DNA of 64,000 nucleotides, taken from assembly GCF_000025325.1 (NCBI RefSeq), contig NC_013743.1, positions 3,596,001 through 3,660,000 of the forward strand, written 5' to 3'. This document shows positions 1 through 64,000 of this stretch, in pieces. Each line of letters opens with the position of its first letter. The stretch's first letter is position 1. The notes under the pieces were generated by a model that was not told the DNA's origin, did no database searches, and worked only from the letters and a program-made list of their open reading frames with translations. The position numbers and the translations under genes were made by a program. The DNA comes from Haloterrigena turkmenica DSM 5511 (lineage in GTDB: Archaea; Halobacteriota; Halobacteria; Halobacteriales; Natrialbaceae).

Positions 1-351
1 CGGATCGGTGGTGAGAATCTCCGGGTCCGCGTCGATCTCCTCGACAGCGTCCTCCATGACCACTTCGTCGACCGCACAGACGTCGCACATCCCCTGCGTG
101 ACGATCAGGTCCGGCTCGAGGGACTCGAGCAGGTCGGTGTCGACGTCGTAAACGCCCCCATCGTCGGCGGTCTCGAGCACCTGCTGGTCGATCTCGCCGC
201 TCGAGGCATCGGCGTCGATCCTCGAGTCGGTGACCGACGGGAGGGACTCGACGCCGGGCGGGTAGTCGCACTCGTGGGAGACGCCCACGGGTTCGATCCC
301 GAGCGCGGCCACGGTTTCGGTCGCCGAGGGGAGCGTCGTGACGATTCGCAT
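1..351 (-). CDS. Cobalamin-binding protein, BtuF-like (3' part cut by window edge)
   Basis: The 117 codons read from an ATG at 351 to the left edge without a stop, so only the N-terminal part is present. The start MRIVTTLPSATETVAALG followed by a VGVSHECDYP segment is the signature of BtuF-type (COG0614) periplasmic-binding-protein-fold proteins that bind vitamin B12 or another corrinoid. A second conserved block, LEPDLIVTQGMCDVCAV, lies near residues 79-95. No signal peptide or lipobox precedes it, as in the cytosolic-looking haloarchaeal cobalamin-binding paralogues, so a role in cobamide handling rather than classic uptake is possible. The family call is fairly sure; the exact role is not. 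Confidence 0.75.
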   Translation of the reverse strand, partial: MRIVTTLPSATETVAALGIEPVGVSHECDYPPGVESLPSVTDSRIDADASSGEIDQQVLETADDGGVYDVDTDLLESLEPDLIVTQGMCDVCAVDEVVMEDAVEEIDADPEILTTDP

Positions 352-433
352 GGCAGTTCGTAGGCGGTGGAGAGGCAAAAGCGGTGGTGTAGGGTCGCTC
401 ACCGCGAGCGAGCGGGCCGACGACTGACCCGAA

Positions 434-620
434 AGCCGCGCTGTGCGCGGCTGAAGGGGAAGGAGGAGTGCTTTTCATCAAAGCTGAGCGGGATCTTCGA
501 TCCCGCGAGGTCGTCGGCGCGAAGCGCCGACTGCAAGCGATTCCGAAGGAATCGCCCAGTCCAAAAGAGCGCTTCGCGCTCTTTTGAAGATTTTACGAGT
601 GCGGTCGCGGAGCGACCGCA
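434..620. repeat. Tandem array of short perfect hairpins
   Basis: The spacer between the cobalamin-binding gene and npdG holds consecutive perfect inverted repeats: 434-452 (7-bp stem, 5-nt loop), 488-506 (8 bp, TTC loop), 513-531 (8 bp, GAA loop), 537-555 (8 bp, GAA loop), 562-586 (11 bp, TTC loop) and 600-620 (9 bp, GGA loop). The stem sequences differ, but the architecture is constant, with three-base loops. Four units start 24-25 nt apart. The array lies just downstream of the npdG stop codon, so it would be transcribed at that gene's 3' end unless transcription stops first. It may act as a terminator, an mRNA stabiliser or a structured RNA; this is inference. Confidence 0.85.
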
Positions 621-637
621 CACAGAGTAAAAGTTTG

Positions 638-1306
638 TTAGTGGAACTTGACGCCGACGTCGTGCAGGTCGTCGTTGTACTTCGCGATGTTGATCACGAG
701 GGGGGTGACGCTCTCGACTTCGGCCGCGTTCGCGAGGGGGCCGACGTCGAGCGCGCGCAGGCCCTCGATCTCGTTGGCGAGGTTGCGGACGGTCTCCTTG
801 GCGTCGTCGTCGTCCGCGACGAGCAGCGTATCGAGGTCCAGGTTGTTGTCCAGATCCGAGAGCGCGTCGGCCGCGAGGTTGTGGAAGGCGCCGACGACGG
901 GCACCTCGTCGGGCGCGCGGTCGGCGACCAGTTCGGTGACGCTGCCGGCGCCCGGCGGGTGATAGTGGAGGCCGTCCTCGTCGCCCTGCATGCCGACCGC
1001 GGGGGTGACCAGGATCGTGTCCTCGTCGAGGTTGTCAGCGACGGCCTCGACGGTGTCGCCGGCGTAGTACGGCGGCACGCTGAGGATGACGACGTCGGCC
1101 CGGTCGGCCGCCATCTCGTTCGCGAAGCCCTTGACGTCCGCGTCGGCGCCGCGGGACTCGAGGTTCTCCTCGTAGGTTTCGACCGCGTCGCGAGCCTTCT
1201 CGGGATCGCGCGAGCCGATGAGGACTTCGTGGTCCGTATCGCGTGCAAAGCGCAGGGCCAGTCCCTGCCCGATATCGCCGGTTCCGCCGAGTAGTGCGAT
1301 TCGCAT
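638..1306 (-). CDS. npdG: F420H2:NADP+ oxidoreductase
   Basis: The 222-residue protein starts MRIALLGGTGDIGQGLALR, a Rossmann GxGxxG-type NADP site, followed by the GSR motif near residue 31 that binds the NADP phosphate. Its length and collinearity match NpdG/Fno enzymes, which move hydride between reduced coenzyme F420 and NADP+ in the cytosol. Later conserved blocks include VVILSVPPYYAGDTVEAV and GAFHNLAADALSDLD. The start at 1306 is supported by an AATAAAAG box about 26 nt upstream. In haloarchaea the enzyme probably links F420 and NADPH pools. It stands alone, with a hairpin array behind its stop codon. Confidence 0.9.
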   Translation of the reverse strand: MRIALLGGTGDIGQGLALRFARDTDHEVLIGSRDPEKARDAVETYEENLESRGADADVKGFANEMAADRADVVILSVPPYYAGDTVEAVADNLDEDTILVTPAVGMQGDEDGLHYHPPGAGSVTELVADRAPDEVPVVGAFHNLAADALSDLDNNLDLDTLLVADDDDAKETVRNLANEIEGLRALDVGPLANAAEVESVTPLVINIAKYNDDLHDVGVKFH

Positions 1307-1329
1307 ACTCGCCTCTCAGGACGGCATCC

Positions 1330-1339
1330 GAATAAAAGG
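1330..1339 (-). promoter_or_regulatory. TATA-like box of npdG
   Basis: On the minus strand this reads CCTTTTATTC and ends 24 nt before the ATG at 1306, the spacing expected of a haloarchaeal leaderless promoter. Confidence 0.5.
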
Positions 1340-1423
1340 GGTGGAGGCCGGCCGATCTCGCCGGGTTTTCGGACGGGCTCCGAGCGACGGTCGATCGCTC
1401 GAGTCCCCAGCCGTCCGTCGCGG

Positions 1424-1681
1424 TTACGGCGCGTCGTCGTCCTCGGGGTTCATCGCCGCCCCCAGCCCGCTGTCGTACGCGTCGCGCTCTCTCACCTCGC
1501 GGATGCGCTGGTCGAGGCGCTCCGCGAGTTCCTGGCGTCGCCCCTCGTCGACGTCGGGATCGTTCCCGAGATCGTCGATATCCTGGCGAGCGGTCCGCAG
1601 GACTGACACCGCCTCCTCGGTCTCGAGGTCGGTCGCGCGGTCGAGGCTCCGTTCGACGTCCTCGAGGGTGGTCTCGGTCAT
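1424..1681 (-). CDS. Small acidic coiled-coil protein, function unknown
   Basis: The 85-residue protein begins MTETTLEDVERSLDRATDLE and is almost all charged helix, with many Glu, Asp and Arg residues in heptad-like spacing up to about residue 65. It ends in an acidic tail (NPEDDDAP). I recognise it only as a haloarchaeal-type conserved hypothetical and assign no function. The same frame stays open upstream to 2812, but that stretch is antisense to the flavin oxidoreductase gene and is a high-GC artefact. The ATG at 1681 is therefore chosen. It is divergently oriented to the gene at 1814. Confidence 0.65.
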   Translation of the reverse strand: MTETTLEDVERSLDRATDLETEEAVSVLRTARQDIDDLGNDPDVDEGRRQELAERLDQRIREVRERDAYDSGLGAAMNPEDDDAP

Positions 1682-1813
1682 GGGAACGGCTTCGGGTGCG
1701 AGCGGGGTGAAAGCTGGGCCGTCAGTGGTCGGGTACGGAGCCGTCGCCGACCGAGAGTCGGCAAGGGCTCGGCGAAAGGGCACACACTTCCCCGACAGCC
1801 CCCACGACGAGAT

Positions 1814-2854
1814 ATGGAGCTCTCGATCGTCGATCTCGCACCGATGCCGGAGGACGGTACCGCGACGGAGGCGTTCGAACACACGATCGAACGCGCCCGG
1901 CGGGCCGAGCGACTCGGCTACTCGCGGTTCTGGGTGGCCGAACACCACGACTTCACCGACTCGGTGGCGAGCACGACGCCGGAGGCCCTGATCCCCTACG
2001 TCGCCGCGAAGACGGAGGACATCCGGGTCGGCTCGGGCACCGTCCTGTTGAACCACTACAGCCCGTACAAGGTCGCGGAGACGTTCGGCGTCCTCGACGC
2101 CTTGGAGCCCGGCCGGATCGACCTCGGCCTTGGCCGGGCGACGGGAAACCCCGCGAGCGATCTCGCCCTCCAGCCGGATCGCAGCCAACGGCGGCGAACC
2201 GGCGACGATCAGGCGGAGAAGGTCGAGGAGGTCGCCAACCATCTCTACGGCGGCTTCGACGACGACCACCCGTTCCGCGACCTCGAGGTACCCCGATCGG
2301 GCGACTCCGCGCCCGAAATCTGGGTCCACGGCTCGAGTCCACAGAGCGCGACGATCGCCGGCGAACTGGGACTGCCGTACTGTTTCGCCGCGTTCATCCG
2401 CCCCGAGCCGGCGGTACAGGCGTTCGAGACCTACCGGGAGCACTTCGAGCCCTCGCCGGACGGCGCCGGCCTCGAGGCGCCCCGCGGCGCCATCGCGGTG
2501 AACATGACCTGTGCCGAGACGGACGAAGAGGCCGCGCGGCTCCGCGCGACCGCCGAGGCCTCGTCGCGACTGCTCCGCAGCGGGCGGGTCGACCGACTCC
2601 CGATTCGGTCGGTCGACCGGGCGATCGACGTCCTCGGCGACGCTCCCGACCCGACGCCGACGGACATCGAGCCCGGCGAGTGGCCTCGGCACCTCTCCGG
2701 CGGACCGGAGACGGCCCGCGAGATCCTCGAGGAACTGACCGCACAGGCCGGGGTCGACGAGGTCGTGATCCAGAGTCAGCACGCCGACCCCGAGACGACG
2801 CTGCGCTCGCACGAACTGCTCGCCGACGCCGTCGGCCTCGAGGCGCGCGAATAG
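1814..2854 (+). CDS. Luciferase-like flavin-dependent monooxygenase (LLM class)
   Basis: The 346-residue protein has the bacterial-luciferase TIM-barrel fold. Diagnostic stretches are LGYSRFWVAEHHD near residues 34-46, IRVGSGTVLLNHYSPYKVAE near residues 72-91, and GRIDLGLGRATG near residues 101-112. It begins directly with MELSIVDLAPM, typical of the MsnO8 subgroup. Members use FMNH2 or F420H2 as hydride donor, and the substrate cannot be read from sequence. F420 use is conceivable because npdG is close by, but that is inference. There is no obvious operon partner. Confidence 0.85.
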   Translation: MELSIVDLAPMPEDGTATEAFEHTIERARRAERLGYSRFWVAEHHDFTDSVASTTPEALIPYVAAKTEDIRVGSGTVLLNHYSPYKVAETFGVLDALEPGRIDLGLGRATGNPASDLALQPDRSQRRRTGDDQAEKVEEVANHLYGGFDDDHPFRDLEVPRSGDSAPEIWVHGSSPQSATIAGELGLPYCFAAFIRPEPAVQAFETYREHFEPSPDGAGLEAPRGAIAVNMTCAETDEEAARLRATAEASSRLLRSGRVDRLPIRSVDRAIDVLGDAPDPTPTDIEPGEWPRHLSGGPETAREILEELTAQAGVDEVVIQSQHADPETTLRSHELLADAVGLEARE

Positions 2855-3225
2855 TCGTCACGACCAAGAAACCGACCTGCGGTGGCGCGCGCTGAATCGC
2901 GGTGAGCGACTAGCGAACCGCGAGTCGAAACTGCGCGAGGTCTTCGCGAGTCGTACGAGCGAACGGCTTGGAAGACGCGAAGCGTCTTCCAGTGGATGAG
3001 CGAGCGAAGCGCGGCGCTACGCGCCGCGGTGAAGCGAACGGCGCAAGCCGTGAGCATTGGAGTGAGCGAATCGGCTGGGGTGGGTGTGGAAGTCCCCGTT
3101 GCCAGCACGAGCAGCACGTTCGTCACGAGTACGTTCACAACGGGTCCTCGGCTCGTCGAATATCGACTCGAGACGATTACGCTCCGGAACAGAGCCTCCA
3201 TTAATCCCGCCGTCGTCGTCCGACC
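2855..3225. repeat. Intergenic region with second hairpin array
   Basis: The 371 bp have no convincing coding sequence. They contain several inverted repeats: 2898-2922 (6-bp stem), 2934-2948 (5 bp), 2970-2990 (perfect 9-bp stem, GAA loop), 3010-3028 (perfect 8-bp stem, TAC loop) and 3038-3051 (5-bp stem with a GCAA tetraloop). The style matches the array at 434-620, but spacing is looser and some units are weaker. A TATA-like CCATTAATC at 3198-3206 precedes the next gene. Confidence 0.7.
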
Positions 3226-4065
3226 ATGGACAGTCCAGCGGTGATCGCCCACCGCGGTTATGCGGGGGTCGCCCCGGAGAACACGATCGCAGCGGCCGAG
3301 ACCGCCGCAGCACACGACGAAACGACCATGCTCGAGATCGACGTCCAACCCGCGGCCTGCGGCACCCCGGTCGTGATCCACGACGAGCGCCTCGAGGGAA
3401 CCGACACCCGCGACGGCCGTCCGCTCACCGACACAACGGGACTCGTCTGGGAAACACCGCTCGGGGAGATCCAAACCGCACGCGTCCTCGGGACCGACGA
3501 AACGGTCCCCACACTTGCGCAATTGCTCGAGGCGATCCCCGAGACGGTCGGTGTCAACGTCGAACTCAAAAATCCGGGGACGACCGACTTGCGGTTCGGC
3601 GAGTCCCTCTCGGCCGACGACCGAGACGATCGCCGCGAGGTCTGGACGCCGTTCGTCGAGCGCGTGATCGATGACTGCGCGACTTTCGACGGTGAACTCC
3701 TCTTCTCGTCGTTCTGCGAGGGCGCGCTCGCTGCCCTCCGCGAGATCGCGCCGCGGTACGCCGCCGCGGCGCTCGTCTGGGACGACCTCGAGGCGGGCCT
3801 CGAGATCGCCCGCCGCTACGACTGCGAGGCGATCCACCCGCCGAGAAACGCGATCAGCGGAACGCCGCTCGCGGATACCGAGTACGCCGGGTTCGGAGCC
3901 GACGAGCCGAAGATCGACATCCTCGAGGAAGCCCACGCCGAGGGGCGGACGGTCAACGTCTGGACGGCGACGAACTGGCGCCAGTTCGAGGCCCTCGAGA
4001 GCGCGGGCGTCGACGGGATCGTCGCCGACTACCCGGAGCTGGGAACGTACTCGAGCGCCCGATAG
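3226..4065 (+). CDS. ugpQ: Glycerophosphodiester phosphodiesterase
   Basis: The 279-residue protein has the GDPD TIM-barrel motifs. HRGYAGVAPENT (His9, Arg10) starts at residue 9, Glu37 and Asp39 sit in LEIDV, and His52 is in VIHDE, so the metal-binding and general acid/base residues are all present. The C-terminal block VNVWTATNWRQFEALESAGVDG is also typical. The enzyme hydrolyses glycerophosphodiesters to glycerol phosphate plus alcohol; in an archaeon the natural substrate may be a glycerol-1-phosphate diester from ether lipid turnover (inference). There is no signal peptide, so it is probably cytosolic. Confidence 0.9.
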   Translation: MDSPAVIAHRGYAGVAPENTIAAAETAAAHDETTMLEIDVQPAACGTPVVIHDERLEGTDTRDGRPLTDTTGLVWETPLGEIQTARVLGTDETVPTLAQLLEAIPETVGVNVELKNPGTTDLRFGESLSADDRDDRREVWTPFVERVIDDCATFDGELLFSSFCEGALAALREIAPRYAAAALVWDDLEAGLEIARRYDCEAIHPPRNAISGTPLADTEYAGFGADEPKIDILEEAHAEGRTVNVWTATNWRQFEALESAGVDGIVADYPELGTYSSAR

Positions 4066-4085
4066 CCGTAAAGTGCCCGAAAGTC

Positions 4086-4967
4086 CTACGACTCGAGCAG
4101 GTCGGGCAACGCGTTGATCGACTCGAGAACGGCCGAGGCGTCTTCGGCCTCGTACTTTCGGCGCCCCTCCTCGCCCGTCAGCCCACCGGTGAGGACGCCG
4201 ACGCCGTGGTACTCCCGCTCAGGATCGGCCTCGCGGGCGTTGTTCGCCGTCCGAACGTCGTCTAACGTGTCGCCGACGAAGACCACGCGGTCGGCATCGA
4301 ACCGCTCGGCGAGCGTCGTCAGCGCCCGCGGGTGGGGCTTGCCCTCCTCCCAGTCGTCCATCGTGAACCGGTGCTCGGGGGGAATCGCGTCCTCGAGGCC
4401 GACGCGCTCGAGGGCGATCTCGGCCTCGGCTTCCGGACGGCCGGTCAGCACGCCGACGGAGAGCGCGTCGTCCCCGACGAGCGCGTCGCGGGTCGACTCC
4501 TCGAGCAGGATCGGTTCGTCGTGGATGAATCCGCGCGTCTCGATGTCGGGCTCGCCGCCCTCGAGGCCTCGATAGAGGTCGGCGCCCAGATACAGTTGCT
4601 GGAAGCCGTCCCGAAGCCGCTCGCGGTCCCAGCGCTCGAGCACTCGCTGGGTCGCCCGGGCACCGAGGTCGTCGCGGATCGCGTCCTCGGCAGCCTCGAG
4701 GCCGCCGCCGCGGGCGGCGATCTCGTCGGTGAAGTCGTCGATCGACGTGCCGTACCCCTCGCCGGTCGCGAGCACGTACAGCGCGGCGGCGTAGGTCAGT
4801 TCCCAATCGTTGTTGAACCCGCCGGCGTCCTTGAACTGCTGGATGTCGGCCTTGCGGATCGTTCGGTCGTAGACGCGTTCGACGGAGTCGACGATCGCGC
4901 GTCGGTAGGAGTCGGCGACGTCGACGAGCACTCCGTCGACGTCTAGCACGACGGCGTCTGCGTTCAT
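4086..4967 (-). CDS. HAD-superfamily hydrolase, subfamily IA (TIGR01548-like)
   Basis: The 293-residue protein carries HAD motif I as LDVDGVLVD (nucleophile Asp9, Asp11), motif II in [10 protein letters not shown], the motif III lysine in EEGKPHP and motif IV as [10 protein letters not shown]. The long alpha-helical cap (about residues 15-165) and the [16 protein letters not shown] block fit the TIGR01548 family of phosphatases of unknown substrate. It converges on the phosphodiesterase gene with only about 20 bp between stop codons. A GATAAAGG box about 24-31 nt upstream supports the start. Confidence 0.85.
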
Positions 4968-4990
4968 ACCCGTCCAGACGGGGCGCCGAA

Positions 4991-4998
4991 GATAAAGG
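4991..4998 (-). promoter_or_regulatory. TATA-like box of the HAD hydrolase gene
   Basis: The minus strand reads CCTTTATC, 24-31 nt before the ATG at 4967, fitting a leaderless haloarchaeal promoter. Confidence 0.45.
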
Positions 4999-5081
4999 CG
5001 GTCGGATTCCGCTCGTGCGGTCGTCGCCGCCGCACGTGACTGCCGCGGTCTCAGTGCCGCGACCGGGAGCGACTCGAGCCC

Positions 5082-5774
5082 TCAGAACCCGAGTCCGCCG
5101 ACCGTGTAGAACGCCAGCAAGCAGAGCCCCAGCGCGTAGATCACGTCGGCCCACAGCCACGAGAGCAGGTTCACGAGGTAGATCACGACGACGACGGGGA
5201 CGCCGAGCAGGACGACCGGCGTTCGCCGCCACTCCGATCGAGAGCGCGTCCAGAGCGTGTTCGCGTCGCTGGTGCTCGGGAACGCCTGCACGCCGACCGC
5301 GAGGCCGAGCCATCCGAGCGCGACCGTGAGCGCGAGTTCGCCGCTCGGGGCCGCCACGAGGCTGTCACGAAGTGCGTTCGCCGACGCGACCGGCTCCGCG
5401 GTCGCGTGGGCAAGGGCGTCCGCGATTCCCAGCGACGACGCGAGCGCGGCGAACCCGAGGAAGGCCGCGACCGAGACGACGGTGTTGACCAGAAACGGGG
5501 CGACGCTGATCGCGAACGACTCGCGGTACCGTCCGGGCTGGGCGTGGCGGACGTAGCCCGGTGGGTCGCCGAACCGGAAGTAGGCGACCTCCCTGACGGG
5601 CACCCCGACGAGGTGACAGACCTGCTTGTGAGCGAGTTCGTGGACGACGACGCCGGGTGCGGCGAGGAGGCGCATCACGACTCGGGTCAGAGAGCCGACG
5701 ACGGCGACGATCACCGTCATCGCGACGACGACGATGAGGACCGCGACGAGAGGCGAAACGCCAGTAGGAGTCAT
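5082..5774 (-). CDS. Polytopic membrane zinc metalloprotease-like protein (HELAH)
   Basis: The 230-residue protein has an N-terminal membrane helix (about residues 8-35), then APGVVVHELAHKQVCHLVG with the zincin HExxH motif next to a membrane segment, then about three further hydrophobic segments. That layout resembles M50/site-2 or DUF3267-like membrane proteases. The DPPGYVRHAQPGRY stretch after the motif looks like a short re-entrant or cytosolic loop. The substrate is unknown. I see no second NPxxG or DG metal ligand with confidence, so protease activity is inferred from HExxH only. Confidence 0.7.
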   Translation of the reverse strand: MTPTGVSPLVAVLIVVVAMTVIVAVVGSLTRVVMRLLAAPGVVVHELAHKQVCHLVGVPVREVAYFRFGDPPGYVRHAQPGRYRESFAISVAPFLVNTVVSVAAFLGFAALASSLGIADALAHATAEPVASANALRDSLVAAPSGELALTVALGWLGLAVGVQAFPSTSDANTLWTRSRSEWRRTPVVLLGVPVVVVIYLVNLLSWLWADVIYALGLCLLAFYTVGGLGF

Positions 5775-5840
5775 TGGCCGTTGAACTGTCCCGAACAGTG
5801 GTAATTCCTTCGACAGCGAACGGTCAGATGCGGGTGATTA

Positions 5841-6257
5841 TCACCGTCGGCGTTCAGTCGGCGAGGCTCGAGCGACGTACAGCGTCCCCGTCTCGATCGT
5901 CCGGCGCTCGACCGGGATCGCGGGCTGGTCGCCGCCGAGGGTCGTAAACAGGAGGTCGGCGTCGGTCTCGCGAGCCACCGCGAGCGCGGGTCGGTGAAGT
6001 TCCGGCGGGAGGTTCAGCGCGTAGATCGCCTCGGCCGCGGCGTAGACCGCTGGATCTGGGTCGACGATATCGTCGCGGACGAACCGGACGCCGTCGGGGA
6101 CCGGCCGGTCGTGGACGTCAGTCGCGGTGACGGCGACGCCGCGATCGGCCAGCGCGGCCGCTACGTCGGTTCGGCGACCGATTCCGACTTCGACGAGCCG
6201 ATCGTACTCGGCCAGGGTCTCGAGCAGCGTCTCCGCGTTCCGGCGAGAGTGGGCCAC
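5841..6257 (-). CDS. UPF0146 family protein
   Basis: The 138-residue protein starts at GTG 6257 and reads VAHSRRNAETLLETLAEYD. It has a truncated Rossmann-like core (VEVGIGRRTDVAAAL, VTATDVH, FVRDDIVDPD, AIYALNLPPELH) that matches the archaeal UPF0146 family, which looks like a reduced SAM-methyltransferase fold of unknown function. The frame is open far upstream, but those residues are antisense to the archaemetzincin gene, so the GTG start is preferred. It is divergent from archaemetzincin with a 39-nt gap. Confidence 0.8.
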   Translation of the reverse strand: MAHSRRNAETLLETLAEYDRLVEVGIGRRTDVAAALADRGVAVTATDVHDRPVPDGVRFVRDDIVDPDPAVYAAAEAIYALNLPPELHRPALAVARETDADLLFTTLGGDQPAIPVERRTIETGTLYVARASPTERRR

Positions 6258-6264
6258 GGCGGGA

Positions 6265-6272
6265 CGTTTATG
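6265..6272 (+). promoter_or_regulatory. TATA-like box of archaemetzincin
   Basis: CGTTTATG ends 25 nt before the ATG at 6297. This supports that start over the in-frame ATG at 6270, which overlaps the box. Confidence 0.5.
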
Positions 6273-6296
6273 CCACCCGCGGCCATAGCCCTTGCC

Positions 6297-6818
6297 ATGC
6301 TCGTCGATATCGTGCCGGTCGGCAACGTCCCCGCGAACGTCAAGCGGGCGGCTTCCGCTGCGTTGCGATCGGTTTACGACTGCGACGTCTCGGTCAACGA
6401 CTCGCAGTCGGTCCCGAACGGTGCTTACGACGCCGACCGGAACCAGTACGCCGCCGAAACGTTCATCCAGCTCGCCGAACGGGTCGGCCGCGGGACGAAA
6501 AACATCGCGATCACGCCACACGACCTCTTCTACCGCCGTCGCAACTACGTCTTCGGGCTGGCCTACCTCGACGGCAGCGGGAGCGTCGTCTCGACCTACC
6601 GCCTCCAGACCTCGAGCGACGGCGGCTTCTCGAACCAGAGCGCCGAGGACATCTTCGAGGACCGGGTCCGCAAGGAGATCGTCCACGAAATCGGCCACAC
6701 CTACGGGTTAGAGCACTGCGACAACAACCGCTGTGTCATGAACTTCTCGCCGACGGTCCGCGAGGTCGACATCAAGGAAGAGAACCTCTGCGGGAGCTGT
6801 CAGCGGCTGATTAGCTGA
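6297..6818 (+). CDS. amzA: Archaemetzincin family zinc metalloprotease
   Basis: The 173-residue protein carries the complete archaemetzincin active site. HEIGHTYGLEH spans residues 130-140 (three His ligands), followed by Cys141, Cys146 and Met148, then a CGSC pair near the C-terminus; these four cysteines form the extra structural zinc site of the family. The N-terminus MLVDIVPVGNVP is typical. Family members are aminopeptidase-like metalloproteases whose role in archaea is not well defined. The promoter overlaps the 5' end of the divergent UPF0146 gene. Confidence 0.93.
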   Translation: MLVDIVPVGNVPANVKRAASAALRSVYDCDVSVNDSQSVPNGAYDADRNQYAAETFIQLAERVGRGTKNIAITPHDLFYRRRNYVFGLAYLDGSGSVVSTYRLQTSSDGGFSNQSAEDIFEDRVRKEIVHEIGHTYGLEHCDNNRCVMNFSPTVREVDIKEENLCGSCQRLIS

Positions 6819-6921
6819 TCGTCGGGCCAGAACGGTCGCTTCGGATCTCTGCTGACTGGAGCCGCGGCTCACCGGTTCGGGTATCAGTATCGTTCGAACG
6901 AAAGATCGGTCAGGACCGACG

Positions 6922-8736
6922 TTAGGGCGCGTAGTAGTACTCGCCGTCCTGTTTCTGCTGTCTGTCGAGTTGCGACTCGGGCTTGTTGATCCGCGGTCGC
7001 GAGGTCCGCTCGTCGCGGCGGAACGTGACCTCGAGGTTCGCGAGGAACTCGTTCATCCCGTCGCGCATCGGCTGGGGCTGGCCAGCGCGGCCCTGGACGG
7101 CGGGTTCACCGTCGAAGACCATCAGCCGGTCGGCCAGCAGGTCGATCATGTAGATGTCGTGGTCGATGACCATGACCGTCGCGTCCTGCTGTTCGGCGTA
7201 GCGTCGGATCGCCTTGGTCGCCTGGACGCGCTGTTCGACGTCGAGGTGAGCCGAGGGTTCGTCGAGCAGGTAGAGATCGGCCGATTCGGAGAGGCAGGCC
7301 GCGATGGCCACCCGCTGGCGCTCGCCGCCCGAGAGGTCCGAGAGGTTCTGCTCCATGATCCGCTCGAGTTGGAGCGGCTGAGCGATCTCGGTGTTCCAGT
7401 ACGAGGAGCCGAACTGGTCAGTGATCGACGAGAGGAACGCGTCGACCCGCATGTGCTGGTCGATCGTGACGTACTGGGGTTTGTACGAGATGTCCAGATC
7501 GAGGTCCGCGTCGCCCTCGTCCGGTTCGAGATTGCCCGTCAGGAGCTTCGCGAACGTCGACTTCCCGATCCCGTTCGGACCGACGATGCCGAGCACCTCG
7601 TTCTCTCGGATCTCGCCGCCCTCGACCTCGAGGGAGAACTCCCCGTCGCCGTAGCTCTTGGTGAGGTCGGGGTACTCGACGAGGGTGTCGGAGTGGCTCG
7701 CGGTCCGAGGGGCGTGCTCTTCGAACTCGATGGGATTCGGCCGGATCCGCATGTTCTCGTTGTCGAGGTAGCCCGAGAGGTACTCGTTGATCCCGTTGCG
7801 GACGGATTTCGGCGCGGTGATGACACCGTAGGCGCCGGGCTCACCGTAGGCGACGTGCAGCGTATCGGCGAGCAGATCCAGGATCGCGAGGTCGTGTTCG
7901 ATGACGAGCATCGACTTGTCCTCCTCCTCGGCGAGTTCCCGAATCAGCCGCGCCGCGGTCACGCGCTGGCCAATGTCGAGGTAGGGCGTGATCTCGTCTA
8001 AGAAGTAGAAATCCGTGTCCCGGGCCAGCGTGGCCGCGATGGCGACCCGCTGAAGTTCGCCGCCCGAGAGGTCGTCGATCGACTGCTCCATGACTGGCCC
8101 GATCGAGAGCCGCTCGACCAGGTCGTCGAGGGCACCGCGCTCGTCGGTCTGCTCGAGCAACTCGCGGGTGTTGCCGTCGAAGCTGTTCGGAATCTGGTCG
8201 ACGTACTGTGGCTTGCGCGCGATCGTGACGTCGCCGTCGCGCACGTCGGCGATGTAGTCCTGCAGTTCCGTCCCGCGGTAGGCCTCGAGGACGTCGTCCC
8301 AGTCGACTTCCTCCTCGTGGCGGCCGAGGTTGGGCTCGAGTTCGCCGGCGAGGATGCGAACGGCGGTGGTCTTCCCGATCCCGTTCGGACCCAGAATACC
8401 CGTCACCTGCCCCTCCTGGGGCGCGGGGAGTCCGTACAGCGAGAAGGCGTTTTCGCCGTAGCGGTGGGCGGGGTCGTCCTGCAGTTCCTCCGGCAGGTTG
8501 ATGATCTCGATAGCGTCGAACGGACACTTCTCGACGCAGATCCCGCAGGTCTCGCCCAGACAGATCTCTTCGGAGATGTGGACCTGGTCGGGTTGACCCT
8601 CGTCGGCCTCCTCCCCGCGGAGAGTGATACACTCCTTGCCCGTGCGGTTGGGCGGACAGTAGTTCTTGCACTCGTAGCTACAGCGGTCGGGTTGGCACCG
8701 ATCGAGGTCTACGACGGCGATGCTGTCGTCGGCCAT
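6922..8736 (-). CDS. Ribosome recycling ATPase ABCE1/Rli1
   Basis: The 604-residue protein begins with a Cys-rich iron-sulfur domain (CQPDRCSYECKNYCPP, then a ferredoxin-like CLGETCGICVEKCPF). Two ABC ATPase domains follow, with Walker A GPNGIGKTT and GPNGIGKST and signature motifs LSGGELQR and LSGGERQR. This is the universal archaeal/eukaryotic ABCE1 (RNase L inhibitor) that splits terminated ribosomes. The ATG at 8736 gives the canonical MADDSIAVVDLDRC start; 17 in-frame codons upstream belong to the preceding gene's sequence. It starts two bases after the stop of the EMC6-like gene, so they are cotranscribed. Confidence 0.95.
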   Translation of the reverse strand: MADDSIAVVDLDRCQPDRCSYECKNYCPPNRTGKECITLRGEEADEGQPDQVHISEEICLGETCGICVEKCPFDAIEIINLPEELQDDPAHRYGENAFSLYGLPAPQEGQVTGILGPNGIGKTTAVRILAGELEPNLGRHEEEVDWDDVLEAYRGTELQDYIADVRDGDVTIARKPQYVDQIPNSFDGNTRELLEQTDERGALDDLVERLSIGPVMEQSIDDLSGGELQRVAIAATLARDTDFYFLDEITPYLDIGQRVTAARLIRELAEEEDKSMLVIEHDLAILDLLADTLHVAYGEPGAYGVITAPKSVRNGINEYLSGYLDNENMRIRPNPIEFEEHAPRTASHSDTLVEYPDLTKSYGDGEFSLEVEGGEIRENEVLGIVGPNGIGKSTFAKLLTGNLEPDEGDADLDLDISYKPQYVTIDQHMRVDAFLSSITDQFGSSYWNTEIAQPLQLERIMEQNLSDLSGGERQRVAIAACLSESADLYLLDEPSAHLDVEQRVQATKAIRRYAEQQDATVMVIDHDIYMIDLLADRLMVFDGEPAVQGRAGQPQPMRDGMNEFLANLEVTFRRDERTSRPRINKPESQLDRQQKQDGEYYYAP

Positions 8737-8738
8737 GG

Positions 8739-9065
8739 TTACGCGACGGCCCCCGTCGTGAGCAAGATTCCCCACGTCACGAACCACAGGGAGAACGTCA
8801 TGAATACGATGAACAGGTAGTGTTTCGGTCCGAACTCGTCGTCATCGTAGATGCTCGTGAAATCGTAGAGCACGAACTGGGCGAGAATCGCACCGGCGAC
8901 GAGCATGAGCGTCCGCGTGTCGTTCGCGGCCGCGTCGGCCGACGACACGTCACCCACCAGTGCCATCGAGCCGAACGCCGCGGCGACACCCAACAGCGCG
9001 GCCAGCGCGGTCACGCTGATCGAGCGGATGTGCTCGCGTCGGTCACTGATCGATTCGGTCGACAT
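8739..9065 (-). CDS. EMC6-like small membrane protein
   Basis: The 108-residue protein has a short cytosolic N-terminus and about three transmembrane segments (roughly residues 17-38, 53-68 and 83-106). The FVLYDFTSIYDDDEFGPKHY loop links segments two and three. The size, topology and short acidic loop resemble archaeal EMC6-like proteins related to a subunit of the eukaryotic ER membrane protein complex that inserts membrane proteins. I recall that naming for haloarchaeal homologues but cannot test it here. It is the first gene of an operon with abce1. Confidence 0.65.
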   Translation of the reverse strand: MSTESISDRREHIRSISVTALAALLGVAAAFGSMALVGDVSSADAAANDTRTLMLVAGAILAQFVLYDFTSIYDDDEFGPKHYLFIVFMTFSLWFVTWGILLTTGAVA

Positions 9066-9090
9066 GGATGGAATTCAGTGGCCGGTGGTG

Positions 9091-9096
9091 AAAAGG
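9091..9096 (-). promoter_or_regulatory. TATA-like box of the EMC6-like/ABCE1 operon
   Basis: The minus strand reads CCTTTT, 26-31 nt before the ATG at 9065. Confidence 0.4.
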
Positions 9097-9220
9097 AGTT
9101 CGGGTTGGTCTCGAAATGGAATCTCGTGTGCACGCATCGAGGCAAGTTTCCAATACGGCCTGAAGGTGGCAGTCCCAATCGACGAACGCTGTCGGGATAA
9201 CAGACGATACTCATCCGAGA

Positions 9221-10033
9221 TCAGGAGTTCTCGTCAGTGAGTATCGTTATGACCACATCCTTATCCTTGACATTCCGGTCGAAACCATCTAGTCGATAGT
9301 TTACTTCTTCGTCTTCGTTGATAGTATACGGGTCGTGGAACTCTTCCGCTCCGACAGCATATTCACCCTCGTTTCTGACCTCGCTGTCAGTAGTATTCGA
9401 GGAATCAAGCTCTATGACCTGATAGGATTGAGCGGGATTATTACTTGTATCATCTATTTTGATACCAGTCACTGTTACCGATTCGTTGTGCGTATTCCGT
9501 ATCGAAAACGTGACTTCTTTGCCATTTTCATTGTATTCGTCCGTGAATTCGTACCAATCGGCACTGAAGCCACCATCTCCACAACTGACGGTAATATCTT
9601 TGATCGTTCTTGTAGCTCCCTGGACGGATACGCCGTCACCGAAAGCGTCGACGACCATTATTATAATGTCGGTCTTCCCAGCTGCCTTATTTGATGTACA
9701 GGAACCGGAGACGCTCCAACTATTGTCCTGTTGACGAACAGTTAGATCTAGTAGTTCGTCACTCTCGGAAACAGTTATATCGGTACTATCGAGGCTGGTT
9801 ATATCGATAGCGTTCGTATTACTCTCGATAGTTGCAATCTCGGTTTGTTTGTTATGTTTATCAATCGTCGAACTCTGTGCCGTAATACCGATGAGTGCGT
9901 CCGGGTGGCTGGCAGTACTAACGCTAACTCCTCGATCAGCTGCCAGTGAACTGAAACCGAACGCTGGACTGATTATCATGGCTGCTCCGAGGACGATCAG
10001 ACAACTACCGACGAAGGTGATAGTTCGAGCCAT
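9221..10033 (-). CDS. Secreted beta-rich protein, camelysin/DUF1102-like N-terminus
   Basis: The 270-residue protein has a signal sequence (hydrophobic residues about 5-30) followed by SLAADRGVSVSTASHPDALI. That ADR-x-V-x-V, then D-A-L-I pattern resembles the mature start of DUF1102/camelysin/TasA-like exported proteins. The rest is Ser/Thr/Asp-rich with beta-strand-like alternation and two cysteines (in SGSCTSNK and VSCGDGG). The DNA is clearly AT-richer than its neighbours. It starts two bases after the stop codon of the DUF7344-like gene, so the two form an operon. Function unknown; a cell-surface or fibre component is my inference. Confidence 0.7.
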   Translation of the reverse strand: MARTITFVGSCLIVLGAAMIISPAFGFSSLAADRGVSVSTASHPDALIGITAQSSTIDKHNKQTEIATIESNTNAIDITSLDSTDITVSESDELLDLTVRQQDNSWSVSGSCTSNKAAGKTDIIIMVVDAFGDGVSVQGATRTIKDITVSCGDGGFSADWYEFTDEYNENGKEVTFSIRNTHNESVTVTGIKIDDTSNNPAQSYQVIELDSSNTTDSEVRNEGEYAVGAEEFHDPYTINEDEEVNYRLDGFDRNVKDKDVVITILTDENS

Positions 10034-10035
10034 AG

Positions 10036-10572
10036 TTACGGTGGCCGCTCCATCTCACCCAGTCGCATCCGTCGGCTCTGTACCACGTGGACAACCGCAG
10101 AAACCGCAAACAGCGCGAACACCAGCGTCGCCCAGCCGAGTTCAGAGACCGTCTCCGTCGGCACGACCTCGAGCCAGAGCCCACCCATCACGATCGCTCC
10201 GACCGCAGCGAGCCCCAGATAGTACAGTCCCCACGGAATCGAGTCCGCCGGAACGACGTCCAGATAGACGTCTAGCTCCGAGGCCTCGTCGGTGAGCTCG
10301 ATCGTTCGATTGTCGAACTCGATCATTTCGGCTCGCTCGAGCGTCGGGAGATGCGTCTGCTGTAACGACGTGTACACCCGTTTCCGTTCGGCGGAAGTGA
10401 TCTCCTCGATCTCCTTGTCGAGTTCCCAGGCGGCGACGTGTTCGGCGAGGTCCCCCAGCGTGACCGGCTCGTCCTCGCGTTTGCAGTAGTGAATCGCGTA
10501 TCGCCGCCGATGGTTGCTCAGAAGATCGAAGATTTCCCCCCGATCCGAATCGCCCCCCATCTGCGTTGCCAT
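10036..10572 (-). CDS. DUF7344-type winged-helix regulator with C-terminal membrane anchor
   Basis: In the 178-residue protein, residues 1-100 form a winged-helix domain beginning with the signature LLSNHRRRYAIHYCKRE, typical of the haloarchaeal DUF7344 family (family number from memory). They are followed by LGDLAEHVAAWE and LPTLERAEMIEFDNRTIELT. Two membrane segments (about residues 112-132 and 142-165) close the protein. This suggests a membrane-tethered transcription regulator. It is cotranscribed with the secreted protein at 9221 and lies downstream of the vWA gene, so it plausibly controls this surface locus (inference). Confidence 0.8.
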   Translation of the reverse strand: MATQMGGDSDRGEIFDLLSNHRRRYAIHYCKREDEPVTLGDLAEHVAAWELDKEIEEITSAERKRVYTSLQQTHLPTLERAEMIEFDNRTIELTDEASELDVYLDVVPADSIPWGLYYLGLAAVGAIVMGGLWLEVVPTETVSELGWATLVFALFAVSAVVHVVQSRRMRLGEMERPP

Positions 10573-10734
10573 TGAATCGTTCGTATTATGTTGAAAATAC
10601 GTCTAACTGATACATAACGCTTATTGCCGCGAGATACGCCTGTCTCCCAACTCTACAGTGGCCGACCAATCAGTCAGCAGCGTGTAGCATCTCTGAATCG
10701 TTCCGACCCGAGTGACAGGCGTACTGGGCGGCCG

Positions 10735-13389
10735 TCAATGGTCGATTTCTACAGTCCGCTCGGAAACGTGCACCGCATAGTTCGCAGTACTCCCTGTATC
10801 GTAGTTCACGGCGAGTTGCATCTGCGTATCCATATCGAGGTCGATCTCTTCGTCAACGATCTCCTCGAAGAGATCGAGTAGTTCGTCGGGATCAGCGGTC
10901 TGGTAGTAATTTCCGCCGGTCTCAGTCGCCCATCCCTCGAGTTTGTCTTCAGGTATCGAGTCGTGCTCGAGCGCGTCGAGACCGACGGTGTGAAGGGTGT
11001 AATCGAGGTCATCCGACCGATCGGCCAGTTCGTCCATCCGCTCGTCGTTGGCAGTGTTGGAGTTCTTACCGTCGCTCAGGAGAATAACGATTCGCTCGCG
11101 ATCATCGGTACCGCGGGTAGCGTAATCGTTGAGTGCCGCTTCCAGCCCGGCGGCCATGTTCGTCCCACCGTATGCGGTGCCGACGACGCTCTCTTTCGCC
11201 GACTCGAGATCATCGCTAAGGGGATGAAGGGCTCGGCCACTGCTGGCGAAATCGTAGACTCCGACCCGATCGGCGCTGGGGTCGAGTTCGTCGATAACGT
11301 TTCTGGTCGCCTCGACTCGCTGGTTCGTTGGATCGTTTCCTGGATGTGGGTAGATACCGATTGAGCCCGGTATATATCCGAACTGATGGTAGGGATGGAC
11401 CCGAATTTCCGTCCAATCATCGGGATGGACAAAATCTCTGTGCTCGAGCGTTCTGATCGTCCCGTCGTCGTCTCTGACTTGGATCGACTTCCAGTCATGC
11501 GTATTTCTAAACGGTTCGTCGGTCGGGATTGGCTCCCACTCCTCACCGATATCGATCTCATAGTCAGGTTCGTACGCGCTCCACGACGTTGGATTATGGG
11601 GGCCCATCGATCCCGATCGGTCGAGAACGAACGTTACGTCGACCGGAGGCCGCGTGTCACTGTACTCGAATAACAGATCGGTGTCCTCCTCAGATAGCGG
11701 TGTTGCACTCCGCAGCGAGCGATCAAAGTTAATCTGAACGTCGTCGCCGATCTCGAGCGTGTCGTCGCCACCTTCAGCCGCATCGCCGGCGATAACGGCC
11801 CCGTCGATGGTCACATCATCCTTGATTTCGAGGTCAGCACCCGGTGCGTAGACGACTCCCTGAAAGTCGTCCTCGATGGTAATCGTCGAATCGCTAGTAG
11901 CGTACACCCACAGCGAGTCCGCACGGTCGTCGGGTTGGATCTCGACATCCGATAGTTCGACATTACCGTCGACATAGAAATTCGTCCGGTTGTTGCCGGT
12001 GATCTCGACGTCCGAGAGGTCGAGGCTGCCGTCAACACCGATGTTGACGTTTCCATCAGAGGAATCCGTCGAATCGATACCGTCTTCCCCGCTGTACATG
12101 CCCGTAGAAACGTCACCATCGGCCGACGGCTTGCCAGAGAGGTACGACGTCAGAAGGCGATCGATCTTGTCGTCGATCGGATCGACGTCTGTGTACGGTT
12201 GCGAGAGTTCGGTTGCGAGTGCCGTTCCTTCGACGCCTTTACCCTCTCCCTCGTTCTCTGAATCCAACCGATAAAGCTTCTTGCCGCTCTCCGATTCACC
12301 CTGCGGGGTCCCATTGACGGCCACTCCGTAGCCGATCGGTGAAATCGACGGATTCCCTTTCGAACCCAGTTCACCGTTTACGACCGGGACACCTTCGATA
12401 TCGGCGTGGTTGTGTAGATGGAATTCATCGTAATTCGCGAGCAAGAAGCCGGGAGAGTCGTCACCGTCCGAACTGTGGTTTCCGTACGCGTTCATTGAAA
12501 GCGACGACTTGAGAGTGCCCGTTTCACCGTCGATATAGAGTCCGCTGCGAACCGTCGGTTCGATATCGACGAGTTCGCGAAGCGGTTCCTCGCCATCGAC
12601 GTTTGCGACGACCGTGACCGTCTCCTCGGATTCGTCGTGGCAGATAATGTTCTCGTCGACCGAGTTGGAGACCTCACAGTTGTTGGCGTCCGTCGCGTCG
12701 AACTCGTCTTTCAGAAAGTTGTACCATCCGTGATGGTAAGACGACCCGGAAACCTCGACCGTGGTATAGCTGACGACCTCGATATCCTCCCCGAGCGATT
12801 CGAACGAGTCTGTATCGGGATTCGGAATTTCCCGGACCGTATGCTCGCCCGTGCCGACGGTTCCCGTGAGCGTGACCGGTACGATATCGACTCGTCCGGC
12901 TTGCCCGTCCTCGGTCGATTCGTAGTAATATCGGAGATTCGGATCCGAAACCGCGGTCGCTCGGTCGCCGGAAACGTCCCAAGCCCCACCGGCTTGATAC
13001 GCGAACTCGTTACCGCCTTTATCGGTCGCAACCAGCGTCTCGAGCTCTATCGAGCGACTATCGTTCACGTATCCGTCCGAGACGGTTACCTCGATTTGAC
13101 CGTCAGAAATCAGTTCCCCGTCTAAATTATTGAATTGGACAGGCGCCGGAGTATCGTCCTGCACTCCAAGCGACGATATCGTGGAATCGAACTGTCGGAG
13201 TTCTCGCTGACTCTGTTCGCCGTACGCTTGGGATTCTGCGGCATCGAACGCTCCCATTCCGACGACGTAGACGGTCGTTGCTCCGAGAAATACCATTACG
13301 AACAACAATACAATCCCTAACTGAGGACTCGCCCCCCGATCGACCCGTTCGGAAAGAGAGACATCATCCTCTCTACCAATCCAACCCAT
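10735..13389 (-). CDS. Giant pilin-like vWA-domain surface protein
   Basis: The 884-residue protein has an N-terminus resembling archaeal type IV prepilins (DRGASPQLGIVLLFVMVFLG, about residues 17-36). A long beta-rich region of about 540 residues follows, including a parallel-beta-like stretch near residues 460-560 with NVELSDVEI and GVVYAPGADLEI. A vWA domain occupies about residues 581-830 with an intact MIDAS (DRSGS at 590-594, then GGTN and LSDGKN). About 95 residues are inserted between the MIDAS motif and the first vWA helix. Similar haloarchaeal proteins are annotated as DUF7289-type. Probable role: metal-dependent adhesion at the cell surface. Confidence 0.85.
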   Translation of the reverse strand: MGWIGREDDVSLSERVDRGASPQLGIVLLFVMVFLGATTVYVVGMGAFDAAESQAYGEQSQRELRQFDSTISSLGVQDDTPAPVQFNNLDGELISDGQIEVTVSDGYVNDSRSIELETLVATDKGGNEFAYQAGGAWDVSGDRATAVSDPNLRYYYESTEDGQAGRVDIVPVTLTGTVGTGEHTVREIPNPDTDSFESLGEDIEVVSYTTVEVSGSSYHHGWYNFLKDEFDATDANNCEVSNSVDENIICHDESEETVTVVANVDGEEPLRELVDIEPTVRSGLYIDGETGTLKSSLSMNAYGNHSSDGDDSPGFLLANYDEFHLHNHADIEGVPVVNGELGSKGNPSISPIGYGVAVNGTPQGESESGKKLYRLDSENEGEGKGVEGTALATELSQPYTDVDPIDDKIDRLLTSYLSGKPSADGDVSTGMYSGEDGIDSTDSSDGNVNIGVDGSLDLSDVEITGNNRTNFYVDGNVELSDVEIQPDDRADSLWVYATSDSTITIEDDFQGVVYAPGADLEIKDDVTIDGAVIAGDAAEGGDDTLEIGDDVQINFDRSLRSATPLSEEDTDLLFEYSDTRPPVDVTFVLDRSGSMGPHNPTSWSAYEPDYEIDIGEEWEPIPTDEPFRNTHDWKSIQVRDDDGTIRTLEHRDFVHPDDWTEIRVHPYHQFGYIPGSIGIYPHPGNDPTNQRVEATRNVIDELDPSADRVGVYDFASSGRALHPLSDDLESAKESVVGTAYGGTNMAAGLEAALNDYATRGTDDRERIVILLSDGKNSNTANDERMDELADRSDDLDYTLHTVGLDALEHDSIPEDKLEGWATETGGNYYQTADPDELLDLFEEIVDEEIDLDMDTQMQLAVNYDTGSTANYAVHVSERTVEIDH

Positions 13390-13412
13390 TACGAATTCGT
13401 ATCCATTACTGT

Positions 13413-13421
13413 GTTATAAAA
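13413..13421 (-). promoter_or_regulatory. TATA box of the vWA surface protein gene
   Basis: The minus strand reads TTTTATAAC, 24-32 nt upstream of the ATG at 13389, an excellent archaeal TATA box with leaderless spacing. Confidence 0.65.
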
Positions 13422-13583
13422 TGTAATGAGTGTTAACTCAATCTTCAATAGGATGATTCTGAGCGCTACCGAACGATGTGACCGGAGGAGATACCTCTAG
13501 CTCACTTTCAATGCTACTGCTGATGAATTGATCCGACTAGCTTTTGGGGGCGCTGTAGCGGTGGTAGCGGCCAATCTCTACTC

Positions 13584-13600
13584 TTCAAGACTGTCTTGAA
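13584..13600. promoter_or_regulatory. Candidate operator dyad
   Basis: TTCAAGACTGTCTTGAA is a perfect 7-bp inverted repeat with a 3-nt spacer, located between two divergent surface-structure genes. A regulator site is one reading. An RNA hairpin is another. Confidence 0.35.
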
Positions 13601-13738
13601 CGGGCGTATTACCGAGCTTTCGGTGTTTCTGGCAACCGAATACAAAGTGGGTCGCACTCCACGGTGAGCGTAAGAACCGCGTACTGGATTCCCGCCTCGA
13701 GGTGGGAGGACCGACGCGGTCATACGGAAACCATAACC

Positions 13739-14245
13739 ATGAGAATGAATCGACGCAATGTGCTAGTCGGACTGGGGACAATTGTCGCAGGCGGCGGAGC
13801 TGCGCTTGGGACGGGGGCGTTTAGTAGTGTGGAAGCGACTCGAACAATGACAGTCGGATTCAATAACGATTCGGCTGCGGAGTTGGTCCTGAATCCGACC
13901 AGTTCGTATGCGACTACGGAAACGAACAACGACAGTTCCAATGGTTCAAGCACGCTAAAACTAGCGTTTAATGACTTGAATGACAACGCTACGACAACGT
14001 TCACTGACGTCTTCGAAGTCGAAAACAACGACTCGAACGGCAACGCACACAGCATTTACGTGAAGAATTCCGGTCAAGTCGATGGGAGCACTATTGATTT
14101 TCAGGTTAATGGAAGCTCGATAGTTGGAGGAGCAATTACTGCAACGACAGATATAGCGACAAGTGATGGTCCAGTAAGCATCGATATCGTCATCGATTCC
14201 AGCAGTAGTATCTCTAATGCGAACGTGACAATCGTTGCAGACTAA
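13739..14245 (+). CDS. Tat-exported DUF1102/TasA-like subunit
   Basis: The 168-residue protein starts MRMNRRNVLVGLGTIVAGGG, a twin-arginine signal (RRNVLVGL), followed by GTGAFSSVEATRTMTVGF. That block is the hallmark of archaeal DUF1102 proteins, relatives of bacterial camelysin/TasA that are processed by SipW-like peptidases. The mature part is a Ser/Thr/Asn/Asp-rich beta-sandwich-like sequence without cysteine. The upstream in-frame extension to 13664 is rejected because it would bury the signal. A SipW/Sec11-like peptidase lies two genes downstream. Likely a secreted fibre or matrix subunit (inference from family). Confidence 0.8.
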   Translation: MRMNRRNVLVGLGTIVAGGGAALGTGAFSSVEATRTMTVGFNNDSAAELVLNPTSSYATTETNNDSSNGSSTLKLAFNDLNDNATTTFTDVFEVENNDSNGNAHSIYVKNSGQVDGSTIDFQVNGSSIVGGAITATTDIATSDGPVSIDIVIDSSSSISNANVTIVAD

Positions 14246-14351
14246 ACTCTCACTAACGTCTTTCTCGGCTCTATGACACTAGAACGAAGAGACGTTAGAG
14301 GCGGAGGTCTTCGAGGGGATAAACTGATCTAACACAACGAACACCAAACAA

Positions 14352-15536
14352 ATGTTGTCTATCTCATCGCCGGTAGTTACTGTCTTTATTTTCATTTTAG
14401 GGCTCACACTTGTGATTCCGACAGCTGCACTCACACTTGGTGGAGGTCAACCAGTCGACGAGAGGAAACATCTCCATCTTGCGCCGAGCGATGGAACCAA
14501 TGGACAGTACGCCGTCATTGATGACGACAAGATTACACTCAACCTCGAGGCCCTCAACGACCGCGCAATCACCACTGCTGGCGATGTCTTCACGATCACG
14601 ATCGCCGATAATGACGTCCAGCGGGTCTGGATCGAGAACGACATCGAGGGCCTCGAGTTCTACTCCGGAAACGATCCGACGGCCGAAATCACCGAATCAA
14701 GCCCGATCGAGCCATCAGCAAGCGATACTATCAGCGTCGGCGTCGCGGTCGATACGCATGTCGCTCACGCGGGCACGGAGACGTTCACGGTACACGTCCG
14801 CTATGACGATGACGAGGACGATGAAGACGACGAGGATAACGAAAACGAGACGCCCGAGAGTGTCTCCCTCGAGTCCCTCACAGTCACTCCGACGAGCCTC
14901 GAGACCGGCGAGTCAGTGACGATCGAGGGGACCTACCGAAACGGGAACGACACGGCGAAACGGCACACCGCGAAGCTGACCGTCGACGGCACCGTCGTCG
15001 ACAGTCAGACGATCGAGATCGCCGGCGGTGAGACCCGAACCGTCACCTTCGAGCGGGAGCTGCAGTGGCCGGGCAGCTACGACATCGGAATCGACGGCGC
15101 GGCGAGCGAACGGGTGACTGTCACGGGACCGGGCATCGAGATCAGCGAGGCGTCGGTCACCGACGCCGAACTCACGAGGGGCGATCGAACGACGGTCTCG
15201 GCGACCGTCAGGAACCCGACGAACGAGCCCGTCGAGCGAACGCTCGAGTTGGCGGTCGACGGGATCGTCGTCGATACCAGAACGGTCGTCGTCCAGTCGG
15301 GCACGGAGCGAACGGTGACGTTCGAGCGCCAGTTCGATGTCCCCGGAACGTACGACCTGTCGATCAGCGGCGTCGACGCCGGTTCGGTCACCGTCTCGGA
15401 ACCGGAGCCACACCCGATCCGAGATCGACAGCTGTCGGCAGCGACGACGGCCGCGCTCGCGCCGCCGCTGACGATGGGGGCCCTGCTCCTCGGCGTCGCT
15501 GCGAACCGCCGCTGGGCGATCGTCTCGAAATACTGA
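14352..15536 (+). CDS. DUF1102-like plus CARDB-domain cell-surface protein
   Basis: The 394-residue protein has a signal peptide (about residues 8-27), then a DUF1102-like beta domain up to about residue 155 (HLHLAPSDGTNGQYAVIDDD; VRYDDDEDDEDDEDNENE). The acidic linker leads into two CARDB-like domains. These are near 170-255 and 260-350 and share a TRTVTFEREL / ERTVTFERQF motif. A C-terminal membrane helix (about 370-385) and a short basic tail follow. It could be a membrane-held anchor or minor subunit for the smaller secreted protein upstream (inference). Confidence 0.75.
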   Translation: MLSISSPVVTVFIFILGLTLVIPTAALTLGGGQPVDERKHLHLAPSDGTNGQYAVIDDDKITLNLEALNDRAITTAGDVFTITIADNDVQRVWIENDIEGLEFYSGNDPTAEITESSPIEPSASDTISVGVAVDTHVAHAGTETFTVHVRYDDDEDDEDDEDNENETPESVSLESLTVTPTSLETGESVTIEGTYRNGNDTAKRHTAKLTVDGTVVDSQTIEIAGGETRTVTFERELQWPGSYDIGIDGAASERVTVTGPGIEISEASVTDAELTRGDRTTVSATVRNPTNEPVERTLELAVDGIVVDTRTVVVQSGTERTVTFERQFDVPGTYDLSISGVDAGSVTVSEPEPHPIRDRQLSAATTAALAPPLTMGALLLGVAANRRWAIVSKY

Positions 15537-15658
15537 TCCGATGATGAGAACCGACGAACACCCGCATCTCGGCTCGTTCGGGACTGTTAAGACGGCCCGG
15601 TTCGAACGTCGTCTCGATAGAATAATCAAATATCGATGATTTTTCTCGAGGCGCCACG

Positions 15659-16834
15659 ATGACGGGGACGACGCTCCTGAAGCGAACGCTGGGGCTAGGG
15701 GTCGCCCTCGTCGTTGTCCTGTTGTTGGTCGGCCAACTCCTCGGGCAGCCGATCCTGCTCGGGTACGTCGCGACCGGTAGCATGGAGCCGGCGATGGACG
15801 CCGGCGACGGCTTCGTCGCGGTCCCCAGCCTCGTCGATAGCTCGGTCGAACAGGGAGACGTCGTCGTCTTCGAGGCCCGGGAACTCCACGGCGGTGGGCT
15901 GACGACCCACCGCGTGGTCGGCGAGACCGAGGAGGGGTACGTCACCAAGGGTGACGCCAACCCCTTTACCGACCAGGACAGCGGCGAGCCCCACGTCACG
16001 GACGGCCAGATCGTCGCGAAAGCCTGGCAGGTAAACGGCGAGGTCGTGACGATTCCCCTCCTCGGGACGGCGATCATGGGCGTACAGGGCGTCGTCGAGT
16101 CGGCCTACGAAAGCGTCGCTCCGGTGGTCGGACTGACGACGACCGGCGACTCGGAGGGGCTCGGGGCCGCCCTCGTCGCCGTCGGCGTCGCCCTGCTCGG
16201 GTTCGGGACGGTGTTCGAGCGACTCGGTCCGGCGCGACGCGAGATCCATCGATCACGCTCTCGAGAGAACGTGATCGCGTTCTGGACGGCGCTGGGACTG
16301 GTCTTGCTCGTGTTCGTTACCTTCGCGACCGCGGCGATGGTCGTCCCCGCGGGCACCACCGAGTACGAACTCGTGAGCACCGACTCGCCGACCGACGATC
16401 CGCAGGTGATCGCCCCCGGAGAGACGACCGAACTCACCCGCACGGTCGATAACGCGGGCTATCTCCCCATCGTGGCCGTCCACGAGCCCGGGAGCAACAA
16501 CGTCGCAATCGACCCACCGACGCAGACCGTCGGGATCCGCTCGAGCGGGGAGACGACGGTCTCGCTGACCGCGCCCGACGAGACCGGGTCGTACACGCGA
16601 CACGTCGGCGAGTACCGCTACCTCGCGGTGCTCCCGCCGGCGGCGATCGTCTGGCTACACGGCCTGCATCCGCTCGCCGCGATCGCCGCGGTCAACGGCG
16701 TCATCGTGGGTCTCGCCGTCGCGATCGTGCTCGTCGTCTTCGGGCACAACGATCTGCGCGTTCGCTCGGCGGGCGATCATATTCCGGTATCGACCCGCCT
16801 CGAGCGGAAGCTGCGCAAGTGGCTCCGAGAGTGA
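15659..16834 (+). CDS. S26 signal peptidase, SipW/Sec11-like, with C-terminal extension
   Basis: The 391-residue protein has an N-terminal membrane helix and then the catalytic motif ATGSMEPAM with Ser41. THRVVGE follows with His84 in place of the bacterial lysine, then KGDAN with Asp99, giving a Sec11/SipW-type Ser-His-Asp site. Residues from about 150 on add two or more membrane segments and an extracellular beta domain (about 240-320) not needed for catalysis. SipW-type peptidases process TasA/camelysin-like proteins, and this gene sits directly behind two such candidates. A dedicated peptidase for this locus is therefore the likely role. Confidence 0.88.
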   Translation: MTGTTLLKRTLGLGVALVVVLLLVGQLLGQPILLGYVATGSMEPAMDAGDGFVAVPSLVDSSVEQGDVVVFEARELHGGGLTTHRVVGETEEGYVTKGDANPFTDQDSGEPHVTDGQIVAKAWQVNGEVVTIPLLGTAIMGVQGVVESAYESVAPVVGLTTTGDSEGLGAALVAVGVALLGFGTVFERLGPARREIHRSRSRENVIAFWTALGLVLLVFVTFATAAMVVPAGTTEYELVSTDSPTDDPQVIAPGETTELTRTVDNAGYLPIVAVHEPGSNNVAIDPPTQTVGIRSSGETTVSLTAPDETGSYTRHVGEYRYLAVLPPAAIVWLHGLHPLAAIAAVNGVIVGLAVAIVLVVFGHNDLRVRSAGDHIPVSTRLERKLRKWLRE

Positions 16835-16979
16835 TCTGCTCATCGATGGCCAATATCGTTATAATGTTCGGATCGCATGGAAGAACGAACGTGTCTCCGC
16901 AGCCAGTCGGAGAATCGGTGCGGACAAATGGGGGGAGACAATCGCCGTACGGGACGGCTTCGATCGGGGTGTCTAACAC

Positions 16980-18155
16980 GTGATCGATAATCCGCGTCTC
17001 GACCTGTTGCTCGCCAAGTACGGGCGGTCGATCGTCGTCGTCCTCGTCGGGATCGGCGTCCTCGCCTTTCTCGCTTCCGGGTGGGCCGTCGCGACGCCGT
17101 CGACGTCGACGAGCCACCAGTACGCCGACGAACGCGTCTCGAGCGACGTCGAGACGAGCGCCGTCGTCGTCCGGAACGGAACGCTCTGGAACGAGGGCGA
17201 TCGACTCGAGAACAGCGGCGTCTACATGCTGAACGCGTCGCCGGAGCTAACGCTCCGCGCAGAGACCGGACTGACGAACGCGACCGCTGGGACGCCCGTC
17301 GACGACGGGACCGTGAGCCACGAACTGACGCTTCGGTTCGAAGCGACGCGTGAGGGCGCGGCGTTCTGGAACGAGACCCGGACGCTCGTCGACGAGTCGC
17401 CGGCGGTCGAGAACGGCGTCGCGAGATCGAACGCGACCGTCGACGTCGAATCCGTTCGCGATCGGCAGCGCCAACTCGAGCGCGAACTGTCCGGCGTCGG
17501 GTCCGTCGACGTCCATCTCGAGTTCCGCGCCACCTACGAGACGGGCGCGGGACAGGGGGTCCAGGAGACGTCGACGACGCTCGAGGTGACCGACGACGCC
17601 TACTGGCTGAGCGACTCGCTGTCCGCGTCGGACGAACAGCGCTACCAGACGGGGACGACGGAGACGACCGAGTCTCGGAACCTCGGGCTGATCGCCGGCC
17701 TCTCGCTGCTCGGGACGCTCTCGCTGGCCGGCGCCGCCGTCGTCGCCCGTCGCTCGCCGATCGACGAGGCGGCCGCCCGCCGGGCCGTCCACGAGCAGCG
17801 CTACGCCGAGTGGATCTCGCGGGGGTCGATCCCGATGTGGATCGGCGACTACCACGTCTCGCTCGATACCCTGGAGGACGTCGTCGACGTCGCGATCGAC
17901 ACGAACGAGCGCGTCGTCCACGACACCCAGCGCGGACTGTTCGCCGTCGTCAACGACGGCGTGGTCTACTACTACAGCGATCGGGGACTCTGGGAGGAAA
18001 CCGCCTGGCCAGAGATGGACCTCGACGACGGCTCCGCGGTCGTCGACGCCGACGCGCCGCGGAGCCCGGAGGAGCTCGAACTCGAGGGAAGCGACGAGTT
18101 CGCGGACCCGGACGACGGGTTCGACGACGACGCGGACGTCTGGCGAAAGCTCTGA
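16980..18155 (+). CDS. DUF5305 family membrane protein
   Basis: The 391-residue protein starts at GTG 16980. An N-terminal membrane helix (about residues 16-38) is followed by an extracellular beta-rich part (about 40-225), a second membrane helix (about 235-255) and a cytosolic acidic C-terminal domain of about 130 residues. SHQYADERVSSDVETSAVVVRNG and LWNEGDRLENSGVYML match DUF5305, a family regularly found next to archaeal SipW-type peptidases and DUF1102 genes (from memory). Its function is unknown; here it closes the surface locus. A GTTATAATG at 16858-16866 could be its promoter with a long leader. Confidence 0.75.
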   Translation: MIDNPRLDLLLAKYGRSIVVVLVGIGVLAFLASGWAVATPSTSTSHQYADERVSSDVETSAVVVRNGTLWNEGDRLENSGVYMLNASPELTLRAETGLTNATAGTPVDDGTVSHELTLRFEATREGAAFWNETRTLVDESPAVENGVARSNATVDVESVRDRQRQLERELSGVGSVDVHLEFRATYETGAGQGVQETSTTLEVTDDAYWLSDSLSASDEQRYQTGTTETTESRNLGLIAGLSLLGTLSLAGAAVVARRSPIDEAAARRAVHEQRYAEWISRGSIPMWIGDYHVSLDTLEDVVDVAIDTNERVVHDTQRGLFAVVNDGVVYYYSDRGLWEETAWPEMDLDDGSAVVDADAPRSPEELELEGSDEFADPDDGFDDDADVWRKL

Positions 18156-18324
18156 GCGTCCGAGAGACGGGATGCGACCGGCTATTTCTCCGACGACTGC
18201 CGATAGCGGCCGACAGCTGACGTCGACGACTGCGGTCGACCGTGTCAGACACTGGCGCGGTGAGTCGTCGGCCGACCGTCGCAGCGCTCTCGGTAGTCCC
18301 AAATTTCACCGACCCCTGACCAAC

Positions 18325-18356
18325 GAGTCAACTATCGATATCTCGATATCTGACTC
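18325..18356. promoter_or_regulatory. Candidate operator: GAGTCA...TGACTC with duplicated GATATC
   Basis: GAGTCA (18325-18330) and TGACTC (18351-18356) form inverted arms around a core with GATATC at 18337-18342 and again at 18345-18350. It lies about 70 nt upstream of the TATA box of the small winged-helix gene. Autoregulation by that protein is a natural guess, not shown. Confidence 0.4.
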
Positions 18357-18425
18357 CTCACGATGTACTTTACCGTTCAGATTCTGTTGGAAACTTTTGT
18401 GGTAGTCACGGTTCGTAAGGCTCAA

Positions 18426-18433
18426 CTTTTATG
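18426..18433 (+). promoter_or_regulatory. TATA-like box of the winged-helix regulator
   Basis: CTTTTATG ends 25 nt before the ATG at 18459. It supports that start over the in-frame upstream ATG at 18363. Confidence 0.5.
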
Positions 18434-18458
18434 CTGCTGGGAGCTTTCGATTCGTAAT

Positions 18459-18752
18459 ATGGCAGAGACCGACGGGGAGGACATCGAAGATTTGCCACCG
18501 AGCGCCAAACTGGTTTTCAAGGTTCTCGAGTACGACGGGCCGCTGACCCAGAAACAGATCGTCGAGGAATCGATGCTGTCGGCCCGAACCGTCCGCTACG
18601 CGCTCGAGCGGTTAGAGGAGATCGGAATCGTCGACGAGGATATCTACTTCGCCGACGCACGCCAGAGTCTCTATCGACTCGAGGAGCCGGTGGCAGCCGA
18701 CGGAAACGGCGTCGAGGAGTCCCCGAAGAAGGACGCCTGCTGCGCCGAATAA
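18459..18752 (+). CDS. MarR/TrmB-like winged-helix regulator with C-terminal Cys pair
   Basis: The 97-residue protein is a single winged-helix domain: PPSAKLVFKVLEYDGPLTQ, then QIVEESMLSARTVRYALERL (recognition helix) and the wing VDEDIYFADARQSLYRLEE. It ends KKDACCAE, and this Cys-Cys pair could sense redox state or metals (inference). Such one-domain proteins are very common and conserved in haloarchaea, and their targets are unknown. It stands alone on its own promoter. Confidence 0.82.
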   Translation: MAETDGEDIEDLPPSAKLVFKVLEYDGPLTQKQIVEESMLSARTVRYALERLEEIGIVDEDIYFADARQSLYRLEEPVAADGNGVEESPKKDACCAE

Positions 18753-18801
18753 CGGCGCGGAAACCGGGAGGATTATTTTCAGTCGGTGATCGTCCACCAG
18801 T

Positions 18802-19215
18802 ATGGACAAGGAGACGCTGCCGCGATGGGGATGGCTCTTGCTGGGGCTGTTCGCGATGGCGGTCGTCGCGAACACGTTCAATCTATTCGTTCTCGGTCCG
18901 GCGGGCGTTCCCGAGCGGTACCACGTCGTTACCGTCATCACGTCGATGGCGCCCGTGTTAATCTACATCGGCCTCTGGTACGACGACGACCGCCAGCAGT
19001 ACTGGGACCACTCACGGGAACACATCGTCGGCGATCTCGTGTTCGTCATCACGGGGGCAGCGATCGGGGCGGGCATGGGGCTCGTCGCGACCGAGGGACT
19101 CGGGCTCCCGCCGTTCGTCGAGGACGTCATCGCCATGGCCGTCGGCTTCATGCTCTCGTGGGGGCTGTTCTGGTGGCGGAACACGGAGATCTACCGCGAT
19201 CTCGATGGCCGCTAA
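18802..19215 (+). CDS. Four-helix membrane protein, function unknown
   Basis: The 137-residue protein has about four transmembrane segments (residues 9-30, 40-58, 73-95, 101-123) and a charged loop YDDDRQQYWDHSREH between helices two and three. I do not recognise the family. It lies 49 nt after the winged-helix gene, on the same strand, and may be read from the same transcript or from its own promoter. Confidence 0.7.
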   Translation: MDKETLPRWGWLLLGLFAMAVVANTFNLFVLGPAGVPERYHVVTVITSMAPVLIYIGLWYDDDRQQYWDHSREHIVGDLVFVITGAAIGAGMGLVATEGLGLPPFVEDVIAMAVGFMLSWGLFWWRNTEIYRDLDGR

Positions 19216-19268
19216 TCCGAGAATCGTTACGGTCCGCGTCCGGCGGGTGTGACTGGGTTTGTCGTCGC

Positions 19269-20177
19269 TTACTGTCTCGCCGGCGGTTGCTCGGCGCCGC
19301 GGTCGGCGATTCCGGGCGTCGGCGGCAGCGATCGCTTGTGCTCGGTTTCGGCACAGAGCCAGGCGATCGACCGCGCCGTCTCGCGGTCGATCTCGAGCGT
19401 CGCCGCGGCGTCCTCGATCGACTCGTCCTCGTCGACGAGCCGCTGTAACAGCGGATCGATGACGTCGTAGGTGGCCCCGAGTTCGTCGGCGTCGGTCTGG
19501 TCCGCCCAGAATCCCGCCGACGGCTCCTTGCTGACGATCCGGCGCGGAACGCCGATTCGCTTCGCGAGCGCCCGCACTTCGGTCTTGTAGAGGTCGCCGA
19601 GCGGATACGCGTCGGCCGCCCCGTCGCCGTACTTGGTGAAATACCCCAGCAGCAGCTCGGACCGGTTGGCGGTGCCGAGCACGAGCCTGTGCTGGCGGTT
19701 CGCCGCGTAGTAGGCACAGCACATCCGCAGCCGCGCGATCACGTTGCCGAACGCGTGGTTACGTTCGTCGGGACGGCCATCGTCGCCGTCATCTTGACTC
19801 TCGAGTTCGATCGCAGCCGTCTCCTTGAACGCCTCGAGGACCGGCCGCAACTGGATCTCTCGAAACTCGATGCCCAGCCCTTCGGCGATCGTTCTGGCCT
19901 CGCTCACGCCGGTCCGTTCGCTCTTGTGGCAGGGGAGCCCGAGCCCGAGAACTCGATCGCTGCCGAGGGCCTCGACGGCCAGTTCCGCGGTCGCCGTCGA
20001 ATCGATTCCGCCGCTCATCGCGACGACGACGCCCGTGGCGCCCGCGTCCTCAACCGTCGTCCGGATGTCGTCGATGATCCGCGAGCGGACGAGCTCGAGT
20101 CCCGGCCGATCAGTGATGAACGTCCCGGTCGTGCATCCGATTCCAGCGTCGACGATCGTCTTCCTCTCAGCGCCCAT
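19269..20177 (-). CDS. nadE: NH3-dependent NAD+ synthetase
   Basis: The 302-residue protein is a single-domain NAD synthetase. The PP-loop ATP site SGGIDS is at residues 55-60; LRMCCAYYAANRQHRLVLGT and NRSELLLGYFTKYGDGAADAYPLGDLYKTEV are the deamido-NAD and ATP-pocket motifs. It makes NAD+ from nicotinic acid adenine dinucleotide, ATP and ammonia. There is no glutaminase domain, so free ammonia or another donor is needed. The start at 20177 is the only ATG in frame before SGGIDS that fits. A TTTATACG box at about 20224-20231 would leave a short leader. Confidence 0.92.
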   Translation of the reverse strand: MGAERKTIVDAGIGCTTGTFITDRPGLELVRSRIIDDIRTTVEDAGATGVVVAMSGGIDSTATAELAVEALGSDRVLGLGLPCHKSERTGVSEARTIAEGLGIEFREIQLRPVLEAFKETAAIELESQDDGDDGRPDERNHAFGNVIARLRMCCAYYAANRQHRLVLGTANRSELLLGYFTKYGDGAADAYPLGDLYKTEVRALAKRIGVPRRIVSKEPSAGFWADQTDADELGATYDVIDPLLQRLVDEDESIEDAAATLEIDRETARSIAWLCAETEHKRSLPPTPGIADRGAEQPPARQ

Positions 20178-20597
20178 AGCGATCAAACACCATTTGTAGC
20201 ACACTGAGAGTAAACATCCGTCTCGTATAAATGCTTTATCCTTAAACAATATATTTGTATATGCGAAATCGGTGGCCAAACGGTTGCCAATATGGGGCTT
20301 ATCGGCCGTAAACGTCCATTCCCATAACCCCTGTTCGTTCCTCGTAGAATTCGTTTATTATACAACAGTTTTGGAGGCGAACTACGATGTAACTGGGCTC
20401 AGCCGTTTCCGCTCCGTTTGCGGAGGCGGACACCACCCACGCTCGAGGAACTGGGCTGTTCGGGCAACTACTTCCTCGTCGGCGACCGGATCGTCGCCGT
20501 CACCGCCGAAGGGATGTACGGCTTCCGGAAATCGCCAGGCCGACGGCTGAGCGTCCTCTGAAACGATTAAAAACCGCTCACTCTGTTCGCGACCCGC
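20178..20597. other. AT-rich intergenic region with a gene remnant
   Basis: The left half (20178-20400) is AT-rich promoter and spacer DNA for nadE. The right half contains the coding-like fragment listed at 20439-20561. No intact gene is seen. Confidence 0.6.
20439..20561 (+). pseudogene. C-terminal remnant of an unidentified gene
   Basis: The frame reads TLEELGCSGNYFLVGDRIVA followed by VTAEGMYGFRKSP and a TGA stop. Third positions are almost all C or G, as in real genes here, and the protein composition is ordinary. Upstream of 20439 the frame loses coding character and there is no plausible start. I take it as the 3' end of a deleted or decayed gene and cannot name the family. Confidence 0.4.
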
Positions 20598-22475
20598 TTA
20601 CGACGGCACGACCGTCACCGGATCCTTCCGATCGATCGCCTGCTCTAACTCGTCGGCGATCGCGCTCCCTCGAGACACCTGAATCTCGCCGCCGCGGCTC
20701 ACCGTCGCGGTGAAGAGGTACTCGCCGCCGGCCTGGACCTCGACGGTCTCGCCGTGGTTGCCGTCGACGGGGATGACGATGTGTCGCGAGGTGATCTCCG
20801 GAGTGACCATCTCTCCGGCCTGGGAACCGCTGGCGCCGGCGCCGTTCGCGCTGGCGCTGCCGCCTCCGCCGCCGGCCCCATAGTTGGGGTTCTCGTCGTG
20901 GGTCCGAACATCGATGTCGATACCGAGGCGATTCTCGACGTCGGTGATCCGACCACCGCCCTTGCCGATGACGCTCGAGATGTCGTCCTCCTCGACGTAG
21001 ACGACGGCCTTGTCCTGGCTCTTGAGTTCGACGTCGACGTAGCCGCGCGCGATCGAGCGGATCTCGCGTTCGATCTCCTGTTTGGCGATGCGGTCGACGC
21101 CGGACTCGTTGCCGGGGCCGCCGTCCTCGTCGTTGAGCGGGACGGTGACGACCTGGCGGTTGAAGGTGTAGATCTCGTACTCGGGCTCGCCCGTCTCGAA
21201 GTTCGTGACCTGAATGACCGGCCGCGCGAGGTCCTCCTCGGTGAGTCCCGCGGGGACTTTGACCTCCGTCCGGACGTCGTAGACGGTGTTGACCTCCCCG
21301 GCCTCGATGTAGACGACGGTGTCGACGACCTGCGGGATCATCCCGAGTTCGACCCGGCCGACGAGCCGCTGGAGGGCGTCGATCGGTCGCGTCGCGTGGA
21401 CGACGCCGATCATGCCGACGCCGGCCAGTCGCATGTCCGCGAAGACCTCGAAGTCGTCGGTCTTGCGGACCTCGTCGTAGATGGTGTAGTCCGGCCGGAC
21501 CATCAGCAGGGCGTCGGCCGTCTTGGCCATCTGCCCGCCCAGTTCCGTGTACTGGGTGATGTCGGGGCCGACCTGCAGGTCCCGCGGTTTCTCCATCGTC
21601 TTGACCGCGTAGTCGTGATCGGAGATGAATCGCGCGACCGCCTGCGCGAACGTCGACTTCCCGGCACCGGGCGCGCCCGAGATCAGGACGCCGCGCTGGC
21701 GCTCGAGCAGCCGCTCTTTCAGTTCGTCGGCGTTCTCGTAGTCCTCGATGTCGGTCTGGGCGATCGGCCGGACGGCGGTGATCTCGATGCCGTCGGCGAA
21801 GGGGGGTCGGCCGATCGCGATCCGGTAGTCCCGAAACTGGACGATCTTCATGCCCGGCTCGGAGAGCTCGAGGAAGCCGTCGGGGGACTCCTTGGCGGCG
21901 TCGACGATCTCGCGGGCGTACTCGTCCATCGTCGCCTCGTCTAACGGGTCGTCGGCGATCCGCTCGTAGCGCATTTCGCCGAGTTCGCCGCGCTTGGCCT
22001 TCGGCACCGCGCCCGTCTTGAGGTGGACGCTCATCGTCTGGTCGTCGAAGTAGGTCTCGACGGTGAGCGTCTCTACCTCGCGAGTTTCGGGCGAGACGTG
22101 CTGGACGTCTAACCCCTTCGCACGGGCGACTTCGGCCTGGACGACGTCGCTGGTCAGGAAGGTGGCGCCGAGATCCTCGGCGAGATCCCGAATGAGGGCG
22201 TCGATCTCGCCCTCCGAGGCGTGGCCCCGCTCGATGGCGTTGGGCCGCTCGCCGATATACTCGAGCTCGATGACGCCCTCATCGGCGAGGTCGGCCAGCC
22301 GCTGGAGTTCCTCCAGCCCGTCCCAGCCGGTATCGATCCCGTCGTTTGCCTGCGCTTCGAGTTCCGCGACGACGGCCTCCGGCACCGAAATCGTCGCTCC
22401 CTCGAACTGCCCGTCTTCGATAGTCGCCGAGACGCGGCCATCGATGACCACGCTCGTATCCGGCACGACGTTCAT
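20598..22475 (-). CDS. PIN domain-ATPase-KH domain protein (archaeal PINc/VapC ATPase)
   Basis: The 625-residue protein has a PIN domain at residues 1-130 (VPDTSVVIDGRV; LTSDVVQAEVA). A PilT/VirB11-like ATPase follows with Walker A GAPGAGKS at 267-274 and a DEVR block near 334. A KH domain with IGKGGGRI at 503-510 and a Gly/Ser/Ala-rich linker (about 533-553) come next, then a C-terminal beta domain. This is the conserved archaeal COG1855 architecture, thought to act on RNA; the exact substrate is not established. The ATG at 22475 gives MNVVPDTSV, with a TATA box about 24 nt upstream. Confidence 0.9.
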   Translation of the reverse strand: MNVVPDTSVVIDGRVSATIEDGQFEGATISVPEAVVAELEAQANDGIDTGWDGLEELQRLADLADEGVIELEYIGERPNAIERGHASEGEIDALIRDLAEDLGATFLTSDVVQAEVARAKGLDVQHVSPETREVETLTVETYFDDQTMSVHLKTGAVPKAKRGELGEMRYERIADDPLDEATMDEYAREIVDAAKESPDGFLELSEPGMKIVQFRDYRIAIGRPPFADGIEITAVRPIAQTDIEDYENADELKERLLERQRGVLISGAPGAGKSTFAQAVARFISDHDYAVKTMEKPRDLQVGPDITQYTELGGQMAKTADALLMVRPDYTIYDEVRKTDDFEVFADMRLAGVGMIGVVHATRPIDALQRLVGRVELGMIPQVVDTVVYIEAGEVNTVYDVRTEVKVPAGLTEEDLARPVIQVTNFETGEPEYEIYTFNRQVVTVPLNDEDGGPGNESGVDRIAKQEIEREIRSIARGYVDVELKSQDKAVVYVEEDDISSVIGKGGGRITDVENRLGIDIDVRTHDENPNYGAGGGGGSASANGAGASGSQAGEMVTPEITSRHIVIPVDGNHGETVEVQAGGEYLFTATVSRGGEIQVSRGSAIADELEQAIDRKDPVTVVPS

Positions 22476-22496
22476 ACGCAAACTGGTCGACGGACG

Positions 22497-22505
22497 CCTA
22501 TAAGG
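22497..22505 (-). promoter_or_regulatory. TATA box of the PIN-ATPase gene
   Basis: The minus strand reads CCTTATAGG, ending 21 nt before the ATG at 22475. Confidence 0.5.
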
Positions 22506-22669
22506 GTGTTCCACCTGCGAAAGTCGTATCGGCGGTGTCTGCGACGTCCGTAGTCCGCGTCTACGACGTGCTCGAGGTCGTGACCGTCTTCTCGTTCGAT
22601 AGGCGTCGAGCGGTCGATCCGCCGACTGTGACCGGTGGCCTCAACTCGCCGCCCGTCGACAACTCGTCC

Positions 22670-23803
22670 ATGGAGGTCGTCGATCTGACCCGCGAACTCG
22701 TCTCGATCCCCAGCCACGAGGACGAGACGGCCGCGGGGGACTACATCGAGGCGTGGCTCCGCCGCGAAACCGACGCCGACGTGCACCGCGACGGAGCGGG
22801 CAACGTGATCGCCCGGAAAGGATCCGGCGGGGAGACGCTGGCGCTGGTCGGCCACCACGACGTGGTCGAGCCGGCGGCTTCGCAGATCGCAGCCAGCACA
22901 GACGGGGACTCGGAGTACGCCCTCGAGGAACGCGACGGGCGGCTCTACGGCCGGGGCGCGGCCGACATGAAGGGCGCCGTCGCGGCCGCGATGCTCGCCT
23001 TTCGAGACAGCGAGGTACCGCCCGCCTCGAGCGGCGAGACGACGTCCGGCAACGCGACGCCGGGCGGCGAGCTCATCTTCGCGAGCTTCGTCGGCGAGGA
23101 GGTCGGCGGCGTCGGCGCGCGCCACGCCATCGACCGCGGGTTCGCGCCCGACTACGCCGTCGTCGGCGAGGGCTCGACGGGCTACTCGAGTCCGGGCGTC
23201 ACTGACGTCGCGATCGCCCACAAGGGTCGCCGCGGATCGACGATCACCGCCCGCGGTGAGGCCGCCCACGCGAGCGAAGTCGGTGCCGGCGAGAACGCCA
23301 TCTATCGCGCGACCGACGCCGTCGACCGCGTCCGCGACCTCGAGCCGCCGTCGGTCGAGGTGGCCGGCGAGACCCTCGAAGGGAGCCTCGCCGTCACCGA
23401 GATCGAGGGCGGCTCGGCGATGAACGTCGTTCCCGACCGCTGCGAACTGACCGTCGACGAACGGACCGTCCCGGGCGAGCGAGCCGCCCTCGAGCGCGTG
23501 ACCGATCTCGAGGGCGTCGAGTGGACCGTCGACCAGGACCTGCCGCCGATGCGCTGCGACGACGAGGCGTTCGCCGAGGCAGTCCTCGAGGCGGCCGACG
23601 CCGCCCAGCCGGGGTCGCCGGAACTGATTACGAAGCCCCACGCGACCGACGCGGGGTGGCTCGCCGCGGCCGGCGCGGAGTGCGTGATCTGTGGCGCCGC
23701 CGAACCCGGCGAGGCCCACACCGAAGACGAGAGCGTCTCCCTCGAGGTCCTCGAGCGGTGTTGGGAGACCTACCGGAGGCTAGCGGCGTCGTGGCTCAAT
23801 TAG
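22670..23803 (+). CDS. M20-family metallopeptidase/deacylase (ArgE/DapE-like)
   Basis: The 377-residue protein is an M20 amidohydrolase. Metal ligands appear as GHHDVVE (His62, Asp64), RGAADMKG (Asp99) and GEEVGG (Glu143/Glu144), plus the late GEAHTEDE block. Size and motifs match ArgE/DapE/LysK-type deacylases acting in arginine or lysine synthesis, but the substrate cannot be fixed from sequence and no biosynthetic genes are adjacent. A short Ser/Gly/Thr-rich insertion lies at about 117-132. The ATG at 22670 is preferred to the upstream frame extension, which has no coding look. Confidence 0.85.
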   Translation: MEVVDLTRELVSIPSHEDETAAGDYIEAWLRRETDADVHRDGAGNVIARKGSGGETLALVGHHDVVEPAASQIAASTDGDSEYALEERDGRLYGRGAADMKGAVAAAMLAFRDSEVPPASSGETTSGNATPGGELIFASFVGEEVGGVGARHAIDRGFAPDYAVVGEGSTGYSSPGVTDVAIAHKGRRGSTITARGEAAHASEVGAGENAIYRATDAVDRVRDLEPPSVEVAGETLEGSLAVTEIEGGSAMNVVPDRCELTVDERTVPGERAALERVTDLEGVEWTVDQDLPPMRCDDEAFAEAVLEAADAAQPGSPELITKPHATDAGWLAAAGAECVICGAAEPGEAHTEDESVSLEVLERCWETYRRLAASWLN

Positions 23804-23823
23804 GTGCACAACGGGAGAGACAG

Positions 23824-24927
23824 TTACTTCGGCGAACTGTGCGAATCGTCGGAGAACCAGTCGTCGGTAACGTCCGCCGGGGACGCGGTCCCCGAAGACC
23901 GGACGCTTCGATAGAGGTGCTCGAGGTGCTCGAGCGTCTGCCGGACGTCGTAGCGCTCGATGGCCGCCCGCGTGTCCCGATCCGTCCGGAGACAGCGTTC
24001 GATGGCGTCGGCCATCGCCTCGCAATCGCCGTATTCGAACCGCTCGCCGTTGTCGGACCCGATCGTCCGGTCGAACGGTGGGACGTCGGACGCGACGACG
24101 GGCGTGCCGCAGGCGTTGGCCTCGAGCGTCGAGAGCCCGAGCGTGTCGGCGGTCGAGGCGGTGACGAACGCGTCGATCGAGGAGTAGAAGACCGGCAGCT
24201 CCTCCCGGGGGAGAAAGCCGCGGATCTCGACGTTATCGGGCGCCTCGCGCTCGAGGCAGTCGCGATAGGGGCCGTCGCCGACGATGACGAAGTCGTACTC
24301 CGGGAGCGCCTCGGCGACGCGGAGGATCTCGCTGACGTTTTTCTCCATGCTGAGCCGGCCGCTGTAGCCGATGACGGTCCGGTCGGGATACCAGTCCTCG
24401 TCGGTCGGCTGGAAGAACTCCATGTCGATGCCGACGGGAAGCTGGACGTGTTCCACGTCGCGTTCGATTCGACTCGTGGAGGCGGTCACGATGTCGAAAC
24501 TCCGGAGGAACGTGTTCTCCATCGGGACGTACAGTTTCGAGAGCGCGGTGGCGATCGACTCGAACTTGACGTTCTGGTGGAAGTACTCCTCGATCGGCGT
24601 GTGGTGAGTGTACACCGCGGGCAGGTCGTGTTTCCGGGCGTAGTACCGACCGAGCATGCCGACCGTCGCCGGCCCGTGACAGTGGACGATATCTAGCTCG
24701 GGGAGCGTGGACGGCCGTTTGAACACGGGGATCCGATAGCCGGGATAGAACGGGTTCGACACCGATCTGACCGGAATCTCGCGATCGCCGGGTTCGTAGT
24801 TTCCGTCCGGGTAGACGACGTACACCTCGTGTCCGTCCTGTTCTAACTCCTCGCGCCAGAGTTTGATCGTATACGTGACACCGTCGATCTCGGGGAAGTA
24901 ACTGTCCGTAAAGAACCCAATTTTCAT
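23824..24927 (-). CDS. GT4 glycosyltransferase
   Basis: The 367-residue protein has the GT-B fold. The N-terminal acceptor domain starts MKIGFFTDSYFPEIDGV, with VHCHGPATVGMLG and THHTPIEEY further on. The C-terminal donor domain has IGYSGRLSMEKN and the EX7E-type region DTLGLSTLEANACGTPVVAS. This pattern is close to alpha-mannosyl or glucosyl transferases acting on lipids or glycan chains (UDP- or GDP-sugar donors). It is cotranscribed with the GT at 24928, with stop and start codons directly adjacent (TGA ATG). Donor and acceptor are unknown. Confidence 0.88.
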   Translation of the reverse strand: MKIGFFTDSYFPEIDGVTYTIKLWREELEQDGHEVYVVYPDGNYEPGDREIPVRSVSNPFYPGYRIPVFKRPSTLPELDIVHCHGPATVGMLGRYYARKHDLPAVYTHHTPIEEYFHQNVKFESIATALSKLYVPMENTFLRSFDIVTASTSRIERDVEHVQLPVGIDMEFFQPTDEDWYPDRTVIGYSGRLSMEKNVSEILRVAEALPEYDFVIVGDGPYRDCLEREAPDNVEIRGFLPREELPVFYSSIDAFVTASTADTLGLSTLEANACGTPVVASDVPPFDRTIGSDNGERFEYGDCEAMADAIERCLRTDRDTRAAIERYDVRQTLEHLEHLYRSVRSSGTASPADVTDDWFSDDSHSSPK

Positions 24928-25917
24928 TCAGGTCACCTCGTCGTAAAGCGTCTGGTACTGGCTTGCGACCGACTCGAGCGTGAACGCCTCGCTCCGTTCG
25001 GCCGCGTTCGATCCGAGTCGCTCCCGGCGGTCGGGATCCTCGAGTCGCTCGATGGCGTCCGCGAACGCGTCGACGCCGGACCCCGACGCCGCCACCTTCA
25101 GGCAGTCCTTGCCGTCATCGAGCCAAGAGAACGTCTCGATGTCGCGGACGAGGATCGGTTTCCCGGCCGTCATCGCCTCCAGCAGCGCGATGCCCTCGTT
25201 TTCCTCGTGGGTGGGGAAACAGAAGATGTCTCCCGCCGCGTACGCGCCGCGGATGTCGTCGACGTACCCGGTGAACGTGCAGTTGTCCGGGGACTCCTCG
25301 ATGAGTCGCGTCGTCTCCCGCCCCTTGAGCGAGAGGTCCAGCGGGCCGAACCACGCGAAATCGAGGTGGGGCAGCCGACGGGCCAGTTCGACGAACGTCT
25401 CGAGGCCCTTACGCTTGATCACGTGGCCGACGAGGAAGACCGTCGGCGACTCGAGGTCGTAGCGCTCGCGGTACTCGTCCTCGAGAGCCTCGAAGCCCTC
25501 GAGTTTCTCGCCGTCGACGCCGTTCGAGACGACGGTCGTCGTCGCGTCGGTGTACGTCTCGATCAGTCGCCGGTTGTACTCGGAGGGACAGATCAGCGCG
25601 TCGGCCAGCCCGTAGGCCCACTCGAGGTACGGTTTCAGCGGTCTCGCGAGCGCGTTGGTAAACCGGAAGCTGTCCCCGAAGTCCTCGGCGGTGACGTGGG
25701 TGTGAGCGACGACGGGGATTCCCCGCGACCGCGCCCGCCGCGCGTACCAGACCGAGCGCGGGCCCATGAGGTTACAGTGGAAGACGTCGGCGTCCAGCGT
25801 CGGCTCGGTCGTGTACTCGACGTCCAGCCGATCCAGCATCTTCCGCTGGTGGACGACCGACTCGCGGATGCCGCCGGTGACGTGTTCCTCGAGTTCGAAG
25901 TAGTGGCTGATCTTCAT
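24928..25917 (-). CDS. GT4 glycosyltransferase
   Basis: The 329-residue protein is a GT-B glycosyltransferase. It starts MKISHYFELEEHVTGGIRES, with PVVAHTHVTAEDFG, VSNGVDGEKLEGF, the donor-site VGHVIKRKGLETF and the EX7E block EENEGIALLEAMTAGKPILV. It is the first gene of a two-GT operon and lies at the left end of the glycan island. Substrates are unknown; lipid-linked sugar assembly or glycolipid synthesis are both possible. Confidence 0.88.
   Translation of the reverse strand: MKISHYFELEEHVTGGIRESVVHQRKMLDRLDVEYTTEPTLDADVFHCNLMGPRSVWYARRARSRGIPVVAHTHVTAEDFGDSFRFTNALARPLKPYLEWAYGLADALICPSEYNRRLIETYTDATTTVVSNGVDGEKLEGFEALEDEYRERYDLESPTVFLVGHVIKRKGLETFVELARRLPHLDFAWFGPLDLSLKGRETTRLIEESPDNCTFTGYVDDIRGAYAAGDIFCFPTHEENEGIALLEAMTAGKPILVRDIETFSWLDDGKDCLKVAASGSGVDAFADAIERLEDPDRRERLGSNAAERSEAFTLESVASQYQTLYDEVT
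24931..24939 (-). promoter_or_regulatory. Shine-Dalgarno site for the downstream GT4 gene
   Basis: The minus strand reads GAGGTGACC inside the last codons of the upstream GT gene, a few nt before ATG 24927. It indicates SD-driven, coupled translation, unlike the leaderless genes around it. Confidence 0.55.
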
Positions 25918-26005
25918 CCCGAGTATCTCGTGGCTGTGGTGGCTGTGGTCGATTCGGGCGCGCTCGAGGGGATCGACGGGACGGTGCGGTGGCCGTGACG
26001 AGGCG

Positions 26006-26866
26006 TTACGCGACTTCGAGCCACGGCACCTCCATGAGCGGCGGGATGTGCGTCTCGATGTGGTGTTCCCAGACGCCCTCCTCGCCGAAGGCCTCCCCGT
26101 GGTCGGCGGTCACGATGACTTTCCCGTCCAGTTCCGGGATCAGTTCGGCGACGGACTCGAGGGCGATCCGTAGGTTCTCCTCGTAGAGCTCCAGGGCCGC
26201 CTCCCGCGTGCCGTTCTTGACGAGGTCCGTCGGATCGAGTTCGAGCCAGAGCCCCGCTTTCTGCGCGAGTTCGCTGTCCTCGAGTCGGCTCTCGACTTTC
26301 GGTCGGATGGTGTCGCTGAGCGACGACAGCGTCCCGTCGCCGCCGTCGGCCGCCTTCTCGGCTTCCTCCTGGCGGCGGATCCCCTTCTGGATCTGCTTGA
26401 GCTTCTGTCCCTTCCCGCGGGAGAGGTAAGGAGCGTGGGGTTGCATATAGTGGAGGACCGTCCGGTCTGCCCGCTCGACCGCATTCTGGTTGTTTCGGAA
26501 CGCCTCCGCCAGTCCCTCCGGCGGGACCGTCCCGAGGTCGTCGTCCCAGCCGGACTTCCAGACGTCGAAGACGTCGCTGATGTGGTCCGACGCCGTCCAC
26601 TCGTAGTCGCAGCTGGCGCCCCACTTGAGTTCGTTCAGCGGGATTCCGAGGTCGTTGATGAACGGGTTTCCGGAAAAGTACGCGATATCGTGCTCGTCGG
26701 TGAACGTCCGGTACGCCCACTCCGGCGTGGACGAGCCGGTGCTCCACCGCTTTTCGAGCGTTCCGTCGAGATACTCGTCGTAGACGTCGCGGAACACGTC
26801 GTACCGGCACGCGTCCAGCACCAGACAGTAGTCCCACTCGGACTCGAGGAAATGCTGGTCCTCCAT
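26006..26866 (-). CDS. Sulfatase/alkaline-phosphatase-fold hydrolase or transferase
   Basis: The 286-residue protein has Asp18 in YCLVLDACRYDVF and the metal-binding TADHGEAFGE (Asp255, His256) with His273 near the C-terminus. This is the metal-site layout of the alkaline phosphatase superfamily. There is no Cys/Ser-x-Pro-x-Arg formylglycine motif; the nucleophile is probably a Thr or Ser in STGSSTPEWA (about residues 43-52). It is much shorter than true sulfatases. It is more likely a phospho-group hydrolase or transferase in surface glycan synthesis (inference). It follows the related gene at 27017 on the same strand. Confidence 0.8.
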   Translation of the reverse strand: MEDQHFLESEWDYCLVLDACRYDVFRDVYDEYLDGTLEKRWSTGSSTPEWAYRTFTDEHDIAYFSGNPFINDLGIPLNELKWGASCDYEWTASDHISDVFDVWKSGWDDDLGTVPPEGLAEAFRNNQNAVERADRTVLHYMQPHAPYLSRGKGQKLKQIQKGIRRQEEAEKAADGGDGTLSSLSDTIRPKVESRLEDSELAQKAGLWLELDPTDLVKNGTREAALELYEENLRIALESVAELIPELDGKVIVTADHGEAFGEEGVWEHHIETHIPPLMEVPWLEVA

Positions 26867-27016
26867 CGGTTGGGTTGGGGTTTCGAGTCGACCAACGTAT
26901 GCTTACTGGTGTCCGGACAGTCACGGCAACTTTCCCGTTTCGATCAGTATCGGCTCGGAAACAGGGGTCAGGGCGTCGAATTCGGACGCTGTTACTCGAG
27001 GTGATCGAAGCGCCCG

Positions 27017-28654
27017 TTACTCGAGGTAGCCGAGTTCGCGCAGGCGGTCGCGAGTCTCCTCGTCGGCCTCGGCTAACGCGTCGGCGTCCTCGGCGTCCGT
27101 CTCGCTGGGATCGATCCACGCGCCGCCGGCGGCCTGCTCGAAGCGGGCGAGCGCGCGTTCAGTGTCGGCGACGACCCCGTCGTCGACCGGATCGACCGGC
27201 GTCGATTCCGCGGGATCCTCGTCGAGGCGGTAGCCCTCGTCGGGGATGCGGTCGGCCCGGGCGTACTTCGCGTCGGTGCTGCGGGCCGCGCGCAGGCGGG
27301 AGTAGGCCCGGTGATCGTCGGGCAGTTCGATCCCTGCCTCGCTGGCCTTCTCTTCTAAGTGATGGAGTTCGATCACCGGCTGGGCGTACTCGACGAACGC
27401 GTAGTCGTCATTGGACTGCGTTCGGCCGCTCGAAGGACTTCGTCCCTCGCTGTCGTCGGACGCCTCGCCACCCTCGGCGTCGAGCACCGCCTGCTGGCCG
27501 GGATCCGGCTCCGAGACCCCCTCGAAGGCGCGGTACTCGTCGGACAGGAGCGACCGCGTCGGATCGCGACCGGTGACGGAGATGTCGTCGTCCGCCGGCG
27601 CGAGCGCGTCGTCGGGATCGACGTCCAGCGCCTCGAGGACCGTGTGATAGCAGTCGAGCAACTCGACGAGGTCGTCGCGCCGGTCGGCCTCGAGGGCGGG
27701 GTGTTTGACCAGCAGCGGGACGTTGATCAACTGGTCGTAGAGGGCGAACTCGTGGCCGTAGAGGTCGTGTTCGCCGTGGAGTTCGCCGTGATCGGCGCAG
27801 ACGACGACGGTCGTCTCCTCCCACTGGCCGGTCTCGCGCAGCCAGTCGAACAAGCGGCCGAGTTCGGCGTCCATGTGGGCGATCTCGGCGTCGTACAGGC
27901 TCCGGATGTCGTCCCACTCCTCGTCGTCGATGTCGCGCGCGCCCGAGTTGTACTCCTTCGAGTTCTGGCAGACCTCGCTGGGGTCGACGCCGGGAGCGAA
28001 CTCCTCGCGATACTCCTCGGGCGGGTAGTAGGGCAGGTGGGCGTCCATCAGGTTGACGAACGCGAACCAGCCCTCGTCGCTCTCGCTGTCGTCGATAAAG
28101 GACTTCGTCCGGTCGATGACCGACGGCGTCTTCGTGTCGGCGCCCTCGCCGCTGGCGAGTTTCTCGTGGGCCATCGCGCCGAGTCTGACGAGTTTCGACG
28201 CCAGATCGCGGAGGTAGTCGTTGTCGTTGACGGTCTGCCAGGCGCTGGCCAGCGGCCCCGAGAGGACGTCGCCGGGGAGGACCTCGAAGAACGAGTCCTG
28301 CGCGTCGAACCCCTCGGTGAGGCCGGTGTAGGGGGTGATCCAGGCGTTCGAGGAGTAACACGCCGTGTCGTAGCCGGCCGCCGAGAGGGCCGTCGCGAGG
28401 GTGGCGTCGCCTTCGAGGTACGGACTCCCCTGATCGGCCCCGTGCTGGCTCGGATACCGGCCGGTAAACAGCGAGGCGTGGACCGGCAGCGTCCACGGCG
28501 CGGGCGCGACGGCCGACTCGAAGACGGTCGCCTCCTCGGCGAACGCGGAGAGTTCGGGCGTCGTTTCCCGTTCGTAGCCGTACGGACCCAGTCGGTCCTT
28601 CCGGACCGTGTCCAGCACGACAAAGAGGACGTTGGATTGCTGAGCGTCGTCCAT
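27017..28654 (-). CDS. Sulfatase-fold enzyme with threonine at the nucleophile position
   Basis: The 545-residue protein has Asp15 in LFVVLDTVRKDRLG, the substrate-loop motif APWTLPVHASLFTGRYPSQHG and the metal site VVCADHGELHGEHDLYGHE. Thr55 occupies the place where true sulfatases have the Cys/Ser that becomes formylglycine. Sulfate ester hydrolysis is therefore doubtful, and a phospho-hydrolase or transferase (as in Thr-nucleophile relatives) is more likely. An acidic region of low complexity covers about residues 365-400. The ATG at 28654 is supported by a TATA-like box about 25 nt upstream. Confidence 0.85.
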   Translation of the reverse strand: MDDAQQSNVLFVVLDTVRKDRLGPYGYERETTPELSAFAEEATVFESAVAPAPWTLPVHASLFTGRYPSQHGADQGSPYLEGDATLATALSAAGYDTACYSSNAWITPYTGLTEGFDAQDSFFEVLPGDVLSGPLASAWQTVNDNDYLRDLASKLVRLGAMAHEKLASGEGADTKTPSVIDRTKSFIDDSESDEGWFAFVNLMDAHLPYYPPEEYREEFAPGVDPSEVCQNSKEYNSGARDIDDEEWDDIRSLYDAEIAHMDAELGRLFDWLRETGQWEETTVVVCADHGELHGEHDLYGHEFALYDQLINVPLLVKHPALEADRRDDLVELLDCYHTVLEALDVDPDDALAPADDDISVTGRDPTRSLLSDEYRAFEGVSEPDPGQQAVLDAEGGEASDDSEGRSPSSGRTQSNDDYAFVEYAQPVIELHHLEEKASEAGIELPDDHRAYSRLRAARSTDAKYARADRIPDEGYRLDEDPAESTPVDPVDDGVVADTERALARFEQAAGGAWIDPSETDAEDADALAEADEETRDRLRELGYLE

Positions 28655-28678
28655 TACGGGAGACAACTGAGTCCATCC

Positions 28679-28687
28679 AAATAAAAC
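28679..28687 (-). promoter_or_regulatory. TATA-like box of the sulfatase-fold gene
   Basis: The minus strand reads GTTTTATTT, ending 24 nt before the ATG at 28654. Confidence 0.5.
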
Positions 28688-28874
28688 GCGTCAACTGTCT
28701 CGAACCGACGAGAGACCCATCAGATATCGTGAATGTAGTCGATTTACTCGCTCGACACGTCGCCGGTGGATAGTCAGCATCCAGCCGAAAGGCGATCTCG
28801 CACCGTTGATTTCGCGTCGGTTTCCCGTCGGCGATAATCAGACGTTTCAAGTCCACTGACGATCCACGTCCGCT

Positions 28875-29894
28875 ATGGACGAGCGAAATCGGCGGCGGCT
28901 GCTCATCGGCGCGTTCGGCGCGCTCGCCGTCTTCGCCGTGCTGTTCTTCGCGGTCGGTGCGCGCGACGTCATCAACACGCTGTTCTCGGCCGCGCCCTCG
29001 CTGGTCGCCGCGACCTTCGCCCTCGCGCTGTGCTGGCTGGCCGCGTGGAGTCTGATGCTCCGGAGCGTGCTGGTCGCCCTCGACGTCAAGCTGTCGGTCG
29101 TCAAGGCGTTTTTCGTCTACGCCGGCGCCGTCTTCGCCAACAACGTCACGCCGTTCGGCCAGGCCGGTGGCGAGCCGGTCGCGGCGCTGCTCATCTCGAA
29201 GACCTCCGACGCGCGCTACGAGACGGGGCTGGCCGGGATCGCCAGCGTCGACGTGCTCAACGTCGTCCCCTCGATCTCGCTGATCCTCGTCGGGATCGGC
29301 TACTACGCGACCACCGCCACCGTCGCCGAGCGCCTCGAGACGGCCGTCGGCTCGGCGGTCGTGCTGATCGCGGCCATCGTCCTCGCGATGGCGGTCATCT
29401 GGCGGTACCGGGAGACGCTCATCGAACGCCTTCCGGCTCTCATCGCCCCCCGTCTCGGTCGACTCGGGCTCGCTCGCTTCCAGAGCGAGACGCTCGAGTC
29501 GGATCTAGCGGATCGGATGGGGCGATTCTTCGAGAACATCGAACTCGTCGCGACCGACCGCTGGCGCCTCTCGGTCGTCGTTGGTCTCTCGCTGGCCGGC
29601 TGGCTCTTTCAGGTGGCCGCGCTCACGGTCGCGTTCGCCGCGCTCGGCTACAGCGTCTCGCCGTACGTCCTGCTGTTCGTGATCCCGCTCGCGAACCTCG
29701 CGGGCGCCGCCCCGCTCCCCGGCGGGCTCGGCGGTATCGAGGCCGCCTTCGTCACGCTGCTCGTGCCGACCACCGGCATCCCGGCGTCGACGATCACCGC
29801 GGCCGTGCTCATCTTCCGCGGGGCGATCTACTGGATGCCCGTCCTGATCGGCGGCCTCTCGGTGTCCGCGTTCGGCGTCAAGGCCCTCGAGTGA
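28875..29894 (+). CDS. AglD/LPG-synthase-type polytopic membrane protein (COG0392, UPF0104)
   Basis: The 339-residue protein has about eight transmembrane helices and the two family signatures FANNVTPFGQAGGEPVAALL (about residues 93-112) and PLPGGLGGIEAAF (about 280-292). Relatives include the C-terminal membrane half of AglD and the flippase domain of MprF. Moving lipid-linked sugars or lipids across the membrane is the usual proposal. It lies inside the glycan island, and a second member is at 37752. The exact substrate is unknown. Confidence 0.85.
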   Translation: MDERNRRRLLIGAFGALAVFAVLFFAVGARDVINTLFSAAPSLVAATFALALCWLAAWSLMLRSVLVALDVKLSVVKAFFVYAGAVFANNVTPFGQAGGEPVAALLISKTSDARYETGLAGIASVDVLNVVPSISLILVGIGYYATTATVAERLETAVGSAVVLIAAIVLAMAVIWRYRETLIERLPALIAPRLGRLGLARFQSETLESDLADRMGRFFENIELVATDRWRLSVVVGLSLAGWLFQVAALTVAFAALGYSVSPYVLLFVIPLANLAGAAPLPGGLGGIEAAFVTLLVPTTGIPASTITAAVLIFRGAIYWMPVLIGGLSVSAFGVKALE

Positions 29895-29988
29895 CCGCCG
29901 AAGGCGGTCGATCGAGGATGATCGTGGTTCGAACGAACGACCGAGCGGTTGATCCCCGTCGGGCACGGACGGTCGGTCGTCGACACGC

Positions 29989-30486
29989 ATGTACCGAGGT
30001 GGTCACATCGGCTTCAACGCCCTTCTGTACGCCCCGTTCGTTCCGATGGTGAGCCGCGGCTGGTCGCTCGAAGTGGCGCTGCTGGGAGCGGCTCTCGCCG
30101 TCGGACTGGCGAACCTCCCCGATATCGACCAGCCGCTGCCGCGGATCGCCCATCGCGGGCCGACGCACACGATCTGGTTCGCCCTCGTCGTCGGTCTGTG
30201 CGCCGGCGTCACGACGGCGCTGGCCGTCCCCGCGACGCCGTCCGGCTTCTGGTTCGGGTTCGTCGTCGGGACCGGCAGCATCGTCGCCCACCTCGCCGGA
30301 GATATCGTGACGCCGATGGGGATCAGCCCCTTCGCGCCGGTCTCGCGGTACCACGTCACGCTCGACTGGTTCAAGTCGAAGAATGGGCGGATCAACCGGG
30401 CGTTCCTGCTGGTCGGATCGACCGCGCTACTCGCGTCGCTTGGCCTGACGATCGGACGGGTCGGAACGGTCGCTCCCGTGGGCTGA
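29989..30486 (+). CDS. Membrane-bound metal-dependent hydrolase (YdjM/LexA-binding-like)
   Basis: The 165-residue protein has the family motifs GGHIGFNALLYAP, LANLPDIDQPLP, HRGPTHTIWF and HLAGDIVTPMGISPFAPVSR. His and Asp residues sit at membrane borders in four helices. Members are annotated as inner-membrane metal-dependent hydrolases of unknown substrate. It converges on a divergent relative, and the two 3' ends overlap by 60 nt (30427-30486). Confidence 0.85.
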   Translation: MYRGGHIGFNALLYAPFVPMVSRGWSLEVALLGAALAVGLANLPDIDQPLPRIAHRGPTHTIWFALVVGLCAGVTTALAVPATPSGFWFGFVVGTGSIVAHLAGDIVTPMGISPFAPVSRYHVTLDWFKSKNGRINRAFLLVGSTALLASLGLTIGRVGTVAPVG

Positions 30487-30951
30487 TCGGTCGCCCGCTA
30501 TCGACGCGGCGAGAGCGCCCTCCGTCCGCCACGCGAGGACGCCGAGCGACGCCGCCCAGAGCACCGCCGTCGCCGCGGGGCCGTGAACCGGGACGCCGGG
30601 GCCCGCGGTCGAGGCAAGCGGGAACAGCCAGTCGATGCCCTTCGACGAGAGGGAGTCGATCGCGAGGTGCGAGCCGATCCCCAGGCCGACGGCGAGTGCG
30701 ACCGTCCGATCCCGGCGGAGCGCGTACGCAACGGCGACGACGGCGACCGCGAACAGCGGCGTGTGCGTGATTCCGCGGTGGACCAGCGGCCACCCCCACG
30801 CCGCGGGGAACAGAAAGTCCGCGTCCGGGAGGAGGCCGAGGGCGACGCCGAGGCGCGGATCGGCGTCGGTGACCCCTCGGACGAGGGCGTAGCCGACGAC
30901 CGCGTGGGTGGCGAACGCAGAGACGAGAAACGTGATCCGAGTCGCGTCCAT
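30427..30951 (-). CDS. Membrane-bound metal-dependent hydrolase (YdjM-like)
   Basis: The 174-residue protein has LGLLPDADFLFPAAWGWPLV, HRGITHTPLFAVA and SHLAIDSLSSKGIDWLFPL, the same His/Asp pattern as the facing gene but distant in sequence. About four membrane helices are present. The ATG at 30951 gives MDATRITFLVSAFATHAVVG; ten upstream in-frame codons look non-coding. It shares a 60-nt tail-to-tail overlap with the gene at 29989. Confidence 0.83.
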   Translation of the reverse strand: MDATRITFLVSAFATHAVVGYALVRGVTDADPRLGVALGLLPDADFLFPAAWGWPLVHRGITHTPLFAVAVVAVAYALRRDRTVALAVGLGIGSHLAIDSLSSKGIDWLFPLASTAGPGVPVHGPAATAVLWAASLGVLAWRTEGALAASIAGDRSAHGSDRSDPSDRQAKRRE

Positions 30952-31077
30952 CGAGGGGACCTTCGGGCGGCACCGCCACATGCGTTATGGCTCAGTGACA
31001 CCCGGACGAACCGTCGCGTCGATCGAAGACTACGAGAACCAACAACGCTTACATTCGGGACGGAATAGAACCCGGAT

Positions 31078-31602
31078 ATGGTACCGCTGCAACTCGAGGG
31101 GATGCCGTCCTGGCTCGAGTCGCTGTTCACGTCGGAGTTTGCGTTCGCGGTCTTGTTAGGGATCTGCATCCTCGAGGGGGCGATGATGCTGCGGTTCATG
31201 CCGAGCGAACTGGTCGTCCCGGCCGCGCTGGCGCTGATCGGGTCGTCGATCCCGGAGACGGTCGCGATCGTCGCCGTTGCGGTCGTCGGCACGACGATCG
31301 GTCAGTTCCTGCTGTTCTGTCTCGTCCGCCGCGCTGGGCGAGAGTACGTCATCCAGAAGCGGTGGTTCCCGCTCACGGAGGCCCGACTCGAGCGCTTTGA
31401 CGGCTGGTTCGACCGCTGGGGCGGGATCGCCGTCGCCGGCAGTAACACGATGTTGGTCGTCAGAGGCCTGCTCACGATTCCCGCGGGACTCTCGGAGATG
31501 GACGGCCGGACGTTCGTCGCGCTGTCGGCGCTCGGCTCGCTTTCCTTCCAGTCGATTCTCGCCGCCCTCTACCTGTTCGGCGGCTATCTGCTAGCCCTGT
31601 GA
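31078..31602 (+). CDS. DedA/SNARE-associated family membrane protein
   Basis: The 174-residue protein has MMLRFMPSELVVPAALALIG (the DedA region equivalent to F-x-P-x-E), GTTIGQFLLFCLVRRAGREY and an amphipathic segment FDGWFDRWGGIAVAGSNTML. LPAGLSEM-like and LGSLSFQSILAALYLFGGYL stretches follow. DedA proteins recycle lipid carriers such as undecaprenyl phosphate or scramble lipids, which fits a neighbourhood of lipid-linked sugar synthesis. A CGCTTACA stretch near 31046 may be its promoter. Confidence 0.85.
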   Translation: MVPLQLEGMPSWLESLFTSEFAFAVLLGICILEGAMMLRFMPSELVVPAALALIGSSIPETVAIVAVAVVGTTIGQFLLFCLVRRAGREYVIQKRWFPLTEARLERFDGWFDRWGGIAVAGSNTMLVVRGLLTIPAGLSEMDGRTFVALSALGSLSFQSILAALYLFGGYLLAL

Positions 31603-31835
31603 CGGGGGCCGGTGCCCGGTGAACGGGCGCGTCGTCGACTATGCCACACGCCAGCGGCTCAGCGCGACCGAGCGATCGGTCGATGCGCCCGCTCGAGACC
31701 ACCGCCCGCTGACAGTCCGATACGTCGCGGGTTTCTGGCCAGACGAGTCGACTCGGGTGATATTCTCGTCGCGGATCTGCTATCTGCCTCGTCGGCCGAC
31801 CAAGGTTCATACCGTAAGTCGTTGCAATCGGTACC

Positions 31836-33446
31836 ATGTCGCCGTCCCTGCCGATCGAGACGGGCGGTGAGGGAAATCGGGATCGATCACTGGCGGGCGT
31901 CCCGGTCGAACTGTATCCGATCGTCCTCATCGCGACTGCGCTGCGGCTGTTCCGGCTCGAGTCCGAGAGTTACTGGGTCGACGAAGTCGTCTCGGTGACC
32001 ACCGTCACGTCGAACACGCCGATCGAACTCCTGATCAGCGTGCCGGGGAACGATCCCCACCCGCCGTTCTACTACCTCCTCCTGTCCGGCTGGACGGCCC
32101 TCTTCGGCACGAGCGAACTGGCCACGCGACTGCTGTCGGCCCTCGCCGGCATCGCCACCGTGGTCGTCCTCTACGGGATCGGGCGGCGACTCTTCGACAG
32201 GGAGGTCGGAGCGATCGCCGCGGTCCTCGTCGCCGTCTCGCCGTTCCACGTCTGGTACGCACAGGAGGTCCGAATGTACAACCTGCTCGCGTTGCTGACC
32301 GCGCTCTCCGTCTACTACTTCGTGCGGATACAGACGGATCGAGCGACCGACGAGTCCGGGTTTCGAACCGAGATCGGGTACGTCGTCTCCACGGTCCTGC
32401 TCGGCTACACGCACGTCTTCGGGCTGTTCGTGATACTCGCCCAGAACGCCTACGTCTTCTCACGACCGCTCGTCCGGATCGTCCCCCGGTCGCGACTGAC
32501 GCTCCGCCGCTGGTTCGAACTCGAGGCGCTCACCGCCCTGCTACTCGCGCCGTGGCTGGTGAAACTGGTTCGCCGAATGCTGGCGGCGCGTGCTGGCGAG
32601 ACGACCAACGTCTCGTGGATCCCCCTACCGACGGCCGAGACCGTCAGGGAGACGTTCGCGGCGTACCTCGGCGCCTACCTGTTCGAGGAGTCGTTCCCCC
32701 TTCTCGTCTCGCTCGTCGTCGTCGGCTGTCTGGTGCTCGCGCTCTCGAGCGGCCGATACGTGGCGACGGAGCCCGGCACCAGTGCGGAAGCCGACCGGAG
32801 CGAAGCGGCGGGAACCGACCGCGGGAGGGAGATAGCGGCCGACCGCGAGAGCCTACCGGTAAATGCCGTCTACCTGGTCGTCCTCTGGTTCGTCGTGCCG
32901 ATCCTCGTTCCGATCGCCCTCTCGCACGTCGTGACGCCGATCTTCGTGGACCGGTACTCGATCGGCGCGTCGCTGGCGTTTTTCCTCCTGATCGCAGTCG
33001 GGATCCGGACGCTCTCCCGGCCGTCGCTTCGGTACGTCGTCGTCGGGGTGCTCCTCGTGGGTCTCGTGGCGCCGCTCCCGACGTACTACCAGGACGACCA
33101 GAAGGAGCAGTGGCGGGGGGCCGCCGCCGACGTCGAGTCGGCCGTCGACGGCGACGACGTCGTCCTCGTGAGCAGACCGTTCACGGAGCGGACGTTCGGC
33201 TTCTACTTCGACCGGTCGGACGTGCCAACGGTCCGGATCCCGCCCGACGCGTCGGGCGACGAGATACGGTCGGCCGTCGACGGCCACGACGACGTCTGGA
33301 TCGTGCTCTCGTACACCAGTTCGTCGACCAACCAGCGGATCGTCGACGCCGTGGCGAACCGCGACGACTACCGCGGCCCCGTCGAGGTGAACCGGTACAA
33401 CGGCATCGCTGTGGTCCGGCTCGAGCGGACGTCGAACGGCGGCTAG
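31836..33446 (+). CDS. GT39/ArnT-like GT-C glycosyltransferase
   Basis: The 536-residue protein has about 10-12 membrane helices. The first external loop carries ESYWVDEVVSVT (acidic catalytic residue), and NDPHPPFYYLLLSGW is the second diagnostic loop of the dolichyl-phosphate-mannose protein mannosyltransferase group. A long hydrophilic C-terminal domain lies outside the membrane (about 405-536). It should use a polyprenyl-phosphate sugar donor on the outer face. It lies in the same island as an AglD-like flippase and the DolP-type enzyme at 33507. Confidence 0.85.
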   Translation: MSPSLPIETGGEGNRDRSLAGVPVELYPIVLIATALRLFRLESESYWVDEVVSVTTVTSNTPIELLISVPGNDPHPPFYYLLLSGWTALFGTSELATRLLSALAGIATVVVLYGIGRRLFDREVGAIAAVLVAVSPFHVWYAQEVRMYNLLALLTALSVYYFVRIQTDRATDESGFRTEIGYVVSTVLLGYTHVFGLFVILAQNAYVFSRPLVRIVPRSRLTLRRWFELEALTALLLAPWLVKLVRRMLAARAGETTNVSWIPLPTAETVRETFAAYLGAYLFEESFPLLVSLVVVGCLVLALSSGRYVATEPGTSAEADRSEAAGTDRGREIAADRESLPVNAVYLVVLWFVVPILVPIALSHVVTPIFVDRYSIGASLAFFLLIAVGIRTLSRPSLRYVVVGVLLVGLVAPLPTYYQDDQKEQWRGAAADVESAVDGDDVVLVSRPFTERTFGFYFDRSDVPTVRIPPDASGDEIRSAVDGHDDVWIVLSYTSSSTNQRIVDAVANRDDYRGPVEVNRYNGIAVVRLERTSNGG

Positions 33447-33506
33447 ACTCGCCGGTGGCGGCCCGCTCGTCGGTCACGCTCGCTCGAGTCCGAACGCGCC
33501 GAACCG

Positions 33507-34865
33507 CTAGCCGCGATCGGTTCGACTCGGCCAGCCGTCACACCGCTTCGCGTCCAGTCGATCGTCGGTCATCGCGACCCACCGTACCTCGTTCCAGCTC
33601 AACCGATAGTGACAGGTCTCGGGCTCTATCTGCTCCCAGTAGATCGTCTGCATCGACGGGACGTCCCCGTCGGCCGGCGTTATCGGCGGGGGCTCTCCCT
33701 CCGGCTCGGCTTCCTCTTGTATCGTCCGAAGCGTCGACTGCGGGACGGGCGAGCCGAAGTGCCAGACCAGTCCCGAGAGGACGAGCAGTCCGACGACGGC
33801 GACGACGGCGACGGCCGTCCACCGGTTTCGGTTCGCCCGGGTCGCGTCGTGGCCGCGACGGTCCGTCGCCGGCGATCCGCGTGCGGTCCCGCGCTCGACG
33901 GCGACGGCGACGCCGAGCGCGACGAAGGCGAGCCACGGGAGCGCGTCCGTCGAGCCGTCCAGATCGACGAACAGTACCTGGAGGGCGAGCAGCGAGCCGC
34001 CCGCCGGAATCCACCACCGCTCCCGGAGGTCGCGGACGGCGGCGCGCGCCCAGCCGTAGAGCGCGACCGGGACGAGCAGCGACCCGTAGCCGAACACCAG
34101 CAGTATCGTGTAGACGCGCTCGGCCACAGTGTACGACGATCCGGCGGTCAGTGGGGCGACCACTGTCTGGACGACCATGGAAACGAGCCCCCCCGTGGCC
34201 GCGAACGCGAGGACGACGGCACCGGTGACAACGGCACCGCCGCCGACCACCGAGAGCACGTCCTTCCCGCCGTTTCGCTGGTACGCCATTCCGACGACCA
34301 GCAGCGCAAAAACCGCCCCAGACTGCCACGACCCGGCGCTCAGCGCCGCGGCGGCGCCGGCGAGGAACGGCCGGTCGCGGAGCGCCAGCGCGAGCGCGAG
34401 GACGCCGAAAAACAGCGCGTAGAACTGCGCTCGGACGCCTTCTGGGGAGAGGAGAAAGAGCTCCGGCACGACGAGCATCGCGAGACCGGCGGCGATCGCC
34501 GCCGCGTCGTCCCCAGTCACGTGGCGGGCGATCCACCCGACGAGCAGGACGCTCGCGGCTGCGACGAGCGTCGTGAGCGTCGCTCCGAGACCGTGCAGCA
34601 CGAGCATGTTCCCGCCGGAGAGGGCGGCGAGCACGGCCGCGATTCCGAACGGAACGGGCGGGTTCACGTCCCAGACGTCGACGTACGGAACGCCGCCCTC
34701 GAGGACGTACCAGCCCGTGTGCTGGAAGAACGCCGGGTCGGTCGCGATCGTCGGCCAGTCGACGAGCAGGTACCTGCCGAAGCCGGCGACGAACAGGACG
34801 GCGACGATCGGCCCGAGGACGACGATCCAGCGGCTGTGAGTCCGGAGACGCGAACGTGTGGCCAT
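33507..34865 (-). CDS. DolP-mannose mannosyltransferase-like membrane protein
   Basis: The 452-residue protein has about ten membrane helices with FFQHTGWYVLEGGVPYVDVW and DVNPPVPFGIA in the first outer loop, the GT-C signature of haloarchaeal proteins annotated as DolP-mannose mannosyltransferase (name from memory). A C-terminal periplasm-like tail of about 90 residues ends WPSRTDRG. It starts one base after the stop of the epimerase gene, so the two form an operon. The ATG at 34865 is preferred to the open upstream frame. The sugar and acceptor are unknown. Confidence 0.8.
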   Translation of the reverse strand: MATRSRLRTHSRWIVVLGPIVAVLFVAGFGRYLLVDWPTIATDPAFFQHTGWYVLEGGVPYVDVWDVNPPVPFGIAAVLAALSGGNMLVLHGLGATLTTLVAAASVLLVGWIARHVTGDDAAAIAAGLAMLVVPELFLLSPEGVRAQFYALFFGVLALALALRDRPFLAGAAAALSAGSWQSGAVFALLVVGMAYQRNGGKDVLSVVGGGAVVTGAVVLAFAATGGLVSMVVQTVVAPLTAGSSYTVAERVYTILLVFGYGSLLVPVALYGWARAAVRDLRERWWIPAGGSLLALQVLFVDLDGSTDALPWLAFVALGVAVAVERGTARGSPATDRRGHDATRANRNRWTAVAVVAVVGLLVLSGLVWHFGSPVPQSTLRTIQEEAEPEGEPPPITPADGDVPSMQTIYWEQIEPETCHYRLSWNEVRWVAMTDDRLDAKRCDGWPSRTDRG

Positions 34866-34866
34866 C

Positions 34867-35958
34867 TCAGATCCGCTGTGAGACCTTCTTCGCGACGGCG
34901 AGGGCGCCCTGGTCCCACGCGACGCGGTGGTCCAGACCGCTTTCATCGGCCTCTTCGTCGGCCTCGTAGTTCTCGAGGTACCACTCGTAGGTCTCCACGA
35001 GCGCCTCCCGGTTGGAGTACTCGGGCTCCCAGCCGAGACCCTTCAGCTTCTCGACGGAGACGTAGGAGTCCTCGTGGGCCGTCTCGTAGACCCACGGATA
35101 CAGCGGGGAGAGGTTCAGTTCGTCCAGCACGCGGAGGACCGCGACCGTGAGGAAGGCGGGCGTTCCGATGGTTCGTTTTCCCGTCCCCGCGTAGTCGATG
35201 GGGGCCTGGAAGTCCTCCTTCATCGTACCGAACTCGTCGGTACCGACGTTGAACGTGTCGTTCACCGATTCCTCGTCCTCGGTGAGCAGCAGTTCGATGG
35301 CGGTGACGAGGTCGTGGACGTGCAACAGCTGGTAGCGGTTGTTCCCCCAGCCGACGAGCGGAACGTTCGCGCCGTCCTCGATCCAGTCGAACAGCACCTG
35401 AAACACGCCGAGCCGCTGCGGCCCGACGAACGTCTTCGGGCGAACGATCGGGACGCACATCCCCATGCGGCGGAAGTCCTGACAGACCTTCTCGGCCTCG
35501 ATCTTGGCCTCGCCGTAGGGGCCGACCCCGTCCAGAGGCGACTCCTCGGTGATGGGATGCGTGTCGTGGGTCCCGTACACCGCCGTCGAGGAGACGTAAC
35601 AGACCCGCTCGACGTCGCGGTCGTTCGCTGCCCAGAGCACGTTTCGCGTCCCGTCGATGGTCGTCTCTCGGATGCGGTCGGCGTCCCACAGCGGGAGCGC
35701 GGCCGCCGTGTGCACCACCGCGGTGGCGTCGCTCTCCTCGAGCGCGTCGGCGACGGACGCCTCGCTTCGAACGTCTCCCTCGATGAACTCGATTCCGTCC
35801 GTGTCGTCGTTCGGCTCGAACGGCTTGAGATCGAACGCGGTGACGTCCCACCCCTGATCGCGGAAGTACTGACACGTGTGCAGGCCGAGGAATCCGGTCC
35901 CTCCAGTGACGAGAAGCGAGCCACTCGAGTCGTCGCTCTCGCGCTCACTATCGCTCAT
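34867..35958 (-). CDS. NAD-dependent nucleotide-sugar epimerase/dehydratase (extended SDR)
   Basis: The 363-residue protein has the NAD site VTGGTGFLGLHTCQYF (about residues 17-32), SSTAVYG with the catalytic Ser/Thr, and PYGEAKIEAEKV with the YxxxK pair. These are the hallmarks of extended short-chain dehydrogenases that epimerise or oxidise nucleotide- or lipid-linked sugars. It is divergent from the UbiA gene and cotranscribed with the GT-C gene at 33507. A role in making the sugar that the nearby enzymes transfer is inferred. The ATG at 35958 is chosen over an upstream in-frame extension. Confidence 0.88.
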   Translation of the reverse strand: MSDSERESDDSSGSLLVTGGTGFLGLHTCQYFRDQGWDVTAFDLKPFEPNDDTDGIEFIEGDVRSEASVADALEESDATAVVHTAAALPLWDADRIRETTIDGTRNVLWAANDRDVERVCYVSSTAVYGTHDTHPITEESPLDGVGPYGEAKIEAEKVCQDFRRMGMCVPIVRPKTFVGPQRLGVFQVLFDWIEDGANVPLVGWGNNRYQLLHVHDLVTAIELLLTEDEESVNDTFNVGTDEFGTMKEDFQAPIDYAGTGKRTIGTPAFLTVAVLRVLDELNLSPLYPWVYETAHEDSYVSVEKLKGLGWEPEYSNREALVETYEWYLENYEADEEADESGLDHRVAWDQGALAVAKKVSQRI

Positions 35959-36128
35959 CGTGATATCACGCTGAACGTCGATACGGCGGGTCAAGAGTGT
36001 ACCGAGGTGTAACGAATCCGTACAGTCACGGGCCCATTGAAACCGAGACGTCCGGCACGTGACACAGACCGTGAGGGAGTCACAGGCAAGCCGGTCCTTT
36101 TTGCCGTCATGTGAAGTCGAGGAGACAG

Positions 36129-37043
36129 ATGGCCCGCGCCTACACCGACCGGCGTCGGTTCGTGGGAACCGTCTCCGGGCTGGTAAAGGAGACGCGTCCC
36201 TGGCAGTGGTACAAGCAGGGCATCCTGCTTCTGGGGCTCGTCTTCTCCAAGAGCCTGTTCGATCCGGTCGCCGTCACGAACGTCGTCCTCGGAATCGTCG
36301 CCTTCTGTGCCGTCGCGGGCGCGACGTACATCGGCAACGATATCCTCGACGTCGAGGAGGACCGCAACCACCCGCGGAAGAAACACCGACCGATCGCCAG
36401 CGGGCAGGTTCCGATCCCCGTGGCAGTGACGTTCGCAGTCCTGCTGTTCGTCGGCGGGCTCGGCCTCTCCTGGTACCTCGGCCCGCTGTTCCTCCTCGTC
36501 GTCAGCGCGTACCTCGCACAGAACGCGCTCTACTCCGCGGTTCTGAAGGAGATCGTCATCGTCGACGTGATGGTCATCGCTATCGGGTTCGTCCTGCGGG
36601 CCGTCGCCGGCGTCGTCGCCATCGACGTCTACCTGAGCCCCTGGCTCGTCGTCTGTACGTTCCTCGGGGCGCTCATGCTCGCGCTCGGCAAGCGCCGCCA
36701 CGAGATGATCGTCAGCGACGATCCGGCCGCGTCGCGCGCGACCCTCGCGGAGTACACCGAGGAGACGCTCGACCAGTTGCTCGTCGTCGTCCTCGCGGCG
36801 CTGGTCGTCTCCTACTCGCTCTACACGTTCTTCCGCGGCGACCTGTGGATGATGACCACGCTCCCGTTCGCCTTCTTCGCGGCGTTCCGCTACCACCTCC
36901 TCGCCCACACGCGGAATCTGGGCGGCGACCCGAAGTTCCTCTTCGGCGACCCCCCATTTTTCGTCAACCTCGTCCTCTGGGGGCTCCTCGTCGTCGCGGT
37001 CCTTTACGGGGTTCCGCCGCGACTCCTCGAGGTGATCGCGTGA
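36129..37043 (+). CDS. UbiA-family decaprenyl-phosphate phosphoribosyltransferase-like protein
   Basis: The 304-residue protein has about nine membrane helices. TRPWQWYKQGILLLGLVFSK at the N-terminus and NDILDVEEDRNHPRKKHRPI (first Asp-rich motif, about residues 70-90) match the subgroup that transfers 5-phosphoribose to polyprenyl phosphate, as mycobacterial Rv3806c does for arabinan synthesis. A second motif region, GKRRHEMIV, follows near residue 190. The alternative is a generic UbiA prenyltransferase. A GAGGAG SD precedes the ATG at 36129. Downstream are a PHP phosphoesterase and a flippase. Confidence 0.82.
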   Translation: MARAYTDRRRFVGTVSGLVKETRPWQWYKQGILLLGLVFSKSLFDPVAVTNVVLGIVAFCAVAGATYIGNDILDVEEDRNHPRKKHRPIASGQVPIPVAVTFAVLLFVGGLGLSWYLGPLFLLVVSAYLAQNALYSAVLKEIVIVDVMVIAIGFVLRAVAGVVAIDVYLSPWLVVCTFLGALMLALGKRRHEMIVSDDPAASRATLAEYTEETLDQLLVVVLAALVVSYSLYTFFRGDLWMMTTLPFAFFAAFRYHLLAHTRNLGGDPKFLFGDPPFFVNLVLWGLLVVAVLYGVPPRLLEVIA

Positions 37044-37074
37044 CCGTCTCACCCCGCTCCGCATCGATCCCGCC

Positions 37075-37755
37075 ATGACACGACGATACGATCTCCAGGT
37101 GCACACGGACGCCTCGCCCTGCTCGAGCACGCCGCCCGAGCGCGTGGCCGCGGCGGCGGTCGAGGCCGGACTCAACGGCATCGCCGTCACCGACCACGAC
37201 ACGCTGGCCAACGTCGCCGCCGTCCGGGACGCCGCGCCGGCCGACCTCGAGGTGATCGCCGGCGTCGAAGTGACGACCACCGAGGGCCACCTGCTGGCCC
37301 TCGACGTGACGGAGGCGCCGCCTCGAGCCGATCCGCTGACGGTGATCGACCGCATCCACGAGCAGGGCGGCGTCGCCGTCCTCTCGCATCCGTTCGACGC
37401 GCTGCGACAGTGCTACGAGACGGACCTCGAGGCCCTCGCCGACGCCGTCGACGGGGTCGAAGCGGTGAACTCCCGCTGCGTTCGACGCCGGTTCAACGAG
37501 CGCGCGGCCTCGTTCGCGGCCGCCCACGACCTGCCGGCGACCGGCGGCAGCGACGCTCACTTCCCGATGGAAGTCGGCCGCGCGTACACCCGGGTCGAGG
37601 GCACCGGATCGCTCGCGGACGCAGTGCACGAGGGGCGCGTGCGGCCGGGCGGCCGCGGACGATACCTCTCGGGGCACGTCGCGACGAAACTCCACCAGTT
37701 CCGCACCGCCTCCGGTCGCGCCGTGGGGGCCCTCACGTCGGGGCGATTCCCGTGA
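37075..37755 (+). CDS. PHP-domain phosphoesterase
   Basis: The 226-residue protein shows PHP metal motifs: LQVHTDASPCSSTPPE (His10), ITAVTDHDTL-like IAVTDHDTLANV (His, Asp), GVEVTTTEGHLLAL (Glu, His), SHPFDA and GGSDAHFP. PHP proteins of this length hydrolyse phosphate esters such as nucleoside phosphates. Its position between the UbiA-type gene and a flippase suggests removal of the 5-phosphate from polyprenyl phosphoribose, the step done by Rv3807c in mycobacteria. That is inference from context only. Confidence 0.85.
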   Translation: MTRRYDLQVHTDASPCSSTPPERVAAAAVEAGLNGIAVTDHDTLANVAAVRDAAPADLEVIAGVEVTTTEGHLLALDVTEAPPRADPLTVIDRIHEQGGVAVLSHPFDALRQCYETDLEALADAVDGVEAVNSRCVRRRFNERAASFAAAHDLPATGGSDAHFPMEVGRAYTRVEGTGSLADAVHEGRVRPGGRGRYLSGHVATKLHQFRTASGRAVGALTSGRFP

Positions 37756-38735
37756 CGACGAGCGGCGAGGCCGAGGGGGTCGGTGCGACCGTCGTCGACC
37801 GCTGCTGGCGGGCCGTCCGCGAGCACGGCGTCTGGCTGACGGCGCTGCTCTCGGTCGTCGTCTTCCTCGGACTCGCCGCCTACGCGGACGTCGGCGACGT
37901 GACGAACGCCCTCGCCACCCTGCGCTGGCGGACGTTCGCGACCGTCATCGGCCTGACGACGGTCGGCTACGGCTTCCGCTTCGCCAAGTGGCACTACTAC
38001 CTCCGGCGTCTCGAGGTGGACGTCCCGCTCGAGGCGAGCGCCGTCACCTTCTTCAGCGGCCTGATGATGGTCGTCACGCCGGGGAAGGCCGGCGAGGTCT
38101 GGAAGGCGTGGTTCCTCCGGGACAAGCGCGGCGTGCCGGCGAGCGAGACCACCTCCGTCGTCGGCGCCGAGCGCGTCACGGACCTCGTCGCGCTGAGCGC
38201 GATGGCTGCGCTCGGCCTGCTGGTCTACAGCCGGTCGTCGCTTCCCATCGTCATCGTCCTCGGCGTCATCGCGGTCGGTATCGGCCTACTCCAGTGGCGG
38301 CGGGCCTGTCTGGCGATCCTCGGCCGACTCGAGTCGCTTCCGGTCGTCGGCGAGCACGCGACCGAACTCGAACGGTTCTACGAGAGCGCGTACCGGCTGT
38401 TCCAGATCCGACCGCTGGTTGTCGCGACGCTGCTCAGTCTCGCGGCGTGGGGGTTAGAGGGCGTCGCGCTCTGGCTGGTCCTCGAGGGATTCGGCGTCGA
38501 AGCCACCGTCGTCATCGGCCTGTTCGTCTTCGGCCTCGGGTCGGTCGTCGGCGCGGTGTCGATGCTCCCCGGCGGACTCGCCGCGGCGGAGGCGTCGATG
38601 GTCGGCGTGCTGGTCACGTTCGGCTACCCCGAAGCCGTCGCGGCCGCCGCCACGGTCGTGATCCGCGTGGGGACGCTGTGGTACGCCGCGGCGCTCGGTA
38701 CGACCGTGTTTCTCGCGTACAAGGCGACTCGCTGA
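37752..38735 (+). CDS. AglD/COG0392-type membrane protein, probable lipid-sugar flippase
   Basis: The 327-residue protein starts at GTG 37752, overlapping the PHP gene's stop by four bases (GTGA), so translation is coupled. About eight membrane helices carry MMVVTPGKAGEVWKAWFLRD and VSMLPGGLAAAEASMVGVLV, the two family signatures. It is related to but distinct from the protein at 28875. Coupling to UbiA and PHP genes suggests that it flips a polyprenyl-phosphate pentose to the outer face (inference). Confidence 0.85.
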   Translation: MTTSGEAEGVGATVVDRCWRAVREHGVWLTALLSVVVFLGLAAYADVGDVTNALATLRWRTFATVIGLTTVGYGFRFAKWHYYLRRLEVDVPLEASAVTFFSGLMMVVTPGKAGEVWKAWFLRDKRGVPASETTSVVGAERVTDLVALSAMAALGLLVYSRSSLPIVIVLGVIAVGIGLLQWRRACLAILGRLESLPVVGEHATELERFYESAYRLFQIRPLVVATLLSLAAWGLEGVALWLVLEGFGVEATVVIGLFVFGLGSVVGAVSMLPGGLAAAEASMVGVLVTFGYPEAVAAAATVVIRVGTLWYAAALGTTVFLAYKATR

Positions 38736-38823
38736 ACGGTCGACGGCCGGCCGCTCACTCCGCAGCGAGTCGTTCACGGGCTCCGATACCGATAGCGGCG
38801 GTAAAATCGAGGGCCGGCCGGAA

Positions 38824-40266
38824 TCAGTCGCTCCGCCGGTAGAATGGCAGTCGGAACCGAACGCCGGCGTCGCGGAGCCGCCACCTGGTCTCCATCCCGA
38901 GCCACGCCAGCCCGGTCAGGATTGCGATGCCGATGGCGGCGAACTCGTTCGCCCCCATCCAGATCGGCGTCGCGAACAGGAGACCGTTGTGGATCCGGTG
39001 CGGGAGGATGTTCTCGAGGACGTCACCGGCCCAGCCGAGCGGGTCGAAGCCGAAGAGACCGTCGTCATCGCCCCCGCCTCCGCCGCCGCTATCGTCGTCC
39101 GTCCGGGACTCGAGGCCGAGTGCCTGGGCGCTCTGCCCGCCCTCGCTTTCGGCGCCGGTCTCGAGGCGTTCCGCCTCGTAGGGGAGGGTCGATCCGACTT
39201 CCCAGACGATGTCGCCGGACTCGTTGACCTCAATCACGCGGTTGCCGTGACTGTCGGCGATGAGCGTGTTCCCGTTGGGGAGTCGGTCGGCGTCGCGGGG
39301 CCACTGAATCCGGTCGTCCTCCCACTCCCAGGTGCGGTTCCACTCGCCGTCCTCGCGCTGGAACTCTTGGATGCGGCCGTTCTCGGAGTCGGCGACGAGG
39401 ACGGCCGGGCCGCCCTGCGATTCGGGGATGTAGTCGGGGTTGTGCTGTTCGTACTGGACGTCGTAGTCGTTCTCGCTCCCGAGCGTCCAGCCCTCGACCA
39501 GCCCCTCCTCCCGATCGAGGAAGACGACCTGGTCCTGATTTCGGAGGCTGGCCATGATCCGTCCTTCGTGTTGGCCCTCGTCGATGTACTCGACGTCGTT
39601 GATGTGGGCCCAGTCGCCGGGGTACGGACCACCTTCGTCGACGGGGAAGTCGCTCTGGGCGTCCCAGAGCCACTCGACGACCTCCGTCTCGGTGTTCACG
39701 ATGAACACCTGGTCGGCGACGATGTCGGCGACGACCACGTGCGTCTCGTTGATGCGGTCCGAGTCGTGCCACTCGCCGGCTGTCTCCTTGTAGTCGTAGC
39801 GCTTGTAAACGACCTCGGGTTCGGGGTTCTCCTCCTCGAGGTCGACGCGTTCGATGACGTTCAGCGCACACGGCGGGTCGCTGCAGGTCGGCCCCTCGCT
39901 GTGGATCGTGTCCGTCGCCGTGTACTCGATGGTCATCGGATCGCCCTCGACGGGATCGGCGTCGAAGTACTTCGTCCGCGTGTTGTCATAGTACGCCACT
40001 TCGCCGTCGGGCGAGTAGACGGTGATCGTCCCGGCACGGCCCGACTCGGTGACGACCGTGTGGTTCTCCGTCTCCGGTGCCTCGGGAACCTCCTCCGCGG
40101 AGGCGGTCGAGAGATCGTCGTTCATCGACGCGCTCGCCACGGCGGCCGCCGAGAGGAGGATGACGGCCAGAAACACGACGCGGAGGCGGTTTCGCGAGAG
40201 CGCAGACCGGCCCCGGGAGACGCCCGACCGAACGGCCGCGAGCGGCGACTGCGAACGGTCAACCAC
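38824..40266 (-). CDS. Arylsulfotransferase (ASST)-like beta-propeller, membrane anchored
   Basis: The 480-residue protein has an N-terminal membrane/signal segment (about residues 26-48). A beta-propeller-like domain follows (about 60-370) with repeats such as NDVEYIDEGQHEGRIMASLR, NPDYIPESQGGPAVLVADSE and ADRLPNGNTLIADSHGNRVI. A Gly/Asp-rich linker (about 395-410) and a C-terminal membrane helix (about 440-460) close it. The repeat style matches the ASST family, which transfers sulfate between phenolic esters; in haloarchaea activity is untested. Surface exposure within the glycan island suggests glycan or protein modification. The active-site His is not assigned with certainty. Confidence 0.75.
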   Translation of the reverse strand: MVDRSQSPLAAVRSGVSRGRSALSRNRLRVVFLAVILLSAAAVASASMNDDLSTASAEEVPEAPETENHTVVTESGRAGTITVYSPDGEVAYYDNTRTKYFDADPVEGDPMTIEYTATDTIHSEGPTCSDPPCALNVIERVDLEEENPEPEVVYKRYDYKETAGEWHDSDRINETHVVVADIVADQVFIVNTETEVVEWLWDAQSDFPVDEGGPYPGDWAHINDVEYIDEGQHEGRIMASLRNQDQVVFLDREEGLVEGWTLGSENDYDVQYEQHNPDYIPESQGGPAVLVADSENGRIQEFQREDGEWNRTWEWEDDRIQWPRDADRLPNGNTLIADSHGNRVIEVNESGDIVWEVGSTLPYEAERLETGAESEGGQSAQALGLESRTDDDSGGGGGGDDDGLFGFDPLGWAGDVLENILPHRIHNGLLFATPIWMGANEFAAIGIAILTGLAWLGMETRWRLRDAGVRFRLPFYRRSD

Positions 40267-40505
40267 GATTTACCACCCTCGAGTCTCGAAACGCCAGCTG
40301 GGAACCCATTGGGTTTCGTTTCCGGAGCGAAGTATTAGTGTTTTTTCTACCTGACTCGGTAGCGACGACGGCGATGGAAACGGCGGGGTACGAATTCGTC
40401 GCTCGAAGCCGATTCGGACCGCGCCGCACTGCATCCCGCTCACACACCGACGCGTTCCCGCGACCAAAAAGCGTATGCGACCGCTCCCGAACCTCCGCAC
40501 CAACG

Positions 40506-40868
40506 GTGAGCGAAAGGGAATCTCTCCACTCCGGGACGGACCGCGCCGACGCCGCCCCGGTAGACGACGAGCGCCCGGTCCTCGAGTCCCGACGCCGTCG
40601 ATTGCGTGCGTACCTCCGACACAACGGCGAACGGATCTGTCGCGACGCGGTCGTGTTGGCTAGTTGGGCGCTGGTAATGATGCTCTGGATTCAGGGGTTC
40701 GGCGTCCCGCGCTGGCTGTGTTACCTCGCCACGTTCGCGGGCGTCGTCGGCTACACGCAGGTGACTTCCCCGTGGGTGCGCCCGTACGTCAGTCCCGACG
40801 ACCTCGAGTCGATCCCGGCGGACGGTCGGGGCCGGCGGCTACAGGAATCGAAGCAGCGGCACGAGTAG
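40506..40868 (+). CDS. Small membrane protein, function unknown
   Basis: The 120-residue protein starts at GTG 40506 (MSERESLHSG). A basic, acidic-mixed N-terminal part of about 45 residues is followed by two membrane segments (about 55-75 and 78-92) and a hydrophilic tail with SPWVRPYVSPDDLESIPADG. The upstream in-frame sequence to 40338 looks non-coding. Its last 30 nt overlap the 3' end of the facing gene. Not recognised. Confidence 0.6.
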   Translation: MSERESLHSGTDRADAAPVDDERPVLESRRRRLRAYLRHNGERICRDAVVLASWALVMMLWIQGFGVPRWLCYLATFAGVVGYTQVTSPWVRPYVSPDDLESIPADGRGRRLQESKQRHE

Positions 40869-42038
40869 CGTCACGACCCAGAGGAGCGCGCCGAGGCGCA
40901 CGAAGTCGTGGTCCTCCGGATCGACCCGCACGGTGTGGGACGCCCCCACGGCGATGAACCCGAGCGCGACGGCGGTCGAGAACCGGTGGACGAGCACGTT
41001 CAGCGGGAGCCGCGTCACGCCGAGCAGCGTGTAATCGAGAAGGATCGCGGTCGCGAAGCCGATCGAGCCGGCCGCGAACGCCGTCGGTCGGTCGAGCGAC
41101 CGCGCGAAGTAGTACGTACAGACCGGCAAGCCGACGGCGAGCAGCGGGTAGAACGCCGCTGCGATGAACCGAGGATCGATCCCCTCGAGTCGCGCCTCGA
41201 CGGCGATCGCACCGAACCGGACGAAGAGGTAGAGCCCGAGCAGCGAGCCTGCCAAACACAGCGCGCGCGGGACGCGGGCAGCGACCGAATTCGGGAACGA
41301 GGTCCGGGTCGACACCCGGCTCGCGAGCAACAGGCCGGGAAGGAGGCCGACGATCGCGACGTGGAACGGCGGGTCGCCGCTCTCGAGGTCGACGACCGTC
41401 ACCCAGCCGTCGGAATCGAAGCCGCGGCCGTTTCCCAGGTGAACGCGCGAGACGTTCGAGACGTACCGCCGATCCATGAACTCGCGTTCGACGTAGCGCT
41501 GGGAGTCCTCGGCGCTGTCGACCGTGTGGCTGAGCCGGAACCAGTCCCAGTGTTCGCTGTGGGCCTGGATCGCGGTCCACTCCTCGTCGGGGTCGGGTGA
41601 CTCGTAGGCGCGGATGTGCTCGCGCGAGCCGAGATAGTCGCCATCGTGGAGCTGGTAGCTCTCGTCGAGCCACACGCCCTCGTCCGTCTCGTTGCCCGTG
41701 GAGACGTAGACGTACCGCGTCGAGCCGTCGGCGCTTCGCCAGGCCGTTTCGGTCCCGACGACGTCCTCGGAGTCGGTCTCGCTCACGTCCTCCTCATCGG
41801 GCGCGGTCTCGTTCCAGTCGCCTCGACTCCGCTCTTCTAGGTGCCGGCGCGTCTCCGCCGGATCGCCGTTGATCAACACGTTGATCGCGAGCGTCCGTTC
41901 CTCGAAGGCCGTCGCGCTGCTCGTGTACGGCCACAGCGAGGTCTCGTCGCCGGTGCTCACAAGCTGCTGGTGTCGGTCGGCTCCGTGGCCGTCCGCCGAC
42001 GTGGCGGCGGTCGATCCGAAAGCCAGTACGAAACACAC
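40839..42038 (-). CDS. Exported/membrane protein, function unknown
   Basis: The protein of about 399 residues has a probable N-terminal signal or membrane segment, an extracellular acidic domain (about residues 25-225) with SRGDWNETAPDEEDVSETDS and a GSTRYVYVSTGNETDEGVWL strand-rich area. Five or six membrane helices follow in the C-terminal 180 residues. The GTG at 42038 lies within the hydrophobic stretch; in-frame codons upstream read IERQTLIALGAVVV with no standard start codon before a stop. The true 5' end is therefore uncertain. Family not recognised. Confidence 0.65.
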   Translation of the reverse strand: MCFVLAFGSTAATSADGHGADRHQQLVSTGDETSLWPYTSSATAFEERTLAINVLINGDPAETRRHLEERSRGDWNETAPDEEDVSETDSEDVVGTETAWRSADGSTRYVYVSTGNETDEGVWLDESYQLHDGDYLGSREHIRAYESPDPDEEWTAIQAHSEHWDWFRLSHTVDSAEDSQRYVEREFMDRRYVSNVSRVHLGNGRGFDSDGWVTVVDLESGDPPFHVAIVGLLPGLLLASRVSTRTSFPNSVAARVPRALCLAGSLLGLYLFVRFGAIAVEARLEGIDPRFIAAAFYPLLAVGLPVCTYYFARSLDRPTAFAAGSIGFATAILLDYTLLGVTRLPLNVLVHRFSTAVALGFIAVGASHTVRVDPEDHDFVRLGALLWVVTLLVPLLRFL

Positions 42039-42276
42039 GACGACGACCGCTCCGAGAGCGATCAGCGTCTGTCGCTCGATGGGCGGTCACCCCCGTCAGC
42101 GATCGTTCGAGTGTTCATCGGTAGAACGACGGGCCGGGCCCGTCAGGTGGCTACGTAGGACCCGTCTCGGTCCGCTTATAGGCTTTCTCGTCTCCGCTGT
42201 CGGGAGTTCTACCGGTGACTGTCAGGGTTTCGAACCGGTCGCGGCGACGCGCGATGTTGAAGCGAACGGGGGCAGT

Positions 42277-43194
42277 TCAGTCCATCTCCTCGGCGCGACG
42301 CGTCGTGAGAACGGGAACCGGCGACGTGCGGATAACGCGCTCCGTGAAGCTGCCGAGCAAATGGCGGTCGATACCGGTCCGGCCGTGGGTGCCCATCACG
42401 ACGAGGTCGATCGCCTCCGCCTCGGCGTAGGCGAGGACCTCTCGAGGCACCGAGCCGGTCTCGATGGCGGTCTCGACGTCGTTGGCGCCCGCCCGCGTGG
42501 CGGTCGCCGCGTCCTCCTCGAGGGTCTCCCGTAAGTTCTCCTCGAGTTGGGCGGGGAGCGGGGCCGTTTCCGCGTCGGCGACCTCCGGCAGTTCGTCCAT
42601 GACCGACAGCAGGTGCAGCGTCCCGCCACAGCGGTTCGCGAACTGCGCTCCCAGTTCGACCGCCGCCCTCGCGTGAACGCTCCCGTCAGTCGGTACGAGG
42701 ACGTTTCCGTAGGGGTAGGTCGCCCTCGCGTCGTCGGCCGCGCGAACGGTCAGCACCGGCACCTCGCTCCGGTTGACGACGTAGTCGGTGACGCTGCCGA
42801 GGATGTACTCTCCCAGGCCGCGTCGGCCGTGGGCACCCATCACAACGAAATCGAAGGCGACGCCGTCCGCGTTGTCCGATTCCGATTCAGACTCGGCACC
42901 GGCGGTGACGAACTTGACGATCGTCTCGCGCGGTTCGCCCTGGACGACGTGCGTACTGACGGGCACGTCACGCTCCGCGGCCAGTTCGGCGGCCGCCGAC
43001 ACGATCTCTTTGCCTTCCTCCTCCAAGGCGTCGACGACCTGCGTGCCGAGACGCGTGAGACTCGGCTGGTTCGTGTCCGCGACGTTGAGGACATGCACGA
43101 TGGCGTCCTGGTCAGCGGCGATATCCAGCGCGTGCTCGAGGGCCGCCCTCGCGGAGTCGCTCCCGTCGGTCGGCACGAGAATGCGAGTATCCAT
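42277..43194 (-). CDS. Universal stress protein with two UspA domains
   Basis: The 305-residue protein is a tandem UspA. The first domain starts MDTRILVPTDGSDSARAALE and ends near VLTVRAADD. The second starts NVLVPTDGSVHARAAVELGA. Each has an ATP-binding loop, GAHGRRGLGEYILGS and GTHGRTGIDRHLLGS (G-x2-G-x9-G-S). Such tandem proteins are common in haloarchaea and respond to stress or energy state. The ATG at 43194 removes a basic in-frame extension. Confidence 0.9.
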   Translation of the reverse strand: MDTRILVPTDGSDSARAALEHALDIAADQDAIVHVLNVADTNQPSLTRLGTQVVDALEEEGKEIVSAAAELAAERDVPVSTHVVQGEPRETIVKFVTAGAESESESDNADGVAFDFVVMGAHGRRGLGEYILGSVTDYVVNRSEVPVLTVRAADDARATYPYGNVLVPTDGSVHARAAVELGAQFANRCGGTLHLLSVMDELPEVADAETAPLPAQLEENLRETLEEDAATATRAGANDVETAIETGSVPREVLAYAEAEAIDLVVMGTHGRTGIDRHLLGSFTERVIRTSPVPVLTTRRAEEMD

Positions 43195-43276
43195 GCGCCG
43201 TGATTCGGGACGAATCCGCTTACGTCTATGGGACGACACTCGCAACGTGGGCGATGGAGAAGGGACCCAGCACCGT

Positions 43277-43645
43277 TCAGGCGCCGGGGATCCCGACGGC
43301 GTCGAAGGCGGTGACCCCGAGCGCGGCGAGGGCGTAGAGGACGACCAGCACCGTCACCCAGGCGACGAGACCGATCATCGCCGCGGCGGTCCAGTCGCCG
43401 GGGTACTGGAAGTTGATCACGGCGATGTACGCCAGCAGCGCCAGCAACGGCCCGAGCAGGGGGATCCACCCGACGAAGAAGCCGACGAGTCCCCAGACGA
43501 TCGCCCCGATCAACGCGGTGACGATCGCGTGATCGTAGTCGTCGGCTCCGACGATGATGCGGGCGCCGACGTAGATTCCCAGTGCACCGATCAGCAGGCT
43601 CACCACGAAGACGATGGCTGACCCGATTGGTGACGCAGCGACCAT
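43277..43645 (-). CDS. Four-helix membrane protein, function unknown
   Basis: The 122-residue protein has about four membrane segments. It starts MVAASPIGSAIVFVVSLLIG and contains the repeated Gly-rich stretches GAIVWGLVGFFVGWIPLLGP and GLVAWVTVLVVLYALAALG. Small haloarchaeal membrane proteins like this are common; I assign no family. The long upstream frame (to 43945) is non-coding in appearance. Confidence 0.7.
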   Translation of the reverse strand: MVAASPIGSAIVFVVSLLIGALGIYVGARIIVGADDYDHAIVTALIGAIVWGLVGFFVGWIPLLGPLLALLAYIAVINFQYPGDWTAAAMIGLVAWVTVLVVLYALAALGVTAFDAVGIPGA

Positions 43646-43947
43646 TGTACCTGAACACACGTCAGATAGCCCGAACAGTCCACTGCTTGCAAGTTCTATA
43701 CAGCGGTCATCGAGCGCGTATATTGTTGCTACGTCGCCGGAAGGAGGCGCTGATACGATGTTGGCACTGTCATCTGTCACGACAACTCTCACTCGGTGGA
43801 CGAGCCGACCGGGTCGGCCGACGGTCGACTCGCCGTCGGTTCGAAGGCCGGCGATTGCACGAGACTCCGACCCGGGCACGACGACCGACGGCCGTGAAAC
43901 CGCCGGAACCACGACGTTGATACGGCCGCCGCGTGTATCGGTCACCC

Positions 43948-45522
43948 ATGGCGACCGATCAGGCCCAGCACGAGGCGGCCGACGACAGCTACGCGGCGCT
44001 CGAGGAACGCGTTCGGCGGATTACGAACGTTTCGAACGCCTCGGGCATCCTCCAGTGGGACCAGGAAGTCGTGATGCCCGACGAGGGGACCCCCGCCCGC
44101 GCACAGCAACTCTCGGCGCTGTCTTCGATCGGCCACGAACTCCTGACGGCCGACGAGACCGGTGCATTGCTCGAGGAACTGGAAGACGGCGAGACGACTC
44201 CGTCGTCTCGAGAAGACGGTGAAACCGCGAGTAGCGACCTTGGCGAGGAGCAGGCCGCCGTCGTCCGCGAGGTTCGCCGCAAGTACGACCGCGAGACCAG
44301 CGTCCCGCAAGACCTCGTCGAGGAGATTTCCGAGACGACGACCAACGCCCACCCCGCCTGGAAACAGGCCAAGGAGAACGACGACTTCGAGGAGTTCGCG
44401 CCCGTCCTCGAGAAACTCGTGGAACTCAAACGGGAGTACGCGGAGCACATCGATCCCGACGCCGACCCCTACGAGGTGCTGTTCTCGGACTACGAGCCCT
44501 ACATCGACCTCGAGACGGCCGAACGGGTCCTCGAGCGTCTCCGCGAGGAGCTCGTGCCGCTGATCGACGCGATCGACGAGAGCGATGCGGAGTTGACCAC
44601 GGACGCCTTCGCTGGCGAGTTCGACGACGACGATCAGGAGACGCTGGCGCGGGACGTCCTCGACTCGCTCGGCTATAACTGGGATCGCGGCCGCCTCGAT
44701 ACGGCACCGCACCCGTTCTCCTCGGGGACGCAGTTCGACGCCCGCGTGACGACCCGCTTCGAACCCGACGACTTGCTGGGCTCGATCACGTCGGTCATCC
44801 ACGAGTTCGGCCACGCCAACTACACGCTCGGCCTCCCAGACGAGGGGTACGGCACGCCGCTGGGCGAGGCGCGGGATCTCTCTGTCCACGAGTCCCAGTC
44901 GCGGCTCTGGGAGAACCACGTCGGCCGCTCGCGACCCTTCTGGGAGCAGTTCCTCCCGACCGCCCGCGAGCGATTCCCCGAACTCGAGGACGTCTCGTCC
45001 GAGGCGGCCTACGAGTCGGCCAATCAGGTCCACGACGACAACCTCATCCGGGTCGAAGCGGACGAACTCACCTACCACCTCCACATCGTGATCCGGTTCG
45101 AGATCGAACGCGATCTGATCCGCGGGGACCTCGCGGTCGAAGAGGTCCCCGAAACGTGGAACGACAAGTACGAGGAGTATCTGGGCGTTCGGCCCGAGAC
45201 CGACGCCGAGGGCTGCCTGCAGGACATCCACTGGTCCCACGGCTCCTTCGGCTACTTCCCGACGTACTCGCTGGGCTCCGTGCTCGCGGCGCAGCTGTAC
45301 GCCGCCGCCGAAGACGAACTCGGCCAGTTCGACGACCAGATTCGCGAGGGCGAGTTCGACGAACTCAACGGCTGGCTCCGCGAGAACGTCCACCGACACG
45401 GCAAGCGCTACACCACGCCCGAACTGATCGAACGCGCGACCGGCCAGGAGCTGACTGCCGACCCCTTCCTCGAGTACGTCACGTCGAAATACGGCGAACT
45501 GTACGCCCTCGAGGACTACTGA
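43948..45522 (+). CDS. M32 carboxypeptidase (carboxypeptidase Taq family)
   Basis: The 524-residue protein has the M32 signature: HEFGH at residues 285-289 (zinc ligands and catalytic Glu), followed by the LSVHESQSRLWENHVGRSRP block bearing the third ligand, and DIHWSHGSFGYFPTYSLGS near the C-terminus. It removes C-terminal residues from peptides in the cytosol. An acidic insertion at about 78-100 makes it slightly longer than typical members. The ATG at 43948 is chosen over the GTG-type extension at 43933. Confidence 0.93.
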   Translation: MATDQAQHEAADDSYAALEERVRRITNVSNASGILQWDQEVVMPDEGTPARAQQLSALSSIGHELLTADETGALLEELEDGETTPSSREDGETASSDLGEEQAAVVREVRRKYDRETSVPQDLVEEISETTTNAHPAWKQAKENDDFEEFAPVLEKLVELKREYAEHIDPDADPYEVLFSDYEPYIDLETAERVLERLREELVPLIDAIDESDAELTTDAFAGEFDDDDQETLARDVLDSLGYNWDRGRLDTAPHPFSSGTQFDARVTTRFEPDDLLGSITSVIHEFGHANYTLGLPDEGYGTPLGEARDLSVHESQSRLWENHVGRSRPFWEQFLPTARERFPELEDVSSEAAYESANQVHDDNLIRVEADELTYHLHIVIRFEIERDLIRGDLAVEEVPETWNDKYEEYLGVRPETDAEGCLQDIHWSHGSFGYFPTYSLGSVLAAQLYAAAEDELGQFDDQIREGEFDELNGWLRENVHRHGKRYTTPELIERATGQELTADPFLEYVTSKYGELYALEDY

Positions 45523-45846
45523 CGCGGCGGCGTTCGACTCTGATCCGGTTTGAGTTTGTGATAGTCCTCGAGCCCGTGTGGTTCCCCTATTGCCGTACGG
45601 GATCATTTGTGTCCTCCCGAACTATTGTCATAGTTTCAATACCTCTATCTCACTCCCAAACCGTACAGGCATAATGTACTCGACAGTCACTCGCGATGGG
45701 ATAGATGGGAGAACGCACACCATGGACATGCCAGAATTCCATGCGCTGCTTTCCTCAGTGCATAGTATGGCTACCTCATAGCTTCGATTCGGGTTCTCTA
45801 TCACCACGAACCCCGACGCTACTGAGAGGTTCCAATCGCTGACCAA

Positions 45847-45975
45847 TGGAGGCAGGAAACGCCAAGCCCTCTCCACGGAAGGCGGACGCAGAGACTGCCG
45901 TTGAAAGCGGTCAGCGAGACACGTCCAGAACGTGCCACTTGGAAAACCCTCGCACTCCTGAAAGGGTTGGGGGAT
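45847..45975 (+). pseudogene. C-terminal remnant resembling an IS1341-type TnpB
   Basis: The frame reads MEAGNAKPSPRKADAETAVE, then about 22 residues ending CHLENPRTPERVGG and TAG. I recall tails of this type (AGNAKPS..KA..E, then SRTC) from haloarchaeal IS605/IS1341 TnpB proteins, but cannot test it. A TGA stop lies just upstream in frame, so the rest of the gene is gone or frameshifted. It would mark an old insertion element. Confidence 0.4.
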
Positions 45976-46076
45976 AGTACAAGGGGTTGGCCAACCCGTT
46001 TCTTTTACTGAACCGTCCGATTGAGTTGCAGTCGTCTTTCCGAATAACGAAATCGCGCTCCTATCTACTCTGTTAG

Positions 46077-46163
46077 AACAGTCCCGCCCCAAACGCGATC
46101 ACCGTCATGTTGTTCGCGAACGAGAACAGGCCGTCCGTCGTCGCGACAGGCAGATCCCGCTTT
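46077..46163 (-). pseudogene. C-terminal fragment of an unidentified protein
   Basis: The minus strand reads KRDLPVATTDGLFSFANNMT then VIAFGAGLF and TAA. It has good codon character over about 28 codons but no start and no continuation upstream. The hydrophobic end suggests a membrane protein; the family is not identified. Confidence 0.35.
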
Positions 46164-46178
46164 GAACAAGCCTTCCAA

Positions 46179-46649
46179 TCAGGTGTGCGGAATGCGCTTC
46201 AACAGCGCGACGGCGACGCGGCGCCGAGCGACGGTCACGGCGACGGCCGCGCCGATCGCAAACGCGATCACACTGGCGACGGTCGGGTTGCCGACGCCCG
46301 CCAGCGACGACCCGCTCGCGCCCGTACCGAACAGGCCCAGCGAGGCTGCGATCAGTCCCCCGATCGCGAGCACCGACGCCGCGACGGACGCAAGCGCTCG
46401 CAGCGGACTCGGCCTCTCGAGGTCGCACTCGAGTCGCGTCGATGCGCGAACCGAATCTGGGCCCCGGCGTGACGGCCGCGATGGCGATACCGGAACTCCC
46501 ACCTGTCGTTCGGCGACGTCGCGTGCAGGATCGTCGAGTAGACGACCATCGGCTCCGTGAGTTCGCCGCATCCCACGGAGACGATGCGTGATGCCGGTCC
46601 CGATCCCCGAGTTGATGGAGACGCCAGCCGGTCGCGACGAGTTCGGCAC
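46179..46649 (-). pseudogene. Degraded membrane protein gene
   Basis: Residues 80-156 of this frame look real, with two membrane helices (SVAASVLAIGGLIAASLG and NPTVASVIAFAIGAAVAVTV) and a basic end. The N-terminal half is Arg-rich and unconvincing. A better-looking stretch, PMVVYSTILHATSPNDRWEF, lies in another frame at about 46490-46550. I read it as a frameshifted gene for a small membrane protein. Confidence 0.45.
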
Positions 46650-46712
46650 GCCAGACGAGGAAGTCGAGCCTTCTATCTATTAACTTATGAGCACAGGATA
46701 GAACGATGAAAT

Positions 46713-46889
46713 ATGGAACGTGGTATTCGTCGTCGTCTGGACGTTCTTATTGCTCTTGTATCAGGCCTCCTTGGGATTGTCACCACATATTTGATTTTAA
46801 GCCCAAGAACGGACCCATTGTTTTTCCTTTTCTCATTTTTCACTACAGTAGTCATTTGGCTACTGGCATTATGGTATACAGAAGGATGA
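46713..46889 (+). CDS. 58-residue membrane protein
   Basis: The ATG at 46713 starts MERGIRRRLDVLIALVSGLL. A second hydrophobic span, FFLFSFFTTVVIWLLALWY, follows, and the frame ends TEG then TGA at 46887-46889. Two membrane helices flanked by an Arg-rich cytosolic N-terminus and a polar turn (LSPRTDP) make a sensible hairpin membrane protein. The DNA is AT-rich compared with the surroundings. Overlapping frames give implausible proteins. Function unknown. Confidence 0.6.
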   Translation: MERGIRRRLDVLIALVSGLLGIVTTYLILSPRTDPLFFLFSFFTTVVIWLLALWYTEG

Positions 46890-47131
46890 CTCATATTCCA
46901 GAGACACCAATACGAGATTCGGAGTTCTAAGTCGATTTAAAGGGACTATCGACCCAGCGATCCGGATAGGGAAGGTGGGTCGGCGTGAGGTCGACTACGC
47001 GCGGACTACTTTCTATATACGATTGCTGAAATAATTAGCGGGTGTACCGGATTGATGTAGTTCGGGTGTGACTCGAGACGCCCCGAGGAAGTGTCGTCGA
47101 TCAGTCACGGAGAGCGTGCCGCAACCCGGTC

Positions 47132-47139
47132 GTTTTAGA
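47132..47139 (+). promoter_or_regulatory. TATA-like box of the SDR gene
   Basis: GTTTTAGA ends 24 nt before the ATG at 47164. Confidence 0.45.
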
Positions 47140-47163
47140 GGGCGTTTGTCGTGAGTGTCGATC

Positions 47164-47910
47164 ATGACCGACGAGTCACTCGCCGGCGAGACGGCGATCG
47201 TCACGGGAGCGAGCACGGGTATCGGCGCAGCGACCTGCCGCGCGTTCGCCGCCGCGGGCGCGAACGTCGTCCTCGCGGCCCGCAGCGAGGACCAGTTGGC
47301 CGACCTCGCGGACGAACTCGAGTCCGACCACGGCGTCGAGACGCTGGTCGTCCCGACGAACGTCCGCGAGGAGGACGCGGTCGACGCGCTGATCGACGAG
47401 ACCGTCGAGACGTTCGGCGGGATCGACGTGCTGGTGAACAACGCGGGGCTCTCCCGGGGTGGCGAGGTCGATGAATTGACGACCGAGGAGTACGAGACGA
47501 TGCAGGAGACCAACGTCGACGGCGTCTTCTACGCGACGCGGGCGGCGATCCCCCACGTTCGCGAGCGCGACGGCCACCTGATCTTCGTCGCCAGTTTCGC
47601 CGGCCGCCACCCGCGGCCGGCCAACCCCGTCTACGCCGCTACGAAGTGGTGGACCCGTGGCTTCGCCAAGAGCGTCGCCGCCCAGATCGGCGACGACGAC
47701 GTCGGCATCACTGTCGTCAACCCCGCCGAAGTCCGCTCGCAGTTCGAGACGGGCGACGGGCGGACCTTCGCCGACGCGTACGACGAAGACGAGGCGAGCG
47801 AACCCGAGGAGGTCGCCGAAGCCATCGCCTTCGCCGCCGGACAGGACCGCTCGAGCATCAGCGAGATCGACATCAATCCGCGGGACAAGTTCGCCGACAC
47901 CTTCTTCTGA
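47164..47910 (+). CDS. Short-chain dehydrogenase/reductase
   Basis: The 248-residue protein is a classical SDR. TGASTGIG (about residues 14-21) binds NAD(P); VNNAGLS follows near residue 92; the catalytic triad is Ser144, Tyr157 and Lys161 (VYAATK). Arg40 in LAARSEDQL points to NADP(H). The C-terminal block SSISEIDINPRDKFADTFF is common in haloarchaeal SDRs. The substrate is unknown. Confidence 0.9.
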   Translation: MTDESLAGETAIVTGASTGIGAATCRAFAAAGANVVLAARSEDQLADLADELESDHGVETLVVPTNVREEDAVDALIDETVETFGGIDVLVNNAGLSRGGEVDELTTEEYETMQETNVDGVFYATRAAIPHVRERDGHLIFVASFAGRHPRPANPVYAATKWWTRGFAKSVAAQIGDDDVGITVVNPAEVRSQFETGDGRTFADAYDEDEASEPEEVAEAIAFAAGQDRSSISEIDINPRDKFADTFF

Positions 47911-47997
47911 GCCGCGGCGATCGCAGTCCGCCGCGGTAACACTGGGGTGGCAGTTGCCGGGTGCAGACTCACCCGCGGTGGCTCCCATAGCTCGCGT

Positions 47998-48768
47998 ATG
48001 CGCGTTTCAATTCCGGGCCTTCCCGGCGTCTACTACGATACCGACTCGGGATCGACGGCCATCGGGGTCGCCTCGACGGCCATCGGTCGCAAAGCACCGA
48101 AACCACAGGGGTACGCCATCCAGTTGCTCCCCTACGTCTGGTCGTTCGATGTCGACCTACGGGAGGTTCCGAACGACCACCCGATCCAGTACCTCCACCC
48201 GGAGGGCGCCCGAAGCTTCGGCGAACTCTCCCCCCAGCGCGGCGTCCGCGAAGCCGGCAACGAACTCGAGTCGGTGCTACGGTTCGTCTGGTCGGTCAAC
48301 CAGGAGGTCGAGTCGACCGCGAACCAGTTGATCGGTCGCGGCTCGGCCGAGGACGGCGTCGTCATCGAGATCGAAGAGGGAACCGTCAGCGTCGGCGGCG
48401 ACGAACTCGCCACTGACGAGTTCGACCTCGAGGAGCCGGCGGCCGGCGAGACGACCGCGAGCGGGACGAACGCGGACGCCGTCACCACCATCGACATTGC
48501 CGACGGGACGGACGTCATCAACGGGAGCGACGCTACCGGGGTAGCTACTGACGACGAACGGGCCGTCGACGAGACGGACGGCTCGGACGCGGGTGACGAA
48601 AGCGACGAGACGGATTCGGAGAACGTGTTCGGCGCCACCGAAGAGCCGCCGGCCGACGAGACGTTCGATCGCGAGGAACCGTTCGGGGCCGACGAGTCCG
48701 CCTCCGACGAGGAGTCCGCCACCGGCGGCGAGACCGGTGCCGACGACATCGATCCGGACGAGCCGTAA
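47998..48768 (+). CDS. Acidic protein of unknown function, haloarchaeal
   Basis: In the 256-residue protein the N-terminal 120 residues look like a folded domain (MRVSIPGLPGVYYDTDSGST; GYAIQLLPYVWSFDVDLREV; HPEGARSFGELSPQRGVREA). The rest is an acidic, Asp/Glu/Ser/Thr-rich low-complexity tail of about 110 residues. No signal peptide or membrane helix is seen. I do not recognise a family and give no function. The ATG at 47998 is the first with good coding context. Confidence 0.7.
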   Translation: MRVSIPGLPGVYYDTDSGSTAIGVASTAIGRKAPKPQGYAIQLLPYVWSFDVDLREVPNDHPIQYLHPEGARSFGELSPQRGVREAGNELESVLRFVWSVNQEVESTANQLIGRGSAEDGVVIEIEEGTVSVGGDELATDEFDLEEPAAGETTASGTNADAVTTIDIADGTDVINGSDATGVATDDERAVDETDGSDAGDESDETDSENVFGATEEPPADETFDREEPFGADESASDEESATGGETGADDIDPDEP

Positions 48769-48837
48769 GAGACGCCAGCGCCGTCGCTGCTCGAGACGTG
48801 ACGTTCGCGAAAAACGGCGGCTCGAGGGGCTCGTCGC

Positions 48838-49107
48838 TTACGCGCCGGCCGACTCGAGGGCGTCTTCGATGTCGTCGCGCTGGGTGACGCCGACGAAGCG
48901 CTCGACGATGCCGTCGTCGTTCTCGATGATCAGGGTCGGCAGCGAGCGAACCTGATACTCGTTGGCGACGTCTTGCTGTTCGTCGACGTTGATCTTCTCG
49001 ACCTCAAATCGGCCCTCCCAGTCCTCCTCGAGGTCCTCGAGGATCGGATCCTGGGTCTTACAGGGGCCACACCAGTCAGCGTAGAAGTCCTTGAGTGTGA
49101 CAGTCAT
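48838..49107 (-). CDS. Thioredoxin
   Basis: The 89-residue protein is a short thioredoxin fold with the active site WCGPC (Cys13, Cys16) in FYADWCGPCKTQDPI and the cis-proline in VRSLPTLIIEND. It begins directly at the first strand (MTVTLKDFYAD), as many archaeal small thioredoxins do. It reduces protein disulfides in the cytosol. The long open frame to 49566 is antisense noise. A GCATAAGGG stretch about 30 nt upstream may be its promoter. Confidence 0.9.
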   Translation of the reverse strand: MTVTLKDFYADWCGPCKTQDPILEDLEEDWEGRFEVEKINVDEQQDVANEYQVRSLPTLIIENDDGIVERFVGVTQRDDIEDALESAGA

Positions 49108-49202
49108 CGGTTCATCGCTAGTTCCGACGCGGCGCGCATAAGGGTTTCCCACCGGTCTGTGATTGCCGCAAGCGGTGACGTCAGTGATACCGCCGGACGA
49201 AA

Positions 49203-49210
49203 GATTTAGT
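49203..49210 (+). promoter_or_regulatory. TATA-like box of the Sec61-beta gene
   Basis: GATTTAGT ends 23 nt before the ATG at 49234, matching leaderless spacing. Confidence 0.4.
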
Positions 49211-49233
49211 TCCACCCGTCCGTAGTAGCGGGT

Positions 49234-49395
49234 ATGGACCGAGGACAGAACAGCGGTGGGCTGATGTCCAGTGCCGGACTCGTCCGGTACTTCGACTCCG
49301 AGGACTCGAACGCGATCAAGATCGACCCCAAGACGGTCATCGCGACCGGCGTGATGATCGGGGTACTGGTACAGCTGCTGACCTTCGTCGCGTAA
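49234..49395 (+). CDS. secG: Preprotein translocase subunit Sec61-beta (archaeal SecG)
   Basis: The 53-residue protein is small but unmistakable. It has the polar N-terminus [20 protein letters not shown], then [16 protein letters not shown] and a single C-terminal membrane helix ([15 protein letters not shown]). [11 protein letters not shown]-x-x-x-I-K-I-DPK-V is the archaeal Sec61-beta signature. It is a tail-anchored accessory subunit of the SecYE-beta translocon. It stands alone, away from secY and secE, as usual in archaea. Confidence 0.92.
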
Positions 49396-49524
49396 ACCGA
49401 CGCCCACTTCTCGACGCCGACCACCCGCTCGAGAGCGGTAGCGCTCCGCTCGGCGCTGCTCGCGGCTCGATCTCGAGACCGCGGAAAACGGCACGAATCG
49501 TCGCGTTCGACGCGATGTCGTTCG

Positions 49525-49544
49525 ATCTGACCGTGCGGTCAGAT
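49525..49544. promoter_or_regulatory. Perfect 20-bp palindromic operator candidate
   Basis: ATCTGACCGTGCGGTCAGAT is a perfect dyad (9-bp arms around TG). It sits immediately upstream of the TATA box CATATATA at 49547-49554 of the VOC gene. The TGACCG-N2-CGGTCA core looks like a TetR-type operator. No TetR gene is in the window. Confidence 0.65.
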
Positions 49545-49546
49545 AA

Positions 49547-49554
49547 CATATATA
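49547..49554 (+). promoter_or_regulatory. TATA box of the VOC dioxygenase gene
   Basis: CATATATA ends 21 nt before the ATG at 49576, with the palindrome ending two bases before it. Confidence 0.6.
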
Positions 49555-49575
49555 CGAGCGCCGCATATCGTCCGT

Positions 49576-50442
49576 ATGAGCGACTCACGGGACCTATTGC
49601 CGGCGGCGACTCGCTTCGGACGGAGCGTACTGACGGTCAGCGACGAATCCGCTGTCGTTGACTTCTACCGGGACGTGATCGGGCTCTCGGTGCTCACGCG
49701 AGACGAATCGACGACGGTGCTCGGCGCCGGCGACGCGGCGCTGCTCGAGCTCCGGCATGCACCGGACGCCCGACCGCGACCGACCGACGCAACGGGACTC
49801 TTTCACAACGCCTTCCTGGTTCCCAGCCGCGAGGCGCTGGGGGATGGGCTGGCCCGCATCCGCGACCGCTGGGAGCTCACCGGCGCGTCCGACCACGGCG
49901 TCAGCGAGGCCCTCTACCTCGACGACCCCGAGGGCAACGGCGTCGAACTCTACCGGGATCGGCCCCGCTCGGAGTGGCCCCGCGACGGCGAGGGCGGCAT
50001 TCAGATCGGGTCGTGGCCCCTCGACCTCGAGTCGGTCGCGGCTGCAGGCGACGCCGATGATGGCGACGGTGAGGCCGGCGATACCGTCCCGGACGGAACG
50101 ATCCTCGGCCACGTCCACCTCGAGGTTTCGTCGCTCGAGACCGCCCGCGAGTTCTACGTCGATGCGCTCGGCTTCGACGTGAAGACGGCCACCCCGAAGG
50201 CGCTGTTCGTCGCCGCCGGCGGCTACCACCACCACCTCGGGATCAACACCTGGAACGGGCGCTCGAGTCCCGCGCCGGCCGACATTCGCGGCCTCTCGCG
50301 GTTCGATCTCGTCGTCCCCTCGAGCGAGGCGCTGGAGGGAATTCGGGAGCGACTCGAGGATGCAGGCGTGGCCGTAGACGAGCGCGGCGACGGCCTCGAG
50401 TGCCGCGATCCTGACGGGATTCGAATTCGGTTTCGAGCGTAA
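49576..50442 (+). CDS. VOC-superfamily protein, catechol 2,3-dioxygenase-like
   Basis: The 288-residue protein has two glyoxalase/dioxygenase (VOC) modules: residues about 12-130 (RSVLTVSDESAVVDFYRDVI) and about 170-288 (GHVHLEVSSLETAREFYVDA). Candidate metal ligands are a His in GHVHLEV, a His in HHHLGINTW and a Glu in LECRDPDG, all in the second module. It is like extradiol dioxygenases of the CatE type; the real substrate is unknown. An acidic linker (about 155-168) joins the modules. The promoter palindrome suggests inducible expression. Confidence 0.85.
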   Translation: MSDSRDLLPAATRFGRSVLTVSDESAVVDFYRDVIGLSVLTRDESTTVLGAGDAALLELRHAPDARPRPTDATGLFHNAFLVPSREALGDGLARIRDRWELTGASDHGVSEALYLDDPEGNGVELYRDRPRSEWPRDGEGGIQIGSWPLDLESVAAAGDADDGDGEAGDTVPDGTILGHVHLEVSSLETAREFYVDALGFDVKTATPKALFVAAGGYHHHLGINTWNGRSSPAPADIRGLSRFDLVVPSSEALEGIRERLEDAGVAVDERGDGLECRDPDGIRIRFRA

Positions 50443-50524
50443 TTGGACTCGAACGACGACAAATAATCACGTCGCTCCTCGAACGGAGCCCGCTACCGTG
50501 CGCGGAAGAACGCTCCGGTGACGC

Positions 50525-50534
50525 GACCTTTTTG
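50525..50534 (+). promoter_or_regulatory. T-rich TATA-like box of pdxT
   Basis: GACCTTTTTG ends 24 nt before the ATG at 50559. Confidence 0.35.
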
Positions 50535-50558
50535 CCGACGCCCACCCTAGCCGCGGGC

Positions 50559-51191
50559 ATGTCACTGACAGCCGGCGTCGTCGCCGTCCAGGGCGACGTC
50601 GCAGAACACGCCGCCGCCATCGAACGCGCCGCCGCGGCCCGCGACCGCGATGTCACCGTCCGCGAGATCCGCGAGTCGGGACTCGTCCCCGACTGCGACC
50701 TGCTGGCAATGCCCGGCGGCGAGTCGACGACCATCTCCCGGCTCGTCCACAGCGAGGGGATCGCCCCCGAAATTCGGGCCCACGTCGAGGCCGGCAAGCC
50801 CCTGCTGGCGACCTGCGCCGGCCTGATCGTCGCCTCGAGCGACCCGAACGACAACCGAGTCGAGGAGCTCGGACTGCTCGACGTCAGCGTCGAGCGCAAC
50901 GCCTTCGGCCGGCAGAAGGACAGCTTCGAGGCGCCGCTGGCGGTCGACGGCCTCGAGGATCCCTATCCGGCGGTGTTCATCCGCGCGCCGGCTATCGACG
51001 ACGTCGCCGGCGGGGACGCGAGAGTACTCGCCTCGTGGGACGACCGCCCGGTCGCCGTGAAACAGGGCACCGTCGTCGGCACCGCCTTCCACCCCGAACT
51101 CACCCCCGATAGTCGCATCCACGGGCTCGCGTTTTTCGAGAACGAGACGGCGACCGTGCCGGCGCTCGAGGACGCGCAGCAGGTCGATTGA
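50559..51191 (+). CDS. pdxT: Pyridoxal 5'-phosphate synthase glutaminase subunit PdxT
   Basis: The 210-residue protein is a class I glutamine amidotransferase. It has GVVAVQGDVAEHAAAIERAA at the N-terminus, MPGGESTTISRL, the nucleophile Cys86 in LLATCAGLIV, and His178/Glu180 in TAFHPELTPD, so the full catalytic triad is present. It delivers ammonia to PdxS for vitamin B6 synthesis. No pdxS lies in the window, so the subunits are encoded apart. Confidence 0.93.
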   Translation: MSLTAGVVAVQGDVAEHAAAIERAAAARDRDVTVREIRESGLVPDCDLLAMPGGESTTISRLVHSEGIAPEIRAHVEAGKPLLATCAGLIVASSDPNDNRVEELGLLDVSVERNAFGRQKDSFEAPLAVDGLEDPYPAVFIRAPAIDDVAGGDARVLASWDDRPVAVKQGTVVGTAFHPELTPDSRIHGLAFFENETATVPALEDAQQVD

Positions 51192-51252
51192 CGGACGACT
51201 CGAGTCACAGAACGAGAATCGATCCGGCAGTCAGTTAGCGATCGGACGCCAG

Positions 51253-51921
51253 TTATCGGTCGGGCGATTTCGGTACCGCTCGAAACGTACGAATGGTGTC
51301 TCGCTTGCCCGTCTGGACATCGACTTCGTCGAATCCCAGATCGGTGAAAATCGTACTCCAGTCGCGGTAGTAGAGCGGGAAGTCGTCGTTGACGTAGCTC
51401 ACATCCGCGGGTTCGGTCGATCCGGTGTGCTTGGATTCGTCGTGCTCGGTTTCGCGCTCCTCGAGCTCGCTCTCGTTTTCCACGGTGATGAGGAGGTCGT
51501 CCGTAATCCGGGCCAGTTCCTCGAAGACCCATTCGGCATCGGGATGGAGGTGCTGGAGCGTCTCGACGGAGTAGACCGCACCGAACTGGTCGTCGTCGAA
51601 CTCGCGGACGACGTCTTCGATCGCGTCGTGATAGAACTCCCCGTCGGCGGCGAGGTCGGGGTAATGCTCCTCCATGACGTCGAACGCGTCGGCGTTGAGT
51701 TCGATCCCCACAGGGGAGTCGAACCCGTGTTCGTAGAGGTGCGAGAGATGGCGGCCCGAACTGCAGCCGAGTTCCAGAATCGGCGCGGTCGGATCGACGA
51801 ATCGCTCGAGCGTCCGGAGAATCGCGTCGCTCGTCTCGTTCGGGCCGTAGTAGGCGTAGTACTCCGGTGAGTACTCGCCGGACCGCTCCGCCCACTGGCG
51901 CCGAACATCGTTAGAATCCAC
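51253..51921 (-). CDS. Class I SAM-dependent methyltransferase
   Basis: The 222-residue protein has SAM motif I as ILELGCSSGRHLSHLYEHGF (about residues 48-67), the acidic end of strand 2 in VGIELNADAFDVMEEHYPDL, and motif IV-like FGAVYSVETLQHLHPDAEWV. Methyltransferases of this type act on small molecules or lipids; the substrate is unknown. It faces pdxT tail to tail. Confidence 0.85.
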   Translation of the reverse strand: MDSNDVRRQWAERSGEYSPEYYAYYGPNETSDAILRTLERFVDPTAPILELGCSSGRHLSHLYEHGFDSPVGIELNADAFDVMEEHYPDLAADGEFYHDAIEDVVREFDDDQFGAVYSVETLQHLHPDAEWVFEELARITDDLLITVENESELEERETEHDESKHTGSTEPADVSYVNDDFPLYYRDWSTIFTDLGFDEVDVQTGKRDTIRTFRAVPKSPDR

Positions 51922-52162
51922 AGGAGCTAGCAGTTGGAGGAGACGTAAAGCCTCGTCGGGAGTCGCGTCTCGGCGACGAGACCGAAGCGACGGAGCGTGC
52001 GGCCATCGCTAGAACTGGAGATTCCACAGAAGTCTCGCGGCAGTCCGACGGATCGGACGCGATTCTCCGGATAACCGATGTCGCGTGGACAAATTATGAT
52101 CCGAACCCAGATTCAGATGATGTTCGAACAATTGATTCAACATTTTCCGGACGAATGCGGAA

Positions 52163-52171
52163 CACTTAACC
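52163..52171 (+). promoter_or_regulatory. TATA-like box of cspA
   Basis: CACTTAACC ends 26 nt before the ATG at 52198. Confidence 0.4.
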
Positions 52172-52197
52172 GTGTATTCCCTCTTCGTTTAGTCGCA

Positions 52198-52392
52198 ATG
52201 GCAAACGGTAAGGTTGACTTCTTCAACGACACAGGCGGCTACGGTTTCATCGAGACTGACGACTCCGACGACGACGTGTTCTTCCACATGGAAGACGTTG
52301 GCGGCGAGGACCTCACGGAAGGAACCGAGATCGAATTCGACATCGAACAGGCTCCCAAGGGCCCCCGCGCGACGAACGTCGTCCGCAACTAA
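52198..52392 (+). CDS. cspA: Cold shock protein
   Basis: The 64-residue protein is a single cold-shock domain: MANGKVDFFNDTGGYGFIET with RNP1-like GYGFIE, and DDDVFFHMEDV with RNP2-like VFFH. It binds single-stranded RNA or DNA and acts as an RNA chaperone. The haloarchaeal version is strongly acidic. The frame upstream to 52078 is not coding. Confidence 0.93.
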   Translation: MANGKVDFFNDTGGYGFIETDDSDDDVFFHMEDVGGEDLTEGTEIEFDIEQAPKGPRATNVVRN

Positions 52393-52619
52393 CTACGGAC
52401 TCACAGTGTCGTTGAGAAGCGGCAGCACGTGACTTCGTTTCTTCTATCCACAACGCACCGAGAGCGGCCGCTCGAGCGTTCGCCGATACCGAACTCACGA
52501 GCCGAACGGCTACCGAACGGCCTCGAGCGGAGCGCGACGCTCGCCGACAGTCGAGACGTGCTCGCGTGCATGCATTCGCGACCGGACATGTTTTCTCCCT
52601 CGCACGCGAGGGTCAGAAT

Positions 52620-53087
52620 ATGCAGGCTTCTATCGACGCGGTTCGCGTCGCGGGAACCCCGGAGGGACCGGTTCCGGTAGTGGTCCTCGCCGTCGACGGC
52701 GAGGACGACGTGGTTCCGATCTTCATCGGCTTCAACGAGGCGACGAGCATCGCTCGCGGCCTCGAGGCCGACGATATCGGCCGCCCGCTGACCCACGACC
52801 TCCTCTTGGACGTGATGGAGGAACTGGGCAGCCGAATCGATCGCGTCGTCATCAACGAGATCGAGCAGCGCGAGGACGGCCAGGGCGGGACCTACATCGC
52901 CGACCTCCACGTCCAGACGCCCCGCGGCGAGACCGTCATCGACGCCCGTCCCAGCGACTCGCTGGCGCTTGCGGCCCGGACGAACGCGTCCATCGAGGTC
53001 ACCGAGGACGTCTTCGCCGACGGTCGCGACGAGAGCGAAAAGTTCGAGCGACTCGAGGATATTCGCAACGTATCGGGTGAGATGTAG
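52620..53087 (+). CDS. Bifunctional nuclease family protein (BFN/DUF151)
   Basis: The 155-residue protein starts MQASIDAVRVAGTPEGPVPV, followed by VVPIFIGFNEATSIARGLEA, RPLTHDLLLDVMEELGSRID and TPRGETVIDARPSDSLALAA. The last is the DUF151 signature, with the conserved DARPSDS-LA motif. Family members are called bifunctional nucleases from work on a plant protein, but archaeal activity is not established. hisE begins on the next base after its stop codon, so the two are cotranscribed. Confidence 0.9.
   Translation: MQASIDAVRVAGTPEGPVPVVVLAVDGEDDVVPIFIGFNEATSIARGLEADDIGRPLTHDLLLDVMEELGSRIDRVVINEIEQREDGQGGTYIADLHVQTPRGETVIDARPSDSLALAARTNASIEVTEDVFADGRDESEKFERLEDIRNVSGEM
53075..53080 (+). promoter_or_regulatory. 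Shine-Dalgarno-like site for hisE
   Basis: GGGTGA lies 7 nt before ATG 53088, within the end of the upstream gene, suggesting coupled translation. Confidence 0.35.
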
Positions 53088-53372
53088 ATGGACGACACGC
53101 TCGAAGAGCTGTTCGCCGTGATCGAGGATCGCAAGGAAACGCTGCCCGAGGATTCCTACACCGCCTCGCTGTTCACCCACGAGAAGGGCGAGAACGCGGT
53201 GCTGGAGAAACTCGGCGAGGAGTCGACCGAACTCGTGCTCGCGGCGAAAGACGACGACCGCGAGGAGATCGCTTACGAGGCCGCCGACATCGTCTACCAC
53301 CTGCTCGTCTTGCTCTCGATGAAGGAGATGAGTCTCGAGGACCTCGAGGCCGAACTCGAGGCGCGACGGTAA
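53088..53372 (+). CDS. hisE: Phosphoribosyl-ATP pyrophosphatase
   Basis: The 94-residue protein is a stand-alone HisE of the all-alpha NTP pyrophosphatase fold: HEKGENAVLEKLGEESTELV with the metal-binding Glu residues, then DDREEIAYEAADIVYHLLVL with E-x-x-D-x-x-Y. It converts phosphoribosyl-ATP to phosphoribosyl-AMP in histidine synthesis. Other his genes are not in the window. Confidence 0.93.
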   Translation: MDDTLEELFAVIEDRKETLPEDSYTASLFTHEKGENAVLEKLGEESTELVLAAKDDDREEIAYEAADIVYHLLVLLSMKEMSLEDLEAELEARR

Positions 53373-53658
53373 GGCGGCGGAGCGTTGATTCGGCGGTGCA
53401 CTTGCTCAGATAGCAAAGGTTTTCTACGAGACACTTCGTTGTTAAATTCAGGTAATCCGATATGATGGCCGGATGGGCTGGCTCGGAGGAATCCGCGCGC
53501 TGACACGGAGGATACCTTAATGAGCCGGCAAGTCCCACCATCCTGTTGTGAAAGCAACCGGTCGGCCCGACCGTCCGCGGGCCGACCGCTTCGACGACGA
53601 ATCGATCCCGCCCTGAATCGACCGCCGACGGTACTCCAGGAACTCGAGGTGCTACGAC

Positions 53659-55959
53659 GTGCCAGATCCCCCCGACGATCCGACGGACGACGGCCCCGAC
53701 TATCGACAGCTCTCGGTCGTCGCGCTCGCGGCGCTGGCGATTGTGCTCGCCGCGTTTCTCGCCCCGGCCGGCAACGGGATCATGAGCCCCGATGCCAACG
53801 TCAATCCCGACGCCGACCCGAACGTCGACCCGAACGCGAACCCGAACGTCGATCCGGGATCGACCCCGGCCGAGCCGCAGGGCGACGGTCCCGATAGCAT
53901 CCCGGACCTCGATATCAACTGGGACGGACTGCTCGAGTGGACCGAGTTCGACTGGCTCGAGGACGAAGGCCCCGACGCCGAACCCACCGACGACGCCGAT
54001 CGCGAGATCGAGCGGGGCGACGGCGGCCTCGCTACGCCGGCGTGTACGATCTGGCTGGATCGCGAACCGACGCCGGGCAGCGAGGTGGCCGCGAGGATCC
54101 AGTACGAGGGCGAACCCGTTACCGGCGCCGACGTCTGGTACAACGACGACTACGTCGGCAAAACAGACGAGCACGGACAGGTGACGGGTACGGTTCCCTA
54201 CGTCGAGAACCTGAACGTCCGCATCGAGTCGGACGAGTATCCGGCGTGTTCGGGGACCGCGGAGACGGCGAGCGTGACGGCGTCCGCGACCGGGCTACCC
54301 GGCGCCGGTGCGGGGACGATCACGACCGCAACCGCGAGTGCGAGCGCGATGCCAACGGACTCGACAGCGAACGCGCCGGCACTCGCGAGCGCCCAGGAAG
54401 TCGACGAGGTCGACAACGGCAGCGTCGAGTACGAGGTCGAGGGAGAGGTCGAAATCACCGTGCGCGGGCCGCCGGATCCAGGCGAGTCCGTGACCGTCGA
54501 GGCGTCCATCGAGGGCGTCCCGATGGCTAACGCGAGCGTGACGATCGACGGCGAGGTGGTCGCCGAGACGGACGCGAACGGCACCGCGACCGTCGACGTC
54601 CCCGACGACGGCACCGAATCGTTCGAACTCGGCGTCGCCCGCGGCGATTTCGCCGGGACGACGACCGTCGAGGTCCGACTGCTCGAGGTGTCGCTCTCCC
54701 CCGAGGGGCTGGTGCCGATCCCCGGCAGCCCCGGCGTCCTCGAGGCGACCGTCGACGACGAGCCGGTTGCGGACGCCGAGGTGCGGATCGGCGGCGAGGC
54801 GATCGGCACAACGGATGATGACGGTCGCCTCGCCGTGGCTTTACCCGTCGATCCGACGACGGCGATCACGGTCAGCACGCCCGATCGGACCGAGACCGTG
54901 AGCCTCGCCGGCCAGTACGGCGGTATCGCGGCCGTTCTCGGCGTCGCCGTCGTCGGGCTGACCGCCGTCGCCGCTCGGACCCACGGCAGGCGCGGCGCGG
55001 CTGCCGTCCTCGGCGCGACAGCAGCGGCGCTGGTCGTCCTCACCGTCGAGGCGTTCTACGGACGAACTGCCGGGACTCTCGCACTCCTCGCCCTCGCGGC
55101 GCTGGCGCTCGCCGTCACCTACGTCCGAAGCGACCGAACGATCGTCGACGAGCGCCCATCTCCGGGCGACGCCGCGGAGGACGCCCTCGAGTGGCTCGTC
55201 GACCGACTCCTCGCGCTGGTCGCCCTCCTCGAGCGCGTCGTCGACTGGGTCCGCACGCGGCTCGCGGCCGCTCGAACGTGGGCCTCGTCGCTGCCCCGAT
55301 CCGGCAGGGCCCTGGCCGCGGCGTTCGGCGGTTGGCTGGCCGCGCTCCCGGCGCGAGCGGTGACGATCGGGCGTCGGTGGCTCGAGGCGCTTCGAGGGGT
55401 CCCGTCGGCGGTGATTGTCGGCTCCCTCGCCGCCGTTCCCGCCGTTTCCGCCGGCTACATCGTCGACGGGACGCGGGGAGCCACTGTCGTCGCGGCCGCG
55501 CTCGGCGTCGCGGCGCTGCTCTACCGAGGACGCGACGAAGACGACGACCACGAGGTGCGCGAAGACGAGGGCGACGAGGACGAACGCGTCGAACGAACGG
55601 ACACCGTGCCCGACACCGCGCCGGAGACCGACGATCGTCTCACCTTCCGCGAACTGTGGCGGGCCTTCGCCCGACGGGTCGCCCCCCGGCGGTGGCGCCA
55701 CTACACGCCCGGTGAGGTCCAGCGCGCCGCCCGCCAGCAGGGCTATCCCGCCCGGCCGGTCGACGAACTGACGACGCTGTTTCGGGAGGTCGAGTACGGC
55801 CGCCGTCCACTCTCGAGGGGTGTCCGTGATCGGGCCGACACGGCCTACGCGGCGCTCCTCGAGACGGAGTCGGACGGCGACGATAACGACGCGGACGATT
55901 CGGACGGATCGACGGCCGACGACACGACCGATCGCGACCCGGGAGGTGAGCGACCGTGA
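53659..55959 (+). CDS. DUF4129-domain membrane protein with Ig-like repeats
   Basis: The 766-residue protein starts at GTG 53659. An N-terminal membrane helix (about residues 19-40) is followed by a linker with repeated Asn/Asp-Pro units (DPNVDPNANPNVDPGS). An extracellular beta part has three CarboxypepD-like or Ig-like repeats (such as GVPMANASVTIDGEVVAETD and DDEPVADAEVRIGGEAIGTT). Several membrane helices lie at about 415-490 and 600-640. The C-terminal cytosolic DUF4129-like domain contains the TPGEVQRAARQQGYPARPVD motif. It opens a MoxR-type operon. Function unknown. Confidence 0.85.
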   Translation: MPDPPDDPTDDGPDYRQLSVVALAALAIVLAAFLAPAGNGIMSPDANVNPDADPNVDPNANPNVDPGSTPAEPQGDGPDSIPDLDINWDGLLEWTEFDWLEDEGPDAEPTDDADREIERGDGGLATPACTIWLDREPTPGSEVAARIQYEGEPVTGADVWYNDDYVGKTDEHGQVTGTVPYVENLNVRIESDEYPACSGTAETASVTASATGLPGAGAGTITTATASASAMPTDSTANAPALASAQEVDEVDNGSVEYEVEGEVEITVRGPPDPGESVTVEASIEGVPMANASVTIDGEVVAETDANGTATVDVPDDGTESFELGVARGDFAGTTTVEVRLLEVSLSPEGLVPIPGSPGVLEATVDDEPVADAEVRIGGEAIGTTDDDGRLAVALPVDPTTAITVSTPDRTETVSLAGQYGGIAAVLGVAVVGLTAVAARTHGRRGAAAVLGATAAALVVLTVEAFYGRTAGTLALLALAALALAVTYVRSDRTIVDERPSPGDAAEDALEWLVDRLLALVALLERVVDWVRTRLAAARTWASSLPRSGRALAAAFGGWLAALPARAVTIGRRWLEALRGVPSAVIVGSLAAVPAVSAGYIVDGTRGATVVAAALGVAALLYRGRDEDDDHEVREDEGDEDERVERTDTVPDTAPETDDRLTFRELWRAFARRVAPRRWRHYTPGEVQRAARQQGYPARPVDELTTLFREVEYGRRPLSRGVRDRADTAYAALLETESDGDDNDADDSDGSTADDTTDRDPGGERP
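55942..55949 (+). promoter_or_regulatory. Strong Shine-Dalgarno site of the DUF7269-like gene
   Basis: GGAGGTGA is a near-perfect match to the 16S rRNA 3' end, 6 nt before the GTG at 55956, located inside the preceding gene. Confidence 0.65.
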
Positions 55960-56819
55960 CGCGCCGCGAGTGGCTGCTCGTGGCCCTCGGACTCGCGTTC
56001 GTCGCGGCCGGCCTCCTGTTCGGTCTCGAGGCGCAGCCGGCGTGGGCGTGGACAGCGAGCGTCGCGTTCGGTGTCGTCGTACTCGCGCTCGTCGCGATCG
56101 CAGTCGGCGGCGCGAAGATCCGCGGCGCGCTCGATACGACCGCCGACGCGCCGCCCGTCTCGTGGGCGCCCGGTGACTCGTTCGCCGCGCCGACCCCCGA
56201 GCGGAGCGATCGGACCCCCGAACTCTCGAGCGACGAGTTCGCGTCGGTGATCGAACGCGCCGGCGTGCGGGCGCGCAATCGCAGCACTGTCGCGAACGGT
56301 CTGGAGGTGATTCGCCCGCCGCTCCGGGAGGCGTTAGGCGAGGCCCTCGTTGCGGGCGGGCAGTCACGAGAGGAGGTGAAAGCGGCGCTCGCGGACGGCT
56401 CGTGGACCGACGACCGACTCGCCGCGAGCGTCCTCGAGCCGTCGATCGATCCCCCGGATCAACCGCTACGCGAGCGGGTCCGGGCGTGGCTCTTCCCCGA
56501 GCGAGTCGCCCGCGAGCGCAGTCGGCAGGCGATGGGCGCCGTCGCCGAGGCCGCCGACGAGGCGCTCCCGTCGGTCCCCGGCCAGTCGGCGCCCCGGACG
56601 AGGCCCGTCCTGCAGCCGCGACTCGAGGAACTCAGGCGCGGTGCCGACGGCCGACTCCAGCGGGCCGTCGATCCGGCGGCGACCGTACGTGGACCGCGCC
56701 CGCCGCGGCCGCGGCTCGCGTCCGAAGATACCAGCAACAGCGACGGGAACGGCGCGGATCTCCCCGAGGCGGACGGGCCGGTCGGCCCGAACGAGCAACG
56801 CGAGGTGACGGACCGATGA
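55956..56819 (+). CDS. DUF7269-like membrane protein of the MoxR operon
   Basis: The 287-residue protein starts at GTG 55956, overlapping the previous stop by four bases. Two membrane helices (about residues 5-25 and 32-52) form the N-terminus. A soluble helical part follows with RTPELSSDEFASVIERAGVR, LREALGEALVAGGQSREEVK and PLRERVRAWLFPERVARERS, the last block resembling families that sit beside DUF58. The C-terminus is low-complexity. Family number from memory. Probably a subunit of the membrane complex made by this operon. Confidence 0.7.
   Translation: MTRREWLLVALGLAFVAAGLLFGLEAQPAWAWTASVAFGVVVLALVAIAVGGAKIRGALDTTADAPPVSWAPGDSFAAPTPERSDRTPELSSDEFASVIERAGVRARNRSTVANGLEVIRPPLREALGEALVAGGQSREEVKAALADGSWTDDRLAASVLEPSIDPPDQPLRERVRAWLFPERVARERSRQAMGAVAEAADEALPSVPGQSAPRTRPVLQPRLEELRRGADGRLQRAVDPAATVRGPRPPRPRLASEDTSNSDGNGADLPEADGPVGPNEQREVTDR
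56802..56809 (+). promoter_or_regulatory. Shine-Dalgarno site of the DUF58 gene
   Basis: GAGGTGAC lies 6 nt before the ATG at 56816, inside the preceding gene. Confidence 0.6.
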
Positions 56820-58408
56820 GCAGACGGCTGCGCTGGCGCGGCGCGATCGCGGCGACGGTCGTGCTCGTCCTCGCCGGCCTGCTCGACGCCAGTCCCGTCC
56901 TGTTGCTCAGTGCGATCGTCCCGCTCGTCTACGTGGCCTACGGCTCGCTGTCGACCGTCTCCGTGCCCGAGGGACTCGCGGCGACCCGCGAAATCTCGCC
57001 GACGCCGGCGGCGCCCGGCCGACCGGTCACCGTGACGCTGACGGTGCGAAACGAGTCCGATCGGACGGTCACCGACTGTCGACTCGTCGACGGCGTCCCC
57101 GAGGAACTCGCCGTCCTCGAGGGATCGCCGCGGGCCGGCGTGACCCTCGAGCCCGGCGAGGAACGCCGCATCGAGTACTTGGTCGTCGCCAGACGCGGCG
57201 AGTACAAGTTCGACGCCCCGGAGTGTCGCGTTCGCGGACTCGGCGCGAGCGCGGTCGCGACGACGCGGCTGTCGACCACGGGCGCGGAACGGCTGGTGTG
57301 TCGGCTCGACGCCGACGCGCCGCCGATCGAGGAGATCGGACGCGGCCGAATCGGACAGTTGACGACCGACCGACCCGGCGAGGGGCTCTCCTTTCACTCC
57401 GTCCGCGAGCATCGGCCGGACGATCCGGCCGATCGGATCGACTGGCGCCACTACGCGAAACGCGGGACGCTCGCGACGATCGAGTACGAGCGCCAGGTCG
57501 CGGCGACGGTCGTGCTGGTCGTCGACGCCCGCCCGTCCAACGCGGTCGTCGCGGGGCCCGGCCGCCCGACCGCCGTCGAGTTCGCGGCCTACGCGGCGAC
57601 CCGGACGCTTTCGGACCTGCTCGGACACGGCCACGACGTCGGCGTCGCCGTCGTCGGCCGCGACGGCAACGGGCCCGCCGGCCTCCACTGGATCGAGCCG
57701 GCGAACGGCCGCGAGCAGCGCACGCGCGCACTCGAGGTCATCCGCTCGGCGACTTCCTCGAAGGCCTCGAGCGGGCGGTTCTCGGAACCTTCGTCGAGGA
57801 ATCGGGACCGCGGACGACTGCCCCGACAGGTCCGTAAGGTGCGCGAACTCGCGCCAGCGGGGGCGCAGGTGGCGCTGTTCTCGCCGGTCCTCGACGATCA
57901 GTCGGTCACGGCGGTCGAGCGCTGGCGCGGGGGCGGTCTCCCCGTCGTCGTGCTCTCGCCGGACGTCGTCCCGGGCAACACCGTCAGCGGCCAGTACGCA
58001 CAGCTTCGGCGGCGGACCCGGCTGGCCCGCTGTCAGGCGCTGGGCGCCCGGACCTTCGACTGGCGCCGCGGGACGCCGCTGCCAGTCCTCATCGAACACG
58101 CCTTCACCGCCGACGCGCGGCTCTCGAGCGCCCGGCTCTCGGGCGGATCTGGCGGCGGTCGCGGCCGGAGCGGCGGCGAAACCGACAGCGAGACCGGATT
58201 CGGTGGCGAAGCCGGATCCGGGACCGGTGGCGTCGATTCGACGGCGTCGGCGACGCTCGAGTCGGAATCGGAGGCGACCGAGTCGGAGTCGACGACGGCC
58301 GAGTACACGTGGCGGTCGCCGGCCGATGGCTCCGAGGGGACCGAACGCGAGAGATCGGTCTCGACCGACGCCGACGGCGCCTCGGCGAAACGAGGAGGTG
58401 ATCGGTAG
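56816..58408 (+). CDS. DUF58 domain protein (vWA-like)
   Basis: The 530-residue protein has two membrane helices at the N-terminus, an Ig-like beta part (about residues 58-125) and the DUF58 region with RPGEGLSFHSVREHRPDDPA and DRIDWRHYAKRGTLATIEYE. The vWA-like core follows as VVLVVDARPSN; the MIDAS is degenerate (D-A-R-P-S). The C-terminal 100 residues are Ser/Gly/Glu-rich and disordered. DUF58 proteins are partners of MoxR ATPases. It overlaps the upstream gene by four bases (ATGA). Confidence 0.88.
   Translation: MSRRLRWRGAIAATVVLVLAGLLDASPVLLLSAIVPLVYVAYGSLSTVSVPEGLAATREISPTPAAPGRPVTVTLTVRNESDRTVTDCRLVDGVPEELAVLEGSPRAGVTLEPGEERRIEYLVVARRGEYKFDAPECRVRGLGASAVATTRLSTTGAERLVCRLDADAPPIEEIGRGRIGQLTTDRPGEGLSFHSVREHRPDDPADRIDWRHYAKRGTLATIEYERQVAATVVLVVDARPSNAVVAGPGRPTAVEFAAYAATRTLSDLLGHGHDVGVAVVGRDGNGPAGLHWIEPANGREQRTRALEVIRSATSSKASSGRFSEPSSRNRDRGRLPRQVRKVRELAPAGAQVALFSPVLDDQSVTAVERWRGGGLPVVVLSPDVVPGNTVSGQYAQLRRRTRLARCQALGARTFDWRRGTPLPVLIEHAFTADARLSSARLSGGSGGGRGRSGGETDSETGFGGEAGSGTGGVDSTASATLESESEATESESTTAEYTWRSPADGSEGTERERSVSTDADGASAKRGGDR
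58394..58402 (+). promoter_or_regulatory. Strong Shine-Dalgarno site of the DUF7519-like gene
   Basis: GGAGGTGAT lies 6 nt before the ATG at 58409, inside the end of the DUF58 gene. Confidence 0.65.
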
Positions 58409-59872
58409 ATGGCCATCGCCGGCCCCCGCCTCGACAGTCCGTCGGCGATCGGCGACGAGGGCAGACCGCGAGCGGCGAGCCTCTGGGTCGCCACGCTCGT
58501 CGTCGTCGCCGTCGTCGGCGGGATCGGCATCCGGACCGGCGAGTCGTCGCTGTTGCCGACGCTGGCCCTCGTCGCCGGCGGCGCCGTCGCCGGCGTCGCT
58601 CTGACGGAGCGCGACTCCTTCGCCCGGCTGTTCGTCGGTCACCTCCTGCTGGTGACCTGCGGCTCGGCGCTCGCGGTGCTCGTCATCGTCGGGCCGGTGC
58701 TCGACCGAGCGCTGTTCGTCGCGGCCGCCTGTGCGCTCTCGCTGGTCGGCGTCGCGGCGACCTGGGCCGACATCGGAAGCGACGACGTCGCGCGAGCGGT
58801 CAAGAGCGCGGCTGTGACCTACATCTCGATGCTCGTCAGCGCGATTGTCGTCTCGGTGTTGCTCGCCGTCGCGCTGGCCGGCCGAGTCGCCCTGCAGTGG
58901 GTCACCGGGTCGGCGGCGCCGCTGTGGTCTCTCGTCGGCTTCTTGGCCGTCGTGTGGACGACCGCCGCCGCGCTCCTGATCGGCTATCGGAAGCTTCCGC
59001 TCCGACAGCTGACGCCCCGCTCCCGCCGCGAGCGCCTCGAGGCCCGACTCGAGCGCGTCCATCGTGGACTCCGATGGACGCTCTTCGGGCTTCCCGTTCT
59101 GGGGATCGTCCTGACGGTGCTCTGGACCTGGGGCGGGCTCGGTGCCACCGTCCGACAGTTCGGCCTCGGGGTGCTGTTCCGAGGGCTGTCATCGCCGGTC
59201 ATCGTCTGGCCGCTCGTCGCCGTCGGATTCGGCGTCGGACTCGTCGGACTCCTCGCCGACGTCGTACGGCGCCTGACCCGCCAGATCAGCGTCGAATCGA
59301 CCCGGAGCGCTGTCGCGATGACCGTCGGCGTCGCCATTACGGTCGTCGGCGTCGTCTGGGCCGTCCTCCTGTTCTTCGGATTGGTCCGCGGCGTCCCGCG
59401 GCTGGCCTGGGGGCTGACGACCTCCGGCGCGCCGATCGCCGCACTGTTGCTGGCCGGGCCGCTGGCGCTGCTGGTCGTCGGGGTCGCCGCCGTCCTCGCC
59501 GACGGCCTGGAGTTGCTCCCGACTCGAGCGACCGGGCCGGCCGTCGCCGCGACGGGGCTGCTGTTCGTCGCGATCGGGCTGGGCGGGGGCGAGCCCGTCC
59601 TGACGTTCGCGACCGTCGCCGGCGCCTTGCTCGTCTGGGACGTCTCGACGTTCGGCCTCGGGCTGACCGCCGAACTCGGTCACCTCCCCGACACTCGCCG
59701 GCTCGAGCTGTTCCACGCCGCGGTCGCTGTCGGCGTGGCGCTGGGCGCCGTCCTGCTGGCGGCCGGCCTCGAGGTGCTGCGATCGGGCGCGTTCGCGGGG
59801 ATCGGCACCGCCGGCGGTGCCGTCGTGATCGCGTTCGGCGCGGTGCTACTGTTGGTGCCGTTGCGCGGATAA
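58409..59872 (+). CDS. DUF7519-like polytopic membrane protein
   Basis: The 487-residue protein has about 12-13 membrane helices over its whole length, with a cytosolic basic loop LPLRQLTPRSRRERLEARLE between helices. It has no enzyme motif. Its position after DUF58 and before MoxR, with stop and start codons adjacent (TAG ATG), makes it a structural member of this membrane complex. Family name from memory. Confidence 0.72.
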   Translation: MAIAGPRLDSPSAIGDEGRPRAASLWVATLVVVAVVGGIGIRTGESSLLPTLALVAGGAVAGVALTERDSFARLFVGHLLLVTCGSALAVLVIVGPVLDRALFVAAACALSLVGVAATWADIGSDDVARAVKSAAVTYISMLVSAIVVSVLLAVALAGRVALQWVTGSAAPLWSLVGFLAVVWTTAAALLIGYRKLPLRQLTPRSRRERLEARLERVHRGLRWTLFGLPVLGIVLTVLWTWGGLGATVRQFGLGVLFRGLSSPVIVWPLVAVGFGVGLVGLLADVVRRLTRQISVESTRSAVAMTVGVAITVVGVVWAVLLFFGLVRGVPRLAWGLTTSGAPIAALLLAGPLALLVVGVAAVLADGLELLPTRATGPAVAATGLLFVAIGLGGGEPVLTFATVAGALLVWDVSTFGLGLTAELGHLPDTRRLELFHAAVAVGVALGAVLLAAGLEVLRSGAFAGIGTAGGAVVIAFGAVLLLVPLRG

Positions 59873-59932
59873 CGGTTCGACCGTAACGAGACCGATCAGG
59901 AGATTGATGTTCACCGAGTATCACGTTCGCGT

Positions 59933-61144
59933 ATGGACGAGTCGAACGTGACGCCCGCCGACGCCGAAGCGACCGTCCGCGACGTCGTCGGGCGCATCGA
60001 GGAAGCCGCCGTGGTCGACCACAGCGTGCTCTACGCCGTGCTCTCGGCGGTCTTCGCCCGCGGCCACGTCCTCCTCGAGGACGTGCCGGGAACGGGCAAG
60101 TCGGTCATCGCCCGGACGATCGCCGAGTCGATGGGCCTTGAGTTCACGCGCATCCAGTTTACCCCCGACCTACTGCCCTCCGACGTGAGCGGGTCGACGG
60201 TCTACGACGAACACAGCGGCGAGTTCGCGTTCTCCGAAGGGCCGGTGTTCGCCAACGTCGTGCTGGCCGACGAGATCAACCGCGCGCCCCCGAAGACCCA
60301 GGCCTCGCTGCTCGAGGCCATGGAGGAACGCCAGGTCAGCGTCGACGGGACGACCTACGACCTGCCCGAGCCGTTCGTCGTCGTCGCGACCCAGAACCCG
60401 ATCGAACAGGAGGGGACCTTCCGCCTGCCGGAGGCCCAGCGCGACCGCTTCAGCGTCAAGACCTCGCTGGGCTACCCCGACGTCGACGGCGAGATGGGGC
60501 TGCTCGAGCGGCGGGCGAACCGACGGACGCTGTCGCCGAGCGTCGAATCGGTCACCGATCCGGACGCGGTCCGGGCGATTCAGGACCTTACCGAAGACGT
60601 GACCGTCGACGAGAAGATCCGTCGCTACATCATCGAACTCGCGCGAGCGACCCGCCGGGACGGCCACGCCGAGATCGGCGTCTCGCCGCGGGGCGTCCAG
60701 CGGGTGTTCGAGGCGGCCCGCGCGGCGGCGGTCATCGACGGCCGATCCTACGTTGCGCCCGACGACGTGAAGCGACTCGCCGAGCCGACGATGGCCCACC
60801 GAATCGTGCTCACGACCGAGGCCAGTGTCGAGGGCGTCGCGGGCGGCGATATCGTGCGGCGCGCCCTGCGGTCGGTCGGCGTACCGGCGGTGTCGCCGGA
60901 CACGAGCGACCCCGACGGCGACGACCCCGGTAGCGAACCGCCCGCAGACGGCGACGTAGCGGACTCGTCGTCAGACCCAGAGGACGGCGCGTCCCCTGCC
61001 GACCCGTCGTCCGATGACTCGAGCGACGACCCGGACGCTACCTGGACCGAATCGGACCAGAGCCGCGATTCCGACGGCGCGATCGACGAACGCTCGCCGA
61101 CCGACGAGGCCACTCGAGCGGACGACGATTCACCGTGGCCGTAA
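59933..61144 (+). CDS. MoxR-family AAA+ ATPase
   Basis: The 403-residue protein has Walker A in DVPGTGKSV (GTGKS at 53-57), Walker B LADEINRAPPKTQ (DEIN at 113-116), sensor 1 VVATQNPIEQEGTF, and the helical lid with ISPRGVQR-type VSPRGVQRVFEAARAAAVI near residue 245. MoxR ATPases remodel or activate partner proteins with MIDAS or vWA-like folds. The last 80 residues are an acidic Ser/Asp/Pro-rich tail. It is separated from the upstream operon by 60 bp and may have its own promoter. Confidence 0.92.
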   Translation: MDESNVTPADAEATVRDVVGRIEEAAVVDHSVLYAVLSAVFARGHVLLEDVPGTGKSVIARTIAESMGLEFTRIQFTPDLLPSDVSGSTVYDEHSGEFAFSEGPVFANVVLADEINRAPPKTQASLLEAMEERQVSVDGTTYDLPEPFVVVATQNPIEQEGTFRLPEAQRDRFSVKTSLGYPDVDGEMGLLERRANRRTLSPSVESVTDPDAVRAIQDLTEDVTVDEKIRRYIIELARATRRDGHAEIGVSPRGVQRVFEAARAAAVIDGRSYVAPDDVKRLAEPTMAHRIVLTTEASVEGVAGGDIVRRALRSVGVPAVSPDTSDPDGDDPGSEPPADGDVADSSSDPEDGASPADPSSDDSSDDPDATWTESDQSRDSDGAIDERSPTDEATRADDDSPWP

Positions 61145-61282
61145 GGGAGGTCGGGTCGAACGATCGCCGCCGCTGTCCGTCAAATTCTTCCGCCGTGTGA
61201 AGGGTTCATGGCCGTACTACAGGATTCGCCCTTGCAAACGCCCGTCGTAGCTTGATGCCGATCCTCGGCGTCGGTTCGCGTG

Positions 61283-61627
61283 ATGGCGCTTCAACAGATC
61301 GACCACGCGGACGACCACATGCAGGAGTGTATCGACAACTGTCTCGAGGCCGCCCAGGTCTGCGAGTGGTGTGCCGACGCCTGTGCAGACGAGGACGGGA
61401 TGGCCCGCTGTATCCGGCTCTGCCGTGACGTGGCCGATATCGCGTCGCTGCACGCGCGCTTCATGGCCCGCAACTCGAGCTACCACGAGGAGTTGGGCGA
61501 GATCTGTGCCGACCTCTGCGAGGAGTGCGCTGAGGAGTGCGAACAGCACGACCACGACCACTGTCAGGCCTGCGCGGAGATTCTGCCGAAGTGTGCCGAG
61601 AGCTGTCGGGAGATGGCGTCGGCCTGA
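61283..61627 (+). CDS. Cys-rich four-helix bundle copper-binding protein (DUF326-like)
   Basis: The 114-residue protein has about 15 cysteines in repeated CxxC and CxxxC spacing: HMQECIDNCLEAAQVCEWCA, ARCIRLCRDVADIASLHARF, CADLCEECAEECEQHDHDHC and CAEILPKCAESCREMASA. This pattern is that of the Csp/DUF326 copper-storage-like four-helix bundles. It probably buffers Cu(I) in the cytosol, since no signal peptide is present. GTG at 61280 precedes the ATG at 61283; the ATG is chosen. Confidence 0.85.
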   Translation: MALQQIDHADDHMQECIDNCLEAAQVCEWCADACADEDGMARCIRLCRDVADIASLHARFMARNSSYHEELGEICADLCEECAEECEQHDHDHCQACAEILPKCAESCREMASA

Positions 61628-61647
61628 ACGACGGGATTTCGGTACCG

Positions 61648-61878
61648 ATGTCCACACCGCTTCCGGGACTGGTCGAGCGGTCCCCCGCGAGTACCTGCGA
61701 AGCGGTCATCGAACGGTTAGGCGCGGAGAACGGTGATCGACTGCAGTACGGCGTCGAACGATACGTTTTCGAGGCGGTCCGAAACGCACAGCAGTCGATC
61801 GCCGCTCGAGCGGTGGTCGATCGGTTCGAACGGTCGCCATTAGTAGGCGTTCCGCCCGCCACGACCGGAACGGCCTGA
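61648..61878 (+). CDS. Small protein of unknown function
   Basis: The 76-residue protein starts MSTPLPGLVERSPASTCEAV; its middle, IERLGAENGDRLQYGVERYV, looks like an amphipathic helical domain. The frame overlaps the last 39 bases of the facing DUF5518-like gene. Amino-acid composition and codon use look real, but it could still be a chance frame. It lies 20 bp after the Cys-rich protein and may be cotranscribed. Confidence 0.55.
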   Translation: MSTPLPGLVERSPASTCEAVIERLGAENGDRLQYGVERYVFEAVRNAQQSIAARAVVDRFERSPLVGVPPATTGTA

Positions 61879-62244
61879 GTTGAGCACGCCGCCGACGGCA
61901 CCTGCCACGGCACTCTCTACGGCCATTACCAGCGAGATCACGACGGCGAACGCGAAGATGCCGAGGCCGGCGGCGCCGGAGATCGCGCCCCCGGCGGGGC
62001 CGAGCGCGAGTCCGGCGAGGCCGACGGCGACGCCGATCAGGAGGCCGCCGATGATACCGCCGAGCGAGCCCGCGAGCAGCCCGTGCCAGAGGCCGCTACC
62101 GAGGCCGCCACCGGCCATGTAGCCGGCGACGAAGCCGCCGATCAGCCCCGCGGCGAGTTGGCCGATGCCGGGCAGGACGAGGCCGACGATTCCGAAGACG
62201 GTCGCGAGCAGGAAGCCGACGAACACGGCGCGCCAGTTGGTCAT
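61840..62244 (-). CDS. DUF5518-like Gly-rich membrane protein
   Basis: The 134-residue protein has about four membrane helices rich in Gly and Ala, for example LLATVFGIVGLVLPGIGQLA, IGGFVAGYMAGGGLGSGLWH and GIFAFAVVISLVMAVESAVA. The end is basic (SGRSGRGGRNAY). This style fits DUF5518 proteins of haloarchaea. It is divergent from the NOG1-type gene with an 81-nt gap. Confidence 0.75.
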   Translation of the reverse strand: MTNWRAVFVGFLLATVFGIVGLVLPGIGQLAAGLIGGFVAGYMAGGGLGSGLWHGLLAGSLGGIIGGLLIGVAVGLAGLALGPAGGAISGAAGLGIFAFAVVISLVMAVESAVAGAVGGVLNSGRSGRGGRNAY

Positions 62245-62295
62245 AGCCGAGATACGGGTCGAGCGAGGATAAGACCGCGGCGCGTAACGAACGAC

Positions 62296-62303
62296 CTTTT
62301 AAG
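62296..62303 (+). promoter_or_regulatory. TATA box of the NOG1-type GTPase
   Basis: CTTTTAAG ends 22 nt before the ATG at 62326, a good archaeal TATA box with leaderless spacing. Confidence 0.55.
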
Positions 62304-62325
62304 AGAGCGTGTGTTACGTACGGCT

Positions 62326-63315
62326 ATGATTTTCGAAGACCTTCCGACGACGCCCACGTCGGAAGAGCTGATCGACAAGGCGTTTTCGCGGGCGGCGCGG
62401 GCCGGTAAGGCCAAACGCGGCCTCGAGGCCCAGCAGTCGATGCTCCAGACGGCGGCCAACATCATCTCGGACAACTTAGAGAACGTCGTGACAGCGTGGC
62501 CGGACTTCGAGTACGACGCCCACCCGTTCTACTACGAACTCGCGGACGCGATCGTCGACGTCGACAAACTCCGCCAGAGCCTCTCCGAAGTGATGTGGGC
62601 CAGCCGGAAGGCCCGCGAGATCCACGAGGAGTACCAGCCCCGCCTGCGCAAGACCGACGTGGACACCGCGCGCAAGCACCGCAAGCAGGCCTTCGCCCGG
62701 CTCGCGGACATCGTCGAGCAGATCGACGACGAGCTCCTGTACATCAACGAGTCGCGAAACGATCTGCGCGACCTGCCGGAGATCGACCCCGACGAGCCGA
62801 CTATCGTCGTCGCCGGCTACCCCAACGTCGGCAAGTCCTCGTTCGTCAACGACGTCACCAGCGCCCGGGGCGAGACCGCTTCCTACCCCTTCACCACGAA
62901 GGGGATCGGTCTCGGTCACTTCGAGCACGAGCACCTCCGCTACCAGCTCGTCGACACGCCGGGACTGCTCGACCGCCCGCCGGCCGAGCGCAACGAGATC
63001 GAGTCCCAGGCGGTCAGCGCCATCGAGCACCTCGCGGACTGCATGCTCGTGATGATCGATCCCAGCGGCGAGTGTGGCTACCCCCTCGAGTCCCAGCTCG
63101 AGCTTCGAGACTCCATCGTCGCCCAGTTCGACTCCGTCCCCGTCCTCACCATCGCGAACAAGATCGATCGCCGAGAGGTCTGGGACGAGGACCTGCTCGA
63201 CGAACTGAACGCCGACTACACCATGAGCGTCGAGACCGGGGAGGACGTCGAGACGGTGCTCGAGGCGGCCATCGAGGCGGTCGACTACGAGCCCGAACTC
63301 CCCTTCGAGGAGTAA
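62326..63315 (+). CDS. NOG1-type GTPase (ribosome-associated)
   Basis: The 329-residue protein has an N-terminal helical domain (residues 1-155). The G domain follows with G1 GYPNVGKSS at 164-172, G3 DTPGLLDRPP from 210 and G4 NKID at 278-281. The order helical domain then Obg/Nog1-type G domain and the SYPFTTKGIGLGHF switch block identify archaeal NOG1, a factor in 50S ribosome biogenesis. The C-terminal eukaryotic extension is absent, as in archaea. Confidence 0.92.
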   Translation: MIFEDLPTTPTSEELIDKAFSRAARAGKAKRGLEAQQSMLQTAANIISDNLENVVTAWPDFEYDAHPFYYELADAIVDVDKLRQSLSEVMWASRKAREIHEEYQPRLRKTDVDTARKHRKQAFARLADIVEQIDDELLYINESRNDLRDLPEIDPDEPTIVVAGYPNVGKSSFVNDVTSARGETASYPFTTKGIGLGHFEHEHLRYQLVDTPGLLDRPPAERNEIESQAVSAIEHLADCMLVMIDPSGECGYPLESQLELRDSIVAQFDSVPVLTIANKIDRREVWDEDLLDELNADYTMSVETGEDVETVLEAAIEAVDYEPELPFEE

Positions 63316-63339
63316 CGTGACCCGACGGCACCCGAACCG

Positions 63340-63681
63340 ATGAGAGGCCCCGGTATCCTCTGGATGCTCCAGACCGCCGCCGGCTTCTCGATGGCCGGCC
63401 CGATGTTCTTTCTGGGCCTCGAGTCGGTCCGAACGGGACGGTACGAGTGGGCCGCGTTCTACCTGGCGCTCGGCGCGCTCGTCTGCTACTTCCCGACGTA
63501 CCTCGTGAACCGGATCGGCGGACCGCGAACCTGGATTCGACGCCGGCTCGGGCGACGCGGACGGAAAACGGAGACGAACGCGAAGACGGACGATGGCCGC
63601 GACGATCGGTCGGAGTCGAACGCGGACGACGCCGACGGAGACTCGCGGTTGAGCCCCCTCGAGCGACTCCGCGATCGGTGA
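63340..63681 (+). CDS. Small two-helix membrane protein
   Basis: The 113-residue protein has two membrane helices (about residues 5-26 and 36-55) in MLQTAAGFSMAGPMFFLGLE and FYLALGALVCYFPTYLVNRI. A cytosolic basic stretch (GGPRTWIRRRLGRRGRK) and an acidic tail follow. It lies 24 bp after the NOG1-type gene and is probably cotranscribed. No family recognised. Confidence 0.7.
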   Translation: MRGPGILWMLQTAAGFSMAGPMFFLGLESVRTGRYEWAAFYLALGALVCYFPTYLVNRIGGPRTWIRRRLGRRGRKTETNAKTDDGRDDRSESNADDADGDSRLSPLERLRDR

Positions 63682-63727
63682 GCGGAGTCTCCGATCCGAT
63701 AGCATCCGTCGTCGCGATTCGGTTCGC

Positions 63728-64000
63728 CTACTCCTCGACGCGGATCAGGATCTCGTCTGTATCCCACCCGACGTCGAGCGTGACGGTGGTTTCACCCGTC
63801 TCGTGTAAGTGAAGCGTTGTCGAGTCGGTCCCGTCCGCGTCGGTCGTCCCCGTCTCGGGATCGACCGTCGCGACGGTCTCGTTGGAACTCGCGTACGTGA
63901 CCGATTCGTTCGGCTGGTCGAGCTCCGTCGCCATCTCGAGCGTCAGTTCGCCGCCGCTCTCGTTCAGGGAGACGGTACAGTTCTCCGCGGTACAGTCGTC
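63728..64000 (-). CDS. Ig-like (BIG2-type) surface protein, N-terminal part cut by window edge
   Basis: The frame is open from the right edge to a stop at 63728, giving 90 residues of the C-terminus. DQPNESVTYASSNETVATVD followed by a T-G-T-x-x-A-D-G-x-D segment is like the bacterial Ig-like 2 fold; LHLHETGETTVTLDVGWDTD continues it. Several N-x-S/T sites and an acidic composition suggest a secreted protein. Cysteines in the part near the edge (DDCTAENCTVSL) could pair. The whole protein and its function lie beyond the window. Confidence 0.6.
   Translation of the reverse strand, partial: DDCTAENCTVSLNESGGELTLEMATELDQPNESVTYASSNETVATVDPETGTTDADGTDSTTLHLHETGETTVTLDVGWDTDEILIRVEE

Follow-up and report, generated by a model that had tools for sequence, protein, structure and literature searches.

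Which surface structure does a haloarchaeon assemble when several exported proteins are encoded beside a dedicated signal peptidase? We asked this of a locus in the Natrialbaceae member Haloterrigena turkmenica DSM 5511, lying within a stretch of 64,000 nucleotides (the window; NC_013743.1, positions 3,596,001 to 3,660,000). A first-pass annotation had read it as a matrix-fibre locus built around a SipW-like peptidase, with camelysin/TasA/DUF1102-like subunits, a CARDB protein as anchor and a vWA protein as adhesin. All eight open reading frames of the locus lie at, or very near, the coordinates of that annotation, in two divergent groups:

9221..10033, minus strand: exported protein in the TafC position, 270 aa
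10036..10572, minus strand: DUF7344 winged-helix protein, putative regulator, 178 aa, two C-terminal hydrophobic segments
10735..13389, minus strand: DUF7289/DUF7305/VWA surface protein (Pfam), 884 aa
13390..13738, no strand: divergent intergenic (putative promoter) region, 349 bp between the two gene groups, read from the sequence
13739..14245, plus strand: TafE-type pilin, 168 aa, twin-arginine signal
14352..15536, plus strand: TafF-like CARDB protein, putative anchor, 394 aa
15659..16834, plus strand: dedicated archaeal-type signal peptidase (Ser-His-Asp), 391 aa
16980..18155, plus strand: DUF5305 membrane protein, 391 aa, GTG start
18363..18752, plus strand: small winged-helix gene (HTH_24, 5e-6, Pfam), membership uncertain

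Pfam domains in the locus comprise DUF7344, DUF7289/DUF7305/VWA, two copies of CARDB, and DUF5305. The AT-richer DNA noted at first pass is real but confined to particular genes, namely those at 9221 (46% GC) and 13739 (48%) and the vWA gene (56%); the regulator, anchor, peptidase, DUF5305 and measured flanking genes range from 62 to 69%.

The 13739 protein is related to TafE and to a solved pilin

The signal of the 13739 protein, MRMNRRNVLVGLGTIVAGGGAALGTGA, precedes a predicted mature sequence beginning FSSVEATR and contains the twin-arginine motif MNRRNVLVGLG, by which the protein is predicted to be exported through Tat. Both the RR and the GAF around the predicted cleavage site were invariant among 50 aligned pilins. 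The protein matched the NCBIfam TafE model (NF052522) over its full length at 5e-32, with 111 bits against a cutoff of 155, and comparison of its family with TafE by hhalign gave 99.5% over 142 columns, spanning the whole mature protein. PDB 9p0a, which we compared through its sequence, was matched at 1.6e-20 by the single sequence and at 5e-46, full length, by the profile. The Natrinema gari protein encoded at the same position of the orthologous locus (L076) is identical over 215 residues to 9p0a, deposited as ‘Pilin', which supports the proposal that the locus builds a fibre.

The AlphaFold model of the 13739 pilin was of modest confidence (pLDDT 70.7), with a weak N-terminal part. In a Foldseek search its sole match at E≤0.001 was AbpA, a TasA-like pilin from the bundling pili of Pyrobaculum (7ueg; 7.8e-4, TM-score ~0.4, 12% identity); FimG with donor strand ranked next. 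The TasA-like fold suspected earlier is thus reflected in the top fold match, and the resemblance exists only at the fold and profile level; a PDB sequence search with the 13739 protein did not return AbpA.

Within the genus, the pilin signal peptide is 100% identical, the mature pilin 34–36% and the peptidase 82–92%. The machinery is nearly constant, and the pilin and its companion change fast between close relatives. Several relatives (L054, L107) carry two or three tandem copies of the pilin gene. Copies sharing an identical signal peptide differ by 5–17 nucleotides over 72 bases, as expected under synonymous drift with selection on the peptide, and gene conversion or recent exchange is therefore not favoured as the origin of the identical signals.

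Putative anchor, tip and assembly components

The 14352 protein combines a pilin-like N-terminal domain, two CARDB domains (Pfam, 3e-14) and a C-terminal hydrophobic segment (residues 366–384). By hhalign, its N-terminal domain aligned with TafF at 98.3% over 142 columns and with the pilin family at 98.0% over 117 columns; the NCBIfam search returned no TafF match for it. The pilin-like domain at one end and the hydrophobic segment at the other agree with the earlier suggestion that the CARDB protein serves as anchor, a role that its sequence makes plausible.

The 9221 protein has a hydrophobic N-terminal segment without twin arginine, a pilin-like N-terminal domain and a variable beta-rich C-terminal part. 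For its Natrialbaceae family, hhalign gave 95.7% with TafC (124 columns) and 97.5% with the pilin family (95 columns), and its profile matched 9p0a at 3.9e-6; its NCBIfam TafC score was 16.9 bits (cutoff 410). A fold search with the AF2 model (pLDDT 74.8) found no structure at E≤0.001; what it listed were for the most part Ig folds of a generic kind, together with weak matches to S-layer domains (SbsC), and its pilin-like nature therefore rests on sequence profiles. The 9221 slot is occupied in all 37 related loci, in most congeners by different proteins that are distant members. We regard the 9221 protein as a candidate tip or minor subunit.

The 15659 peptidase passes the archaeal signal peptidase I model TIGR02228 (54.5 bits, cutoff 51.85), whereas the SipW model NF046067 gave only 33 bits against a cutoff of 190. 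Residues S41, H84 and D99/D105 are invariant in the alignment. Besides four hydrophobic segments, the enzyme has an additional extracellular domain of CARDB/Ig-like type at about residues 231–341, which aligned with CARDB by hhalign (87%, 4e-6, 72 columns), and it falls in a supported clade apart from the peptidase of Tat-fimbriae loci. The 16980 protein carries DUF5305 (Pfam, 5.5e-49) and aligned at 99.0% over 305 columns with its DUF5305 counterpart in loci that bear tafA; homology to pilin was not seen by hhalign for either the peptidase or the DUF5305 ectodomain. Across 44 genomes, 26 have both the peptidase and DUF5305, 17 have neither and 1 is odd; put differently, DUF5305 occurs in 26/26 genomes with the peptidase and 1/18 without. 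The DUF5305 protein is probably an assembly partner.

The locus is conserved and probably belongs to a sister lineage of the Tat-fimbriae

The same neighbours recur in 33–37 of 37 related full loci, an arrangement far beyond chance. Across 67 full loci, the neighbourhood holds the pilin in 62, DUF5305 in 64, the DUF7344 regulator in 63 and the CARDB protein in 52, and the TafC-like 9221, DUF7344, TafF-like CARDB, peptidase and DUF5305 genes are syntenic in dozens of haloarchaea. Together with the co-occurrence over 44 genomes, this survey upholds the linkage of peptidase, DUF5305 protein and subunits. The DUF7344 match of the regulator is strong (Pfam, 7e-30), and its hydrophobic segments span residues 116–134 and 146–164. 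The small winged-helix gene is present in 31/37 related loci and syntenic in Natrialbaceae; it was not seen in tafA-bearing loci.

The vWA protein has one full-length copy in the genome and is 83–87% identical in three congeners. Its N-terminus, RGASPQLGIVLLFVMVFLGATTVYVVG, appears prepilin-like by eye, as in the class III signals of type IV pili that PibD processes, and the protein matches DUF7289. The gene occurs in 15/37 related loci, under half of those of Natrialbaceae; we accordingly rejected it as a core part, and it is an accessory of some Natrialbaceae loci. The adhesin role given to it at first pass finds little footing in this distribution, and as a candidate for a variable tip the 9221 slot, filled in 37/37, is preferable.

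Among described systems, the haloarchaeal Tat-fimbriae (‘tafi') come nearest (Galeva et al. 2025, iScience 28:111793, as cited in PMC12687288). One reference locus (L036) passes the NCBIfam cutoffs for TafA (250 bits), TafE (225), TafC (568) and TafF (582), and also encodes homologues of the window's DUF5305, DUF7344 and signal peptidase proteins. The neighbourhood shared with the tafA/C/E/F genes comprises these same three, a comparison drawn from the reference loci L035–L042 and 67 further loci. The one significant match when the H. turkmenica genome was searched for TafA (NF052520) covered just 37 positions at the N-terminal end of the 13739 gene (48.6 bits, cutoff 190). Given these Taf-like subunits and syntenic neighbours that also surround true taf genes, the locus very probably represents a TafA-less sister lineage, a lineage-specific version of the Tat-fimbriae.

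A proposed mechanism and its rivals

We consider it likely (roughly 80%) that the product of the locus is a surface pilus, akin to the haloarchaeal Tat-fimbriae, that works as follows. The 13739 pilin would fold in the cytoplasm and leave via Tat with its hardly varying signal peptide. The 15659 peptidase would cut directly before the invariant Phe (...GTGA/FSS...), freeing an N-terminal strand that could slot into the following subunit's beta-sandwich. The fibre would then lengthen through donor-strand exchange, the mode known from TasA. The base of the fibre may be held by the TafF-like 14352 protein, whose pilin-like domain would sit on a stalk anchored in the membrane, and the 9221 protein would be a minor component, exchangeable between loci, that acts as tip or adapter. 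Help in assembly may come from the DUF5305 protein and from the peptidase's Ig-like ectodomain. The DUF7344 protein would regulate from the membrane, and the vWA protein would be an accessory that the system can do without. Donor-strand assembly, like the labels ‘matrix fibre' and ‘adhesin', remains conjectural.

A bolder version, which we find doubtful but worth stating, makes the peptidase part of an assembly platform: its CARDB/Ig-like ectodomain would take the cleaved pilin and couple signal removal to donor-strand exchange. Were the near-invariant signal peptide the only ticket needed, mature pilins and tip proteins would be free to diversify or be exchanged quickly, perhaps in response to pressure from pili-using viruses.

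In NCBIfam the fimbrial protein is TafA, and TafE goes by the name ‘fimbrial adapter'. The 13739 protein might likewise be only an adapter, with the main fibre formed by another product, for example that of the 9221 gene or of the vWA gene, which encodes the largest surface protein here. We think this unlikely: the N. gari protein at the 13739 position is the solved ‘Pilin', the genome is without TafA, several relatives carry tandem 13739-type copies, and vWA is absent from most related loci. Less probable still is a strict TasA/camelysin-type biofilm-matrix fibre, exported by Sec and processed by SipW. The Ser-His-Asp archaeal peptidase with its weak SipW match, the TasA-like AbpA as top fold match and the term TasA-like for archaeal bundling pili in the literature (PMC9674648) speak for it. 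However, the profile check of the exported proteins for DUF1102 and Peptidase_M73 (camelysin/TasA) found no Pfam match at E≤1 in any window protein, PF12389 (M73) had no match in the whole genome, and the Pfam and NCBIfam tests for these families returned nothing in the window proteins or in ten relatives; moreover, the 13739 pilin has a twin-arginine signal and lies far nearer TafE and 9p0a. This family reading is largely refuted.

Haloarchaeal surfaces commonly bear beta-rich exported proteins, and the weak SbsC matches of the 9221 model would suit a set of separate wall- or S-layer-associated proteins with their peptidase, forming no filament. The ‘Pilin' identity at the orthologous locus and the synteny with named fimbrial genes make this highly improbable. 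A Tat-fimbria-related pilus remains our preferred reading. Of the original matrix-fibre proposal, the fibre is supported, the matrix function and the vWA adhesin go unsupported, and the DUF1102/M73 profile check fails in Pfam; the subunit carries a Tat signal, and the Tat-fimbriae are a nearer match among described systems than Bacillus TasA.

Going by PMC12687288, the description of Tat-exported pili dates from as late as 2025 (Galeva et al., cited there). Our analysis adds a widespread lineage lacking TafA, whose TafE-type protein appears to act as pilin by itself, and connects that lineage with a pilin of solved structure and with the TasA/AbpA fibre class. The invariant signal, conserved peptidase and fast-changing mature pilin offer a testable case of machinery recognising mainly an export tag, and the Ig-like domain of the peptidase suggests coupling of cleavage to polymerisation in an archaeon without outer membrane or usher.

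Comparison with known systems

With the Tat-fimbriae the locus shares a TafE-type subunit with a twin-arginine signal, TafC-like and TafF-like partners, and the DUF7344, signal peptidase and DUF5305 neighbours also present in tafA-bearing loci. It differs in that this genome lacks TafA, scores fall below the Taf equivalog cutoffs and gene order is changed; its anchor has CARDB domains, its TafC-position protein is without twin arginine, it has a vWA accessory, and its peptidase belongs to a separate supported clade. The AbpA pilin of Pyrobaculum calidifontis (7ueg) is alike as the only Foldseek match at E≤0.001, but at 12% identity and a TM-score of ~0.4.

TasA of Bacillus subtilis assembles through an N-terminal donor strand and undergoes processing by SipW (PMC9674648; PMC10269814). 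The TasA-SipW-TapA system resembles ours in a dedicated archaeal/ER-type peptidase beside a beta-sandwich subunit, an aromatic residue directly after the cleavage site and an accessory subunit (PMC9674648, PMC10269814), whereas here the signal is twin-arginine rather than Sec, M73 is unmatched and the peptidase bears an extra Ig-like ectodomain. The N. gari pilin (PDB 9p0a) is only ~41% identical to the 13739 pilin in its mature part, but it comes from an orthologous locus, occupies the same position, is accompanied by a peptidase of the same clade and has an identical signal-peptide core.

A pilin of solved structure in an orthologous locus

The gene at 13739 encodes a 168-residue protein with a twin-arginine signal and a match to the NCBIfam family TafE (5e-32; 111 bits, where the cutoff is 155). 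When 50 homologues of this protein were combined into a profile, one PDB chain was matched strongly, 9p0a ('Pilin'; 5e-46), which the window protein also matched as a single query (1.6e-20). The 9p0a chain is identical across all 215 residues to the product of L076:7965-8612, from Natrinema gari. Gene order at L076 (9221-like, DUF7344 and vWA genes, then pilin, CARDB, peptidase, DUF5305, one unassigned gene and winged helix) marks it as the orthologue of the window's locus; therefore the 13739 position in a relative encodes a pilin of solved structure.

When the AlphaFold model of the 13739 protein (pLDDT 70.7) was searched with Foldseek, one match alone reached E≤0.001: AbpA, from the bundling pili of Pyrobaculum (7ueg; 7.8e-4, probability 1.00, TM-score ~0.4). 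Type 1 pilus subunits carrying a donor strand, among others, followed at weaker E-values; 9p0a was absent from these fold-search matches and was recovered by sequence. TasA fibres are formed through an N-terminal donor strand, and the archaeal bundling pili were termed TasA-like by the authors of that study (PMC9674648). The window's subunits may likewise undergo donor-strand exchange. R5, R6, G26, A27, F28 and A33 are invariant across the 50 pilins. The window's pilin would be exported by Tat and its signal cleaved. TasA has a Phe shortly after its cut, and processing is by an archaeal-like SipW (PMC10269814); the G-A/F site of the pilin resembles the TasA site and is the probable cleavage position. 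A real Pfam Peptidase_M73 (camelysin/TasA) match (61 bits) occurs in one congener, at G147:C1:1061203-1061757, in which the window's genome differs.

Conserved machinery and a fast-changing pilin

The most notable feature of the locus is well-conserved machinery set against a fast-changing pilin and companion. Between the window and five congeners, identity is 82–92% for the peptidase, 87–94% for the regulator and 76–91% for the DUF5305 protein. The pilin, read in the four congeners with a readable locus, has a signal peptide 100% identical in all and a mature part only 34–36% identical; Natrialbaceae-wide medians are 74% (peptidase), 100% (signal) and 33% (mature pilin). The signal-peptide core (window 13739-13819) is identical in 22 further Natrialbaceae pilin genes whose mature parts are about one-third identical, with 5–17 of 72 nucleotides differing in the signal region. 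For the gene at 9221, one congener has a copy of 86% identity, and others have distant members (~26–33%) or a TafC-like gene in its place.

Candidate anchor, candidate tip or adapter, and peptidase

The N-terminal domain of the CARDB protein shares homology with the pilin (98.0% over 117 columns in one alignment, 97.1% in another). Behind it lie two CARDB domains and, at the C-terminus, a hydrophobic segment, a predicted architecture that would fit an anchor at the base of the fibre. A pilin-like N-terminal region also occurs in the 9221 family, whose C-terminal part varies among relatives: Laminin_G_3 in the TafC of the reference locus L036, and a bactofilin-like beta-solenoid in the TafC-position proteins L063:6777-7610 and L044:9563-10381. 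This combination suggests a minor tip or adapter. The window's protein and most of its Natrialbaceae counterparts have no twin arginine in the N-terminal hydrophobic segment, but several relatives in this slot do. We infer anchor, tip, regulator and assembly roles for the locus proteins, which may act in adhesion, in biofilms or in the attachment of viruses.

In the signal peptidase, S41, H84 and D99/D105 are invariant, and about 110 residues resemble a CARDB domain (hhalign 87%, 4e-6):

Window 16349-16681, plus strand: CARDB/Ig-resembling domain of the peptidase, residues ~231-341, between the third and fourth hydrophobic segments

This domain is presumably extracellular. Of 80 peptidase relatives, 79 have at least 330 residues, and SipW is not known to carry a domain of this kind. 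Three congeners (G145, G146 and G148) have a second peptidase of the same type, 46% identical (for example, G146:C1:1536121-1537191); none was found in the window's genome. Similar second loci (L111, L112 and L117) have the regulator and DUF5305 alongside, with pilin-like genes in two of the three.

Genomic setting and linkage

The window spans bases 3,596,001-3,660,000 of a 3,889,038-base replicon (genome 5,440,782 bases, seven contigs); judged by the signal peptidase (92% identical), Haloterrigena salina is the nearest named relative. Each gene named in the first-pass annotation was found. The AT-richer locus it described exists as a low-GC stretch, but this is confined mainly to, and mainly caused by, three surface-protein genes (9221, 46% GC; 13739, 48%; vWA, 56%), with 62–69% in the regulator, anchor-candidate, peptidase and DUF5305 genes. 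Elsewhere, at 5994-6818 (plus strand), a reading frame with a HEIGHTYGLEHC zinc-protease motif and later cysteines close to its end appears by eye archaemetzincin-like.

Conservation of neighbours was counted in 67 loci selected via the peptidase and having enough flank.

Genes near the peptidase (all 67 loci; 37 closest loci)
Pilin: 62/67; 35/37
DUF5305: 64/67; 37/37
Regulator: 63/67; 35/37
9221/TafC-like: 60/67; 37/37
CARDB: 52/67; 33/37
vWA (closest loci): 15/37
Winged helix (closest loci): 31/37

The proposed peptidase–DUF5305 linkage held when 44 genomes were searched separately for each family: 26 have both, 17 neither and one DUF5305 alone (a fragment match), and of the 35 DUF5305 matches, 30 have a peptidase match no more than 6 kb away. 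One contig labelled 'Mollicutes bacterium' (PULR01000059.1) bears a haloarchaeal-type pilus locus, probably a MAG binning error.

Relation to Tat-fimbriae

Tat-fimbriae ('tafi'; iScience 2025, 28:111793) are cited in PMC12687288. At L036, TafA, TafC, TafE and TafF each score above their own NCBIfam cutoff and stand beside a DUF7344-type regulator, a DUF5305 protein and a 381-residue signal peptidase homologous to the window's, three components that this tafA-bearing locus has in common with the window. Profile–profile comparison relates the pilin family to TafE (99.5% over 142 columns), the CARDB protein to TafF (98.3% over 142 columns of the N-terminal domain), the window-lineage DUF5305 proteins to those of Taf loci (99.0% over 305 columns) and the 9221 family to TafC (95.7% over 124 columns, with a TafC alignment of two rows only after trimming).

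Unlike tafi, the window's genome has no detectable TafA: the one stretch matched in a search of it was the signal portion of the 13739 gene. In the peptidase tree, the seven tafA-bearing reference loci and L043 form one supported group (100/99). The window's peptidase falls among 44 Natrialbaceae rows that form another (100/99), to which the N. gari locus also belongs. The locus is therefore described here as a TafA-less sister lineage, not a member of tafi as named; put most economically, it belongs to a known kind of pilus locus and has a form specific to its lineage.
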